The translations under genes were made by a program, and so were the position numbers. From Acidobacteriota bacterium (GTDB taxonomy: Bacteria; Acidobacteriota; Terriglobia; Acidiferrales; UBA7541), in contig QHZB01000191.1 in the NCBI GenBank assembly GCA_003224525.1, forward strand, positions 1 through 46,456: a stretch of DNA of 46,456 nt. The letters run 5' to 3'. Shown here piece after piece: positions 1 through 46,456 of this stretch; within the stretch, counting starts at the first letter, position 1, and every line of letters starts with the position of its first letter. The notes beneath the pieces were generated by a model that saw nothing but the letters and a program-made list of their open reading frames with translations, was not told the DNA's origin and made no database searches.

Positions 1-1976
1 CCGTCGGTGCCGGGGAAGAGCTCGACGAAGGCGCCGAACTCCGCAAGGCGAACGACTTTGCCGAGATAGGTCTTGCCGATTTCGGCGCTGGCGGTGACGT
101 CGCGAACCATCTGCAAGGCCGCGTCTCCGCCGGCTCCGCTGGTGGAGAAGATGTGCACGGTGCCGTCTTCGAGGACGTCGATTTTGACGCCGGTGGCTTC
201 GATGATGGACCTGATTTTCTTGCCACCCGGTCCAATGAGGTCCCGAATTTTGTCCTGCGGAATTTTTAGCTTGAAGAGGCGCGGGGCGTAGGCGGAAATG
301 GCGATGCGCGATTCGCTGAGCGTCTTCTCCATGGTGTCGAGAATCTGGAGACGGGCTTTCTTCGCCTGTGCGAGGGCTTCGCGCATCATGCCGATGGAAA
401 TCCCCAGGACCTTGATGTCCATCTGCAGCGCAGTGATGCCAGCGCGAGTTCCGGCGACTTTGAAGTCCATGTCGCCGTAGTGATCTTCGGCTCCGGCGAT
501 GTCCGTGAGGATGGAGTATTTCTTGTTGTCACCGACGACGAGCCCCATGGCGATGCCCGCGCAGGGAGCCTTCATCGGGACGCCAGCGTCCATCAGGGCG
601 AGAGAGCCGCCGCAAACAGTGGCCATGGAAGAGGAACCGTTGGATTCCAAAATGTCGGAGACGAGGCGCATGGCGTAGGGAAAATCCGCTTCGGGAGGAA
701 GCAGGTTCACGAGCGCGCGCTGCGCAAGAGCGCCATGGCCGATTTCGCGGCGGCCCGGGCCACGAAGGAATTTCACTTCACCGACGCTGAACGGCGGGAA
801 GTTGTAGTGCAGCATGAAGCGGTTGAACTGGTCTTGCTCGAAGAGCAGGTCGAGCCGCTGCATGTCTTCCTTGGTGCCCAGGGTCAGAGTGGCGAGCGCC
901 TGGGTTTCGCCGCGGGTAAAGAGGGCGGAACCGTGAACGCGGGGGAGCAAGCCGACTTCGCAGGTGATCAGGCGAATCTGGTCGAAGGCGCGACCGTCGG
1001 GACGGCGGCGGGCGTTGAGAACGTCGTCGCGGAAAATGTTTTCGCGGAGGCGTTCTAGGGCGCGCTTGGTAAGGGTGCGTTTCTCGTCCATCTCCTTCTT
1101 CGGCTCTTCGGGGATCGCTTTGATGATCTCTTCCTTGAGAGCATCGACGAGGTGGTAGCTTTCCTTCTTGGGATGTTTTTCGGTGTTCAGCGCGTCATGG
1201 AGCCTGTCGCCGTACTTTTTCTGGAGATCTTTGTAGATGGCTTCATCGAACGCGAGCGGCGCGACAACCACCTTCTTGGGCTTGAGCTGCGCGTAGAGTT
1301 CCTTGATGGCGGCGACGATTTTTTTGATTTGAGCGTGGCCGAACTCGAGAGCATCTGCAACCGCTTCTTCGGAAACTTCGAGCGCACCGGATTCCACCAT
1401 GACGATGGCTTCATCCGTGCCGGCAATGATGATATTCATCAAACTTTTCTTCTGGTCGGCGACGGTGGGATTGATCAGCAACTGCCCGTCGACCACGCCA
1501 ACGCGGACACAGGCGATGGGCTTCTCAAAGGGGAGGTCCGAGCAGTAAGCCGCGGCTGACGCGCTGGTCACGGCGATGACATCGGGGTCATTCTCGCTGT
1601 CTGCAGACAGCACCAAGGAGACGATCTGAGTTTCATTGCGCCAGGATTCAGGGAAGAGCGGACGCATGGGGCGGTCAATCAAGCGGGAGGTGAGAACTTC
1701 TTTTTCCGAGGGGCGTCCTTCGCGCTTGAAGAAACCGCCGGGGATTTTTCCGGCGGAGTAAGTGTTCTCACGATAGTCAACGGTGAGCGGCAAGAAGTCG
1801 CGATCATTCATCGCCGAGGCCATGCAAGCGGTGGTAAGCAGGACGGTGTCTCCGTAGCGGGCGGTGATGGCGCCATTGGCCTGTTTCGCAATTTTTCCAG
1901 TTTCCAGAGTCAGAGTGCGCCCGCCGACTTCGACAGTGACGCGATGTGGTGCGGGAGTGTGCGTATTTTCAGACAT
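1..1976 (-). CDS. pnp: Polyribonucleotide nucleotidyltransferase (PNPase), C-terminus cut by window edge
   Basis: PNPase is a phosphorolytic 3'-5' exoribonuclease of the RNA degradosome. About 658 codons are visible against a usual length near 700, so only the end of the S1 domain is missing. The reverse strand from ATG at 1976 gives two RNase PH-like regions, then a KH domain with the GxxG loop ([11 protein letters not shown], near 195-245), then an S1 domain beginning [20 protein letters not shown]. The start is supported by an AAAGGA ribosome site just upstream. It lies 273 bases downstream of rpsO in the classic rpsO-pnp order. Assignment is firm; the reading frame is continuous to the left edge. 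Confidence 0.96.
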
Positions 1977-2219
1977 GAATCATTTCCTTTGGCTCCATCC
2001 GAGCGGAGCATCTTCAGGCGCGTTCGCGGGGGAAACGGGCCTTGAGTTTACGTTGGCCGCAATGCGGCCATCCATGATGAAGAGCAAGAGGCGAGAAGTA
2101 CCGTGAGGCTAACGAAACGCGACGGACGACACCACGAGAAATTCCGGCATTAATTCAGCCGCAAGCCTGACGACAGACTCCGTGCGGAATGTGTCAGTTC
2201 GTGAGAACGCAGTGAATAC

Positions 2220-2248
2220 CGTCCTGATTCCGATGCAACGGCAGGACG
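2220..2248 (-). other. Hairpin directly after rpsO stop
   Basis: CGTCCTG (2220-2226) pairs perfectly with CAGGACG (2242-2248) around a 15-base loop, starting right after the rpsO stop codon. There is no T-run on the reverse strand, so it is not a typical Rho-independent terminator. By position it resembles the processing or attenuation hairpin between rpsO and pnp in other bacteria, but that role is an inference. Confidence 0.4.
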
Positions 2249-2249
2249 A

Positions 2250-2510
2250 TTACTTGCGCAGGCTAAGACGTTCAACAATCTCGCGGTACCGATCCGGGTC
2301 GCGGCGGTTGAGATAGTCCAGCAAACGGCGGCGCTTATTGACCATCATGATCAATCCGCGGCGCGATGCATGGTCTTTCACGTGGGACTTGAGATGCGAG
2401 GTCAGATAGTTGATCCGCTCGCTGAGAAGCGCGATTTGCACTTCGGGCGAGCCCGTGTCCTTAACGTGGGTCCGGAATTGCTCGATCAACGCTGATTTCG
2501 GTGCGCTCAA
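2250..2510 (-). CDS. rpsO: 30S ribosomal protein S15
   Basis: This 86-residue protein matches S15 along its whole length, close to the family norm of 89. It carries the signature [22 protein letters not shown] followed by the KDHASRRGL and KRRRLLDYL 16S rRNA-binding segments. S15 is a primary 16S rRNA binder in the platform of the small subunit. The start codon is TTG, because no in-frame ATG precedes the conserved N-terminus and a GGAGAAGG ribosome site lies a few bases upstream. pnp follows on the same strand, as in most bacteria. Confidence 0.97.
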
Positions 2511-2561
2511 GTGCCCTTCTCCGTCATCCCCTGAATTATTCCTCTTCTCTTCGACCCATTC

Positions 2562-2591
2562 AGGCTAGCACAAACGCAACAAGAGTGTAAA
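2562..2591 (-). promoter_or_regulatory. Candidate rpsO promoter
   Basis: On the reverse strand TTTACA (2586-2591) and TAGCCT (2562-2567) are separated by 18 bases. A TG one base before the hexamer makes it an extended -10. Transcription would start near 2555, leaving a leader of about 45 bases that contains the GGAGAAGG ribosome site. Confidence 0.4.
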
Positions 2592-2650
2592 GAAATGTAA
2601 AAGACCGGGCGGTGATCGCACATTCCGAGCAACGGAGGGTATTTCGGTTC

Positions 2651-2756
2651 GATGGTCGACGGAGATTGACCATCAACCTTTGGGCTGCTCGGCCCCGGAC
2701 AATGCTTGGGTGTAGCCCCTTCTTTGTCTTTCGCAATGGCGGGGCTAAAAAGAAGG
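2651..2756 (+). other. Leader region with competing hairpins before the DUF2911 gene
   Basis: The 350-base gap 2511-2861 holds the rpsO promoter on one strand and this structured stretch on the other. GATGGTC (2651-2657) pairs with GACCATC (2668-2674). TAGCCCC (2713-2719) pairs with GGGGCTA (2741-2747). CCTTCTTT (2718-2725) pairs with AAAGAAGG (2749-2756) and shares two C residues with the previous stem, so these two pairings compete. No T-run follows. Whether it is transcribed is unknown. Confidence 0.3.
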
Positions 2757-2861
2757 AGACGAATCCCCGTTTCATCCGTCTTTTGGAGTTGAGCGAAATC
2801 GATGTTGCACTCGGCCGGCAAATCCGGTTCAATGTTTGGGCACAGTCTGAGGGGGAGAAGA

Positions 2862-3401
2862 ATGAGAAAAGAATTTGCAGTTTTGGCAGTGGGATGTCTG
2901 GCACTGGGTCTCATGGCGCTGGGTTCAGCGCAGACGGACAAGAACAAGCGCCCGAGCCCGCCGGCCCAGGCAACATTCAGCCTTGGCGCGGGCCAGACGA
3001 TAACGGTGGACTACTCCAGCCCGCGGGTGAAGGGCCGCAAAATATTTGGTGAACACGAGCCTTATGGCAAAGTCTGGCGTGCTGGAGCCAATGAGGCGAC
3101 CACTTTCGTTACTACCACTGACCTGATGGTCGGCGGCAGCCACGTGCCTGCCGGCAGCTACACGATTTTCGCGATTCCGAACAAGGACAAGTGGACGTTG
3201 ATTATCAGCAAGAAAACCGGCGAATGGGGTACAGATTACCCGGGCCCGTCGGAGGATCTGGCGCGCATAGACATGAAGGCGTCGACGCTGCCCTCGGTCG
3301 TAGAGAATTTCACGATTGCTTTTGACAAGACGCCCGCGGGCTGCACGATGCGCTTGGATTGGGAGACGACGCGGGCGTCGGTGGAAATTGCAAAGATGTA
3401 A
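2862..3401 (+). CDS. Exported DUF2911 domain protein
   Basis: A 179-residue protein with a signal peptide (basic MRKEF, hydrophobic core, cleavage near GSAQ at about residue 23). The mature part matches DUF2911, a family frequent in Acidobacteriota and Bacteroidota, including KIFGEHEPYGKVWRAGANEAT and the VPAGSYTIFAIP and WTLIISK strands. The function of the family is unknown. The ATG at 2862 is chosen because GGGGGAGAAG lies just before it and the signal peptide starts there; the frame is open further upstream. It is a single gene, divergent from rpsO. Confidence 0.85.
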   Translation: MRKEFAVLAVGCLALGLMALGSAQTDKNKRPSPPAQATFSLGAGQTITVDYSSPRVKGRKIFGEHEPYGKVWRAGANEATTFVTTTDLMVGGSHVPAGSYTIFAIPNKDKWTLIISKKTGEWGTDYPGPSEDLARIDMKASTLPSVVENFTIAFDKTPAGCTMRLDWETTRASVEIAKM

Positions 3402-3480
3402 GAGCCCGCAATATCGAGTAACAACGAAAGGCGCGACCGGCAATTTAGCGGCGTGCCTTTTTCATTTTTGCTCCGCCATG

Positions 3481-4479
3481 TCAGATCGCTGAACTCTGGG
3501 AGCCTCGCTGGAGGCGTGTCATGCCGCGATCGACGAGCATGACTGCGCCGATGACTAGGGTGGCGGAGAGGAGCACATTTAACGTGACCGCTTCGCCGGC
3601 GAAGAGCCAGCCAAATAGAACCGCGACGATGGGATTGACGTAAGTGTGGGTAGCCACGAGAGTGGGTGAATAGTGCTCGAGGAGCCAGTTGTAAGCGGTG
3701 AAAGCCACGACCGAGCCGAAAAGAATGAGATAGCCCAGCGCGAGCCACGAACGCAAGGAGACGGCCGCGAAGGAAAAACCGCGAGATTCTCCCACAACTG
3801 TTCCGGCGAGGAGCAGTTGCACGGAACCCGCCAGCAATGAAAGTGCGGACAAGAGAAGTGGATGCCCGGAGAGATGCGACTGCCGGGAATAGACAATCCC
3901 AACGGACCAGGAAAGCGCTCCCAACACGATTGCGAGCGAGCCGACAAACACGCCGGGGCCAGAATTCAGGGCGCTTCGGCCCATCAGGAGACCGACGCCT
4001 CCGAATCCCAGAAGAATTCCGGCCAGAAGCGTTGCGTTCAAGCCCCACTGCCGGGCGGCGATAGCCGTGAGCAGGAAAACCCAGATGGGCTCGCTGGCAA
4101 TGAGGAGAGAGGCAAGGCCCGACGGTACTTTTTGCTCCGCCCAGTGAAGCGTGCCGTGACCGATAAGAAAGAAAAATACGCCGATGATGATACTGGCGCG
4201 AACCTGCGCCCAGGTGGGTCGCAGGCGTTTAGCAAGGCACCCGACAAGGAGAATCGTGCCGGCTATCAAGTGCCGAAGGCCCGCGGTGTAGAGCGGAGGA
4301 ATCGTTTCCACGGCATAACGAATCGCGAGGTAGGTGGAACCCCAGATGAGGTAGATGGAGAGAAAGGAAAAAATGACGGTGGCGCGATGCAATCGCGGGC
4401 GTGCAGAGGTCATGACCGCCGGGACTTCTTCAATGACTGTCGCAGATTTCATGGGCATCGGTTCACCAAGGAGCGGCAA
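3481..4479 (-). CDS. EamA/DMT-family membrane transporter
   Basis: A 332-residue inner-membrane protein with about ten hydrophobic helices arranged as two EamA repeats. The first repeat begins at FLSIYLIWGSTYLAIRYA (near residue 38) and the second near VGSLAIVLGALSWSVGIV. The closing helices contain the family signature YVNPIVAVLFGWLFAGEAVT. Drug/metabolite transporters of this type (YedA, RhaT-like) usually export amino acids or small metabolites; the substrate cannot be read here. The start may be at any of three Met codons within the first ten residues. It stands alone, divergent from the CGNR regulator. Confidence 0.88.
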   Translation of the reverse strand: MPLLGEPMPMKSATVIEEVPAVMTSARPRLHRATVIFSFLSIYLIWGSTYLAIRYAVETIPPLYTAGLRHLIAGTILLVGCLAKRLRPTWAQVRASIIIGVFFFLIGHGTLHWAEQKVPSGLASLLIASEPIWVFLLTAIAARQWGLNATLLAGILLGFGGVGLLMGRSALNSGPGVFVGSLAIVLGALSWSVGIVYSRQSHLSGHPLLLSALSLLAGSVQLLLAGTVVGESRGFSFAAVSLRSWLALGYLILFGSVVAFTAYNWLLEHYSPTLVATHTYVNPIVAVLFGWLFAGEAVTLNVLLSATLVIGAVMLVDRGMTRLQRGSQSSAI

Positions 4480-4512
4480 AAGGCACCGCAGTACGGCGGC
4501 TCCTTACCCCTG

Positions 4513-4547
4513 TTGCTGTAATGCTCTATCGCTGCTATACTCATTAC
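4513..4547 (+). promoter_or_regulatory. Sigma-70 promoter with overlapping inverted repeat, upstream of CGNR gene
   Basis: TTGCTG (4513-4518) and TATACT (4536-4541) lie 17 bases apart, and a TG at 4533-4534 extends the -10. An inverted repeat GTAATG (4518-4523) / CATTAC (4542-4547) brackets the spacer, the -10 and the predicted start site, so a protein bound there would block polymerase. The next gene encodes a DNA-binding-type zinc-finger protein, which makes autoregulation plausible. Confidence 0.6.
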
Positions 4548-4598
4548 CGCAGCATAGGTGATTTGTTGTAACGAGTCAAGCTAATTTAAACCATTACA

Positions 4599-5180
4599 GT
4601 GAAAGCACTCCAGAATATTTTCCACGCGGCGGGGTTCGGCAAGGTCGCTCCCTGGGTGGATCTCGCCAACAGCCAGGAATGGAATGGCTTCGGGAAGCTC
4701 ACCGATCACCTTACGAACTCGCGGTGGCTCGCCACCTTCCTCAAGCATTGGAACCTTCATCCCCTTCCCTCGAAAAACGTTCCGCGGCGCAAACTGGTGC
4801 ATTTGCGCTTTCTGCTGCGCCGCGCCGCGGAAAAACTAGCGGCCGGGGGCTCTCTCGACCCCAGAGAGATTTCCAAGGTGAATCAGGTATTGAACGTACC
4901 GGTCTGGCAGAAGCTAGTACAGGACCAAAATGGAATCCGCGCCGAGATGGTTCCGGTGCGGAGCGATTGGAATTGGGTGATCGCCCGGATTGCCGCTTCG
5001 CTTGGAGAGATGCTGGCGAACCACGAGGTGGAGCGCATCAAAGTCTGCGCCAATTCCGATTGCCGCTGGGTTTTCCGCGATCCGACGAAAGCCAAGACGA
5101 AGCGCTGGTGCAACGACCGCACCTGCGGCAACCGCGCCCGGGTGCGCCGTGCCCGGGCCGCACAAAAGCAAAGAGCCTGA
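4599..5180 (+). CDS. CGNR zinc-finger protein (ABATE-type transcription regulator)
   Basis: A 193-residue protein with an N-terminal ABATE-like helical region (about residues 15-135) and a C-terminal CGNR zinc finger. The four likely zinc ligands are C150, C155, C171 and C176, in CANSDCRWVFRD and WCNDRTCGNR, followed by a very basic tail (RARVRRARAAQKQR). Such proteins are thought to be stress-related transcription regulators. The start is GTG; an in-frame stop lies 12 bases upstream, so no longer start is possible. There is no obvious ribosome site. A strong promoter with an inverted repeat precedes it. Confidence 0.85.
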   Translation: MKALQNIFHAAGFGKVAPWVDLANSQEWNGFGKLTDHLTNSRWLATFLKHWNLHPLPSKNVPRRKLVHLRFLLRRAAEKLAAGGSLDPREISKVNQVLNVPVWQKLVQDQNGIRAEMVPVRSDWNWVIARIAASLGEMLANHEVERIKVCANSDCRWVFRDPTKAKTKRWCNDRTCGNRARVRRARAAQKQRA

Positions 5181-5231
5181 CGAAGAAAGTTCCCTGTCGC
5201 CAGGCCCGCAGACGAATTTGTTGATCTGAAG

Positions 5232-5843
5232 TTAGGAATTTTTCCGGCGCACGAGCGCAAGAAACTCGTCCCGGGTCTGCTTATTGTGGCGGAACGCGCC
5301 GAGCATGGCGCTGGTGACGGCCTGGCCATGCTGCTTTTCCACCCCGCGCATCTGCATGCACAGATGGCGGGCTTCGATAATCACACCGACACCCTGGGGA
5401 GCGATTTTCTCCTCGATGGACTGGGCGATCTGGCTGGTCATGCGCTCCTGAATCTGCAAGCGACGCGCAAACATATTGACCACGCGAGCAATCTTGCTGA
5501 GCCCCAGAACACGCTTCTCCGGAAGATAGGCCACGTGAGCCTTCCCGAAGAATGGCAGCAGGTGATGTTCGCAGAGGCTGAAGAACTCGATGTCCTTCAC
5601 GATGACCATTTCGTCGTAGGCCACGCTGAACGTTGCGCCGTTCAATACATGATCCAAGTTCAAGTGGTAACCGCTGGTCAAATACTTCAGTGCTTTCTCG
5701 AAACGCTCCGGTGTCTTGCGCAGCCCTTCGCGATTGGGATCCTCTCCGATGATCTTTATGATTTCGCGCATGTGGCCGGCGATGGTGCGCGCGTCGAGGT
5801 CCTTGCGGTCATTCAGCAGAATTTCTTCCGTTGGCTTGTTCAC
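5232..5843 (-). CDS. folE: GTP cyclohydrolase I
   Basis: FolE converts GTP to 7,8-dihydroneopterin triphosphate, the first step to folate, pterins and queuosine-type compounds. The 203 residues contain the [15 protein letters not shown] entry motif, the zinc ligands C91 and H94 ([10 protein letters not shown]) and C162 (HLCMQMRGV), and the closing TRDEFLAL. The start is GTG, overlapping the previous stop as GTGA, with GAAGGGAA upstream. It is the last gene of a four-gene operon with two pterin synthase paralogues that act on its product. Confidence 0.96.
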
Positions 5844-6298
5844 GGGCGATTCCCTTCTAGGTTTTCCCCTGCGTATTCGAAGCTGTTGTTTCCGGTCTCT
5901 TGGACGCGGATACGTTCGAGCTTCGCCTCGGGGAAGAATTTCAAGCGCTGATAAATCTCAATGCACAAATTCTCGGTGGTGGGCACTTTCTCGCGAAAGG
6001 CGGCGACATCTTCGTTGAGCGACTTGCGATCGAATTCGTCGAGCACCTGGCGTTCGACGAAGGCGTCCAGATCGGCCAGATTCGCGATCATGCCCGTGGC
6101 CGGGTCAACGTCTCCCGACATGCTGACTTCCAACACGTAGTTATGGCCGTGGCCATAGGGATTGTTGCATTTCCCAAAGACACGGCAATTCTCCTCTTCA
6201 CTTAGATGCGGGCTATGCAGCCGGTGTGACGCCGAGAATCGATACCGGCGGCCGAGTTCGATCTTAAGGGCGTTGCTCATGGTTTTCCCGCCGCTCAT
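5840..6298 (-). CDS. 6-pyruvoyl-tetrahydropterin / 6-carboxytetrahydropterin synthase family, paralogue with altered catalytic site
   Basis: This 152-residue protein belongs to the PTPS/QueD T-fold family. The zinc ligands are present as H25 (SASH), H50 and H52 (PYGHGHNY). The nucleophile is C44 in FGKCNNP, the arrangement of animal-type PTPS. The catalytic Asp-His pair of the family (LDHKNL in animal PTPS) reads Asp90-Arg91 here (FDRKSLN), so the proton-relay His is missing. The TTEN and ETGNNS pterin-binding segments are kept. It overlaps both neighbours by four bases. It may do a modified reaction or act as a partner subunit; both are inferences. Confidence 0.88.
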
Positions 6299-6726
6299 GG
6301 TTTACCTGCCGCGCTGGCGCCGTTGCGGTAGCAATCGGCGAAGAGGTCGGGCGACTCGTACAGGCGCACGCGATGCAGCCGGCCTTGCGTGATTTTCGGC
6401 TCCAGCAATTGCCAGATTACGCGTGCAATGTTTTCACAGGTCGGAATCTGTCCGGCCAGTTCAGCGACCTCGTAATTGAGATGCCGATGATCCATGCGCC
6501 GCATGACTTCGCGTTCGAGAATCTCTTTTAGTTCTTTCAGGTCCAGGACCATGCCGGTCACCGGATCCGGTTCGCCCTCAACGGTTACTTCCAGCGTGTA
6601 ATTGTGCCCGTGGCCGTGAGGGTTATTGCACTTCCCAAAGATTCGACGGTTCTCCTCAGCCGAAAGATTCGGGTTGTGGTAGAGATGCGAGGCGGCAAAC
6701 TCGATTTTTCGCGTGAGAAGAACCAT
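6295..6726 (-). CDS. 6-pyruvoyl-tetrahydropterin / 6-carboxytetrahydropterin synthase
   Basis: A 143-residue PTPS/QueD family protein acting on dihydroneopterin triphosphate made by FolE. The site is intact: zinc ligands H14, H39 and H41, nucleophile C33 in FGKCNNPHGHGHNY, and catalytic Asp79-His80 in MDHRHLNYEV. The sequence around DPVTGMVLDLKELKEIL is very like animal PTPS, so tetrahydrobiopterin-type synthesis is as likely as 6-carboxytetrahydropterin. No queC, queE or sepiapterin reductase gene is nearby to decide. It forms an ATGA overlap with the paralogue downstream. Confidence 0.93.
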   Translation of the reverse strand: MVLLTRKIEFAASHLYHNPNLSAEENRRIFGKCNNPHGHGHNYTLEVTVEGEPDPVTGMVLDLKELKEILEREVMRRMDHRHLNYEVAELAGQIPTCENIARVIWQLLEPKITQGRLHRVRLYESPDLFADCYRNGASAAGKP

Positions 6727-6736
6727 GGGCGTTCGC

Positions 6737-7810
6737 TTATCTTGCCGATTGGGGAGCTCCGACGGAGTACTCCCGGCCTTTCCATTGGATTCTTCCCTTT
6801 ACATGGCCCCGGTAGGACGCCCAGAGCACAGCTACGTACAGCGCCACCGCGGGCACGTAATAAAAGATGAAGGAGAATGGGAAATGGTTACGAGCCAAGT
6901 CAAGACCGTAGCTGGTTTGGCGGGCGATCAGGAGCAAGACTCCCAGGAAAAGCAGAAAAGGATACTTCATCCCTGCGACCATCAGAAGGAGCGGAATCCA
7001 AGGGAGGCTTGACTCCATCTCGCGAAACACAGCCCATGGAGTGCCGCCCATCAAGCGATAGAGATTTTTCTTCCAGCCCTGCCACATCGCTTGGAACGAG
7101 CGGTACATGCGCACGCAAACAATGCCCTTGCCTGAGCCGAACCAGATGCGATGTCCCGCGGCCTTCACGCGCATGGCGAGGGCGACGTCCTCCAGGACCT
7201 CGCCGGCAAAAGTGGAATGGCCGCCGATGGCGTCGTACACATCGCGGCGCATCATCAGGAACTGGCCGTTCGCGGCCGCGGCGGGTGAGTTCGGATCATT
7301 CACCTTTTCATACGAGAAGCGCTTCGCCAGCCGCAGGTAGATGTAAGGAATCAGCGCTTTTTCATACCACGTCTCGGTGATCTGCTCGGGAGAAAATGAA
7401 ACCAGAGCAGCCTTGTGTTCCTGCGCAATTTGGAGTGCACGGGACGCGGAATTCCGCTCGTGTTCCGCGTCGGCATCGGTGAAAAGGAGCCAAGCACACT
7501 TGGCCTGTTGTACTCCGACCCAGAGGGCGTGGTTCTTCCCAACCCAGCCATCGGGCAATCCGCCGGCTTCCAGCGGGCGCAAGTTTGGAACTCTCCCCAT
7601 GAGATTTTTCACGACGCTAGCGGTCCCGTCCGTGGACTGATCATCCACCACCAGGATCTCGCCGATTTCCGGCTGGCTCGCCAAGGACGCAATGCACGCT
7701 GCAATAACCGCCTCCTCATTCCGGGCCGGAACGATAGCCGTGACGGAGCCCGAGGCCGCTGCCGGGGCGGCGGCGCCGATGGGCGGTAAGCGGTGGGCGT
7801 CGTTAGTCAT
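6737..7810 (-). CDS. Membrane-associated family 2 glycosyltransferase
   Basis: A 357-residue GT2 enzyme using the ATG at 7810 (MTNDAHRLPP); the open frame extends upstream but without family sequence. Motifs in order are VTAIVPARNEEAVI, the nucleotide-binding LVVDDQSTDGT, the metal-binding FTDADAEH, GEVLEDVALAMR with the catalytic acidic pair, and QGWKKN. Two to three C-terminal hydrophobic helices anchor it in the membrane. The layout resembles HpnB and CrtQ type enzymes of hopanoid or carotenoid pathways. It lies 10 bases upstream of the pterin synthase genes, so it is probably co-transcribed with folE; the acceptor is unknown. Confidence 0.85.
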   Translation of the reverse strand: MTNDAHRLPPIGAAAPAAASGSVTAIVPARNEEAVIAACIASLASQPEIGEILVVDDQSTDGTASVVKNLMGRVPNLRPLEAGGLPDGWVGKNHALWVGVQQAKCAWLLFTDADAEHERNSASRALQIAQEHKAALVSFSPEQITETWYEKALIPYIYLRLAKRFSYEKVNDPNSPAAAANGQFLMMRRDVYDAIGGHSTFAGEVLEDVALAMRVKAAGHRIWFGSGKGIVCVRMYRSFQAMWQGWKKNLYRLMGGTPWAVFREMESSLPWIPLLLMVAGMKYPFLLFLGVLLLIARQTSYGLDLARNHFPFSFIFYYVPAVALYVAVLWASYRGHVKGRIQWKGREYSVGAPQSAR

Positions 7811-7872
7811 TGTGTATTGGATGCGGAAGGATTGTTTCCCGATCTGGGACAATTGGGTTAGTATAGCATTTG

Positions 7873-8400
7873 ATGAGAATCGTTCGAAAAATTGGGGCCT
7901 GGGCCGTGATAGGTATCGCTGCGCTGGTTTTGGTGCTCTTCGCCATGCCCACATACCGGCAAGGGGAAGCCTCGATAGCGGGCAAGACCGCACAGGACTT
8001 TCCTTTGGAAGTCTGGGGGAAACCAGGGCACCTTACCGATCTGAAGGGCAAGGTCGTCATTCTGAATTTCTGGGCGACTTGGTGTCCGCCCTGCATCGAG
8101 GAAACGCCGGCGCTCAACCGGCTTCAAAAGTACATCGAATCGCGCAATGCGTTAGTCCTGGGTGTGAGCGTTGACGAGGACCCTGCGGCTTACGAGAAAT
8201 TCTTGAAGGACTACGGCGTTGTTTTTCCGACCTTCCGCGAACCTACCAGAAAGCTGGCGCTCGACTACGGCACCTCGGTGTTCCCTGACACATACGTCAT
8301 CGACCGGCACGGAAAGATCTTACGAAAGTTTTTCTCATCCCAACAGTGGGATTCACCGGATATGCTGGCGTATTTCGATGCCGTCCTAGGACAAAGCTAA
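7873..8400 (+). CDS. TlpA/ResA-like membrane-anchored thioredoxin
   Basis: A 175-residue protein with an uncleaved N-terminal membrane anchor (about residues 8-27) and a periplasmic thioredoxin fold. The active site is WATWCPPCIEE, followed by the cis-Pro region SVFPDTYVID. Proteins of this type reduce or isomerise disulfides outside the membrane, often during cytochrome c maturation. ATG at 7873 is preferred over the TTG directly before it. It is divergent from the GT2 gene with 62 bases between the starts, and no ribosome site is clear. Confidence 0.9.
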   Translation: MRIVRKIGAWAVIGIAALVLVLFAMPTYRQGEASIAGKTAQDFPLEVWGKPGHLTDLKGKVVILNFWATWCPPCIEETPALNRLQKYIESRNALVLGVSVDEDPAAYEKFLKDYGVVFPTFREPTRKLALDYGTSVFPDTYVIDRHGKILRKFFSSQQWDSPDMLAYFDAVLGQS

Positions 8401-8495
8401 GAACGAACATCAAAAAGACAATCAAACGCTCTGGTTTTATTTTTCCCGGTGAAGTCCGCGTCTTCGCGTGGACTCTCTGGGCGAATTACTCCTAC

Positions 8496-8548
8496 GAAAG
8501 AAGCCCGTAAATCATTGATTCTACAAGGCTGAGACTCGGGCTGCTTTC
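8496..8548. repeat. Inverted repeat in convergent intergenic region
   Basis: GAAAG-a-AGCCCG (8496-8507) pairs with CGGGCT-g-CTTTC (8537-8548), 11 pairs with one internal mismatch and a 29-base loop. It sits between the converging TlpA-like and permease genes and could end transcription from either side, though it lacks a T-run. The inner AATCATTGATT is itself palindromic. Confidence 0.4.
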
Positions 8549-8580
8549 ATCATTCGTTGTGGCTCTCCGAGGGCCATGAT

Positions 8581-9834
8581 TTACTCGTAGCGCAGGGCCT
8601 CAACGGGGTCGAGTTTGGCGGCTTGCATGGCGGGGAGCCAGCCGCTGATCACCCCGACCACAACGAGGATGGCGGTAGACAGCATCATGGTGACCAACGA
8701 GAGCGTGAGTTTTATGTCCACTTTGCCGGAGTCGTCCTCGTAGGCGGGCCCGAGGAACGGCAACGTGCCGATCGCTGAAGTGATGGCCGCGGAGAGCAGC
8801 ATGCCGATCACGCCGGCGGCAAGCGTCATGACCAGCGCTTCGAGCAAGAACTGCCAGCGGATGTGTGATTTTTTTGCACCGAGCGCGCGGCGCAGGCCGA
8901 TTTCGCGGACGCGCTCTTCGACGGATACGAGCATGATATTCATCACCCCCACGCCGCCGATGCCCAGCGTGAGTGCGCCAACGAAAAAGAGCAAAGCTTC
9001 GATACCCAGTGTTATTCCTTCGTAGATGGGCTTGAATTCTTCGCGGCCGAACATGGTGATGGCGCGCTTGTCGCTCGGCGAGAAGTGCTGGCGGTTGGCG
9101 ATGGCAGCGCGAAACTGCTGCATGGCGTCCGCTTCAAAATTGGGGGCGACGGGTTCGAAGAGCATCACGCTGGCGTAGCGCGCGTCCCACAGGTCGCCTG
9201 CCGTGGTGTACGGGATAAACACAGACTCATCGTCGCTGGTAAAATAGTTGCTGTCGGAGAATTTCGTGTCCATGGAGCCGACAACGGTGAATTTAACGCC
9301 GTCGATGCGCACCGTTTCGCCAATGGCGGGCGTGCCGCTGAAAAGTTTTCTGCGCAATATGGCGCCGAGGAAAGCCACGCGGCGGCGCTCGGCAATATCC
9401 TCGGGAGAAATCCACCGGCCTTCCATGGGAATTTCATTGCGCATTTCGCCGTATTCGGGATAGACGCCGCGGATGGCGGTGTCCGAGAGCCGTTCGTCGT
9501 GCGTAATGCCCTTCCACCGCACCGTCTCGCGCGTCACACGCTTGACGAGGGGGGACTGTGCCTTCACCCAATCCGCGTCCTCCTGTTCGAAACGCACCGC
9601 CTTGCCGGCGCGTTCCCCGCCCGCTTGCTCGCTGGTGGTCCCGGGCCAGCAAACCACTGCGCCTTTGCCGAAGACCTCGAAGGTGTACATCAAAACATTG
9701 CGGAAGCCGGAACCGTAGCTGAGTAAGAGTGTCACCGCAACAATGCCCCACGCGATGCCCGTCATTGTGAGCAAGCTTCGAACGGGGTTGCGGCCCAGAG
9801 CGGCCCATGCTTCGCGAAAGATTTCAAAAAGCAT
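8581..9834 (-). CDS. MacB/FtsX-type ABC transporter permease, second of tandem pair
   Basis: A 417-residue permease without its own ATP-binding domain. It has one N-terminal helix (SLLTMTGIAWGIVAVTLLL), a periplasmic MacB_PCD domain (about residues 45-260) and three C-terminal helices starting near LFFVGALTLGIGGVGVMNIMLV. VEERVREIGLRRALGAKKSHI is the cytoplasmic loop that contacts the ATPase in this family. The start ATG directly abuts the stop codon of the preceding permease gene. The likely role is efflux or mechanotransmission together with the adaptor upstream; the substrate is unknown. Confidence 0.9.
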   Translation of the reverse strand: MLFEIFREAWAALGRNPVRSLLTMTGIAWGIVAVTLLLSYGSGFRNVLMYTFEVFGKGAVVCWPGTTSEQAGGERAGKAVRFEQEDADWVKAQSPLVKRVTRETVRWKGITHDERLSDTAIRGVYPEYGEMRNEIPMEGRWISPEDIAERRRVAFLGAILRRKLFSGTPAIGETVRIDGVKFTVVGSMDTKFSDSNYFTSDDESVFIPYTTAGDLWDARYASVMLFEPVAPNFEADAMQQFRAAIANRQHFSPSDKRAITMFGREEFKPIYEGITLGIEALLFFVGALTLGIGGVGVMNIMLVSVEERVREIGLRRALGAKKSHIRWQFLLEALVMTLAAGVIGMLLSAAITSAIGTLPFLGPAYEDDSGKVDIKLTLSLVTMMLSTAILVVVGVISGWLPAMQAAKLDPVEALRYE

Positions 9835-11091
9835 CTACCCTCCCGCCTCAAAGCGCAGCGCTTCGATGGGGTCGATTGATGCGGCGCGATTGGCCGGATA
9901 AAGAGCGGACAGGACAGCGATCAAGCCGAGAAGAAAAACGGACACCGCGCCCAGCTTCCAGTTTGTGAGCAAACCGGCGAAAAACAGTGGCATGGGCAGC
10001 AGATTCACTAGCGCGCAAAAACCGTAGGAGAGAAGCAGCCCCGTGCCACCGCTCAAACCAACGACAATGACGGTTTCCAGAAAGAATTGACGGAGGATGG
10101 ATTCGCGGGTGGCGCCGAGCGCCTTACGGACGCCGATTTCGCGGGTGCGTTCGCGGACGGAGACGAGCATCACGTTCATCACGCCCAGGCCGCCCAGGAA
10201 AAGCGTGGCCACGCCGACTGCCCCCATGAAAACTTCCATGCCCACGATGATCATGCGGTTGGCTTCTGCGTTCTTGACGGTGTCCCAGATGCTGGCAGCT
10301 TCTTTGTCGCGTGGATCAAAATTGTGGAGCCGGCCGAGAGAGCGGCGAATCTGCTTGACGCAATCGGGATGCGTCTCCAGCGACCAAGGCGCGACGAGCA
10401 AACGGTCCACGCTGTGCTCGACTGCCGGCGGCTTGTTTGGAAAATCTCGGCGCATGGAATTGAACGGGATGAAAATTTTGCGGACGTCGGCGCCGTCGTA
10501 GCTGGAATTTTGTTCCTTCGGCTTCATGACTCCAATGACGGTATAGGGAAATCCGTTCAATGAGATCGTCTGGCCAAGGGCTTCGCGTTCCGCAAAGAGC
10601 TGCTTTTTCGCGTCGCTGCCGAGAAAAGCCACGTTACGCGCTTCAGCGTTGTCCTCCTCGTTGTAGAAGCGGCCCTGCGCGACAGTGATACTGCGAATTT
10701 CGGTGAATGGCGGTAGTGCCCCAACAACCTGGAGATCACCGCTGTTGAAGGGGCTGTGCACCTGGACGTTGTTGCCAAGCTCCGGCATGACGTATTTGCA
10801 AGCGGGCGCTTCCTTCGCGACCTGGACGTAGTCTTCCTCGCGCCACCGGATGAGGCGGCCGGAGCGCGTCCCCCCAGCTTGCATGCTGGTGCGGCCCGCA
10901 AAAACGATCATCACGTCTTTGCCAAACGTTTCCTGGTTATTCTGAATGCCCTTGCCAAGCCCCTCGCCCGCCGCGACCATCACGGTAATGGAGATGATGC
11001 CCCAGGCGATGCCGAACATCGTCAGCATGGTCCGGCGCTTGTGCGCCCAGAGGGTCGCCAGCGTGTCTCGCAGTAAATCCTGGAATGACAT
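9835..11091 (-). CDS. MacB/FtsX-type ABC transporter permease, first of tandem pair
   Basis: A 418-residue paralogue of the next gene with the same plan. The N-terminal helix begins at RRTMLTMFGIAWGIISITVMVA, the periplasmic MacB_PCD domain follows, and three helices start near GAVGVATLFLGGLGVMNVMLV. VRERTREIGVRKALGATRESIL is the ATPase-coupling loop. The C-terminus SIDPIEALRFEAGG is typical of the family. Having two different permeases side by side suggests a heterodimer. It lies 22 bases downstream of the adaptor gene. There is no ATP-binding gene in this operon, so an ATPase must come from elsewhere. Confidence 0.9.
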   Translation of the reverse strand: MSFQDLLRDTLATLWAHKRRTMLTMFGIAWGIISITVMVAAGEGLGKGIQNNQETFGKDVMIVFAGRTSMQAGGTRSGRLIRWREEDYVQVAKEAPACKYVMPELGNNVQVHSPFNSGDLQVVGALPPFTEIRSITVAQGRFYNEEDNAEARNVAFLGSDAKKQLFAEREALGQTISLNGFPYTVIGVMKPKEQNSSYDGADVRKIFIPFNSMRRDFPNKPPAVEHSVDRLLVAPWSLETHPDCVKQIRRSLGRLHNFDPRDKEAASIWDTVKNAEANRMIIVGMEVFMGAVGVATLFLGGLGVMNVMLVSVRERTREIGVRKALGATRESILRQFFLETVIVVGLSGGTGLLLSYGFCALVNLLPMPLFFAGLLTNWKLGAVSVFLLGLIAVLSALYPANRAASIDPIEALRFEAGG

Positions 11092-11113
11092 GGCGCTCCG
11101 CCACTAGATTGAA

Positions 11114-12343
11114 CTATTGCAGAATGACTTGTTGTTTCTCGTTGAGACCGTCGAGGATTTCCGTTTTCACGCCGTTCGAGATGCCGAGCTTTACGCTGAG
11201 TTTTTTCTTGCCGTTGTCGGCCTTGACGTCGGGGATCTCGATGGAGGCCTTTCGCTCTTTGTCGTAAATGAGCGCGGCTTCCGGGACCATCAGGACGTTT
11301 TTCTTTTCCTCGAGCAGGATCTCAGCATTGGCGCTCATGTTGGCCTTGAGCTCGCCGCCGGGATTGGAAATCGAGACACGCACTTCGAAGGTGGTGACGT
11401 TGTCCTTTTCTTTGCCGAGCGGGGAAATCTTGGTGACCTTGCCGGTGAATTTCTTGTCCTTGAACGATTCCACTACGATGCGCGCGGGCTGACTGAAAAA
11501 CACTTTCCCGATGTCTGCTTCATCGACTTTGCCTTGCACGTAAACTTCGCTGACGTCGCCGAGCGTCATGATCAAGGTGGCCTGAGAGCCGAGCACCAGA
11601 ATGGAGCTGACCGCGTCGCCCACGTTCACGTCGCGAGAAAGCACCAAGCCTTCAATCGGGCTGACGATCGTGGAGTTACGCAGATCTTCTTGCGCGTTTT
11701 CCAGTGAAGCCTTGGCTTGCGCCACCTGGGCTTCACACTTGGCAATTTCCGCTCGGGATACGGCGAGGGTACGCTGCGCGCTCGCTTGCTTGTTAAGCCC
11801 CAGCTGATAGTTTTTCTCGGCGTCTTCCACGAGGCTCTTGGACATTACGCCGTCTTTGTACATCTGTTCGGCGCGCTCCATATTGAGTTTGAGGAACGGC
11901 ACATCAGGGCCTTCCGCATCGACTTTGTTGCGCTCCAGTGTGGCTTTGGAGGAATCCAGCGCCGCTTCGGCGGCTTGCAAGTTCGCACGCGAGGCGCGTT
12001 CGGCGGCTTCGAGTTGCACTTTGTCGAGTTCCGCGAGCAATTGCCCCTGCTTCACCCGTTCACCGTAATCCACGTAAAGCTTTTTCACGATGCCGCTGGC
12101 CTTGGATTTGATCTCCACTTTGGAAAGCGGCTGAATCTTGCCGGTGGCCACAACCACGCGCGCCAGGTCTCCGCGCTCCACGGAAGCAATTTTTGATGGG
12201 TCAATGGTGCGGCTTGGGCTGAGCGCCGCCTTGACGCCATAACCCCCACCTCCCAGCACCACTAGCGCAATCGCCGCCCAGATGATGCGACGGCGTTTCT
12301 TGCCGTTTCTCCCGTTTCCTAAACCATTGCCATTGCTGGACAT
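11114..12343 (-). CDS. MacA/HlyD-type periplasmic adaptor (membrane fusion) protein
   Basis: A 409-residue adaptor that bridges the inner-membrane permeases and an outer-membrane channel. One N-terminal anchor (about residues 19-40) is followed by the lipoyl half-motif (VEIKSKASGIVKKLYVDYGERVKQGQLLAELD) and a long coiled-coil hairpin (about 105-215). The second lipoyl half (STIVSPIEGLVLSRDVNVGDAV) and beta-barrel domains follow. It is the first gene of the operon. An outer-membrane TolC-like partner is not in the window. Confidence 0.92.
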   Translation of the reverse strand: MSSNGNGLGNGRNGKKRRRIIWAAIALVVLGGGGYGVKAALSPSRTIDPSKIASVERGDLARVVVATGKIQPLSKVEIKSKASGIVKKLYVDYGERVKQGQLLAELDKVQLEAAERASRANLQAAEAALDSSKATLERNKVDAEGPDVPFLKLNMERAEQMYKDGVMSKSLVEDAEKNYQLGLNKQASAQRTLAVSRAEIAKCEAQVAQAKASLENAQEDLRNSTIVSPIEGLVLSRDVNVGDAVSSILVLGSQATLIMTLGDVSEVYVQGKVDEADIGKVFFSQPARIVVESFKDKKFTGKVTKISPLGKEKDNVTTFEVRVSISNPGGELKANMSANAEILLEEKKNVLMVPEAALIYDKERKASIEIPDVKADNGKKKLSVKLGISNGVKTEILDGLNEKQQVILQ

Positions 12344-12477
12344 ACCCGACCCCTGCTATATTCGCCTCACTGCTACAAGTGATACGCAACCGTGTGGGAA
12401 AAGTTCCCTCGTCCTGCTCGTTTAGACGATGGGAGAGGCTTTTGGTCAGGTCGGCGATCAGCAGACTATGAGGTTTG

Positions 12478-12506
12478 TTGACAGCCCGGTACTGCGGACC
12501 TATACT
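12478..12506 (+). promoter_or_regulatory. Near-consensus sigma-70 promoter of the NHL gene
   Basis: TTGACA (12478-12483) and TATACT (12501-12506) are separated by exactly 17 bases. Transcription would start near 12513 and give a leader of about 40 bases. The leader ends in the 12-base perfect palindrome TGGGGATCCCCA (12542-12553), whose last base is the A of the start codon. Confidence 0.7.
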
Positions 12507-12552
12507 GCGCGCGCTGCTGGCCTGCCCTGAACTCTCTCGATTGGGGATCCCC

Positions 12553-13680
12553 ATGCGCATTGCTGGAATTCGCCCAACGCCTGCTGTTCTCCTGGTTAGC
12601 CTTGCGATAGGAATTGCTTTGTCCGTCGTCTCCACCGCTGGGACAGGTGCTGCTCTAGATGTGCCAAAATTTAAAGTGGACCCGTCCTGGCCCAAGGAAT
12701 TGCCCAATAACTGGATCATGGGCCAAGTAGGGGGAATGGCGGTGGATCGCCACGACCACATTTGGGTTCTGCAACGCCCGGGTACGGACACAGTTGAGGA
12801 ATTAGGAGCGGCGCAGACGCCTCCGCGGTCAATGTGCTGTCTTGCCGCACCGCCCGTCCTCGAATTCGATGCTCAAGGAAACCTGCTTCACTCCTGGGGC
12901 GGTCCCGGCGAAGGGTTCGATTGGCCGAAGACGGAACATGGGATATGCGTGGATAAAGATGACAATGTGTGGATCGGTGCAAATGGCCCCGCCGATCGTC
13001 AAATTCTGAAGTTCAAGAATGACGGGCATTTCCTCATGCAGATTGGCCATCCTTCCTCCGATCCGCCAAATAGCCTGCGCACCGACATTCTCGGACGGCC
13101 CGCCGGCATTGAAGTGGATTCCGAGGCCCATGAGGTTTACATCGCCGACGGTTATATGAACAAGCGAGTCGTCGTCTACGACGCGGACAAAGGCACATTC
13201 AAGCGCCTGTGGGGTGCGTACGGTAATCCACCGAATGATGCGGATCCCGGCGCCTACAATCCAGCGGCGCCCGCAGACCAGCAGTTCCGCAATCCAGTTC
13301 ACTGCGTCCATATCTCGCGAGATGGCTTGGTCTACGTTTGCGACCGCGTGAATGATCGAATGCAGGTCTTCACCAAGCAGGGCAAGTTTGTGAAGGAGTT
13401 TACTCTGCGCACTCAGACGCTCAGTATGGGATCCGTCTGGCAATTCGCGTTTTCAATGGATGAGAACCAGAAGTTTCTTTTTGTCGATGACGGCGAGAAC
13501 AATGTGATCTGGACGGTGCTCCGCGAAGACGGAACGGTCGTGGGCCAAATGGGACACAGCGGGCGCAACGCGGGCCAGTTTCACTGGGTACATCAGATCA
13601 TCTCCGACTCGCAAGGCAACCTCTACACAGGAGAAGTCGACACCGGCAAACGGATTCAAAAATTTATTTTGCTGCACTAG
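12553..13680 (+). CDS. Exported NHL-repeat beta-propeller protein
   Basis: A 375-residue protein with an N-terminal signal peptide (hydrophobic LLVSLAIGIALSVVS, cleavage near TGAAL) and about six NHL-type blades. Repeated patterns such as GGMAVDRHDHIWVL, HGICVDKDDNVWIG, AGIEVDSEAHEVYIADG and VHCVHISRDGLVYVCDRVNDRMQVF show it directly. Related proteins include peptidylglycine alpha-amidating lyase-like propellers, but catalytic identity cannot be claimed. The ATG at 12553 fits the signal peptide and the promoter upstream. It converges with copA 35 bases downstream. Confidence 0.85.
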   Translation: MRIAGIRPTPAVLLVSLAIGIALSVVSTAGTGAALDVPKFKVDPSWPKELPNNWIMGQVGGMAVDRHDHIWVLQRPGTDTVEELGAAQTPPRSMCCLAAPPVLEFDAQGNLLHSWGGPGEGFDWPKTEHGICVDKDDNVWIGANGPADRQILKFKNDGHFLMQIGHPSSDPPNSLRTDILGRPAGIEVDSEAHEVYIADGYMNKRVVVYDADKGTFKRLWGAYGNPPNDADPGAYNPAAPADQQFRNPVHCVHISRDGLVYVCDRVNDRMQVFTKQGKFVKEFTLRTQTLSMGSVWQFAFSMDENQKFLFVDDGENNVIWTVLREDGTVVGQMGHSGRNAGQFHWVHQIISDSQGNLYTGEVDTGKRIQKFILLH

Positions 13681-13715
13681 GATCGAGGTGGCCGCTGAAA
13701 CGAAGCTCGATTTCG

Positions 13716-16121
13716 CTAGAGCGATGTCCTTCGCAGGCGAAGAGCGTTGGCAATCACAGAAACTGAGCTGAAGCTCATTGCCGCGCTGGCGAGCATGGGG
13801 CTCAGCAGCAAGCCGAAAATCGGGTAGAAAACGCCCGCGGCGATCGGAATTCCGATCACATTGTAGAGAAATGCGAAGGCAAGGTTCTGCTTGATGTTGC
13901 GAATCGTGGCGCGGCTCAGTTTGCGTGCGCGGACGATGCCGCGCAGGTCACCCTTCACAAGCGTGATGCCGGCATTCTCGATCGCGACATCCGTGCCGGT
14001 GCCCATGGCGATGCCAACATCGGCCGCAGCCAGCGCCGGGGCGTCGTTAATTCCATCGCCGGCCATCGCAACAACGCGGCTCTGTTTCTTCCAAAAGCCC
14101 ACGATCTCAGCCTTGCGTGCCGGAAGGACCTCCGCCTGGAATTCTTTGATGCCCAACGCCTTTGCGATTCGCAGGGCGGAGTCGCTTCGGTCGCCGGTGA
14201 CCATTACGACTTCCACTCCTTCTTGCTGCAGGCTATCGAGCGCACCCTTCGTCGAATCCTTGATCGTATCCTCAAGTATGATGTCGCCTTGCCACTCGCC
14301 ATCGATCGCCACGCGAACGTACGTCGATGCTGGTTCCGCTGCAGATCGTAGGTCAGGCCCATAGCCGGGATTGTCGATGCCCGAAGCAAGGAGAAAATTC
14401 ATTGTTCCCACCATGACTTCCCGCTTTCCAAGCTTGCCGCTCACTCCTTTTCCTGGTTCAGCTCGAAACTCAGTGACGTCGGTTAGCAAGAGATTTTTTC
14501 CTTTGGCTGCCCGCACCATGGCGCGACCGAGCGGATGTTCACTCGAACTTTCGAGGCTTGCACTGATACGCAGCAGTTCGTCGGGGCTGAGATCGCTGTG
14601 CTGGCTAAGTCTCACGGAACTGACACGCGGCTTGCCTTCGGTCAGCGTTCCGGTCTTATCCATGACCAGGGTGTCAACTTTCGCGAGCGTCTCGAGGGCT
14701 TCAGCGTTGCGGATGAGGACGCCGCCGTGGGCGCCGCGGCCGACGGCGACCATGATGGACATCGGCGTTGCAAGTCCCAGCGCGCAGGGGCACGCTATGA
14801 TCAGCACCGACACAGCCGCTACCAATGCGTGCGCGAAGCGCGGCTCCGGGCCGAAAAGTATCCAGCCGAAAAAGGCCAGGACCGCGATGACAATCACGGC
14901 CGGCACAAAATACGACGCGGCGCGATCGGCGAGGCGCTGCATTGGCGCGCGGCTGCGCTGCGCTTCGCTGACGAGCTTCACAATTTGCGCGAGCATGGTT
15001 TCGCTGCCGATGCGCTCCGCTTCCACGATGAAACTTCCGCTGGTGTTCAGCGTGCCACCGGTGACCTTGTCGCCCGTGCTCTTTTCGGCCGGCATGGGCT
15101 CGCCCGTCACCATCGATTCATCCACCGCGCTTGCGCCTTCACGTATCGTGCCGTCGACGGGAACACGCTCTCCGGGACGGACACGGAGCTGGTCGCCGCG
15201 CTTCACCTGATCGAGCGGCAGGTCTCTTTCTGTGCCATCCGCCGCGAGCACATGCGCCTGCTGCGGCGTCAAATTCAACAGCCCGCGAATCGCTCCGCTA
15301 GTTCGTTGCCTGGCGCGCAATTCCAGCACCTGACCCAGGAGAACCAGGGAGGTGATCACCGCGGCCGCTTCGAAATAAACGGGCGCGGCGCCATCCGTGC
15401 CCCGAAAAGAGGCCGGGAAGATCTGTGGAAAAAAAGTAGCCACAACGCTGTCGAGATAGGCAGCGCCCGTGCCCAACCCAATCAGCGTGAACATGTTCGG
15501 GCTGCGGTTGACGAGCGACGACCAGAAGCGTTCAAAAAAGGGCCAGCCACCCCAGAGGACCACCGGTGTCGCGAGAAAAAACTCGATTGCATTTAGAACC
15601 TGTGGGGCAAGATGCAAGCCGAGCGATTCGCCAAGCATGGAAAGCAGCAAGACCGGAAGCGATAACGCCGCGCTGATCCAGAAGCGCAAGCGCATCGAGT
15701 CGTATTCGGGATCGGCCTCCACGTCGGCGAAAACATCCATCCGTTCCAGCGCCATGCCGCAGATGGGGCAGCTCCCCGGACCGATCTGGATGATCTGCGG
15801 ATGCATCGGACAGGTGTAACGAACCTTTTTTTCGTCCGCTGTGCGCGACGCGTCCGCTCCCGTGTGCTGCATGGCTCCGTGTTCCGCAGGTGCGGGACTA
15901 TGTTCCATTCCCCCGGTCTGGGGAGCGGCGAGAAACTTCTCCGGCTCGTCGGAAAAGCGTTCGGCACAGCGCTTCGAACAAAAGTAGTACGTCTTTCCGC
16001 CGTGCTCGACCTTGCCGGCCGCCTTTTCCGATGCAACCGTCATTCCGCACACGGGGTCTTTGTGTTTGGCCGGCCCCTGCAAAATCGGAAGTGACATTCC
16101 GCTCGCATCCTGCGAATTCAT
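13716..16121 (-). CDS. copA: Copper-translocating P1B-type ATPase
   Basis: An 801-residue copper exporter. The N-terminus has a YHS domain (DPVCGMTV to FCSKRC, about 22-65), a Met/His-rich linker and a heavy-metal-binding domain (YTCPMHPQ to CPICGMALE, about 102-130). Later come the actuator loop (VTGEPMP), transport motif CPC in [11 protein letters not shown], phosphorylation site [15 protein letters not shown] and [10 protein letters not shown]. The last helices carry LYNVIG and MSFSSVSV, which are the Cu(I)-type P1B-1 signatures. It lies 28 bases downstream of csoR, which presumably represses it. Confidence 0.95.
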
Positions 16122-16149
16122 TGCGTGATCTCCTCTTACCTCAGCGGCA

Positions 16150-16536
16150 CTAGCGCAGATGCGCGTAGATCAATTCGAGCAGCTCGTCGTACATGGCCTC
16201 TGTCTCAGGCTTCTTTCCACTCCGCAGCGCCTTGGCCGCGCAATGATGGAGGTGATTCTTCATCAGGTTGCGCGCCACGCCGCGCAACGCCTCTTGCACC
16301 GAAGCCACCTGGGTGATGATGTCCGCGCAGTAGCGGTCTTCTTCCACCATTTTTTGCAAGCCGCGGATCTGCCCCTCGATGCGGCGCAAGCGCTTCTGAT
16401 TCGCGTCCTTCAGTTCGGGGTCCACACCCGCAGCTTTCCTTGCACCGGGGCCCGATTCGCAAGCGCAATTGGCAAGAGACGCGTGGCCGTGCGCCTTCGA
16501 AACCCCGCGGATGTGCCTGGCGGCCTTTGCAATCAT
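16150..16536 (-). CDS. csoR: CsoR-family copper-sensing repressor
   Basis: A 128-residue all-helical repressor. The metal ligands fit the copper sensor pattern exactly: C70, then 24 residues, H95, then three residues, C99 (RYCADI and NHLHHC). The DNA-binding helix region is [17 protein letters not shown] 40-residue N-terminal extension contains a further Cys pair (C24, C26) and His residues, longer than in most CsoR proteins. The start ATG has GGAGG five bases upstream. Copper binding normally releases the protein from DNA and induces the downstream copA. Confidence 0.93.
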
Positions 16537-16541
16537 GATAC

Positions 16542-16570
16542 CCTCCGCCCCTATATATACCCCCTCTCCC
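16542..16570 (-). promoter_or_regulatory. Candidate csoR promoter/operator
   Basis: On the reverse strand a G-tract, TATATATA and a second G-tract precede the GGAGG ribosome site (16542-16546). CsoR operators are G/C-tract elements, and TATATA could serve as a -10 box. The element is not a clean palindrome, so it is only a candidate. Confidence 0.35.
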
Positions 16571-16622
16571 TATCTAATGTCAAGCGTCCGCGAGCGCGCC
16601 TGCGGGCCCGCTTGCCGCACGC

Positions 16623-16631
16623 TGCTATAAT
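16623..16631 (+). promoter_or_regulatory. Extended -10 promoter giving a leaderless transcript
   Basis: TGCTATAAT is a perfect extended -10 (TG at 16623-16624, TATAAT at 16626-16631). Only six bases separate it from the ATG at 16638, so transcription should start at or next to the start codon. No -35 box is visible at the normal distance. Confidence 0.6.
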
Positions 16632-16637
16632 GCATGC

Positions 16638-16859
16638 ATGACACTCGTGGAAATTACCTATGAATTGCAGTCACCGCTGACAGAAGAGCAATTGCGCCAT
16701 CTCGGCCAATTCGCGAACACCTATGGATTGCGCAGTTTTCGCGTCGACGAATCGAAGAAGCAACTCTCGTTTGAATACGACGCTTCACGCCTGCGCGAGA
16801 CGCAGGTCGCGCATGTGCTGGGCCAAGCACGCATCGCCGTCACCCGCAGAGTGAATTAA
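16638..16859 (+). CDS. Small cysteine-less protein with possible HMA-like (ferredoxin) fold
   Basis: A 73-residue protein with no Cys. Hydrophobic patterning suggests beta (LVEITYEL), helix (EEQLRHLGQFANTYG), beta (RSFRVDE), beta (KQLSFEYDA), helix (RETQVAHVLGQAR), beta (IAVTRRV). This is the beta-alpha-beta-beta-alpha-beta order of heavy-metal-associated domains, but without the CxxC metal site. It is divergent from csoR-copA with 101 bases between starts. A regulatory or non-metal-binding partner role is possible; the function is unknown. It uses an apparently leaderless promoter. Confidence 0.7.
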   Translation: MTLVEITYELQSPLTEEQLRHLGQFANTYGLRSFRVDESKKQLSFEYDASRLRETQVAHVLGQARIAVTRRVN

Positions 16860-16897
16860 GCTCAACCTGAGAGTTTTAGGTCCTGGGGTAGGATTGC

Positions 16898-17170
16898 AAA
16901 AAAAAGAGCCCCGCTTGGGATCGCGGGCCCCGAAAGGCGCTAACAATTGCTGACCTCGTTTTCACACCAGCAGCGCGTGGAGTCATCCATCCTAGGTTCC
17001 CTCTCACAGGTCAGGTGGGAACGATCTGCAAAGAGCGACAAGCAAGCCCCTTCCCACTCGCTTGCCACTTTTCACATCTGGTCATTTGAAACGCGCCCAC
17101 GCAACCCTCTAATGCACGGCTCCCGCCAATCTAGTATCGTCCGGGAGTTAGATAAGTATCTTATTATCTT
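16898..17170 (-). ncRNA. Candidate structured RNA with pseudoknot and terminator
   Basis: The gap 16860-17375 has no convincing gene. On the reverse strand a GC-rich hairpin (16906-16931, one bulge) is followed by eight T residues (16898-16905), like a Rho-independent terminator. Upstream are hairpins GTTCCC/GGGAAC (16996-17001 with 17017-17022) and GCAAGC/GCTTGC (17042-17047 with 17060-17065), both inside a closing stem GCGCGT/ACGCGC (16973-16978 with 17091-17096). CTCCCG/CGGGAG (17120-17125 with 17142-17147) lies further upstream. CTGACCT (16950-16956) matches the AGGTCAG in a hairpin loop (17008-17014), a possible pseudoknot. It does not match 4.5S, tmRNA or RNase P signatures. The 5' end is a guess. 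Confidence 0.35.
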
Positions 17171-17375
17171 AAGTTTAGCTTTGTTGAAAACTCCTCTACC
17201 CGCTCCAAAGCCGTACTCCAAGTCCAATTCGGAACGGTCTCCAGGCTGAATCGGGAACGTCCCCTCTCCATCGCAGTCGGGCGCACCCTTACCACTTGGT
17301 TCCAGGACCCTGGTAACAAGACTCCCGGACTCCCGGACTATCGGTTTTTCCCGGCTCTTTCCTCAGAATGTTCTC

Positions 17376-17702
17376 ATGCGCCGCTTCATCAACAAGACCA
17401 TCTCGTGTCGGCGTCCCCTGCGCAGACTCTACCTCCAGGGAATCATTCTCCTGGCCTGCTCGCTCACGCTCCTCGCTGACACACCCGCATTGCTGAGGAG
17501 TGTTCCGGCAGCAGGGTGCTACTGCCATTGTGCGGAATCGCACCTGCGAGGCGGCTGCGTGAAGATGTGCGATACGAAGCGTTACGTCTCGCGCTGGCGG
17601 GCAACAAAGTGCGCGAAGCCTCATATGCGGACCCCAACCCATAATTCGCACGCTGGCCCGCGGTTCCCGCATCCTGACCGCGCCGAGCATGCCCAGCTCT
17701 GA
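17376..17702 (+). CDS. Small exported cysteine-rich protein
   Basis: A 108-residue protein with a basic N-terminus (MRRFINK, RRPLRR), one hydrophobic segment (about residues 19-33, YLQGIILLACSLTLL) and a compact Cys/His-rich part. It contains C48, C50, H51, C52, H56, C61, C65, C79 and H83 within 36 residues (CYCHCAESH, GGCVKMCDTKRY, KCAKPH). The spacing suggests a disulfide knot or a metal site outside the membrane. The C-terminal tail is His/Pro-rich and looks disordered. No family name is recognised. It is flanked by the candidate RNA and a convergent glycosyltransferase gene. Confidence 0.6.
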   Translation: MRRFINKTISCRRPLRRLYLQGIILLACSLTLLADTPALLRSVPAAGCYCHCAESHLRGGCVKMCDTKRYVSRWRATKCAKPHMRTPTHNSHAGPRFPHPDRAEHAQL

Positions 17703-17754
17703 AAGCAGTTCTAAGTTGTCAGTTTGTAAGTATTTAGTTCCACCGCGGAACCGC

Positions 17755-18942
17755 CTAGAGAGTGTGCGTTGCTACCGGCGCTGGGGTGCGAGAACGGAGC
17801 TCGGCGCCTGGCTCACCGAGAAGCTTAGCCAGAATCTCGGGGATTTCGAAAACGGCGCGGTTCTCTTGCGCTGCCACGTTCCTTCGAAACTCGACGAGTG
17901 ACGCAGGATCGAGCATCCGCTTCACACCTTCCGCCACATCTTCGAAGCTCTTCAATACGATGCCTACACCTTTCTCCGTCACCCACTCCGCGTTGTACCG
18001 CTCCTGCGGGAGCGTCCAGGCGTTGCACTCGATCAGCACGGGGAGCTTGCGGACCATGGCTTCCGCGATGCTGCCGGGGCCGGGCTTGCCGATCAGAAAA
18101 TCGGCTGCGCGCATCAGCCGATGCACTTCTTTCGTGAAGCCCACGACATGGTTGGGCAACTTCCACTGGCGAGCGCGCAGCTTGGCCGCTAGCTCTTCGT
18201 TCCGGCCACAAATCAAAATCAGTTGCAGCGGCAAGCCCGTCGCATTCAACCGCTCCGTGATGTCGTACATCACTTTCGAACCGTGGCCGCCGAAGAGAAC
18301 AATCGCCGTTGGCAAGTCCGAGCGCAAACCTATTTCTTTCCGCAATTCCAGCGGGTCGGAATTGCCTTCCAAATAAAAATCCGGTCGCAAGATCATTCCC
18401 GAAGTCAGAAAAATGTGAGCGTCGTCATGCCCCATCGAGCGCGCTTGATCGGCGGCTTTTGCCGTACCCGCGATGACATATTGATCTTTGATTGGCTCGA
18501 TCCAGAATCGCGGCGGAAAATCGGCCAGGTCGGTGATGATGGTGACAAACGGGCGGCCCGGATAAACCTTGGTCCAGCTTTCGCAAATCTGCCTGTTGAA
18601 ATGGGGAATCACGGAGATGAGCAGGTCGGCCGGCTTTTCTCGCCAAAATCTTTCGAGCAGATTCACTAACGGCCTGTGAAATACCCGAATGGTCGCCTGG
18701 AGCACGCGGAGGAGATAGGTGCTGCCCAGGGTCCAGCCGTTCTGTAACAGGATGTTGTACTGCTGCTGGATGCTGATACCGGCCACCTTGCGGAGGACGT
18801 CCAGCCGGTCGGTAAGGTCCTGAAACTGGATAAGTTCGATCTGCCAGTCGCGCTGTTGCTGGCCAATGACCGTTTGCAGAGCGACGGCGGCGTTGCGATG
18901 TCCCCCTCCGCCATCATGAAAGACGACGTGAACTTTTTTCAT
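17755..18942 (-). CDS. MGDG synthase-like glycosyltransferase (GT28 type)
   Basis: A 395-residue GT-B enzyme starting at MKKVHVVFHDGGGGHRNAA; the Gly-rich loop (about residues 10-15) plus His is the MGDG-synthase/MurG N-terminal signature. The C-terminal donor-binding half has TAIVLFGGHGSKVM, VVGFTKEV and FLIGKPGPGSIAEAM, then ECNAWTLPQERYNAEWV. Relatives make glycolipids by adding sugar to diacylglycerol, or process undecaprenyl-linked substrates. The frame is open upstream but the family N-terminus fixes the start at 18942. It is divergent from a PHP-domain gene. Confidence 0.85.
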   Translation of the reverse strand: MKKVHVVFHDGGGGHRNAAVALQTVIGQQQRDWQIELIQFQDLTDRLDVLRKVAGISIQQQYNILLQNGWTLGSTYLLRVLQATIRVFHRPLVNLLERFWREKPADLLISVIPHFNRQICESWTKVYPGRPFVTIITDLADFPPRFWIEPIKDQYVIAGTAKAADQARSMGHDDAHIFLTSGMILRPDFYLEGNSDPLELRKEIGLRSDLPTAIVLFGGHGSKVMYDITERLNATGLPLQLILICGRNEELAAKLRARQWKLPNHVVGFTKEVHRLMRAADFLIGKPGPGSIAEAMVRKLPVLIECNAWTLPQERYNAEWVTEKGVGIVLKSFEDVAEGVKRMLDPASLVEFRRNVAAQENRAVFEIPEILAKLLGEPGAELRSRTPAPVATHTL

Positions 18943-19104
18943 TGCGCCGATTGTGCCACACGATTGGGGCGTCGCACCAGGGCACACTCCATGCCATGTG
19001 GATAAGTCAGTAACCAACTTGTATTCAATGAGTTTCATGGCACATTCACGCAGATTTCGCTACCTCTTTACAGGCTGTTCATATCCGGGGCGGACAATGG
19101 TCCC

Positions 19105-19989
19105 GTGCGCTGCGACCTCCACGTTCACTCGATCGCATCCGGAATGTTCACCGTTCCCGGGCTGAATCGCATCTGCCGGGAGTCCTACAACGATCCCGCC
19201 GAAGTCTATGACCGGCTAAAGCAGATGAGCATGTCCATCGTCACCATAACGGACCATGACTCCATCGACGGCGCGGAGGCCTTGCGGCGCCACCCGGACT
19301 TCTTCCTGAGCGAGGAGGTCACCGTTCGGATGCCCAGCGGCGCCGAGATGCACATGGGCGTCTATGGCATCACGGAACGCGACCATGACGAAATTCAGCG
19401 CCGTAGAAACGATTTTATTGCGCTACTGATGTACCTCACGGAGCGTAAGCTGTTTTTCTGCGCCAATCACGTTTTCTCCGGGTTGACGGGCCGCCGGAAA
19501 GAGGAGGATTTCCAATGGTTTGAATCCTATGTTCCGGCGTTTGAAACACGCAACGGGCAGATGTGGCCGGCGGCCAATGGCAGTGCCGCAAGGTTGGCGG
19601 CGCGGCTAGGGAAAATCGGGATTGCCGGCAGCGACTCGCACACGATCGCCGGTGTGGGACTTACCTTCACGGAAGTGCCTGGGGCGCGGACGGTGGATGA
19701 GTTTTTCGCCGGGCTGCGGGCAGGATGCGGACGCGTACACGGCGTGCATGGGAGCTGCGGCAAGCTTACGGCAGACGTGTTCAGCATCGTCAGATCGCTT
19801 TTCCGGGACAAACCGTGGACGCTGGCACTGGCGCCGCTCGCGGTGCTGGTACCGGCTTTTACTGTGGGGCACTGGATGAACGAGATTCGTTTTTGCCGGA
19901 AATGGTCCTCGGCTATCGAGAGTGGCGAGAAACGCAAACGGATGCTGTGGGATTTGGATGCGAACTTCGAGGCCAACTGGGCAAGTTGA
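19105..19989 (+). CDS. PHP-domain metal-dependent phosphoesterase with C-terminal hydrophobic segment
   Basis: A 294-residue PHP hydrolase. Metal ligands are seen as DLHVHS (H6, H8), TITDHDS (D50, H51), NHVFSG (H122) and GSDSHT (D177, H179). A hydrophobic stretch near residues 237-255 could anchor it to the membrane. PHP proteins hydrolyse phosphoesters; the substrate is unknown. The start is GTG at 19105, immediately before the first metal motif; no ATG in frame is available. It begins a run of plus-strand genes (PAP2, UbiA, CutC). Confidence 0.85.
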   Translation: MRCDLHVHSIASGMFTVPGLNRICRESYNDPAEVYDRLKQMSMSIVTITDHDSIDGAEALRRHPDFFLSEEVTVRMPSGAEMHMGVYGITERDHDEIQRRRNDFIALLMYLTERKLFFCANHVFSGLTGRRKEEDFQWFESYVPAFETRNGQMWPAANGSAARLAARLGKIGIAGSDSHTIAGVGLTFTEVPGARTVDEFFAGLRAGCGRVHGVHGSCGKLTADVFSIVRSLFRDKPWTLALAPLAVLVPAFTVGHWMNEIRFCRKWSSAIESGEKRKRMLWDLDANFEANWAS

Positions 19990-20142
19990 GGTGCGCGTGA
20001 GCAAGCCCCCCCATCCGTCGCTGCAAGCAAGGTGAAGGACTTTGCATGCGCACGCGATTTGCATGCGAGAAATCTTTCTCGCCTATTTGTGCATCTTTCT
20101 TATTGAAAGCGCATGTTTGTTTCCGGTCGTCGAGGTAAGGCA

Positions 20143-20694
20143 ATGGCAGTCGCACGCAACCTCTGGGGATACATCGATCGGCGCGATCACCGGCTGATGC
20201 GGCGGATGAATCGCTGGCGCGCCCCGCGCTGGTTTCGCATTTGGATGATCGCCGCCACACGCATGGGCGATGGCTGGATCTGGTACGGCCTGGGGCTGAT
20301 GTTGCTCGCCTATGGAGGCACGCAGCGTTTTTCGGCCATCGGCGCTGCGGGGTCCGCCGCAGTTCTGGGTATTTTTGTTTTCAAACCACTGAAGAGAATG
20401 AGCCAGCGGCCGAGGCCTTGCCAGATTGAGCCGCACTGCTGGTCGAAGGTGCTGCCGCCGGACAAGTTTTCGTTTCCGTCGGGCCACACGATGACCACGT
20501 TTTCGATCGCGCTCGTCGTCAGCTACTTTTATCCCTCGCTCGAAGGGGCGCTTTTTTTTCTGGCGCTAAGCATTGCGGTGTCCCGCATCGTGCTGGGCAT
20601 GCACTTTCTGAGCGATGTGCTGGCGGGTGTGCTCATGGGTGTCGCCCTGGGCTGTGCATCGATCACAGCGTTCGCCTCATTCGGCCTCATCTAG
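20143..20694 (+). CDS. PAP2-family membrane phosphatase
   Basis: A 183-residue integral membrane phosphatase with the three PAP2 active-site motifs: KPLKRMSQRPRP, FSFPSGHTM (catalytic His) and SRIVLGMHFLSD (nucleophile His). Hydrophobic helices separate them. The family dephosphorylates lipid phosphates such as phosphatidate or undecaprenyl pyrophosphate. ATG at 20143 is preferred because GAGG lies seven bases upstream; an in-frame ATG at 20113 would add ten residues. A UbiA gene follows, so lipid or isoprenoid phosphate chemistry is a reasonable setting. Confidence 0.9.
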   Translation: MAVARNLWGYIDRRDHRLMRRMNRWRAPRWFRIWMIAATRMGDGWIWYGLGLMLLAYGGTQRFSAIGAAGSAAVLGIFVFKPLKRMSQRPRPCQIEPHCWSKVLPPDKFSFPSGHTMTTFSIALVVSYFYPSLEGALFFLALSIAVSRIVLGMHFLSDVLAGVLMGVALGCASITAFASFGLI

Positions 20695-20819
20695 CGTCCG
20701 CGCGTTTAGCTGCCCGTCGACCCCCTTATCACATACTTGTTCTGCGAAGAATTTGAAACGGGCGAAACGATTCATCACATCGCGCCCGTTTGAAGGCCCA
20801 GGCCCGGTCCGAACCGCGG

Positions 20820-20825
20820 TATATT
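20820..20825 (+). promoter_or_regulatory. -10 box for a leaderless UbiA transcript
   Basis: TATATT ends seven bases before the ATG at 20833, so the mRNA would start at the start codon. No -35 box lies at a normal distance. The evidence is the -10 match alone plus the same layout at other genes in this window. Confidence 0.4.
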
Positions 20826-20832
20826 GGGCCAG

Positions 20833-21768
20833 ATGGCTGAAGCCGCCCAAGCCTCTCCAAGTGTCGCGAGTCGTCAACAGCCTCATTCCTATCTGGTGTT
20901 CTTGCTTCAGGTTTCACGGCCTGGACTGTGGAGCACGACGGCTTTGTTTTATCTCATGCCACTCGGGCATACGGACATCCTCCACTCCGGCAAACTCTGG
21001 CTGGGATTGTTTTTCGTGCTTTTCCCGCTTGGATTTCTGCTCTACGGCGTCAATGACATTGTCGACGCCGAAACTGATTCTTTGAACCCGCGCAAAGGCA
21101 CATTCATGTTTGGTTCGCGCGGAGCGCGCGCACAGCTCGCAACATTGAAATGGCAGATCGCCGTGGTGCAAATTCCATTTGTAGTTATGTTCTATTTTTT
21201 CATCGGTCCGCGTATTTTGTGGTGGTATGCCCTCCTTCTCCTGGCCGTGGGACTTTACAATGCGCCAGGCATCGCGTGGAAAGGCCGGCCGCCCTTCGAC
21301 GCGTTGATCCAGGCGAGCTACCTGCTCGTTTTCGTGTTGAGCAGCTGGCTGAACAACGTCCCGCAACTGCCATGGCAGACTTTCCTGTTTGGGGCGTTAT
21401 TTGCCATGCACTCTCATATTTTCGGTGAGGTGATGGACATTGCGCCCGACCGGTTGAGTGGCCGGCAAACGACGGCAACCTCGATCGGGAGAGTGCGCGC
21501 CAAATTCTTGATTGCAGCTTTCTTGTGTATTGAATGCATTTTAGTGTGGATCTATTTTCGGGACTGGATCATCACGGGCTTCCTCGTCTTCGGCGCACTC
21601 TGGTTCTTGATCGATGCGACATTACTGTGGAAAGACCGCGCTTATCTTCCAAGTGAAATGCGTCTCTTCTTGTGGGGTTGGAACGCCGCCGCTCTGCTGG
21701 GAATGTTTTGGAATTGGATGCACGGAACGCTAACGCATGCCGTCTCCGCCGCGAGATTTCGCACATGA
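20833..21768 (+). CDS. UbiA-family prenyltransferase
   Basis: A 311-residue integral membrane enzyme with about eight or nine helices. The two Asp-rich metal/pyrophosphate sites are visible: NDIVDAETD (about residues 74-82) and MDIAPDRLSGRQTTAT (about 201-216). UbiA enzymes transfer an isoprenoid chain to an aromatic or lipid acceptor. The surroundings contain no quinone or haem genes, so the acceptor is open; carotenoid, chlorophyll-like or ether-lipid pathways are all possible. The stop overlaps the cutC start as ATGA. Confidence 0.88.
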   Translation: MAEAAQASPSVASRQQPHSYLVFLLQVSRPGLWSTTALFYLMPLGHTDILHSGKLWLGLFFVLFPLGFLLYGVNDIVDAETDSLNPRKGTFMFGSRGARAQLATLKWQIAVVQIPFVVMFYFFIGPRILWWYALLLLAVGLYNAPGIAWKGRPPFDALIQASYLLVFVLSSWLNNVPQLPWQTFLFGALFAMHSHIFGEVMDIAPDRLSGRQTTATSIGRVRAKFLIAAFLCIECILVWIYFRDWIITGFLVFGALWFLIDATLLWKDRAYLPSEMRLFLWGWNAAALLGMFWNWMHGTLTHAVSAARFRT

Positions 21769-22496
21769 GCCGGAAATGCCTGCTCGAAATCAGTGTTGAG
21801 ACTCTTGAAGGTGCGATGGCCGCAGAGCGCGGCGGAGCGGACCGCATCGAGCTCTGCGGAAATCTATCCGTCGGCGGAGTTACGCCGGATGCGGAGCTCC
21901 TTCGCGCGGTGCGGGCGCAAGTTCGCATTCCTATTTTTTCCATGGTGCGGCCGCGCGCGGGGGACTTTGTCTATTCGGGCGCTGAATTTTCAGACATAAG
22001 GCGCTCGATCGCCGACGCCAAAGAATCTGGAATGAATGGTGTGGTACTGGGCGCCTTGAGCAAAAACCATCGCGTCGACGTTGAGCGGGCGCGGGAGCTC
22101 GTGGAGTCTGCGAAGCCGCTGCCGGTTACATATCACCGCGCGTTCGACGAATCCGCCGATTTACACCAAGCGCTCGAAGATGTGATTCAAAGCGGCGCGA
22201 AAAGAATCCTGACGTCCGGCGGCACAAAGAGCGCGCTGGAGGGAGCCGCGGTGCTCGCCAAACTTATCGAAGCCGCGGGGGAGCGGATCGTCATTCTCCC
22301 AGGAGCAGGAATCAGCGGCGTCAATATCGTGGAAGTTACGCGGCGAACGAGGGCGCGCGAGTTTCACTCTGGGCTGAGCGCGGCCATTCCGTATGGCAGC
22401 AAGGAGTACAAGAGGTTCGAAGAGGAAGTGCGCAAATTGGCGGAGCAAATTATGCGAATCAGTCCGGCCCACCGGATTGAAGAAAATCGATTCTAG
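21765..22496 (+). CDS. cutC: CutC family protein (copper homeostasis)
   Basis: A 243-residue TIM-barrel protein with the CutC signatures LLEISVETLEGAMAAERGGADRIELCGNLSVGGVTPD, MVRPRAGDFVYS and TYHRAFDES, and the C-terminal FHSGLSAAIPYGS. CutC has been linked to copper tolerance in some bacteria, although its direct role is disputed. The start is the ATG overlapping the UbiA stop; upstream in-frame sequence does not match the family. It is presumably co-transcribed with the UbiA gene. A copper export unit lies about 5 kb away. Confidence 0.92.
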   Translation: MSRKCLLEISVETLEGAMAAERGGADRIELCGNLSVGGVTPDAELLRAVRAQVRIPIFSMVRPRAGDFVYSGAEFSDIRRSIADAKESGMNGVVLGALSKNHRVDVERARELVESAKPLPVTYHRAFDESADLHQALEDVIQSGAKRILTSGGTKSALEGAAVLAKLIEAAGERIVILPGAGISGVNIVEVTRRTRAREFHSGLSAAIPYGSKEYKRFEEEVRKLAEQIMRISPAHRIEENRF

Positions 22497-22623
22497 TTAA
22501 TTTTGACCTGAAAACGTTATAGCACTGGGCCGGTGCAGGTCTAGGAAAGCCTGTTGGTGGCTGTGGCCAGTTTCCGCTTGAGGGTTTACTAGGTATGTAG
22601 ACTAACGGTACTCAAGGGCATAC

Positions 22624-22629
22624 TATAAT
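22624..22629 (+). promoter_or_regulatory. -10 box for a leaderless transcript
   Basis: A perfect TATAAT ends eight bases before the ATG at 22638. No -35 hexamer is recognisable. Transcription would start at or one base from the start codon. Confidence 0.5.
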
Positions 22630-22637
22630 TTCGGCGT

Positions 22638-23393
22638 ATGCGAAGAGCCCTAACACTGGCAATATCGCTGATATTCTGCTGCCGGATCACCACACCTGCC
22701 CAAAAGGCACCTCGACCCAAAGGCAAGGTTAGTGTTGCGGAAATCTTGGACAAGAATGTTGCGGCCACCGGAGGCCTTGAGGCTTGGCGCGCGTTACAGA
22801 CAGTCGATGCCCACGGGAGCTTTGGCGTCCCCGCTTTCCACAGTAGTGGGGACTTTGATTTCTATTACAGAGCACCTGCAACTGATGTTTTTCAGCTTTT
22901 CATGATGAGTCATGGCCAGACGTCGGTCGGTCACAATGGCGGAACACCTTTTTCCAATCATGACGCCGGGAGAGCGCTAGGAATCAACGGGGTCACCGTG
23001 AATATCTTGGAAGAAAACTGGCTTGCCTTGGCCGAATCCGGATTCGACCAGCGTTACACACGAATCGAACTGGTCGGATTGACTGGGATCGATGGCAAGT
23101 GGGCTTACGCGCTGCAGTTCACACCTAAAGTCGGAGATCCACAGCTCCGATATTACGATTGCCAGAGTTTTCTGATGGTCCGAATGGATCTGGCGCAACG
23201 GATACGCTTGCAGAAGAACGGTCCTGAATTTGCCTACAAAGTTGAGACGTACTACTCCGAATACCGGGATTCCGGAGGCATGAAGTTCCCGAGGCAAATC
23301 AGAGCGACCTCATCCGACGGAGACGTAGTGCTGAACATACATGACGTACGCACAAATCACCCCGTAAATGATTCTGTCTTTCGGCAGAGATAA
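22638..23393 (+). CDS. Exported LolA-like fold protein, function unknown
   Basis: A 251-residue protein with a signal peptide (MRRALTLAISLIFCC, cleavage near TTPAQ). The mature start EILDKNVAATGGLEAWRALQTVDAHGSF is typical of exported acidobacterial proteins with a LolA/LppX-like half-barrel. Strands such as WAYALQFTPK, YYDCQSFLMVRMD and YSEYRDSGGMKFPRQI fit that fold. Relatives may bind lipids, but no activity can be assigned. It stands alone between cutC and ftsZ and seems to have a leaderless promoter. Confidence 0.75.
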   Translation: MRRALTLAISLIFCCRITTPAQKAPRPKGKVSVAEILDKNVAATGGLEAWRALQTVDAHGSFGVPAFHSSGDFDFYYRAPATDVFQLFMMSHGQTSVGHNGGTPFSNHDAGRALGINGVTVNILEENWLALAESGFDQRYTRIELVGLTGIDGKWAYALQFTPKVGDPQLRYYDCQSFLMVRMDLAQRIRLQKNGPEFAYKVETYYSEYRDSGGMKFPRQIRATSSDGDVVLNIHDVRTNHPVNDSVFRQR

Positions 23394-23542
23394 TCTGTTG
23401 CCGTGAGGCCCTCGATCGGTCGCGGGCCTTTTCAAAAAGCAGATTCCTCGCTTCGCTCGGAATGACACATTCACTTCTTCAACCAGTTTGCGATTCACAA
23501 AACTGGGTTCCTGCGCGAAATGGACTGAGCGATGAGGAAACG

Positions 23543-24724
23543 TCAGGCTTTTTGGGCCTGGCGCCGGAGGAATGTCGGCACGTCCAGATCGTCAGCCGGA
23601 ACATCCTGGCCGACTTCGCGGACGTTCTGCTGAACCTGGTGGACGACGTTGGGCAAGGTCTGCTGCACTGGCGCATCCGGCATTTCGCGGCCGGCCTTCC
23701 AGGTCTTCGGGAGGAAGGAAGGCTTCTGGTGGATGTTTTTCTTGTTGGCATCCTTGAAGCCCGCGGCGATAACGGTGATCTTCACGGAGTCCTTCATGTT
23801 GTCATCCTGCACGGCGCCGAAGATGATGTTGGCATTTTCATGAGCGGCCTTTTGAATGACGCTCGAGGCTTCGTGGACTTCATGCAACGTGAGGCTGGAA
23901 CTGCCGGAAATGTTGATGAGGATGCCCTGCGCGCCCTGGATGGAGTTGTCTTCGAGAAGCGGACTGGCGATGGCGCGGTTGGCGGCATCCACGGCGCGGT
24001 TCGTGCCGCTGGCCACAGCGGTGCCCATCACGGCGTAGCCCTGGCCATGCATGATGGCTTTCACGTCGGCAAAGTCGCGATTGATGATACCTGGCACGGT
24101 GATGATGTCCGAGATGCCCTGCACCGCCTGACGAAGGATGTCATCTGCGATACGGAAGGCGTCGAAGAAGCTCGTGCCGCGCTCGACGGTTTCCATCAAA
24201 CGCTCGTTGGGGATCACGATGACGGTGTCGACTGCGCCGATAAGCTCCTGAAGGGCCTGTTCGGCTTGCAACATGCGGCGCTTGCCTTCGAAGGCGAAGG
24301 GCTTGGTGACCACGGCGACGCTCAAGGCACCCAATTCGCTGGCCAGAGAAGCAACCACAGGAGCCGCACCGCTGCCGGTGCCTCCGCCGAGGCCGGACGT
24401 AATAAAAATCATGTCCGAGCCTTCCAGCGCTTCGATGATTTTCTCCGTGTCTTCGAGCGCCGCCTTACGGCCGACCTCGGGATTGGCGCCCGCGCCGAGA
24501 CCCTTGGTGAGTTTCGCGCCGAGTTGCAGTTTCACCGGCGCCTGCGACAGTTTCAGCGCTTGTAGATCCGTGTTAGCAGTGATGAATTCCACGCCTTCGA
24601 GCTTGGCGCGAATCATGCGGTTCACCGCATTACAGCCGCCCCCGCCCACACCGATGACTTTGATCTTCGCCGGCTGAAGCTCTTCGCTGAAGCTCATCCG
24701 GATTCCTGCCTCTCTTGTGGTCAT
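23543..24724 (-). CDS. ftsZ: Cell division protein FtsZ
   Basis: A 393-residue tubulin-like GTPase forming the Z ring. Visible are [17 protein letters not shown], the tubulin signature [21 protein letters not shown], the T7 loop region [18 protein letters not shown], and the C-terminal conserved peptide [12 protein letters not shown] that binds FtsA. The ATG at 24724 has GGGGAAG upstream; ATG at 24697 (MSFSEEL), preceded by AGGA, is an equally good alternative. It is the last gene of the dcw cluster, 46 bases after ftsA. Confidence 0.97.
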
Positions 24725-24770
24725 ATCTTCCCCAACCTTCCCCAGTTTCGCTTGCGGCTCTCGGGCAGGG

Positions 24771-25985
24771 TCACGAGGCGCCCGCGAACATGGCTTTCAA
24801 TTTTGATACAAGGTTTCCCCCGCGCTGGGGCGCGGAGCGCCGCGCCTTCGCGCCGCACAGAACGAGTCCGACTACGGTTGCATATTCCGGCTGCGCCACC
24901 TGTTCCGGCAGATCAGCCAAGCCTTTTGGTTCCGCGATGCGCACCGGCAGATGGAATGACTCCTCGGCGAGTTCCAGCAACCCGTGAAGCCGCGCGCCGC
25001 CGCCCGCCAAGACAAATCCGGCGGGGATTTGGCCGTCAAGCCCGGCGCGCTGCAAATCGTCGCGGATCAGTGAAAGCAATTCCATGGCGCGTGGCTCGAT
25101 GATGTCCGTCAGCATGTGCGCAAAGATGTTCCGTGGCGGACGGTCGCCCACGCTGGCAATTTCGATCGCACCGTTTCCCTTCATGAAAGCGGACGCTGCG
25201 CAGCCGTGGCGGCGCTTGATTCTTTCCGCTTCGGGTATCGGCGTGCGCAAACCGACGGCCAGATCATTCGTAAAGTGATCGCCGCCAATCGCAACCGCGC
25301 TGGTGTGACGCACCACTCCGCCTCCGAAGACAAGTAATTCCGTGGTGCCGCCGCCGATGTCCAGCAGGCAGCAGCCGAGATCGCGCTCGTCCTGCGTCAG
25401 GCAAGATTCCGCTGAAGCGAGCGGCTCCAGGACCGTATCGCTGATGAGGATTCCGGCCTTGTTCGCGGCGGTGACGAGATTCTGGGTGGCGGCAACGGAG
25501 GAAGTGACCAGATGGACGTTGACTTCCAGCCGCTGGCCGACCATGCCGATGGCGTCGCGTATGCCATTCTGCGCATCCACCATGAATTCATGGGGGAGCA
25601 CGTGCAGGACCTCGCGGTCTTCTGGAAGCGAGATATTGCGGGCCGCATCCACGGCACGGCGCACGTCTCCGCGCTCGATATCCCGCGGACGCTGTCCCAG
25701 AGTGATGCCGCCACGGCTGTTTACTCCGCGCACGTGGCCTCCGGCCACTCCGATCAGGGCCTCTTCCACTGGAACATTCGCCACGCTCTCGGCCTCTTCG
25801 ACCGCGCGGCGGATGGAACTCACGGTGGAATCAAGATTGACGATCAGGCCCTTGCGCAAACCCTTGGACTCGGCCGCGCCCAGCGCCAGAAACTTCACGA
25901 GTTCGCCATCGACCTCGGCGATCAGCACGGAGGTTTTCGTGCTGCCGATGTCCAGTCCAACCAAGTATTTGTCTTTCTTCGCCAA
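24771..25985 (-). CDS. ftsA: Cell division protein FtsA
   Basis: A 404-residue actin-fold protein that tethers FtsZ to the membrane. It begins [20 protein letters not shown] (phosphate 1 loop). [17 protein letters not shown] (phosphate 2) and [13 protein letters not shown] (adenosine site) follow. The SHS2 (1C) insertion is present before [14 protein letters not shown]. The C-terminal [14 protein letters not shown] is the amphipathic membrane-targeting helix. It lies 21 bases downstream of ftsQ. Confidence 0.97.
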
Positions 25986-26006
25986 GCCACCGCTCCTGCG
26001 AGGAAT

Positions 26007-26936
26007 CTATTTTGTTCTTGCGGCGGCGGCGGCCGTGCCCGCGCTGGCGTCGGGGTTCACGACCACTTGCCGCGAATACTGCAAATCGATCGACTGCACG
26101 CGGCCGGCATTTGCCTGCCACTGCGAAAAATTATCGACCAGCATTTTGTACTTGCCGGTGAACTCACTCGAACCGAAGTGAATCGTCACGGCCTGCGCAT
26201 CGTTGGCGCTCGCCAGCCCGGTCATCACCACGCGCAGATCTTTCGGGTTGGAGAGGTCGACCTCACTAACGCGATCGGACGAGCCGCCGCGCACGAGATC
26301 GACATCCTTCATGAATTCCTCGTACGTCTGCATGCGCTTTTCCCGCTGGTCTCGCGGCAGGTCCTCCGAAACGCCGGTGACGACCGGAAAATGCAGATCT
26401 TCGCCCCGCGGACGGTCGAGAATGACGCCATGCGCGTCAATCAGCGCCAGTTCGCCGCCGTTCCGGGCAAAGGCGACGGGAGTGCGCTCCGTCAGCTCGA
26501 TGCGAAGGCGATTCGGCAGGATGCGCTGCACGCTGGCGGATTCGACCCAGGGAATCTGTTCCAGTTGACTCCGGCGGGCGTCCAAGGGGACGCGCAAGAC
26601 ACTCCGGTTGCTGTCGTGAACAAACTGCTGGAGCACCGCTTCGCGGCTGACGATGCGATTGCCGTTCAATTCGATCTGATCCGGCTTGAGCAGCAGCATG
26701 GTGGGCGAATATAGAAGAAACTGCACTCCGTAGACCGCCACGGTCAGGCCAGCAACGCCGGCACAACTCAAAACCAGCATCCGCCGATAGAACGGCCAGC
26801 CGCGCCCGCTGAATTTCTTGCGGCGGATTTCAACCGGCTTCTGGCGGCGCAGGTAACGCGGTTCATCGTCGGCAATCAGCTCGGGCCGGTAGGAATCGGC
26901 CTCTGCCGCCGACGCGTTCCGCGGTATGGCTTTCAC
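26007..26936 (-). CDS. ftsQ: Cell division protein FtsQ/DivIB
   Basis: A 309-residue bitopic divisome protein. A basic cytoplasmic N-terminus (YLRRQKPVEIRRKKF) precedes one helix (about residues 56-78, MLVLSCAGVAGLTVAVYGVQFLL). The POTRA domain (IELNGNRIVSREAVLQQF to RTPVAFAR) and the FtsQ C-terminal domain follow. FtsQ recruits FtsL and FtsB to the septum. GTG at 26936 overlaps the murB stop as GTGA; the upstream frame does not match the family. The C-terminal tail is Ala-rich. Confidence 0.93.
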   Translation of the reverse strand: MKAIPRNASAAEADSYRPELIADDEPRYLRRQKPVEIRRKKFSGRGWPFYRRMLVLSCAGVAGLTVAVYGVQFLLYSPTMLLLKPDQIELNGNRIVSREAVLQQFVHDSNRSVLRVPLDARRSQLEQIPWVESASVQRILPNRLRIELTERTPVAFARNGGELALIDAHGVILDRPRGEDLHFPVVTGVSEDLPRDQREKRMQTYEEFMKDVDLVRGGSSDRVSEVDLSNPKDLRVVMTGLASANDAQAVTIHFGSSEFTGKYKMLVDNFSQWQANAGRVQSIDLQYSRQVVVNPDASAGTAAAAARTK

Positions 26937-27841
26937 GCGTTCCAAACGACCACCTCGTTCTCCAGACTTACGCCGTAAGTTTTCTGCACACGTTCGCGCA
27001 CATCCGAGATCAGTGTCAGCATGTCTCTGGCGGAGGCATGGCCGGCGTTCACAAAGAAATTGGCATGACGGTCGCTGACGCGGGCGTCGCCCACACACAG
27101 GCCCTTGAGCCCCAATTCATCAATCATGCGGCCCACGGAGGCACCCGGAGGATTCTTGAAGATGCAGCCGGCGCTTTTCTGGCCGAGCGGCTGGCTGGAG
27201 CGCCGTTTTTCGTTGCAGATACGAATACCTTCGAGGATTACTTTGAACGGTTTGGAGGGTAGTTCCAGTATCACCGTGAGCATCATATCATCCGGGGCAA
27301 AAGAAGTGTGCCGGTATTCGAAAGAAATTTGGTCGCCCCGGAGAACTTCGATTTTTCGGCCAGCCGCCCGGTAGAGCTGCACTTCGCGGACATAGCTGCC
27401 AATCTGCATACCGTAGGCCCCCGCATTCATGCGCAGAGCACCTCCAACGGTGCCGGGAACACCGATAAGTCCTTCCATTCCACCGAGGTTATTCTTGGCA
27501 CAAAAGGTAATCATGCGGCCCAGGTCTGCCGCGGCGTCGACTTGCGCAAAGTTGCCATCGAGCACGACATCAGGTTCGGGACGGACGAGTTGCAGGACCA
27601 CCCATGGCAACTCCCCATCACCGACGAGCAGGTTCGAGCCTCCACCGAGGAACTCATGCGGAATGTGGTTCGCATCGAGAAGTTTCAGGAGATCGGGAAG
27701 GCTTTTGTGATTTTTGATGCGGAGCAGGTCCGTCGTCCCGCCGATGCCCAGCGAAGTAAGGCCGGCAAGGGCGGTGCCCTGCCGTAGCTCAACGCGGATC
27801 TCCGCGAGTTTGGCAACGATCCCGGGATCACGAACGCGCAT
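26933..27841 (-). CDS. murB: UDP-N-acetylenolpyruvoylglucosamine reductase
   Basis: MurB reduces the enolpyruvyl group to give UDP-MurNAc, using FAD and NADPH. The 302 residues match the shorter type II form. FAD-binding [34 protein letters not shown], the catalytic Ser in [10 protein letters not shown] and a C-terminal ENEVVVW Glu are present. The start ATG at 27841 lies inside the end of murC (14-base overlap). Location between murC and ftsQ is common in dcw clusters. Confidence 0.95.
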
Positions 27842-29237
27842 GATGCCTCGGATGCTCCGTTCCCAGCAGAACCATGAATTCATTGCTCGCCCGGCTGACG
27901 TTGCCCGCGCCGATGGTAAGGACGGCATCCCCGGGACGCGCTTGTTTCAGCAAGTACTCGATGCCTTCCTGCATCGAACGAAAATACTGGACGTTCTTGT
28001 GACCGGCTTCGCCAATGGCGCTCGCAAGCGCTTCGCTCGTCACACCCGGAATGGGCGCTTCGCTGGCCGCATAGATATCGATCAGGGCGAGAATATCCGC
28101 TTGATTGAACGCGCGGCAGAATTCATCCCAAAGGTGCTGGGTGCGGGTGTAGCGATGGGGCTGAAAAAGCACGAGCAGGCGATTGAACTTGCAGCCGCGG
28201 GCCGCTTCGAGCGTGGCGCGGATCTCCACCGGGTGATGACCGTAGTCATCGATCACGGTGATGTCGTTAACTACACCCTTGATGTCAAAACGGCGGCCCA
28301 CGCCAGCAAATTTGACGAGGCCTTCGCGGATCAGCTCAGCCGGAACACTTAAGTACAGCGCGACTGCTGCGGCCGCCGCGGCGTTGCGGACATTGTGCAT
28401 GCCCGGCGGATGCGTCAGCCGGAACAAACCGAGATCTTCACCTCTGTAGGTCAGCCGGAATTCGCTGGCCAAACCTTCCAGCTGCACATCACCGATCACC
28501 AAATCGGCCTGGCTTGAGGTTCCATAGGTGGTGATGGGACGCTTCACGCTGGGAATGATCGCCTGCACGTTAGGCTCATCGATGCATAGAATCGCCGCGC
28601 CGTAAAACGGCACGCGATTCACAAACTGGATGAAGGCGCCCTGAATATCTTCGAGCGAGGAGTATTGATCGAGATGTTCGCGATCGATCGTAGTTACCAC
28701 CGCGACTACCGGCGCGAGCATGAGGAAGCTGCGGTCGCTCTCGTCCGCTTCCACCACAAAATATTCGCCTTTGCCGAGCCGCGCGGTCGTGCCCATCTGG
28801 TTGACTTTCCCGCCAATCACAAACGTGGGGTCAAGATGCGCCGCCGCCAGCACCGAAGCAACGATCGAGGTCGTGGTCGTCTTGCCGTGCGCGCCGGCCA
28901 CGGCGATTCCGTATTTCAACCGCATCAGCTCGGCCAACATTTCGGCGCGGGGAATGACCGGTATTTTCTGTTTGTGCGCTTCGACGACCTCGGGATTGTC
29001 CGCTCGCACGGCGGAAGAGGTTACGACGACGTGCGCGCCTTCGACGTTGGCGCCTTTGTGACCCTCATAGACGGTCGCGCCGAGATTCTGGAGGCGCTCG
29101 GTGATCGTGGAAGGCTTGGTGTCCGAGCCGGACACGGAATAGCCGAGAGTCAGGAGCACTTCGGCAATACCGCTCATACCGATGCCGCCGATACCGACCA
29201 AGTGAATCCGTTGAAAATTGCGGAAAGAGCCCATCAT
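27828..29237 (-). CDS. murC: UDP-N-acetylmuramate-L-alanine ligase
   Basis: MurC adds the first L-Ala of the peptidoglycan stem. The 469 residues show [18 protein letters not shown] at the N-terminus, the ATP loop [24 protein letters not shown], and the C-terminal domain with [14 protein letters not shown]. The start ATG overlaps the murG stop (ATGA). A longer open frame upstream is only the reverse reading of murG and has no family sequence. Confidence 0.96.
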
Positions 29238-30361
29238 GCGCTGGCCCTCTGCCGATTTCCTTGCACGTTGGCGGCCTCTTCGATGAGATTCACGATGGCA
29301 TGCGCGGCAAAAGGGCGGGCAAGCCCGCGCGCGGCGGTTGATAGCTTTTCGATCTCCTGGGGCTGGTTGAGGAGAGAGAAGATTTCGCCGGTCAGGCTTT
29401 CGGCCGTGAGTTCCGCTTCCGAAATCAGGCGGCCGGCGCCCGCGCGGGTCATTTCCTGCGCGTTGCGCAATTGGTGGCTGTCGGTCGCCCTTCCGAAAGG
29501 GATGAAGATGGCGGCCCGGCCCGCAGCAGCGATTTCCGCTGCGGTGATGGCTCCGGCCCGGCAAACAATCACATCTGCCCAGGCAAAGCGTTCCGCCATG
29601 TTCGTGAGGAAGGGGACAACCTCCGCGTTGATTTCGCGCCGCGCATAAGCGGCGCGTACAGCATTATAATCGCGTTCGCCGGTCTGGTGCACGATCGCCA
29701 GTTCATTTTTTCGGGCGGCGAGGCGGTCCATGGCATCGACAAATACCCGGTTGATCGGCAACGCTCCCTGGCTGCCGCCGGTGACGAGCAGCCGAAACGG
29801 CTTTCCCGGCCGCCGCGGTGAGATGCAGAAGAACTCCGAGCGCACGGGGCAACCCGTAACGACCGCCTTTTTTCCCCACTCCCGTGCAGAAACTTCATAG
29901 CCCGTGGCAATTCGTGTAGAAATTCTCGCCAGCACCCTGTTCGTGAAGCCCGGCTCGGCGTTCGGCTCGAAGATGACATTGGGCACGCGCCCCAGCCAGG
30001 TGGCCAGCAACATGGGTCCGGCGGCGTATCCGCCGACACCAAACGCGGCGACAGGTTGGTGCTTGCGCAACACGCGTCGCGCATCGAGCATCGCCGGAGC
30101 GAGCATCGCCAAATTCCGGAGCAGCGTCGCTCCGCCCTTGCCCTTCAATCCGGCCACCCGCAGCGTTTCCAGCGGCAGTCCGGCCTGCGGCACGAGCTTC
30201 ATTTCGATTCCGCGTTGAGTTCCCACCAGCACGACTTCCCTTTCGTTTCCTCTTGAAAGCCATTCCTGCGCAATCGCCAGCGCTGGAAAAACATGTCCGC
30301 CCGTGCCGCCGCCTGCGATCAGCAATTTCACCGGCAGCGCTCTTGCTGAGCAGGGGCGCAT
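29234..30361 (-). CDS. murG: UDP-GlcNAc:undecaprenyl-PP-MurNAc-pentapeptide GlcNAc transferase
   Basis: MurG makes lipid II from lipid I at the inner face of the membrane. The 375 residues have the [13 protein letters not shown] loop, [21 protein letters not shown] and the donor-site [34 protein letters not shown] at 30361 gives ten residues before the usual VKLLIAGG start; GTG at 30331 is a plausible alternative. It lies 46 bases after ftsW. Confidence 0.96.
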
Positions 30362-30407
30362 GCTGCGCCACTACAACGGAAATTCACCAGGCGTGACTGT
30401 AGTACCT

Positions 30408-31526
30408 TCACGCTTCTGTCGCCTGCTGCGAAATATTCAGAAGCACACCGGTGGCCAGCAACATGACCAGCAAACTCGATCCCCCATAGCTTATGAAAGG
30501 CAGCGGTATCCCTTTCGTCGGCACCATCCCGAGCACGACCGCAAAATTAATCAGCGCCTGGCACAAGACCATCGCGGTTATTCCCAGCGCCAGCAGCCGC
30601 CCGAATCCGTCCGGGGCACCGAACGCAGCACGCATCCCTCGCCAGCCATAAACTACAAAAAGCGCAATCACGATCATCGCTCCGATAAAACCAAGTTCCT
30701 CGCAGATGACCGCATAAATAAAATCCGTGTGCGCCTCCGGCAGATAGAAGAGCTTTTGTTTGCTCTCCATCAGGCCTACGCCCGTGAAGCCACCCGAGCC
30801 GACGGCAATGAGCGATTGAAGCAACTGAAATCCGGCGCCTTGCGGATCGGAATCCGGGTGCAGAAAAGCGGTCAATCGGGCCTGCCGGTAGGCTACCTGC
30901 GTGATGAGCAGATACACCATGGGAATCGCTCCCGCGAGCCCCACCGCGAGCCACCTCCACGAGAGACCTCCAACGAACAGAATGGCAGCGGCCACAACGA
31001 GAATATCGATGGACGTCCCAAGGTCAGGTTGCAGCAAAATCAAGGCGGCAAAAACCAGAATGGGAGCAGCCGCTGGAAAAATAGTCTGCCAGAAATCTTC
31101 CTTGCGGAATTCCATGCTGGCCTTGCTGCGGCGCTTCTGATCCAGAAACCACGCCAGATAAAGAATCGTGGCGAGTTTCGCCAGTTCCGACGGCTGGATG
31201 CCCACCGGGCCGAACTTGATCCAGCGATGCGTGGCATGGGACTTGTCGAGGAAAAACGTGCCGACGAGCAGGAGCAAGACGACCGAAACTACGGGATAGA
31301 TGACAGAGGGTTCGCGCAGACGCCGATAGTCCGTCTTCATCAAAGCGAACATTCCCAAAAGGCCGATGAAGAGCCATGCGGCCTGACGGACGAGAAATAT
31401 ATAAGAGTGGCCGTACTGCTGTTCAGCGGTAACTGCAGAGGCGCTGAAGATCATCACGGCACCGAAGAGACACAGCGCCAGCGTCACTCCAAAGAGCCAG
31501 CGGTCATTCTCCAATCGTCTCGGCAC
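30408..31526 (-). CDS. ftsW: Lipid II polymerase FtsW (SEDS family)
   Basis: A 372-residue SEDS glycosyltransferase with about ten helices, polymerising septal glycan with its partner FtsI. The family motifs HRWIKFGPVGIQPSELAKL, LLQPDLGTS, the extracellular loop PEAHTDFIYAVICEELGF with the catalytic Asp region, and GMVPTKGIPLPFISYGGSSL are all present. Only six bases separate it from murD. Confidence 0.96.
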   Translation of the reverse strand: MPRRLENDRWLFGVTLALCLFGAVMIFSASAVTAEQQYGHSYIFLVRQAAWLFIGLLGMFALMKTDYRRLREPSVIYPVVSVVLLLLVGTFFLDKSHATHRWIKFGPVGIQPSELAKLATILYLAWFLDQKRRSKASMEFRKEDFWQTIFPAAAPILVFAALILLQPDLGTSIDILVVAAAILFVGGLSWRWLAVGLAGAIPMVYLLITQVAYRQARLTAFLHPDSDPQGAGFQLLQSLIAVGSGGFTGVGLMESKQKLFYLPEAHTDFIYAVICEELGFIGAMIVIALFVVYGWRGMRAAFGAPDGFGRLLALGITAMVLCQALINFAVVLGMVPTKGIPLPFISYGGSSLLVMLLATGVLLNISQQATEA

Positions 31527-31532
31527 GTTCTC

Positions 31533-32924
31533 TCACCCTCTTCCAGAAGTTGTACTCGCCGCTTGCCGCTGCAATTGATGCACCAGTTCTTTGAAGACGC
31601 GGCCGCGGTGTTCGTAGTTCTGAAACTGATCGAAGCTGGCGCATGCCGGGGCAAGGAGTACGACGTCGCCGGGCCTCGCCGCATGCGAGGCGATTTCCAC
31701 GGCGCGCTCGATCGTCCCGGCGCGCTCGATGGCCACGCTGCCGGTGATCTGTTTTTCAATTTTTTCCGCGGCCGCGCCGATCAGCAGCGCAAGAATGGCT
31801 TTTTCACGCAACGGCCTTTGCAGCACGGTGTAGTCGCTACCTTTGTCTTTCCCGCCCAGGACGATTAGGATTCGTCCGTGAAAAGCTTCCAAGGCCTTCA
31901 CCGTGGCATCGACGTTGGTGGCTTTTGAGTCGTTGTAATAGCGCACGCCTCCGATCTCCGCGACAAATTCCAGACGATGCTCGACGCCCGCGAATGACCG
32001 CACTCCTTTCGCGATAGCCATGGGTTCGGCCCCAGCGAGGCGCGCCGCCGCCACCGCCGCAAGGACGTTTTCGACGTTGTGAGCGCCCGCCAGCGGAATC
32101 TCTCGCAGATTCAATACCCCCTCTTCTTCGCCGTCATCGCGAAACACAATTTCATTTTCCTGCACGAGCGCGCCTTCTACCACGCGCTGCTTCCGGCTGA
32201 ACCAGTACACACGCGGCTTAGCGGGTGCCAGGGAAGTGGTCGCCGGATCATCCGCGTTCAGCACCGCGCAGTCCACTTCCGTCTGATTCTCGAAGATGCG
32301 CGCTTTGGCGCGGCCATACTCTTCGAGCGTGTGATGCCGGTCCAGGTGGTCGGGCGTGAGATTCAAAAACACGCTGATGTTGGGGCGAAATGTTTCAATC
32401 AGCTCCAGCTGAAAACTGCTCAACTCCGCCACCGTGATGGTGTCGTCGCTGGTCTGCTCCACTCGCGAAATCAAGGGAGTGCCGATATTCCCGGCGAGAA
32501 TGGTGGAAAAACCAGCGCCTTTCAAAATGTGTTCGATCAAGGAGGTCGTCGTCGTCTTCCCGTTCGAGCCGGTGATCCCGATCAAGCGTCCCTTCAGGAA
32601 ACGGTCCGCCAGCTCCACCTCGCTCCAGATGGCGACACCCTTGGCGCGCGCGGCCTGCAGCAAGGGAGCATCGGCGGGCACGCCAGGGCTCGGAACGATC
32701 AGGTCCTGTTCGAGAAATGCATTTTCCCGGTGGCCGCCCAGCTCCAGGCTTACGCCCGCTGGCCGGAGTGGCGCAATCGCTTCGCCGATTTCGTTTTCCG
32801 TCCGTGCATCCGTCGCCGTCACCTTCGCGCCCCGCGCGGCGCAAAAAAGCGCGGCGGCCAGACCCGTCCTGGCCAGTCCCACGACCAGCACGCGCTTGCC
32901 CCGCAACTCGAACGGATTTGCCAT
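31533..32924 (-). CDS. murD: UDP-N-acetylmuramoyl-L-alanine-D-glutamate ligase
   Basis: MurD adds D-Glu to the stem peptide. The 463 residues start with RGKRVLVVGLARTGLAAA and carry the ATP loop GITGSNGKTTTTSLIEH, AELSSFQLE, NLTPDHLDRH, YYNDSKATN and LIVLGGKDKGSDY. The C-terminus LLAPACASFDQFQNYEHRG is diagnostic for MurD. It lies 34 bases downstream of mraY. Confidence 0.97.
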   Translation of the reverse strand: MANPFELRGKRVLVVGLARTGLAAALFCAARGAKVTATDARTENEIGEAIAPLRPAGVSLELGGHRENAFLEQDLIVPSPGVPADAPLLQAARAKGVAIWSEVELADRFLKGRLIGITGSNGKTTTTSLIEHILKGAGFSTILAGNIGTPLISRVEQTSDDTITVAELSSFQLELIETFRPNISVFLNLTPDHLDRHHTLEEYGRAKARIFENQTEVDCAVLNADDPATTSLAPAKPRVYWFSRKQRVVEGALVQENEIVFRDDGEEEGVLNLREIPLAGAHNVENVLAAVAAARLAGAEPMAIAKGVRSFAGVEHRLEFVAEIGGVRYYNDSKATNVDATVKALEAFHGRILIVLGGKDKGSDYTVLQRPLREKAILALLIGAAAEKIEKQITGSVAIERAGTIERAVEIASHAARPGDVVLLAPACASFDQFQNYEHRGRVFKELVHQLQRQAASTTSGRG

Positions 32925-32958
32925 GAATCTCGCAAAATTCTTTAACCGGAGTGCTTCA

Positions 32959-34104
32959 CTACCTCAGCTTCAACGTCGTTAGCGCAAACAGCGCAAAAAC
33001 CAGCGCGGCGATCCAAAACCGCACGATCACCTTCGATTCGCTCCAACCGAGCAGTTCGAAATGATGATGAATGGGTGCCATGCGGAAGATGCGCTTGCCG
33101 CGCAGTTTGAACGAGCCCACCTGCAGAATCACGGAAAGCGCTTCGATGACGAAGATACCGCCGACGAAAAAGAGCAGGATTTCCTGCTTGATGATGACCG
33201 CGATGGTGCCCAGCGTTCCGCCCAGCGACAACGATCCAACGTCGCCCATGAAGATTTCGGCGGGATGCGCGTTGTACCAGAGAAATCCTAGCGATGCCCC
33301 GACGAGCGCACCGCAGAATACCGTTAGCTCGCCGACGCGCGGGATGTACTGGATCTCGAGATAAGTGGCCCAGCGGTAGTTGCTGCTCACGTAGGTCAAA
33401 ACCGTAAGCGCGCCTGCCGCGATCACCGTGCAGCCGATCGCCAGGCCATCAAGGCCGTCCGTCAGGTTCACCGCGTTGGAAGAACCCACAATGACGATTG
33501 CCGTAGCCACAAGAAAGGGCAAAAACGCGAGCGGCCAGAGGTGCCCGGAAAAATGAGATTGACCAAGCAACGAGTGAATCACAAGATCGGGATGGAATCG
33601 CTTCAAGAAGGGAAAGACGAACTGCGTCGAGTAAGCGCTGTTGGAGGCCAGCACTAGAAGAACGACGCCGACGATCAGGCTGACAAAAACCTGGAAATAA
33701 ATTTTCTTCTTCGCCGTGAGACCCAAATTGCGCTGCTTCGATACTTTCGCATAGTCATCGATGAAGCCAATGACGGCAAAACCGAACAACGCGAATAACG
33801 AGAGCAGGATAAATGGATTGGTCAGATCCGCCCAAAGGAGAACCGGCACAGCCGTGGAGATTACGATGAGCACGCCGCCCATGGTTGGCGTGCCCGCCTT
33901 CTTTTTGTGTTCCTGGGGACCCTCCTCGCGAATGAACTGGCCGATTTGCAATTCGCGGAGGCGCCGAATGAGCCAGGGACCGAAAACCAGCGCCAGAAAC
34001 ATGGCCGTGAGACTCGCGTACACGGTTCGCACGGTGATGTAACGAAAAACATTCAGCGGGCTGAAGTAGTGCTGCAGCGTGTGGTAAAGGAGGTAGTAAA
34101 GCAT
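32959..34104 (-). CDS. mraY: Phospho-N-acetylmuramoyl-pentapeptide transferase
   Basis: MraY attaches the UDP-MurNAc-pentapeptide to undecaprenyl phosphate, giving lipid I. The 381 residues form about ten helices. Signature sequences are GTPTMGGVLI, GFIDDYAKV (catalytic Asp pair), NLTDGLDGLAIG, EIFMGDVGSLSLGG and the HHHFELLGWSE loop. The start is one base after the murF stop. Confidence 0.97.
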   Translation of the reverse strand: MLYYLLYHTLQHYFSPLNVFRYITVRTVYASLTAMFLALVFGPWLIRRLRELQIGQFIREEGPQEHKKKAGTPTMGGVLIVISTAVPVLLWADLTNPFILLSLFALFGFAVIGFIDDYAKVSKQRNLGLTAKKKIYFQVFVSLIVGVVLLVLASNSAYSTQFVFPFLKRFHPDLVIHSLLGQSHFSGHLWPLAFLPFLVATAIVIVGSSNAVNLTDGLDGLAIGCTVIAAGALTVLTYVSSNYRWATYLEIQYIPRVGELTVFCGALVGASLGFLWYNAHPAEIFMGDVGSLSLGGTLGTIAVIIKQEILLFFVGGIFVIEALSVILQVGSFKLRGKRIFRMAPIHHHFELLGWSESKVIVRFWIAALVFALFALTTLKLR

Positions 34105-34105
34105 C

Positions 34106-35545
34106 TCAGTGCTGGATCTCCTGACCTATAATTTCGCCGGGCGCAGCGTGCCGCGCGATCAGTGATTCCACAATCTGCTCCATCTTCACGCCCCGCGAGC
34201 CCTTCACCAGCAGCACATCGCCGGACACGATGAAACCCGCCAGAAATTCGGCGGCCTCCTGCGGCGCAGCGAAAAATTTCGCGCGTGCTCGCGGGAGCCC
34301 AGCAGCCACGGCGCCTTCCACGATCTGTGCCGCATCACCGGCCACGCCGATGATCCAATCGATCTTCCCGGTCTTTGCGGCAAATTGCCCGGCCTCGCGA
34401 TGCAGTTCGGGTGAAGCCGTGCCGAGCTCGCGCATCTCGCCGGCGGCTAGGATGCGCCGGCGGAAATTCGGCGTCGCCGCCAGCAATTCCGTCATGGCCT
34501 GAAGCGCCGCGGGACTCGAGTTGTAGCTGTCGTTGATGAGCGCCGCTCCATTCGAAAATTGCAACAGTTCCCCGCGCATCGCCGGCGCGCGCAGCGAGAG
34601 AAACACACTCTGTGCTTCCGCCGCGCCGATGTCCCATACGCTCGCCGCCGCCAGCGCCGCCAGCGCGTTGGCAATCGCGTGACGCCCGGGAACGTTCAGC
34701 TCCAGCCGCACGCGGCCCTCGGGACTTACATAGTCAAACGCCGATCCCAGCGCTCCGCGGTCTTCGATCTCCTGGGCCGTGAAAAAGGCCGGCTTTTCGA
34801 TGCCATACGTCAACACGCGCCCGGGGGCGCAAGCGCCGAACGCGGCGACGCGCGGATCGTCCGCGTTGAGCACTGCAGTCGACTCGTGTCCGTTCAACCC
34901 CTCGATCAGTTCGCGCTTCGCGAGCGCAATCTCATCCACCGACGCAAAAAATTCCAGGTGCGCCGCCGAAACACGTGTCACAACTCCGACGTCCGGCTTG
35001 GCAATCGACGCCAGCCGCGCAAGTTCGCCGCGGCGCGACATTCCCATTTCCAGCACCGCCGCCTGATGCGTTTCCTCCAGGCGAAGCAGCGTCAGTGGTA
35101 GCCCGTACTCGTTGTTAAAGTTTCCTTCCGATTTCAGGACCCGCAGCTTCGCGCCCAGCAGTGCCGCGAGGATCTCCTTCGTGGTGGTCTTGCCGACAGA
35201 ACCCGTGACGCCGGCAATTTTCCCGCCCCAGGATTTGCGCACTGCGCGCGCCAGTCGCTTGAGCGCATCGAAGGTGTCGGCCACCGCCATGCAGCGGTCT
35301 CTGACTGCGACCGCGTATCGCGAAAGCTCCGCCTCCGCCACCACGGCCGCAATTGCTCCGCTTTCCAGGGCGCTAGCCACATGGTCGTGTCCATTGTGAC
35401 GCGGTCCGTGGATGGCGATGAACAGTTCTCCGGCACGAATCGCGCGAGAATCAATCGACACGCCGGCCACCCAGGCCAGGGCGTTGAGTCCCGTCCCCGA
35501 CCGAGTACCCAGAGCGTCAGCCACCTGCGCAATCGTCCACCGCAT
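34106..35545 (-). CDS. murF: UDP-MurNAc-tripeptide D-alanyl-D-alanine ligase
   Basis: MurF adds the D-Ala-D-Ala dipeptide. The 479 residues have an N-terminal substrate domain (VSIDSRAIRAGELFIAI), the ATP loop GVTGSVGKTTTKEILAAL, NNEYGLPLTLL, VLEMGMSRRGELARLA, and the INDSYNSSPAALQAM C-terminal site. The ddl gene, which supplies the dipeptide, is not in the window. It is 152 bases from murE, the largest gap within the cluster; no clear promoter was seen there. Confidence 0.96.
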   Translation of the reverse strand: MRWTIAQVADALGTRSGTGLNALAWVAGVSIDSRAIRAGELFIAIHGPRHNGHDHVASALESGAIAAVVAEAELSRYAVAVRDRCMAVADTFDALKRLARAVRKSWGGKIAGVTGSVGKTTTKEILAALLGAKLRVLKSEGNFNNEYGLPLTLLRLEETHQAAVLEMGMSRRGELARLASIAKPDVGVVTRVSAAHLEFFASVDEIALAKRELIEGLNGHESTAVLNADDPRVAAFGACAPGRVLTYGIEKPAFFTAQEIEDRGALGSAFDYVSPEGRVRLELNVPGRHAIANALAALAAASVWDIGAAEAQSVFLSLRAPAMRGELLQFSNGAALINDSYNSSPAALQAMTELLAATPNFRRRILAAGEMRELGTASPELHREAGQFAAKTGKIDWIIGVAGDAAQIVEGAVAAGLPRARAKFFAAPQEAAEFLAGFIVSGDVLLVKGSRGVKMEQIVESLIARHAAPGEIIGQEIQH

Positions 35546-35697
35546 AAGTTCCTCAAAGGATTCGTCTTATTCCAGCACCGAACGGCTCGTTGTGTTCTCA
35601 ACGTTTTGAGGGCTCCTCCTTTCAAGAGGTCAGCAATTGGCCCGCCCCGATCATCTCGAGACCCGAGCGCCCTCGTCACACCTACGAACCAAGCGCG

Positions 35698-37323
35698 CTA
35701 GGTGCCAAACTCTGAACCGCCATTCACCTGCTCGTTTCGCGGCCCTGCAAAGCCACGTTCGCCTAAGGCGCGACGTGCGACTTCGCGATCGTCAAATTCG
35801 AACGTGCGGTCCGCGAGAATCTGATAGTTCTCGTGACCCTTTCCGGCCAGCAGCACGATGTCTCCGCTGCGGGCTTCCTCCATGGCCATCCCGATGGCCT
35901 TTTCCCGATCCGGCTCGATCAGATATTTTCCGGCGGTTTTCTGCAGCCCCACGATGATGTCGCTGATGATTTTCAGCGGGTCCTCGCTGCGCGGATTGTC
36001 GCTGGAGAGGATGGTCAGGTCGCTCAACCGGCCAGTGACTTCCCCCATAACGGGCCGCTTGGTCCGGTCCTTTTCGCCGCCGCAGCCGAACAGCGTGATG
36101 ATCCGGGCTTTGGAGTTCAGCTCCCGCGCCGTTCGAATCAGATTTTCCAGTGCATCGTCGGTGTGCGCATAATCCACGATCACCAGGAAGGGCTGCCCGA
36201 GATCGATTCGTTGGAAGCGCCCCGAAACGCTTTCGAGATTCCGGATGCCGTTTTCAATCGCATCATTCGAAAGACCCAGCGCCTGTGACGCTCCAATCGC
36301 GGCAAGAAGGTTGTAAACATTGATCCTTCCGACCAGCCGCGATACCACGTGTACCTTTCCGTTCGGCGTGTGCGCCGTAAACGTCAAACCATCGAAAGTC
36401 AGCTGAAATTTCTTTGTGGTGATGTCCGTGTCCGATTCCAGCCCATAGGTCACCGTTTTCTTCGCCAGGCCCGCCAGCCGCTTGCCGAATTCGTCGTCCG
36501 CATTCAGCACCGCGACTTCCGGCGTACCCGCTCCCGTGCCTTCGAAGAGCCGCTTTTTCGCCGTGAAATAGTCCTCGAACGTTTTGTGAAAATCCATGTG
36601 TTCGCGCGTCAGGTTGGTGAAGACCGCGGCTTGAAAATGGCATCCCCAGAGCCGGTCCATCGCCAGCGCATGCGAGCTGGCTTCGAGCACCGCGTACGTT
36701 CCGCCGGCATCGCGAATCTCCGCAAAAAATCCCTGGAGGTCCACTGATTCCGGCGTGGTATTTGGCGCTGGATAGTCCCCGAGCGGCGTGTGATAGGCGA
36801 TCGTTCCGAACAAGCCGGTCTTGGCACCGCAGGCTTTCACGATCGCATCCACGACCGAAGTGATGGTCGTCTTTCCGTTCGTGCCGGTCACCGCAACCAG
36901 TTGCAGCGCGTTCGCGGGATGCCCCAGGAAATTCGCGGCCGTGATCGCTAGCGCCTTGCGCGCTTCTCGAACCTGAATCCGCACCACACCCGCCGGAATC
37001 GTGCCGGGAGTTTGCTCTTCGCCCGCAATGGCCACCGCGCCTCGCTTGAGGGCGTCCTGAATGAATTTGTTTCCGTCGGCCTTGGCCCCCTGCAAGGCAA
37101 AAAAGAGCGCGCCCGGCCGCACCTTCCGCGAATCACAGGCCACCTGGTGAATTTCCAGGCTACTCGCGTCCGCAGGCAGAGCCGTCTCCACACCTTCGAA
37201 CACTTCGCTCAGCTTTCTTCCGCTGTCCGCTGAGCTTTCCCGGGCAGAGTGCTTTCGTTGGCTGTCAACCTGGTTCGTGGCGGCGTCCTGTACTTGATCT
37301 TCCTGGGCCAATTCAATTTTCAT
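35698..37323 (-). CDS. murE: UDP-MurNAc-L-Ala-D-Glu:meso-diaminopimelate ligase
   Basis: MurE adds the third stem residue. The 541 residues contain ACDSRKVRPGALFFAL, the ATP loop VTGTNGKTTITSVVD, EASSHALAMDRLWG and VDYAHTDDALENLI. The substrate motif DNPRSEDP fits the meso-diaminopimelate form, so the cell wall should be DAP-type. About 38 residues of polar, Gln/Ser-rich sequence precede the usual start and are unlike most MurE proteins; no later start with a ribosome site is obvious. It is one base from the ftsI stop. Confidence 0.96.
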   Translation of the reverse strand: MKIELAQEDQVQDAATNQVDSQRKHSARESSADSGRKLSEVFEGVETALPADASSLEIHQVACDSRKVRPGALFFALQGAKADGNKFIQDALKRGAVAIAGEEQTPGTIPAGVVRIQVREARKALAITAANFLGHPANALQLVAVTGTNGKTTITSVVDAIVKACGAKTGLFGTIAYHTPLGDYPAPNTTPESVDLQGFFAEIRDAGGTYAVLEASSHALAMDRLWGCHFQAAVFTNLTREHMDFHKTFEDYFTAKKRLFEGTGAGTPEVAVLNADDEFGKRLAGLAKKTVTYGLESDTDITTKKFQLTFDGLTFTAHTPNGKVHVVSRLVGRINVYNLLAAIGASQALGLSNDAIENGIRNLESVSGRFQRIDLGQPFLVIVDYAHTDDALENLIRTARELNSKARIITLFGCGGEKDRTKRPVMGEVTGRLSDLTILSSDNPRSEDPLKIISDIIVGLQKTAGKYLIEPDREKAIGMAMEEARSGDIVLLAGKGHENYQILADRTFEFDDREVARRALGERGFAGPRNEQVNGGSEFGT

Positions 37324-37324
37324 C

Positions 37325-39520
37325 CTAATGCCTTATCCTGTGGCGCGGCTGTGCGATCTTCGGTGCCGGTGTTCCGAACTGCACTGTGATCTTCGCTCCC
37401 CGCCGGACTTTCGTTCCCGCGGCCGGCGTCTGATTCGTAGCAAGATTGCTGCCAACTAAAATGGGGTCCAACCCCAATCGAAGGCAAGTCTCCGTTACCT
37501 CGCGCATCGTCTTTCCGGAGAGGTCCGGCACTTGAATGTCGCCCCCTTCATCCACCGCTACCGTCGCGGGCGGCGTCTCGCTCTTGCCCCCTTTCGGATT
37601 GCTTGCGGCGGACCCCATGGGAGGTTGGTCGGGTTGTCCCGAGAAATCTGTCGGCGTGAAATCTTCGAGCGTAGCGCTGTCTGACATCTCGCGATTCTTG
37701 TACGCGGCCCTTACCAGCCGCGGGCCAATGGGCACATCGCGCGGCACGTCCAAATGCGGCAGTACCTGCTCGGCGATGCGCTTGAAAACCGGCGCGGCAA
37801 CCGGCCCTCCGTCGTGCTGTCCCACCGGCGAATCCAGCGACACCAGAATCGTCACCGCCGGGTCGTTGATTGGGGCAAAACCGGTGAAGGAAGCAATCAG
37901 CTGCGTCGCCGAATATCGGCCCGTCGCCGGATCGATTTTCTGCGCGGTGCCGGTTTTCCCCGCGGCGGTCCAGCCGTCGAGGTGCGCGAGCTTTCCTGTC
38001 CCGTTCAGTACAACACCTTCCATGAGCCTCCGCAGCGTCGCCGCCGTTTCCGGCCGGATCACTCTCCTCGGCTCTGCGGGAGCCAGCGGGCCTTCCGCTG
38101 GCATCACCTTATCCCCGCGCCTCAACTCCGCAATGACATGCGGCTTGTAAAGCATTCCTCCGTTGGCAATCGCGGAGACGGCGCTGATGAGTTGCACCGG
38201 CGTGACCCCGACTTCCTGCCCCATCGAGATTGATCCGATCGAGACCGCCGACCAGCTCTCCAGACGCCGCAAAAGACCCTTGCTCTCCCCCGGCATGTCC
38301 ACACCAGTCGGCTGCCCAAAACCAAATGCCCGGATATAGTCGTAAAATTTCGGCGCTCCCAGGCGCAGCGCAATCTTGATCGCGCCTACGTCGCTCGATT
38401 GCGCCAGAATGTCCGCGACATTCAGCAAGCCGAACGGCTTATGATCGCGGATGCGGTGCCCCGCCACGTATACCGCCCCGTTCTCGCAATCGAAAACTTC
38501 CTCCGGCCGCGTAATCCCCTGATCGAACGCCGCCGCCAGCGTAATGAGCTTGAAAGTTGATCCGGGCTCGTATAGTGCGCTCACCGCACGATTCATCCGC
38601 GCTTCCGCAGGCGACTCGTTCGCGGCGTTGGGATTGAACTTCGGCCAGTTCGCCAGTGCGAGGATCTCGCCGGTATTCGGATTCATGACCATCACGGTGC
38701 CGGCTATGGCATGCGTCTTGGCAATCGCTGCCGCCAGCTCGCGCTCGGCGATGTACTGGATTTTCTCGTCGAGCGTGAGAACCACGTTCGCGCCGCGTTC
38801 CCGTTGCGCTTCTCCGCCATCGAACCAGCGCTGGCGCGCGTCCGCCATCACAATGATTTTTTCGCTCTTGCCCCGGATCTGGCCATCCAATTCGTATTCG
38901 ATCCCGCCCAGGCCCTTTTCATCGAGATCGACGAAGCCTAAAACATGCGACGCCAGGTCGCGCTTCGGATAGATGCGCTGATTTTCTTTTTGGAAGTAGA
39001 CGCCCTTCAGATTCAGGGCCTCCACGGCTTCCTTCTTGTCAGGCGGCAGCTTGCGCGCAATCCACACAAACGAGTGCGAGGATTCGAATCGCGCTTCAAG
39101 CACTTCAGCTGGAATTCCCAGGACACCGGAGAGCAACCGCGCCGCCAGTTGCTCGTCGCCAAGTTCGGAGGGCACCGCAAATGCAGAATCCACCGGGATG
39201 CTCATCGCCAGCGGGTGCATGTTGCGATCGTAGATTGCCCCGCGCTTGGGCGTGATTTCGATTACGCGCTGCTGCTGCCGGTGCGCCCGGGCCATGTATC
39301 CGGTGTGTAGGAAAAGTTGCAGGTATCCCAGCCGCCCAAGAACGGCGGTCATCCACACGAGCGTGAGACATCGCACCATCAACAGACGGTTGACCGTCTG
39401 GCGGTCACCATGCCATTGGGCCGCTCGGCGGTCACCATGCGAATCGACCGACTTGCGGTCACGCACGGAATTTACCGTTATGCGGCCACCTGTTGCGGCG
39501 TGAGCACGGTTTTCTGGCAT
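37325..39520 (-). CDS. ftsI: Peptidoglycan transpeptidase FtsI (PBP3/PBP2x-like) with C-terminal PASTA domain
   Basis: A 731-residue class B penicillin-binding protein that cross-links septal peptidoglycan. One helix near residues 48-70 is followed by the dimerisation domain (KRGAIYDRN) and the transpeptidase domain. Active-site motifs are S321-T-F-K324, S375-S-D377 in place of the usual SxN, and GKTGTAQK. One PASTA domain lies near 652-718 (VPDLSGKTMREVTETCLRLGL). The cytoplasmic tail (residues 10-45) is made of four 9-residue repeats. A start at M48 (39379) would remove those repeats but lacks a clear ribosome site. Confidence 0.95.
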   Translation of the reverse strand: MPENRAHAATGGRITVNSVRDRKSVDSHGDRRAAQWHGDRQTVNRLLMVRCLTLVWMTAVLGRLGYLQLFLHTGYMARAHRQQQRVIEITPKRGAIYDRNMHPLAMSIPVDSAFAVPSELGDEQLAARLLSGVLGIPAEVLEARFESSHSFVWIARKLPPDKKEAVEALNLKGVYFQKENQRIYPKRDLASHVLGFVDLDEKGLGGIEYELDGQIRGKSEKIIVMADARQRWFDGGEAQRERGANVVLTLDEKIQYIAERELAAAIAKTHAIAGTVMVMNPNTGEILALANWPKFNPNAANESPAEARMNRAVSALYEPGSTFKLITLAAAFDQGITRPEEVFDCENGAVYVAGHRIRDHKPFGLLNVADILAQSSDVGAIKIALRLGAPKFYDYIRAFGFGQPTGVDMPGESKGLLRRLESWSAVSIGSISMGQEVGVTPVQLISAVSAIANGGMLYKPHVIAELRRGDKVMPAEGPLAPAEPRRVIRPETAATLRRLMEGVVLNGTGKLAHLDGWTAAGKTGTAQKIDPATGRYSATQLIASFTGFAPINDPAVTILVSLDSPVGQHDGGPVAAPVFKRIAEQVLPHLDVPRDVPIGPRLVRAAYKNREMSDSATLEDFTPTDFSGQPDQPPMGSAASNPKGGKSETPPATVAVDEGGDIQVPDLSGKTMREVTETCLRLGLDPILVGSNLATNQTPAAGTKVRRGAKITVQFGTPAPKIAQPRHRIRH
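39386..39493 (-). repeat. Four tandem 27-base repeats at the 5' end of ftsI
   Basis: The octamer GCGGTCAC occurs at 39401, 39428 and 39455, and GCGGCCAC at 39482, always 27 bases apart. Each unit also shares CCG seven bases before the next octamer. Read as protein on the reverse strand, the units are residues 10-18, 19-27, 28-36 and 37-45 of FtsI, with HGDR at the start of the last two and a pattern x-G/R-D/G-R-x-x-V/A-x-x. Confidence 0.75.
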
Positions 39521-39605
39521 GGTGAAATCAAATCGATAAGCGCTCCGCCGGGAAATTCATTTGCTTGACTGCAGACTGCTTGTCGAACCATGCGCATCAG
39601 AAAAA

Positions 39606-40022
39606 CTAAGGCGCGCGATTCCGTCGCACGTAACGTACCGCGGCCACTTCCGCGCCGTCCGGGGCTTCATACTCCTGCACCTGCGTCGGCAGTGGCTCAG
39701 TCAAGCCCAGTTGGCGTCGTGCAATCACGTCAATGCGCATCGGATTGCGCAGTCCCGCGATTTCCAATTTCAAGGACGAGTTCAGCGAAGCCGCCTCGGC
39801 TTGCCTGGCCTTCACGTCCTCAAGCTGAAAACTCAAGTCGATGCAGCGGAAGTGTTGGTAGATGTACAGCATGAAAAACGCCGCGATCACCCCGCCCAGG
39901 GCCGCCGTGCGGTACAGTTTGCGCATCTTCACCGGTTCGACATGGCGCACGATGCGCGAATTGTCGATGCGCTTGACGGTCTGAAACTCAGTCATTGCCC
40001 GAGCTTTTTTCTTGCGTGCCAT
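39606..40022 (-). CDS. ftsL: FtsL-like cell division protein
   Basis: A 138-residue bitopic protein with a basic cytoplasmic start (MARKKKARA), one helix (about residues 40-55, AALGGVIAAFFMLYIYQ) and a periplasmic coiled coil (SFQLEDVKARQAEAASLNSSLKLEIAGLRNP). Sequence similarity within the FtsL family is low, so size, topology and the position between rsmH and ftsI are the main evidence. It would bridge FtsQ/FtsB and the FtsW-FtsI synthase. ATG at 40022 is chosen; the frame extends upstream into the rsmH end. Confidence 0.85.
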   Translation of the reverse strand: MARKKKARAMTEFQTVKRIDNSRIVRHVEPVKMRKLYRTAALGGVIAAFFMLYIYQHFRCIDLSFQLEDVKARQAEAASLNSSLKLEIAGLRNPMRIDVIARRQLGLTEPLPTQVQEYEAPDGAEVAAVRYVRRNRAP

Positions 40023-40041
40023 AACGATACCTTGCCGGTCT

Positions 40042-40929
40042 CTAAGCAGCCGGCTTTCTTTCCGCACACCGCAGCTTCGCGCTTCGCGAACGCGGGTTGC
40101 CCGTCAACTCTTGTTCACTGGGTTGGATCACGTGTTTGGTCAGCACGCGGAGAGTTCCTGCTCGCTCTCCCTCTTGAAACGCGTGCTTCACCAGGCGGTC
40201 TTCCCGCGAGTGGTAACTCAATACCACCCAGCGGCCTCCTGAATTCATTGTGGCGGGGGTCCGAGAAAGAAACTGCCCGAGTTCCTCCATCTCTCGATTC
40301 ACCGCTATCCGCAGCGCCAGAAACGTTTTTGTTGCGGGATGCAGTCTCTGCCTTCCCCATTGCTTTCGGGCCCCGGCCACAGTCGTTGCCAAGTGCGCGG
40401 TATCCCGTAGGGGTCGCGCTCGTACGATCGCCTTGGCGATCCTTCTGGAATCGTGCTCATCCGCTTCCCGGTAGAGCAGGTCGGCAATTTCCTTCTCCGA
40501 CCACCGATTCACAATTTCGTCTGCCGTTAGTTCGTCGTTGGCAGTGTCCATCCGCATGTCCAGCGGAGCAGCCTCGCGAAACGAAAATCCCCGCTCGCCT
40601 TGATCAAGTTGCATGCTGGAAACTCCCAAGTCGGCCAAGACCCCGTCCACCGGCGGAATCCCCAAGTCTTGCGCGACCTCCGCAATCCTCGAGAACGGCG
40701 ACTGCACCAGCCTCACCTTCTCGCCGAAACTCTTCAGTCGCTCCTGCGCCAGTTCGCACGCCTGTGCGTCCCGGTCCAGGCTGATCAACCTGCCGGATGT
40801 AAGCTGTCTTGCGATCGCTTCCGAATGCCCTCCCGCTCCCAGCGTGGCGTCGATGTATGTTCCGTCCGGCCTTATGCGCAGCCATTCGAGCACCTCTTCC
40901 AACAGCACCGGCGTGTGCGGCGCAAGCAA
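40042..40929 (-). CDS. rsmH: 16S rRNA (cytosine-1402-N4)-methyltransferase
   Basis: RsmH methylates C1402 in the ribosomal P site. The 295 residues begin with HTPVLLEEVLEWL and contain the AdoMet motif YIDATLGAGGHSEAI, ISLDRDAQA, ADLGVSSMQLDQGERGFSF and PLDMRMD. C-terminal VVLSYHSREDRLVKHAF is also present. The start appears to be TTG at 40929: the mraZ stop lies in the same frame 12 bases upstream and no ATG or GTG occurs between. Confidence 0.96.
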   Translation of the reverse strand: MLAPHTPVLLEEVLEWLRIRPDGTYIDATLGAGGHSEAIARQLTSGRLISLDRDAQACELAQERLKSFGEKVRLVQSPFSRIAEVAQDLGIPPVDGVLADLGVSSMQLDQGERGFSFREAAPLDMRMDTANDELTADEIVNRWSEKEIADLLYREADEHDSRRIAKAIVRARPLRDTAHLATTVAGARKQWGRQRLHPATKTFLALRIAVNREMEELGQFLSRTPATMNSGGRWVVLSYHSREDRLVKHAFQEGERAGTLRVLTKHVIQPSEQELTGNPRSRSAKLRCAERKPAA

Positions 40930-40941
40930 TCTTGCAAAACC

Positions 40942-41382
40942 CTAAATTCCCAAATCTTCGAGCGCCTTATCGTCTTCTTCCGTGTACGGCGAATTCTTCA
41001 GGTCGTCGAGCACGCGGGTGTGGTTCATGACCTCGAGATAATCGAGGTTGCCGAACACGTCCACCTCGCCCTTCATCTGCGCCGATTCGCGCAGCACTGC
41101 GGGCACCAGCACTCTTCCCTGCCCATCCAACTCCACCGTCTGCCCGTAGTAACTTGTTCTCATCAAAAATTTTCTCTTCGCCCGGTTCTGGCTCGATACC
41201 CCCGCCAGCTTGTCCTCAATGCCCGACCAAACCTTCATGGGATAAATGCGCGCCGCTTCGCCCGTGGTGCTGGTGATGTAAAATTGATTTCCGTACTCTT
41301 TCAGGGCGTCCAGAAACACGGCCGGTATCTTCAACCGCCCCTTCTCGTCCACCTTCGCCGGACAGTTGCCCCGTAGCTTCAT
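40942..41382 (-). CDS. mraZ: Transcriptional regulator MraZ
   Basis: A 146-residue DNA-binding protein of the AbrB/MraZ fold that controls its own dcw cluster. Two repeated motifs are present: KVDEKGRLKIPAVFLDAL and LDGQGRVLVPAVLRESA. MraZ usually forms rings that bind short GTGG-type repeats near its promoter. It is the first gene of the dcw cluster here and precedes rsmH by 12 bases. Confidence 0.96.
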   Translation of the reverse strand: MKLRGNCPAKVDEKGRLKIPAVFLDALKEYGNQFYITSTTGEAARIYPMKVWSGIEDKLAGVSSQNRAKRKFLMRTSYYGQTVELDGQGRVLVPAVLRESAQMKGEVDVFGNLDYLEVMNHTRVLDDLKNSPYTEEDDKALEDLGI

Positions 41383-41523
41383 GCGCCCCGCTCAACGCGA
41401 CCCCGGTTTTGTGGGGATCACACACAAATATGTGGTCTAGAATGGCCAAAATGCCAACTTTCACCACAGATCTGGGAATCTGTCTATTTTGCCCCGTTGC
41501 CCGCTACTATCTTCTACTGTGGC

Positions 41524-41566
41524 CCACTTCCCACCACTTTTATCCACATGATAGGCTGCTTTCCAC
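41524..41566 (-). promoter_or_regulatory. Candidate MraZ operator (GTGG boxes at 10-base spacing)
   Basis: On the reverse strand GTGG occurs at 41544-41547, 41534-41537 and 41524-41527, exactly 10 bases apart, with a fourth copy at 41563-41566. MraZ operators in other bacteria are TGGG/GTGG repeats with 5-base spacers, which gives the same 10-base period. The boxes lie about 140 bases upstream of mraZ. The rest of the gap 41383-41734 shows no gene; TATCAT and GATAAA near the boxes are possible -10 elements. Confidence 0.6.
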
Positions 41567-41734
41567 ACATGTCAAGAGGAAACACGCGTTCTTTTAAAAA
41601 TAGTTTCGAAAATCAAGCGAAGAGTAACCGCATGATTTATGCCGCGACTTGTTGTGGTTTCTATCCCCAACTACAACAATTCTTGGTGGTGGGGTTTTGG
41701 CATCCCTCGGACTGGACTTTCGGACCGTTGCCCG

Positions 41735-42151
41735 TCACTTCGGAGGAGATGTCTTGCTCGCGCTCGGGGAGAGCGGCTCAATGCTGCGCACAGTAATGAT
41801 GTCGGTCTTCGGGTCAAGGGTCCCAACGATTCTTACCTTCAGCCCGGCCCACTGTTCCGCCAGAGCCTGCGTATCCAGCTTATAGACCTTGTCCGAAGTC
41901 TGCAGCACGAATCTTCCGCCACGCTCTTTCACGCAATAGCGCGCGCAGTCTGCGTTCGTTTTCACTTCGGGTTTCATCTCGATCATTTCCTTGTGCGATT
42001 TACTGAGAGAATGAACGTTGAGCGCGCACTGCGTGTCTGCAATTTCACCTCTGAATTTCTTTTCATCTCCGCCGCCAGCCGGAGGATAGCCCGCCATCAC
42101 CCAAGCCAAGGCCGCGGCACCCAAGATCGATCGGGCTCTTCTAGTTCCCAT
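41735..42151 (-). CDS. Exported DUF5818-like small protein
   Basis: A 138-residue protein with a signal peptide (MGTRRARSILGAAALAWVMAG). The mature part has FRGEIADTQCALNVHSL, ADCARYCVKERGGRFVLQ and LKVRIVGTLDPKTDIITVRSIEPL. This pattern suggests a small OB-like beta barrel with three conserved Cys residues and a His, as in DUF5818 proteins. No activity is known. It is the last gene of the porin/cytochrome/CuA operon, 47 bases after the cupredoxin gene. Confidence 0.7.
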   Translation of the reverse strand: MGTRRARSILGAAALAWVMAGYPPAGGGDEKKFRGEIADTQCALNVHSLSKSHKEMIEMKPEVKTNADCARYCVKERGGRFVLQTSDKVYKLDTQALAEQWAGLKVRIVGTLDPKTDIITVRSIEPLSPSASKTSPPK

Positions 42152-42198
42152 TTGTCCCTCACTGGTGCAAACATTTGCGAATTGGATTTGTCTTCAAA

Positions 42199-42645
42199 TC
42201 AGGGCAATACCACGAATCTCATGTTCATTCCTTCATGGTCCTGGCTGCAGATCACGGTGCAAACAACGAGGTATTCTCCAGGCTCGCTCGGCGCCGCCAC
42301 GGTGAACTCCTGGGTCCCGGGCTTCAGGAGGAAATCCCAGTCCGGAACTGGTTTCCGGTCTTTTGCGCGCAGCAGCGAAAAACCGTGTATCGAGCCGTCT
42401 CGGTTTAGATTCTTTGCCTTCTTGGCCGTAATCCGCAAGTTAATTTGCTCGCCCGTTTTCACAGTTATGACCGGCCGCTTTTGGTCCTTAATCTTGTAGC
42501 GGCTGTCATGGTCCGCCAGGATCTCAATCACCCGAGCCCGCGACTGCGTGCTCTGACCCCAACCGCACATCGATGACACCGCCGTGACTGCCACCAGCAG
42601 TCGCAGAACTATTGCCGCTCCCCTCCATCGCCCTAAACTGATCAT
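42199..42645 (-). CDS. Exported cupredoxin with a CuA-type copper site
   Basis: A 148-residue protein with a signal peptide (about residues 1-30) and one cupredoxin domain. The motif C129-x3-C133-x3-H137-x2-M140 (CTVICSQDHEGM) plus an upstream H87 (GSIHGFSL) is the full ligand set of the binuclear CuA site of cytochrome oxidase subunit II and nitrous oxide reductase. There is no oxidase membrane part. The protein is therefore probably a soluble or lipid-associated electron carrier or a copper chaperone. It overlaps the cytochrome c gene start by four bases. Confidence 0.88.
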   Translation of the reverse strand: MISLGRWRGAAIVLRLLVAVTAVSSMCGWGQSTQSRARVIEILADHDSRYKIKDQKRPVITVKTGEQINLRITAKKAKNLNRDGSIHGFSLLRAKDRKPVPDWDFLLKPGTQEFTVAAPSEPGEYLVVCTVICSQDHEGMNMRFVVLP

Positions 42646-43001
42646 TGGGTCATGTAGCGCAGTATGAGTCGCATGTCTTCATCGGTGATCATGGCCCGGA
42701 CCCTCATGTGGCGTATGGCGGTGGCCATGACTCGCGGCGGAAACTTGTGCGGAGTTTGATGGCAGCGCCCGCAATTGGTGCGGAATCTCTTTTCGCCTTC
42801 CAACCGCTGGGCACCATTCTCGGCTCCATCCGCCGCCGACTTGGCCATTGCGGACGGAGGTGCCGCTGGCATTCCTTGTGTCGGCGCAGGCGCCTCGGCA
42901 CTCGACGAGGCAGTTGAATTCGCACGCTCCTGCGCGATCGCCGAAAAGGTCAGACCTGCCGTCACGCCAACCATGCAAAGCAGGATGTAACGCCACTTCA
43001 T
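42642..43001 (-). CDS. Small exported mono-haem cytochrome c
   Basis: A 119-residue protein with a signal peptide (cleavage near AIAQ, residue 24) and a Ser/Ala/Pro-rich linker (about 25-60). One haem motif is present, C77-G-R-C80-H81 (NCGRCHQTPHKFPPR). Met99 or Met104 could be the sixth ligand. It ends in a helix (DEDMRLILRYM) typical of small cytochromes. The start is MKWRYILL at 43001, in a TGATG overlap with the porin stop. It could pass electrons to or from the CuA protein downstream. Confidence 0.85.
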   Translation of the reverse strand: MKWRYILLCMVGVTAGLTFSAIAQERANSTASSSAEAPAPTQGMPAAPPSAMAKSAADGAENGAQRLEGEKRFRTNCGRCHQTPHKFPPRVMATAIRHMRVRAMITDEDMRLILRYMTQ

Positions 43002-44152
43002 CACTCGCTCCTTGCGTGTCCCAGAGGGACCACGAATCTGTAGGTAAGACTCATCGTCCAAACGTTTTTATTCCCATCCGTGCTGAATTGCCGGCCGTAG
43101 CTGGAACTCGCCTTCAGTCCGTCGATGAAGTAGTAGTTCAGCCCGAATTCGAACTGTTTTGTGTTCATCGGCAGAAGCGCATCGCTGGCGTTTTCTCCCG
43201 CAAAAAACTGCTGCATGCGCGCCACGACCTGCGCCCGGCGAAGTTCGTTCTGCAGGAACGGAACCTGGCTCAAACGATAGGCCGCTTCCACCCAGTAGCC
43301 TCTTCCCACGATGGAACGAGCATATTCGGATCGGATGTCGAGCGGCAGGATTGGTGGTTGCCACAAGGCATGGAAGCCAAAAGCATTCGACCGCTCGTCC
43401 TGGAGCCCATGCTGAAAAGATCCGCCGATTTCCAGACGTGCTGCGGGAACAAAGATTCCCAGGCGTCCTCCCGCGAATCGATCAGAGTTCACGGGACTCG
43501 CGGTCGAGAGAACTGAAAAATAGACCGCGTAGTTGATGTTGAACTTCGGGTCCGCCCTGAAGCCGCCGCGCAACATCACCCCAGTGCTGGCATTGCTGGG
43601 CCCTATTCCGATCGGCAGGATCAGTGGATCCGACTGCAAGTTCCGGATCCAGACGGGGTACAGCCTTTCATTAAAGATGCCAAACGGCGTCAGAAATCGC
43701 CCCACCGTCACCGTTATGTACGGATTGGCGATGAAATCCAGTTGGACGTATTCGAATTCCTTTGCAACCGTCCCGTGAAACGCGCTTCTCCCGGGGAGTT
43801 GCACCATGTCCGTCTCGAATGTCGCCCGCGTTTCGAAGATCCATCGGCCTCCGATCGGGACCAGAACAAGAGGCGTGACAATGGGGTGGAGGTGTGGTTC
43901 CCCACCGTCAAACGTGGTAATGAAACCCGTGCTCCCTGTTAGCAAAGGAACCGGCTTCACTTCTTCGTTTGGCGGCGCTTGGGCCCCCGCTGGGAATGCA
44001 AAGAGAATCGAGAGCAGAACTGCAAGCAGAACAGCTGAGCCGCACAACAAGAATGGGGGTGTGCTTCTGTGGGGTAAGCTTCCGCCGCGTCCATGGCAGA
44101 TTCGCAACCTCGGAATCAGATTCGCGGTGGCGGCTTGCACGTCAGGCACCAA
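43001..44152 (-). CDS. Outer-membrane beta-barrel (porin-like) protein
   Basis: A 383-residue protein with a late signal peptide (hydrophobic AVLLAVLLSILFAFPAGA, about residues 40-57) and a mature part of alternating hydrophobic strands. Examples are WIFETRATFETDMVQ, FEYVQLDFIANPYITVTVGRFLTPFGIFNER, and the final NVWTMSLTYRFVVPLG. VGRFLTPFG is reminiscent of phosphate-selective porin O/P proteins. It is the first gene of an operon with a cytochrome c and a CuA protein. The start looks like TTG at 44152 with AGAGG seven bases upstream, and GTG at 44149 directly follows; the exact N-terminus is uncertain. Confidence 0.75.
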   Translation of the reverse strand: MVPDVQAATANLIPRLRICHGRGGSLPHRSTPPFLLCGSAVLLAVLLSILFAFPAGAQAPPNEEVKPVPLLTGSTGFITTFDGGEPHLHPIVTPLVLVPIGGRWIFETRATFETDMVQLPGRSAFHGTVAKEFEYVQLDFIANPYITVTVGRFLTPFGIFNERLYPVWIRNLQSDPLILPIGIGPSNASTGVMLRGGFRADPKFNINYAVYFSVLSTASPVNSDRFAGGRLGIFVPAARLEIGGSFQHGLQDERSNAFGFHALWQPPILPLDIRSEYARSIVGRGYWVEAAYRLSQVPFLQNELRRAQVVARMQQFFAGENASDALLPMNTKQFEFGLNYYFIDGLKASSSYGRQFSTDGNKNVWTMSLTYRFVVPLGHARSE

Positions 44153-44264
44153 GAGAGAACCTCTGCCTCAGGTCCAGATTGGTTGGCCTCCCTTTTGCTG
44201 TCAACTCAAGTATCTGAAGCTGTGCTGCGATGGATATTTCCTGTTTGGCGCTTCCACAGTTTGT

Positions 44265-44281
44265 GCCTAGGCAGCCTAGGC
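44265..44281. repeat. Doubled 8-base palindrome in the divergent intergenic region
   Basis: GCCTAGGC occurs twice with one base between (44265-44272 and 44274-44281), making a 17-base perfect palindrome. It lies between the minus-strand porin operon and plus-strand pqqA and could be an operator for either. Confidence 0.5.
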
Positions 44282-44363
44282 CATGTCAGTACCGTCCCAA
44301 GAAGCGTCTTGCCCCCCATTCTCATCCCCTTGTAACCGGCCATTCGTCCCGGAAGGCACTCGC

Positions 44364-44393
44364 CAACTTCCTCCAACTTCCTTCAACTTCCCC
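44364..44393 (+). repeat. Three 10-base tandem repeats upstream of pqqA
   Basis: CAACTTCCTC, CAACTTCCTT and CAACTTCCCC follow one another without gap (44364-44373, 44374-44383, 44384-44393). They end about 22 bases before the TG of the pqqA -10 element. Helical-phase repeats at this position are typical activator sites. The rest of the 312-base gap 44153-44465 holds the doubled palindrome and the promoter; no other gene was seen. Confidence 0.65.
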
Positions 44394-44414
44394 ATTCCTT
44401 TCAAACTAATTCCA

Positions 44415-44423
44415 TGTTATACT
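44415..44423 (+). promoter_or_regulatory. Extended -10 promoter of pqqA
   Basis: TGTTATACT has TG one base before TATACT (44418-44423). Transcription would start near 44430, leaving about 36 bases to the pqqA ATG with AAGGAG (44452-44457) as the ribosome site. No good -35 box is present, which fits activator dependence at the adjacent 10-base repeats. Confidence 0.5.
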
Positions 44424-44465
44424 TTTTATGTTCTGCTGTATTTGACTCCAAAAGGAGCCTGGACC

Positions 44466-44543
44466 ATGGAATGGATTACCCCTCAACACGAAGAAATCGA
44501 CCTCCATTGCGAAGTCAGCTCTTACGCCAACGCCGAGCTCTAG
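44466..44543 (+). CDS. pqqA: PQQ precursor peptide PqqA
   Basis: A 25-residue peptide, the usual PqqA length. The Glu and Tyr that become the PQQ ring system are E16 and Y20 in the E-x3-Y motif (EVSSY). The N-terminal MEWITPQHEEIDL also matches known PqqA. AAGGAG lies eight bases before the ATG. The next gene, pqqB, starts 44 bases after the stop. PQQ is the redox cofactor of periplasmic quinoprotein dehydrogenases. Confidence 0.93.
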   Translation: MEWITPQHEEIDLHCEVSSYANAEL

Positions 44544-44587
44544 TCTGAGAGTCGACGCCCGCCGGTTCGGGGTCGCCGGAATGCCGA

Positions 44588-45520
44588 ATGCGCATTAGAG
44601 TCCTCGGCTCCGCAGCCGGAGGCGGCTTTCCCCAATGGAATTGTTCGTGTCCGAACTGTAGCAGCCTCCGAGGCGGCAGCGTCAAAGCTCGTCCGCGCAC
44701 CCAGGCTCAGGTGGCTGTCTCTTCCGGCCCGTCAAGCTGGTTTCTTCTGAACGCCTCTCCCGATCTCCGCCAGCAAATCCTTGCGACTCCCGAGCTGTCA
44801 GTCACGTCCTCCTCGCCTGGCTCGCCTATCTCCACCATCCTCCTCACCAGCGCCGAGGTGGATTGCGTGATGGGCTTGCTTCACCTTCGCGAGTTTCATC
44901 CGCTGCACATCTATTCGACTCTATCGGTGCGACGTATCCTCACGGAAGAGAACAGCCTCTTCCGCGTCCTGACGCGCTCGAACCCCCCCGTGCGGTGGGA
45001 CACGCTGCCCCTCGATCGCCTCATTCCTCTCGTTGCGCCATCTTCCCCCAGCGCAAAGGACGGCTTCTTCTGCAAAGCCGTGCCTCTTCTCGGTGGTTTC
45101 CCGGATTACGTGAGTGATTTACTGAAAGGAAGCTTTCCTCCGGAAGAGGCAGTCATCGGCCTCCAACTCGTCCACAAAGAAAAGAGATTTTTATACGCCC
45201 CCAGCGTCTCCGGACTCGGAGAAGACTGGCAACGCTCCGTCGATGAAAGTGACTTGGCTCTTCTCGATGGCACCTTCTGGAAAGATGATGAGTTGATCCA
45301 AGCCAAGCGCAGCCGCAGAACGGCACGCGATATGGGACATCTTCCGCTCTCGGGCGAGCGCGGCTTGCTGAAGCGGCCGTTCCGTCTCGGAAAAACCAAG
45401 CGCGTCATCATCCACATCAACAATACAAACCCGGTGTTAAACGAAGAGAGTCCAGAGCATCGCGCTGTGCGTGAAGCCGGTTGGGAAATCGCCTATGATG
45501 GGATGGAGTTCAACCTGTGA
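44588..45520 (+). CDS. pqqB: PQQ biosynthesis protein PqqB
   Basis: A 310-residue metallo-beta-lactamase-fold protein that hydroxylates the PqqA-derived intermediate. It has the PqqB start MRIRVLGSAAGGGFPQWNCSCPNC with the Cys cluster that binds structural zinc, NASPDLRQQI, VDCVMGLLHLREF, and the C-terminal HINNTNPVLNEESPEHRAV and GWEIAYDGMEFNL. It overlaps pqqC by four bases (GTGA). Confidence 0.96.
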   Translation: MRIRVLGSAAGGGFPQWNCSCPNCSSLRGGSVKARPRTQAQVAVSSGPSSWFLLNASPDLRQQILATPELSVTSSSPGSPISTILLTSAEVDCVMGLLHLREFHPLHIYSTLSVRRILTEENSLFRVLTRSNPPVRWDTLPLDRLIPLVAPSSPSAKDGFFCKAVPLLGGFPDYVSDLLKGSFPPEEAVIGLQLVHKEKRFLYAPSVSGLGEDWQRSVDESDLALLDGTFWKDDELIQAKRSRRTARDMGHLPLSGERGLLKRPFRLGKTKRVIIHINNTNPVLNEESPEHRAVREAGWEIAYDGMEFNL

Positions 45521-46278
45521 CCCCCTCCGTGAACCACGAGGTCGAAAAGCCGTTGTTCTCCGAAGCCCAGTTCGTCGCTGGCTTTCATGCCATCGGAGAT
45601 GAGCGCTACCATCACAAGCATCCGTTTCACTTGCTCATGCACGAAGGCCGCCTCACGCGCGGCCAGGTTCAAGCCTGGGCTCTCAATCGCTACTACTATC
45701 AGAGCCGTATCCCCATCAAAGACGCGGCCATTCTCGCGCGTAGCGACGATCCAGCGTTTCGTCTCGCCTGGCGCAAGCGCATCCTCGATCACGATGGCGA
45801 CGGCACCAAGCCCGGCGGCATTGAAAAGTGGCTGCGTCTCGTGGAAGCTACAGGCTTGTCGCGCGAACACGCGCTCCGCGGTGACGGCATTCTTCCCGCC
45901 ACGCGTTTTGCAGTCCAAGCTTACGTCGATTTCGTATCCACGCGCTCGCACCTCGAAGCCGTGGCCTCTTCCCTGACCGAACTCTTCTCGCGCAAACTCA
46001 TCGCTCTCCGCATGGACCGCATGCGCCAGCACTATCCCTGGCTCTCCGGCGGTCTGGATTATTTCACCGGCCGTCTCACGCAGGCTCCCGAGGACTCCGA
46101 GTTCGCTCTGGCGTGGGTCGTGAAACACGCGCGCACCCGCACGGAACAGGATTTGGCGCTCGCCGCGTTGCGCGCCAAGTGCGACATCCTCTGGGCGCAG
46201 CTTGACGCCCTCTATTTTTCCTACGTCAATCCCGGATGGCCGCCTCCGGGCGCTTTCCAGCCCGCAAAGGAATCGTGA
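45517..46278 (+). CDS. pqqC: PQQ synthase PqqC
   Basis: PqqC performs the final eight-electron oxidation and ring closure to PQQ without a metal or cofactor. The 253 residues have YHHKHPFHLLMHEGRL, QAWALNRYYYQSRIPIKDAAILAR, DHDGDG, and the C-terminal helices ending near YVNPGWPP. The start is GTG, overlapping the pqqB stop. pqqD and pqqE do not follow; the next gene is unrelated. Confidence 0.96.
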   Translation: MTPSVNHEVEKPLFSEAQFVAGFHAIGDERYHHKHPFHLLMHEGRLTRGQVQAWALNRYYYQSRIPIKDAAILARSDDPAFRLAWRKRILDHDGDGTKPGGIEKWLRLVEATGLSREHALRGDGILPATRFAVQAYVDFVSTRSHLEAVASSLTELFSRKLIALRMDRMRQHYPWLSGGLDYFTGRLTQAPEDSEFALAWVVKHARTRTEQDLALAALRAKCDILWAQLDALYFSYVNPGWPPPGAFQPAKES

Positions 46279-46338
46279 ACCGCGCCCGAGCGCAATCCTC
46301 CTCCTTCAGGAGGGAGGTAAGCGAGTGGCACTTTGCTG

Positions 46339-46375
46339 TTGACACGCGTATCGTTGTGTAGTATAAGATCCTACA
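46339..46375 (+). promoter_or_regulatory. Strong sigma-70 promoter with palindrome over the -10
   Basis: TTGACA (46339-46344) and TATAAG (46362-46367) are 17 bases apart. TGTAG (46357-46361) and CTACA (46371-46375) flank the -10, and inner AT pairs extend the symmetry to a 19-base imperfect palindrome. The -10 ends seven bases before the ATG at 46375, so the transcript should be leaderless. The palindrome fits autorepression by a dimeric repressor. Confidence 0.65.
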
Positions 46376-46456
46376 TGAGAATGCTGATTTTGAGCATCCG
46401 GCTAAGAGCTGAGCAACTCCAAGGCTTAGAGAAGTTTGCTAAGGAGCGTCATCTCT
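46375..46456 (+). CDS. Ribbon-helix-helix-like protein, N-terminal fragment (right edge)
   Basis: Only 27 codons are in the window: MRMLILSIRL-type strand followed by an amphipathic helix (AEQLQGLEKFAKER). A short beta strand with alternating residues followed by a Leu-patterned helix is the start of CopG/RHH proteins, such as antitoxins of toxin-antitoxin pairs. A palindrome overlaps its promoter, as expected for autoregulated antitoxins. The rest of the gene and any toxin lie outside the window, so this is a suggestion. Confidence 0.5.
   Translation, partial: MRMLILSIRLRAEQLQGLEKFAKERHL

Follow-up and report, generated by a model that had tools for sequence, protein, structure and literature searches.

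Does a compact operon that sets an outer-membrane porin beside a small cytochrome c and a free-standing CuA cupredoxin carry electrons across the cell envelope of Acidobacteriota? Here, we report an analysis of such a four-gene run from an Acidobacteriota bacterium (lineage Acidiferrales, UBA7541; GenBank assembly GCA_003224525.1). The window, by which we mean the whole stretch of DNA analysed (46,456 bp), is one entire contig (QHZB01000191.1), and the PQQ locus that lies beside the run is therefore truncated at its right end.

Gene content and layout

The minus-strand run described in an earlier note on this DNA, with its coordinates and tight coupling, was verified (Table 1). The cytochrome ATG and the porin stop codon have one base in common (TGATG), the CuA frame overlaps the cytochrome stop codon by 4 bases (ATGA), and a 47-base gap leads from the CuA gene to the DUF5818 gene. 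The TTG start of the porin is uncertain, as the signal helix in its model spans residues 35 to 52. Against Pfam cut-offs, the DUF5818 protein passed and the porin, cytochrome, and CuA genes scored below. No substrate, oxidase, or inner-membrane partner linked to the cassette was found in the window.

Table 1. Features of the cassette and its neighbours, in window positions
Feature	Position	Strand	Remarks
Outer-membrane porin	43001-44152	-	Predicted 16 beta-strands, from residue 70 on
Small mono-haem cytochrome c	42642-43001	-	Signal peptide, Ala/Pro/Ser-rich linker, CGRCH, HMRVRA; CxxCH followed by 38 residues
Single-domain exported CuA cupredoxin (predicted)	42199-42645	-	Ligands H87, C129, C133, H137, M140
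DUF5818 protein, lineage-specific fourth gene	41735-42151	-	Pfam PF19135
pqqB, divergent neighbour outside module	44588-45520	+	TIGR02108, 329 bits
pqqC, neighbour near contig end, outside module	45517-46278	+	TIGR02111, 334 bits

The CuA protein

The cupredoxin carries the CuA motif C-x3-C-x3-H-x2-M with an upstream His, and all five ligands are in register with Thermus-based CuA domains in the printed profile alignments. The full ligand set was found in 44/46 homologues. A close relative (L013) has Arg for the first Cys, and L062 includes one copy with Gln for the Met. A single-sequence search of the PDB returned weak matches, with COX2 entries only at E values of 0.27 and above; the CuA profile reached CuA domains, with E values of 1.8e-8 for the engineered 6pty and 5.8e-8 for the native 2cua. 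Modelling, which had been suggested as a check, gave a structure (pLDDT 89.9) in which the CuA fold appears to be kept and the ligands align, and the top fold match was a CuA domain (6ptt, Z 11.9; 2cua, Z 11.6; rmsd 1.7). Fold alone cannot decide CuA identity, because other cupredoxins tie (4hcg, Z 11.8; nitrosocyanin, Z 11.4). Judged by its sequence, the window protein is a predicted standalone CuA cupredoxin with a complete ligand set, and the earlier description of a barrel, a mono-haem cytochrome c, and a free cupredoxin with all CuA ligands agrees with our gene calls and alignments.

The protein does not fit cytochrome c oxidase subunit II, a long frame with membrane helices that is encoded with COX1: its own frame encodes 148 amino acids and scored 17.5 bits with NCBIfam CoxB (cut-off, 147.7). 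The contig has no COX1 gene, and in the 11 genomes searched none came closer than 16 kb to the cassette (nearest, G297). The window's genome has separate COX2 genes and its own COX1 and COX2 loci, which rules out a misplaced oxidase subunit.

The porin-cytochrome pair

The window cytochrome has one CxxCH (C77, C80, H81), and its H98 and M99 form an HM pair that is conserved. A single CxxCH was present in all 36 cytochromes aligned, as was the motif HMR.RA, the latter count being partly by construction, since rows of family f2 were chosen by that pattern. Ten of 46 cytochromes were left out of this alignment (A4), namely the near-copies L118, L121, L122, L123, L129, and L130, plus L071, along with L044, L054, and L061 (an ambiguous base, an uncertain start, or a missing porin neighbour). 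In the L105 cytochrome, read separately, QM replaces HM, a change that suggests Met is the axial ligand. The cytochrome that goes with the porin in genome G350 has two haems, and a standalone CuA protein was not found there.

The porin scored 15.8 bits with Porin_O_P (PF07396; cut-off, 20.9), a family that matched 12 of 18 porin members weakly (E up to 0.01), and the porin profile gave chance matches only against PDB sequences. Alignment A2 left out 3 of 21 porins (L015, L053, and L054; open start, ambiguous base, fragment). A second porin match in G218 (C7) looks spurious, as its open frame resembles MutL. The structure model (pLDDT 62.9, moderate) has 16 strands, and its best structural matches were 16-strand porins of the OmpF/OmpC and OprP/OprO types (Z 20 to 22). 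No Cyc2 structure was among the 50 structural matches listed, which is uninformative either way.

Those best matches are ordinary solute porins, which favours an alternative in which the porin admits a solute (nitrite, an alcohol, or an organic anion) but electrons do not cross the outer membrane, the cytochrome and the CuA protein acting as soluble carriers for an oxidase or an enzyme of the periplasm. The same reading draws on the absence of a lipobox-like pattern from 34/36 cytochromes, on nrfHA-like genes near the cassette in G234, and on UbiA-type (ctaB-like) and ctaA-like genes near the cassette at L047. It sits poorly with the tie between porin and small cytochrome, which were directly adjacent in 27 of the 29 genomes that have the porin in a phylum sample of 396. 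Nor did the loci read show any enzyme gene that stays next to the cassette from one lineage to another; we consider this alternative unlikely, though a serious contender. Two genomes (G049 and G352) have an inserted open reading frame between porin and cytochrome, with the cytochrome intact. Within the order, the cytochrome lies beside the porin in 21/22 porin-bearing genomes, and the 22nd has a decayed porin only. The pair is the core of the gene set; the last gene of the cassette varies among lineages.

Conservation and distribution

A search for the same gene order in other Acidobacteriota, as had been proposed, recovered all four genes in 18/95 genomes of the order, with varying flanks (in 3 of the 18, one gene was a fragment or carried a frameshift), and in G257 of family f2, outside the window's family, where the DUF5818 match is only partial. 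Because the four-gene order is conserved, a chance arrangement is excluded. Many f2 loci lie amid polysaccharide-export genes, by itself no hint of electron transfer.

Two deeply separate CuA lineages accompany the pair, divided by a long branch (support, 100/99) in a tree that included 5 COX2 rows only, out of 12 loci. CuA type tracks porin clade; G257 (f2) has the window type, and G422 and G448 (f1) have the other. If both lineages serve the pair as a dedicated partner, one of them would have joined it by recruitment or replacement. A first single-sequence CuA scan of the phylum found only 10/396 genomes because the second lineage was too distant, and the phylum was later searched with a profile (A3) that includes sequences from 8 of the 25 f2 porin genomes. 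Alignment A1 left out 3 of 39 CuA rows (L075, L076, and L077), and both A1 and A3 include L073 and L074, whose genomes lack the porin.

Where an f2 pair had no CuA gene nearby, a standalone CuA gene occurred elsewhere in the genome in 14/14 cases, in 9 of them 6.5 to 13.7 kb from the pair. Among the porin-less f2 genomes listed (at least 17), 3/17 had a strong standalone CuA match and 2 more a weaker one, and the comparison of f2 genomes with the porin (25/25) and without it (3/17) favoured an association with CuA (Fisher test, P = 1.3e-8, which ignores relatedness). CuA homologues without porin and cytochrome (L058 to L060, L062 to L064, L066, L067, and L069) adjoin NrfD-like, 4Fe-4S, and multihaem genes (by cluster; one locus annotated), and four distant relatives (L062 to L064 and L066) adjoin DmsE-family decahaem cytochromes. 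The earlier note had held that homologues occurring alone would count against a module, and the outcome here was mixed: CuA proteins that lack the pair do exist, beside NrfD-like genes, yet the f2 pairs without a nearby CuA gene all keep a standalone one in the genome. Gene order and co-inheritance thus tie the porin-cytochrome pair to the CuA protein.

DUF5818 and PQQ neighbours

The fourth gene product matched DUF5818 at 35.3 bits (cut-off, 27) and has conserved Cys and His residues (D-x-QCA..NVHS..SH....DC-x-x-YC). DUF5818 is a multi-copy family (3 matches in the window's genome, one below cut-off) and is missing from other branches, which together rule it out as a core member. The family was not found mentioned in the open-licence PMC literature. 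The protein may, tentatively, be an accessory metal-site protein of this lineage only.

Those Cys and His residues would also suit copper acquisition or delivery, with the porin as the entry route for copper, which both the cupredoxin and the DUF5818 protein would bind and load into oxidases. The G234 and G218 porins carry a His/Glu-rich loop, and passages of PMC6189053 describe PmoD, a CuA-forming copper protein, as required for copper-dependent growth. Set against these points, the loop was seen only in two genomes of one genus, DUF5818 is absent from other branches, and a haem protein goes with the porin throughout. A canonical CuA site, moreover, suits electron transfer rather than copper exchange, and we judge the copper reading improbable.

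The earlier note had also pointed to the divergent PQQ genes, whose cofactor serves periplasmic dehydrogenases; on such a reading, the module would take electrons from PQQ-dependent enzymes. The divergent pqqBC neighbours in the window speak for this, and of the other six window-type cassettes in the genus, five have pqqB nearby (6/7 in all), but neither pqqB nor pqqC was found beside the cassette at any of 12 other loci (upstream flank below 1.5 kb in two). Among the loci examined, the neighbours are thus confined to the window's genus, and the survey rules out a PQQ link as a general feature. In G418, a decayed porin has mraZ on one side and open frames of pqqB and pqqC on the other, a further point against a PQQ role, which is very improbable.

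Proposed function

The conserved gene set supports the earlier view that these genes form a redox module of the envelope, a free CuA protein included, and the claim that it is undescribed agrees with the open-licence PMC literature, in which no description of it was found. Our preferred reading, which we put at about an even chance, is that the operon is a split Cyc2-like outer-membrane porin-cytochrome electron-transfer unit with its own periplasmic CuA carrier. By analogy with what is thought for Cyc2, the small haem domain, tethered by a flexible N-terminal linker, would dock at the periplasmic opening of the predicted 16-stranded barrel. There, the haem would exchange one electron with a small redox partner that is extracellular or diffuses through the pore; candidates are Fe(II), reduced humics, some other metal, and a small organic compound. 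The CuA protein would ferry the electron across the periplasm to a c-type cytochrome, from which it would pass to a haem-copper oxidase. That c-type cytochrome could, in sister lineages, be the second and larger cytochrome c encoded beside the CuA gene. Electron flow inward seems likelier than outward. That the set constitutes an undescribed class of conduit, a two-gene, one-haem porin-cytochrome with a dedicated periplasmic free CuA partner, is a plausible but somewhat less than even proposition.

Acidobacteriota are abundant in soil. If the set is a conduit of this new class, common soil members would need no multihaem cytochrome to pass electrons to or from partners outside the cell. Searches for extracellular electron transfer genes, in the parts of PMC6344600 and PMC5566968 that describe them, depend on multihaem cytochromes or Cyc2, and searches so based would miss this gene set. 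The split-unit reading would also give CuA a physiological role beyond oxidases, nitrous oxide reductase, and PmoD, and the proteins of the set, small and expressible, lend themselves to direct testing.

Comparison with known systems

Cyc2, according to passages of PMC8406198, has a single haem and a 16-stranded, phosphate-porin-like barrel with the haem domain as a periplasmic plug, and carries the motifs AXPXFAR[Q/K][T/Y] upstream and PXL downstream of CXXCH. The cassette resembles it in its one haem and its small haem domain, and its barrel, going by a model of moderate confidence, may likewise have 16 strands and resemble phosphate-selective porins. It differs in that cytochrome and porin, fused in Cyc2, are separate genes overlapping by one base, in the HMRVRA motif of its haem domain, and in its dedicated CuA partner. 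Each Cyc2 motif was found in 0/36 cytochromes; with the genes unfused, this rules out a true Cyc2.

The rus operon of Acidithiobacillus, as outlined in passages of PMC10654088, encodes Cyc2, Cyc1, rusticyanin, and an aa3 oxidase, and thus likewise brings together an outer-membrane cytochrome-porin, a c-type cytochrome, and a cupredoxin. The present cassette, in contrast, is without oxidase genes. Rusticyanin, unlike the cupredoxin here, is not known to carry the two-copper CuA ligand set.

In MtrAB, PioAB, MtoAB, and other porin-cytochrome complexes, a barrel and a periplasmic cytochrome are also encoded together, but those have many haems and 26 strands, whereas the cassette has one CxxCH and, in the model, 16 strands; a multihaem periplasmic cytochrome in a large barrel is not what it encodes.

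PmoD and AmoD share with the window protein a free-standing cupredoxin that forms CuA, predicted here from the ligand set. In PmoD, as passages of PMC6189053 describe it, a Cx7MxHxnC ligand set is split between two chains of a CuA-forming homodimer, whereas the window protein has the canonical set within one chain (CTVICSQDHEGM). With the CuA domains of oxidase subunit II and nitrous oxide reductase, the protein shares, in its model, the fold and all five side-chain ligands, and it differs from them in being a free-standing exported domain.

Results

The four adjoining minus-strand genes claimed in the earlier note (porin, small cytochrome c, CuA protein and DUF5818 protein) were borne out on reading the window, as was their tight coupling: porin and cytochrome meet at TGATG, and the cytochrome and CuA genes overlap by four bases (ATGA). 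Because of these overlaps and the gap of only 47 bases before DUF5818, a single transcript is likely; no terminator-like site was seen on the minus strand between the four genes. One promoter-like match upstream of mraZ (11/12 positions; 1.5 expected by chance, so the count is not above chance) suggests that the downstream division genes may have their own start.

Coordinates of the features described
Feature	Location	Coordinates (strand)	Remark
Porin	Window	43001-44152 (-)	
Small cytochrome c	Window	42642-43001 (-)	
CuA protein	Window	42199-42645 (-)	
DUF5818 protein	Window	41735-42151 (-)	
pqqB, pqqC	Window	44588-46278 (+)	Divergent from cassette; NCBIfam match
Promoter-like site	Window	41575-41548 (-)	TTGACA-16-TATCAT
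CuA gene	L013	7959-8405	72% identical to window's; first Cys to Arg
DUF5818 gene	L013	8409-8871	Broken over two frames
CuA/NrfD-like/decahaem cluster	L064	7583-15248	
Porin with HAEEG loop	L070 (G234)	1694-2938	Family f63
Porin with HAEEG loop	L072 (G218)	1320-2546	Family f63
Porin remnants	L107 (G418:C181)	about 5600-5920	In-frame stops
Porin-cytochrome-CuA region	L145 (G352)	about 3450-6800	In-frame TAG in porin
Inserted ORF	L145 (G352)	4211-5614	

The porin, cytochrome and CuA genes are barely visible to Pfam and NCBIfam. Pfam scores fell below cut-off for all three (Porin_O_P, 15.8 bits, cut-off 20.9; Cytochrome_CBB3, 14.9 bits, cut-off 27; Cupredoxin_1, 13.9 bits, cut-off 27), and the NCBIfam matches of the CuA protein to NosZ (E 1.1e-4) and CoxB (E 0.002) were both far under cut-off; the DUF5818 gene clears its own Pfam cut-off.

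The CuA protein pairs an export signal with a single cupredoxin domain. A 36-homologue profile, whose score may be helped by three more distant rows (L065, L073 and L074), matched CuA domains in the PDB, among them the engineered, Thermus-based 6pty (1.8e-8) and the native Thermus domain 2cua (5.8e-8), and the alignments to these two place His, both Cys, His and Met in register, confirming the complete ligand set described earlier. The AlphaFold model (pLDDT 89.9) has a predicted CuA fold, with the CuA domain 6ptt as best structural match (Z 11.9, rmsd 1.7), 2cua at Z 11.6 and NosZ at Z about 11. Cupredoxins outside CuA tie with these (4hcg, Z 11.8; nitrosocyanin, Z 11.4), and therefore the ligands, not the fold, decide CuA identity. 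The five ligands are complete in 44/46 homologue rows; the exceptions are a near relative with Arg at the first Cys (L013) and one of two tandem copies with Gln for Met (L062). At L013, this change and the split DUF5818 gene are either real decay or metagenome assembly error. The window's genome holds one close copy of the CuA protein, and its COX1 and COX2 loci stand apart from the gene. The protein is not PmoD.

In the small cytochrome, a signal peptide leads into an Ala-, Pro- and Ser-rich linker and then the haem domain, in which CxxCH is followed by exactly 38 residues in 36/36 rows. Met is the likelier sixth haem ligand, because HM reads QM in the L105 sequence.

Across 95 genomes of the order, CuA homologues occurred in 26 and the porin in 22; all four genes were found in the same order in 18. 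These 18 include three with one fragmentary or frameshifted gene (L054, porin; L079, DUF5818 at a contig edge; L013, DUF5818 split between two frames). The flanking genes vary: the window's genus has pqqBC and/or mraZ, L047 has ctaA-like and UbiA-type genes nearby, and other loci have others. In G418, nothing but porin remnants was found between the pqqB-like and mraZ-like open frames, which marks a decayed cassette whose loss took place at this same position. G257 belongs to another family and has the porin, the cytochrome and CuA together with a DUF5818 match that is partial; in family f63 of the same phylum, G234 and G218 have those three genes and no adjoining DUF5818, and G234 is flanked by nrfHA-like, two-component and AhpC/TSA-like genes. 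The His/Glu-rich loop with repeated HAEEG in the f63 porins is likely metal-binding.

Among 396 genomes of the phylum, 29 carried the porin, directly adjoined by the small cytochrome in 27 (including G350, whose cytochrome has two haems); G049 and G352 instead have an ORF inserted between the two, with the cytochrome intact, and in G352 the CuA and a second cytochrome are intact as well. CuA lay near the porin in 14/29 (G000, G218, G234, G257, G195, G036, G147, G297, G394, G382, G352 and G049; on the divergent side in G281 and G241). The other 15 were G350, whose genome yielded no standalone CuA, and 14 of family f2, each with a standalone CuA of 122-163 aa (E below 1e-38); in nine of these 14, porin and CuA lie 6.5-13.7 kb apart. 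Within f2, strong standalone CuA occurred in 25/25 porin genomes versus 3/17 listed porin-less genomes (Fisher p 1.3e-8, which ignores descent), with weaker ones in two more of the 17. In the second branch the gene after CuA encodes a larger, mono-haem cytochrome c (L104, L105 and L111-L116), and this cytochrome also accompanies CuA that has moved off, in 7/9 regions read.

In a CuA tree of 119 columns, the window type clusters with relatives from the NrfD clusters, and the f2 type falls in with the CuA domains of oxidases; the long branch that parts them has 100/99 support and, counted to one side of the midpoint, 1.5 changes per column. Window-type porins (16; 97/91) and f2-type porins (26; 100/99) likewise form separate clades, with f63 and G488 porins outside both. 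Each porin clade has one CuA type, taken from profile score, not the tree, for the 14 genomes whose CuA lies away from the porin. Porin and CuA are both of the window type in G257 (family f2, long branch) and both of the f2 type in G422 and G448 (family f1).

Polysaccharide export genes (SLBB/Wza-like, Wzz, flippase, WecG or Wzy) lay near porin-cytochrome or CuA in 14/22 f2-type loci examined (L104, L145, L146, L149, L151, L153 and L183-L190), where genes for B12-type radical SAM and NTP_transf_5 proteins are common neighbours too; none of these was found in window-type loci.

Discussion

Because CuA type tracks porin clade, even across families, the porin, cytochrome and CuA parts travel together, and the pair has had partners from two deeply divergent CuA lineages. 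We read this as the strongest sign of a functional need for a CuA carrier. Porin-less CuA relatives adjoin 4Fe-4S and NrfD proteins and multihaem cytochromes (annotated at L059). The L064 cluster joins CuA and an NrfD-like protein with a decahaem cytochrome of the DmsE family (TIGR03508, 226.8 bits, cut-off 192.2); next to this cytochrome is a protein of 972 residues that matches GSU2204 weakly. CuA homologues at L062, L063 and L066 lie in clusters of like makeup, with a decahaem cytochrome, an NrfD-like protein and the large protein, which measures 935-972 aa across the four loci. This context suggests outer-membrane electron traffic.

The porin model has 16 strands (pLDDT 62.9), and the 50 structural matches listed are porins, OmpF/OmpC and OprP/OprO types among them (Z 20-22). 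In the main rival explanation the porin is an ordinary one and the redox pair is soluble. We propose a split, Cyc2-like unit, in which porin and cytochrome would act together and CuA would serve as electron relay, since the pair has Cyc2's ingredients as two proteins plus a CuA partner. The analysis shows the gene linkage, the ligands and, as a prediction, the CuA fold; docking, electron transfer, direction and substrate we infer.

No description of the porin-cytochrome-CuA set was found in the open-licence PMC literature searched. Comparison drew on PMC10654088, PMC6344600, PMC6189053, PMC8406198 and PMC5566968. According to PMC8406198, Cyc2 has one haem and a predicted 16-strand barrel like phosphate porins, and its haem domain is proposed to act as a plug at the periplasmic opening. 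The pair resembles this Cyc2 in its single haem and, going by the porin model of pLDDT 62.9, may also do so in a 16-strand barrel; unlike it, the pair is two proteins with another haem domain and a CuA partner. It is not fused and lacks Cyc2 motifs, and it is not multihaem, the feature tested for other porin-cytochrome systems. The pair would work like Cyc2 and other porin-cytochrome systems, yet without the tested membership features of both.
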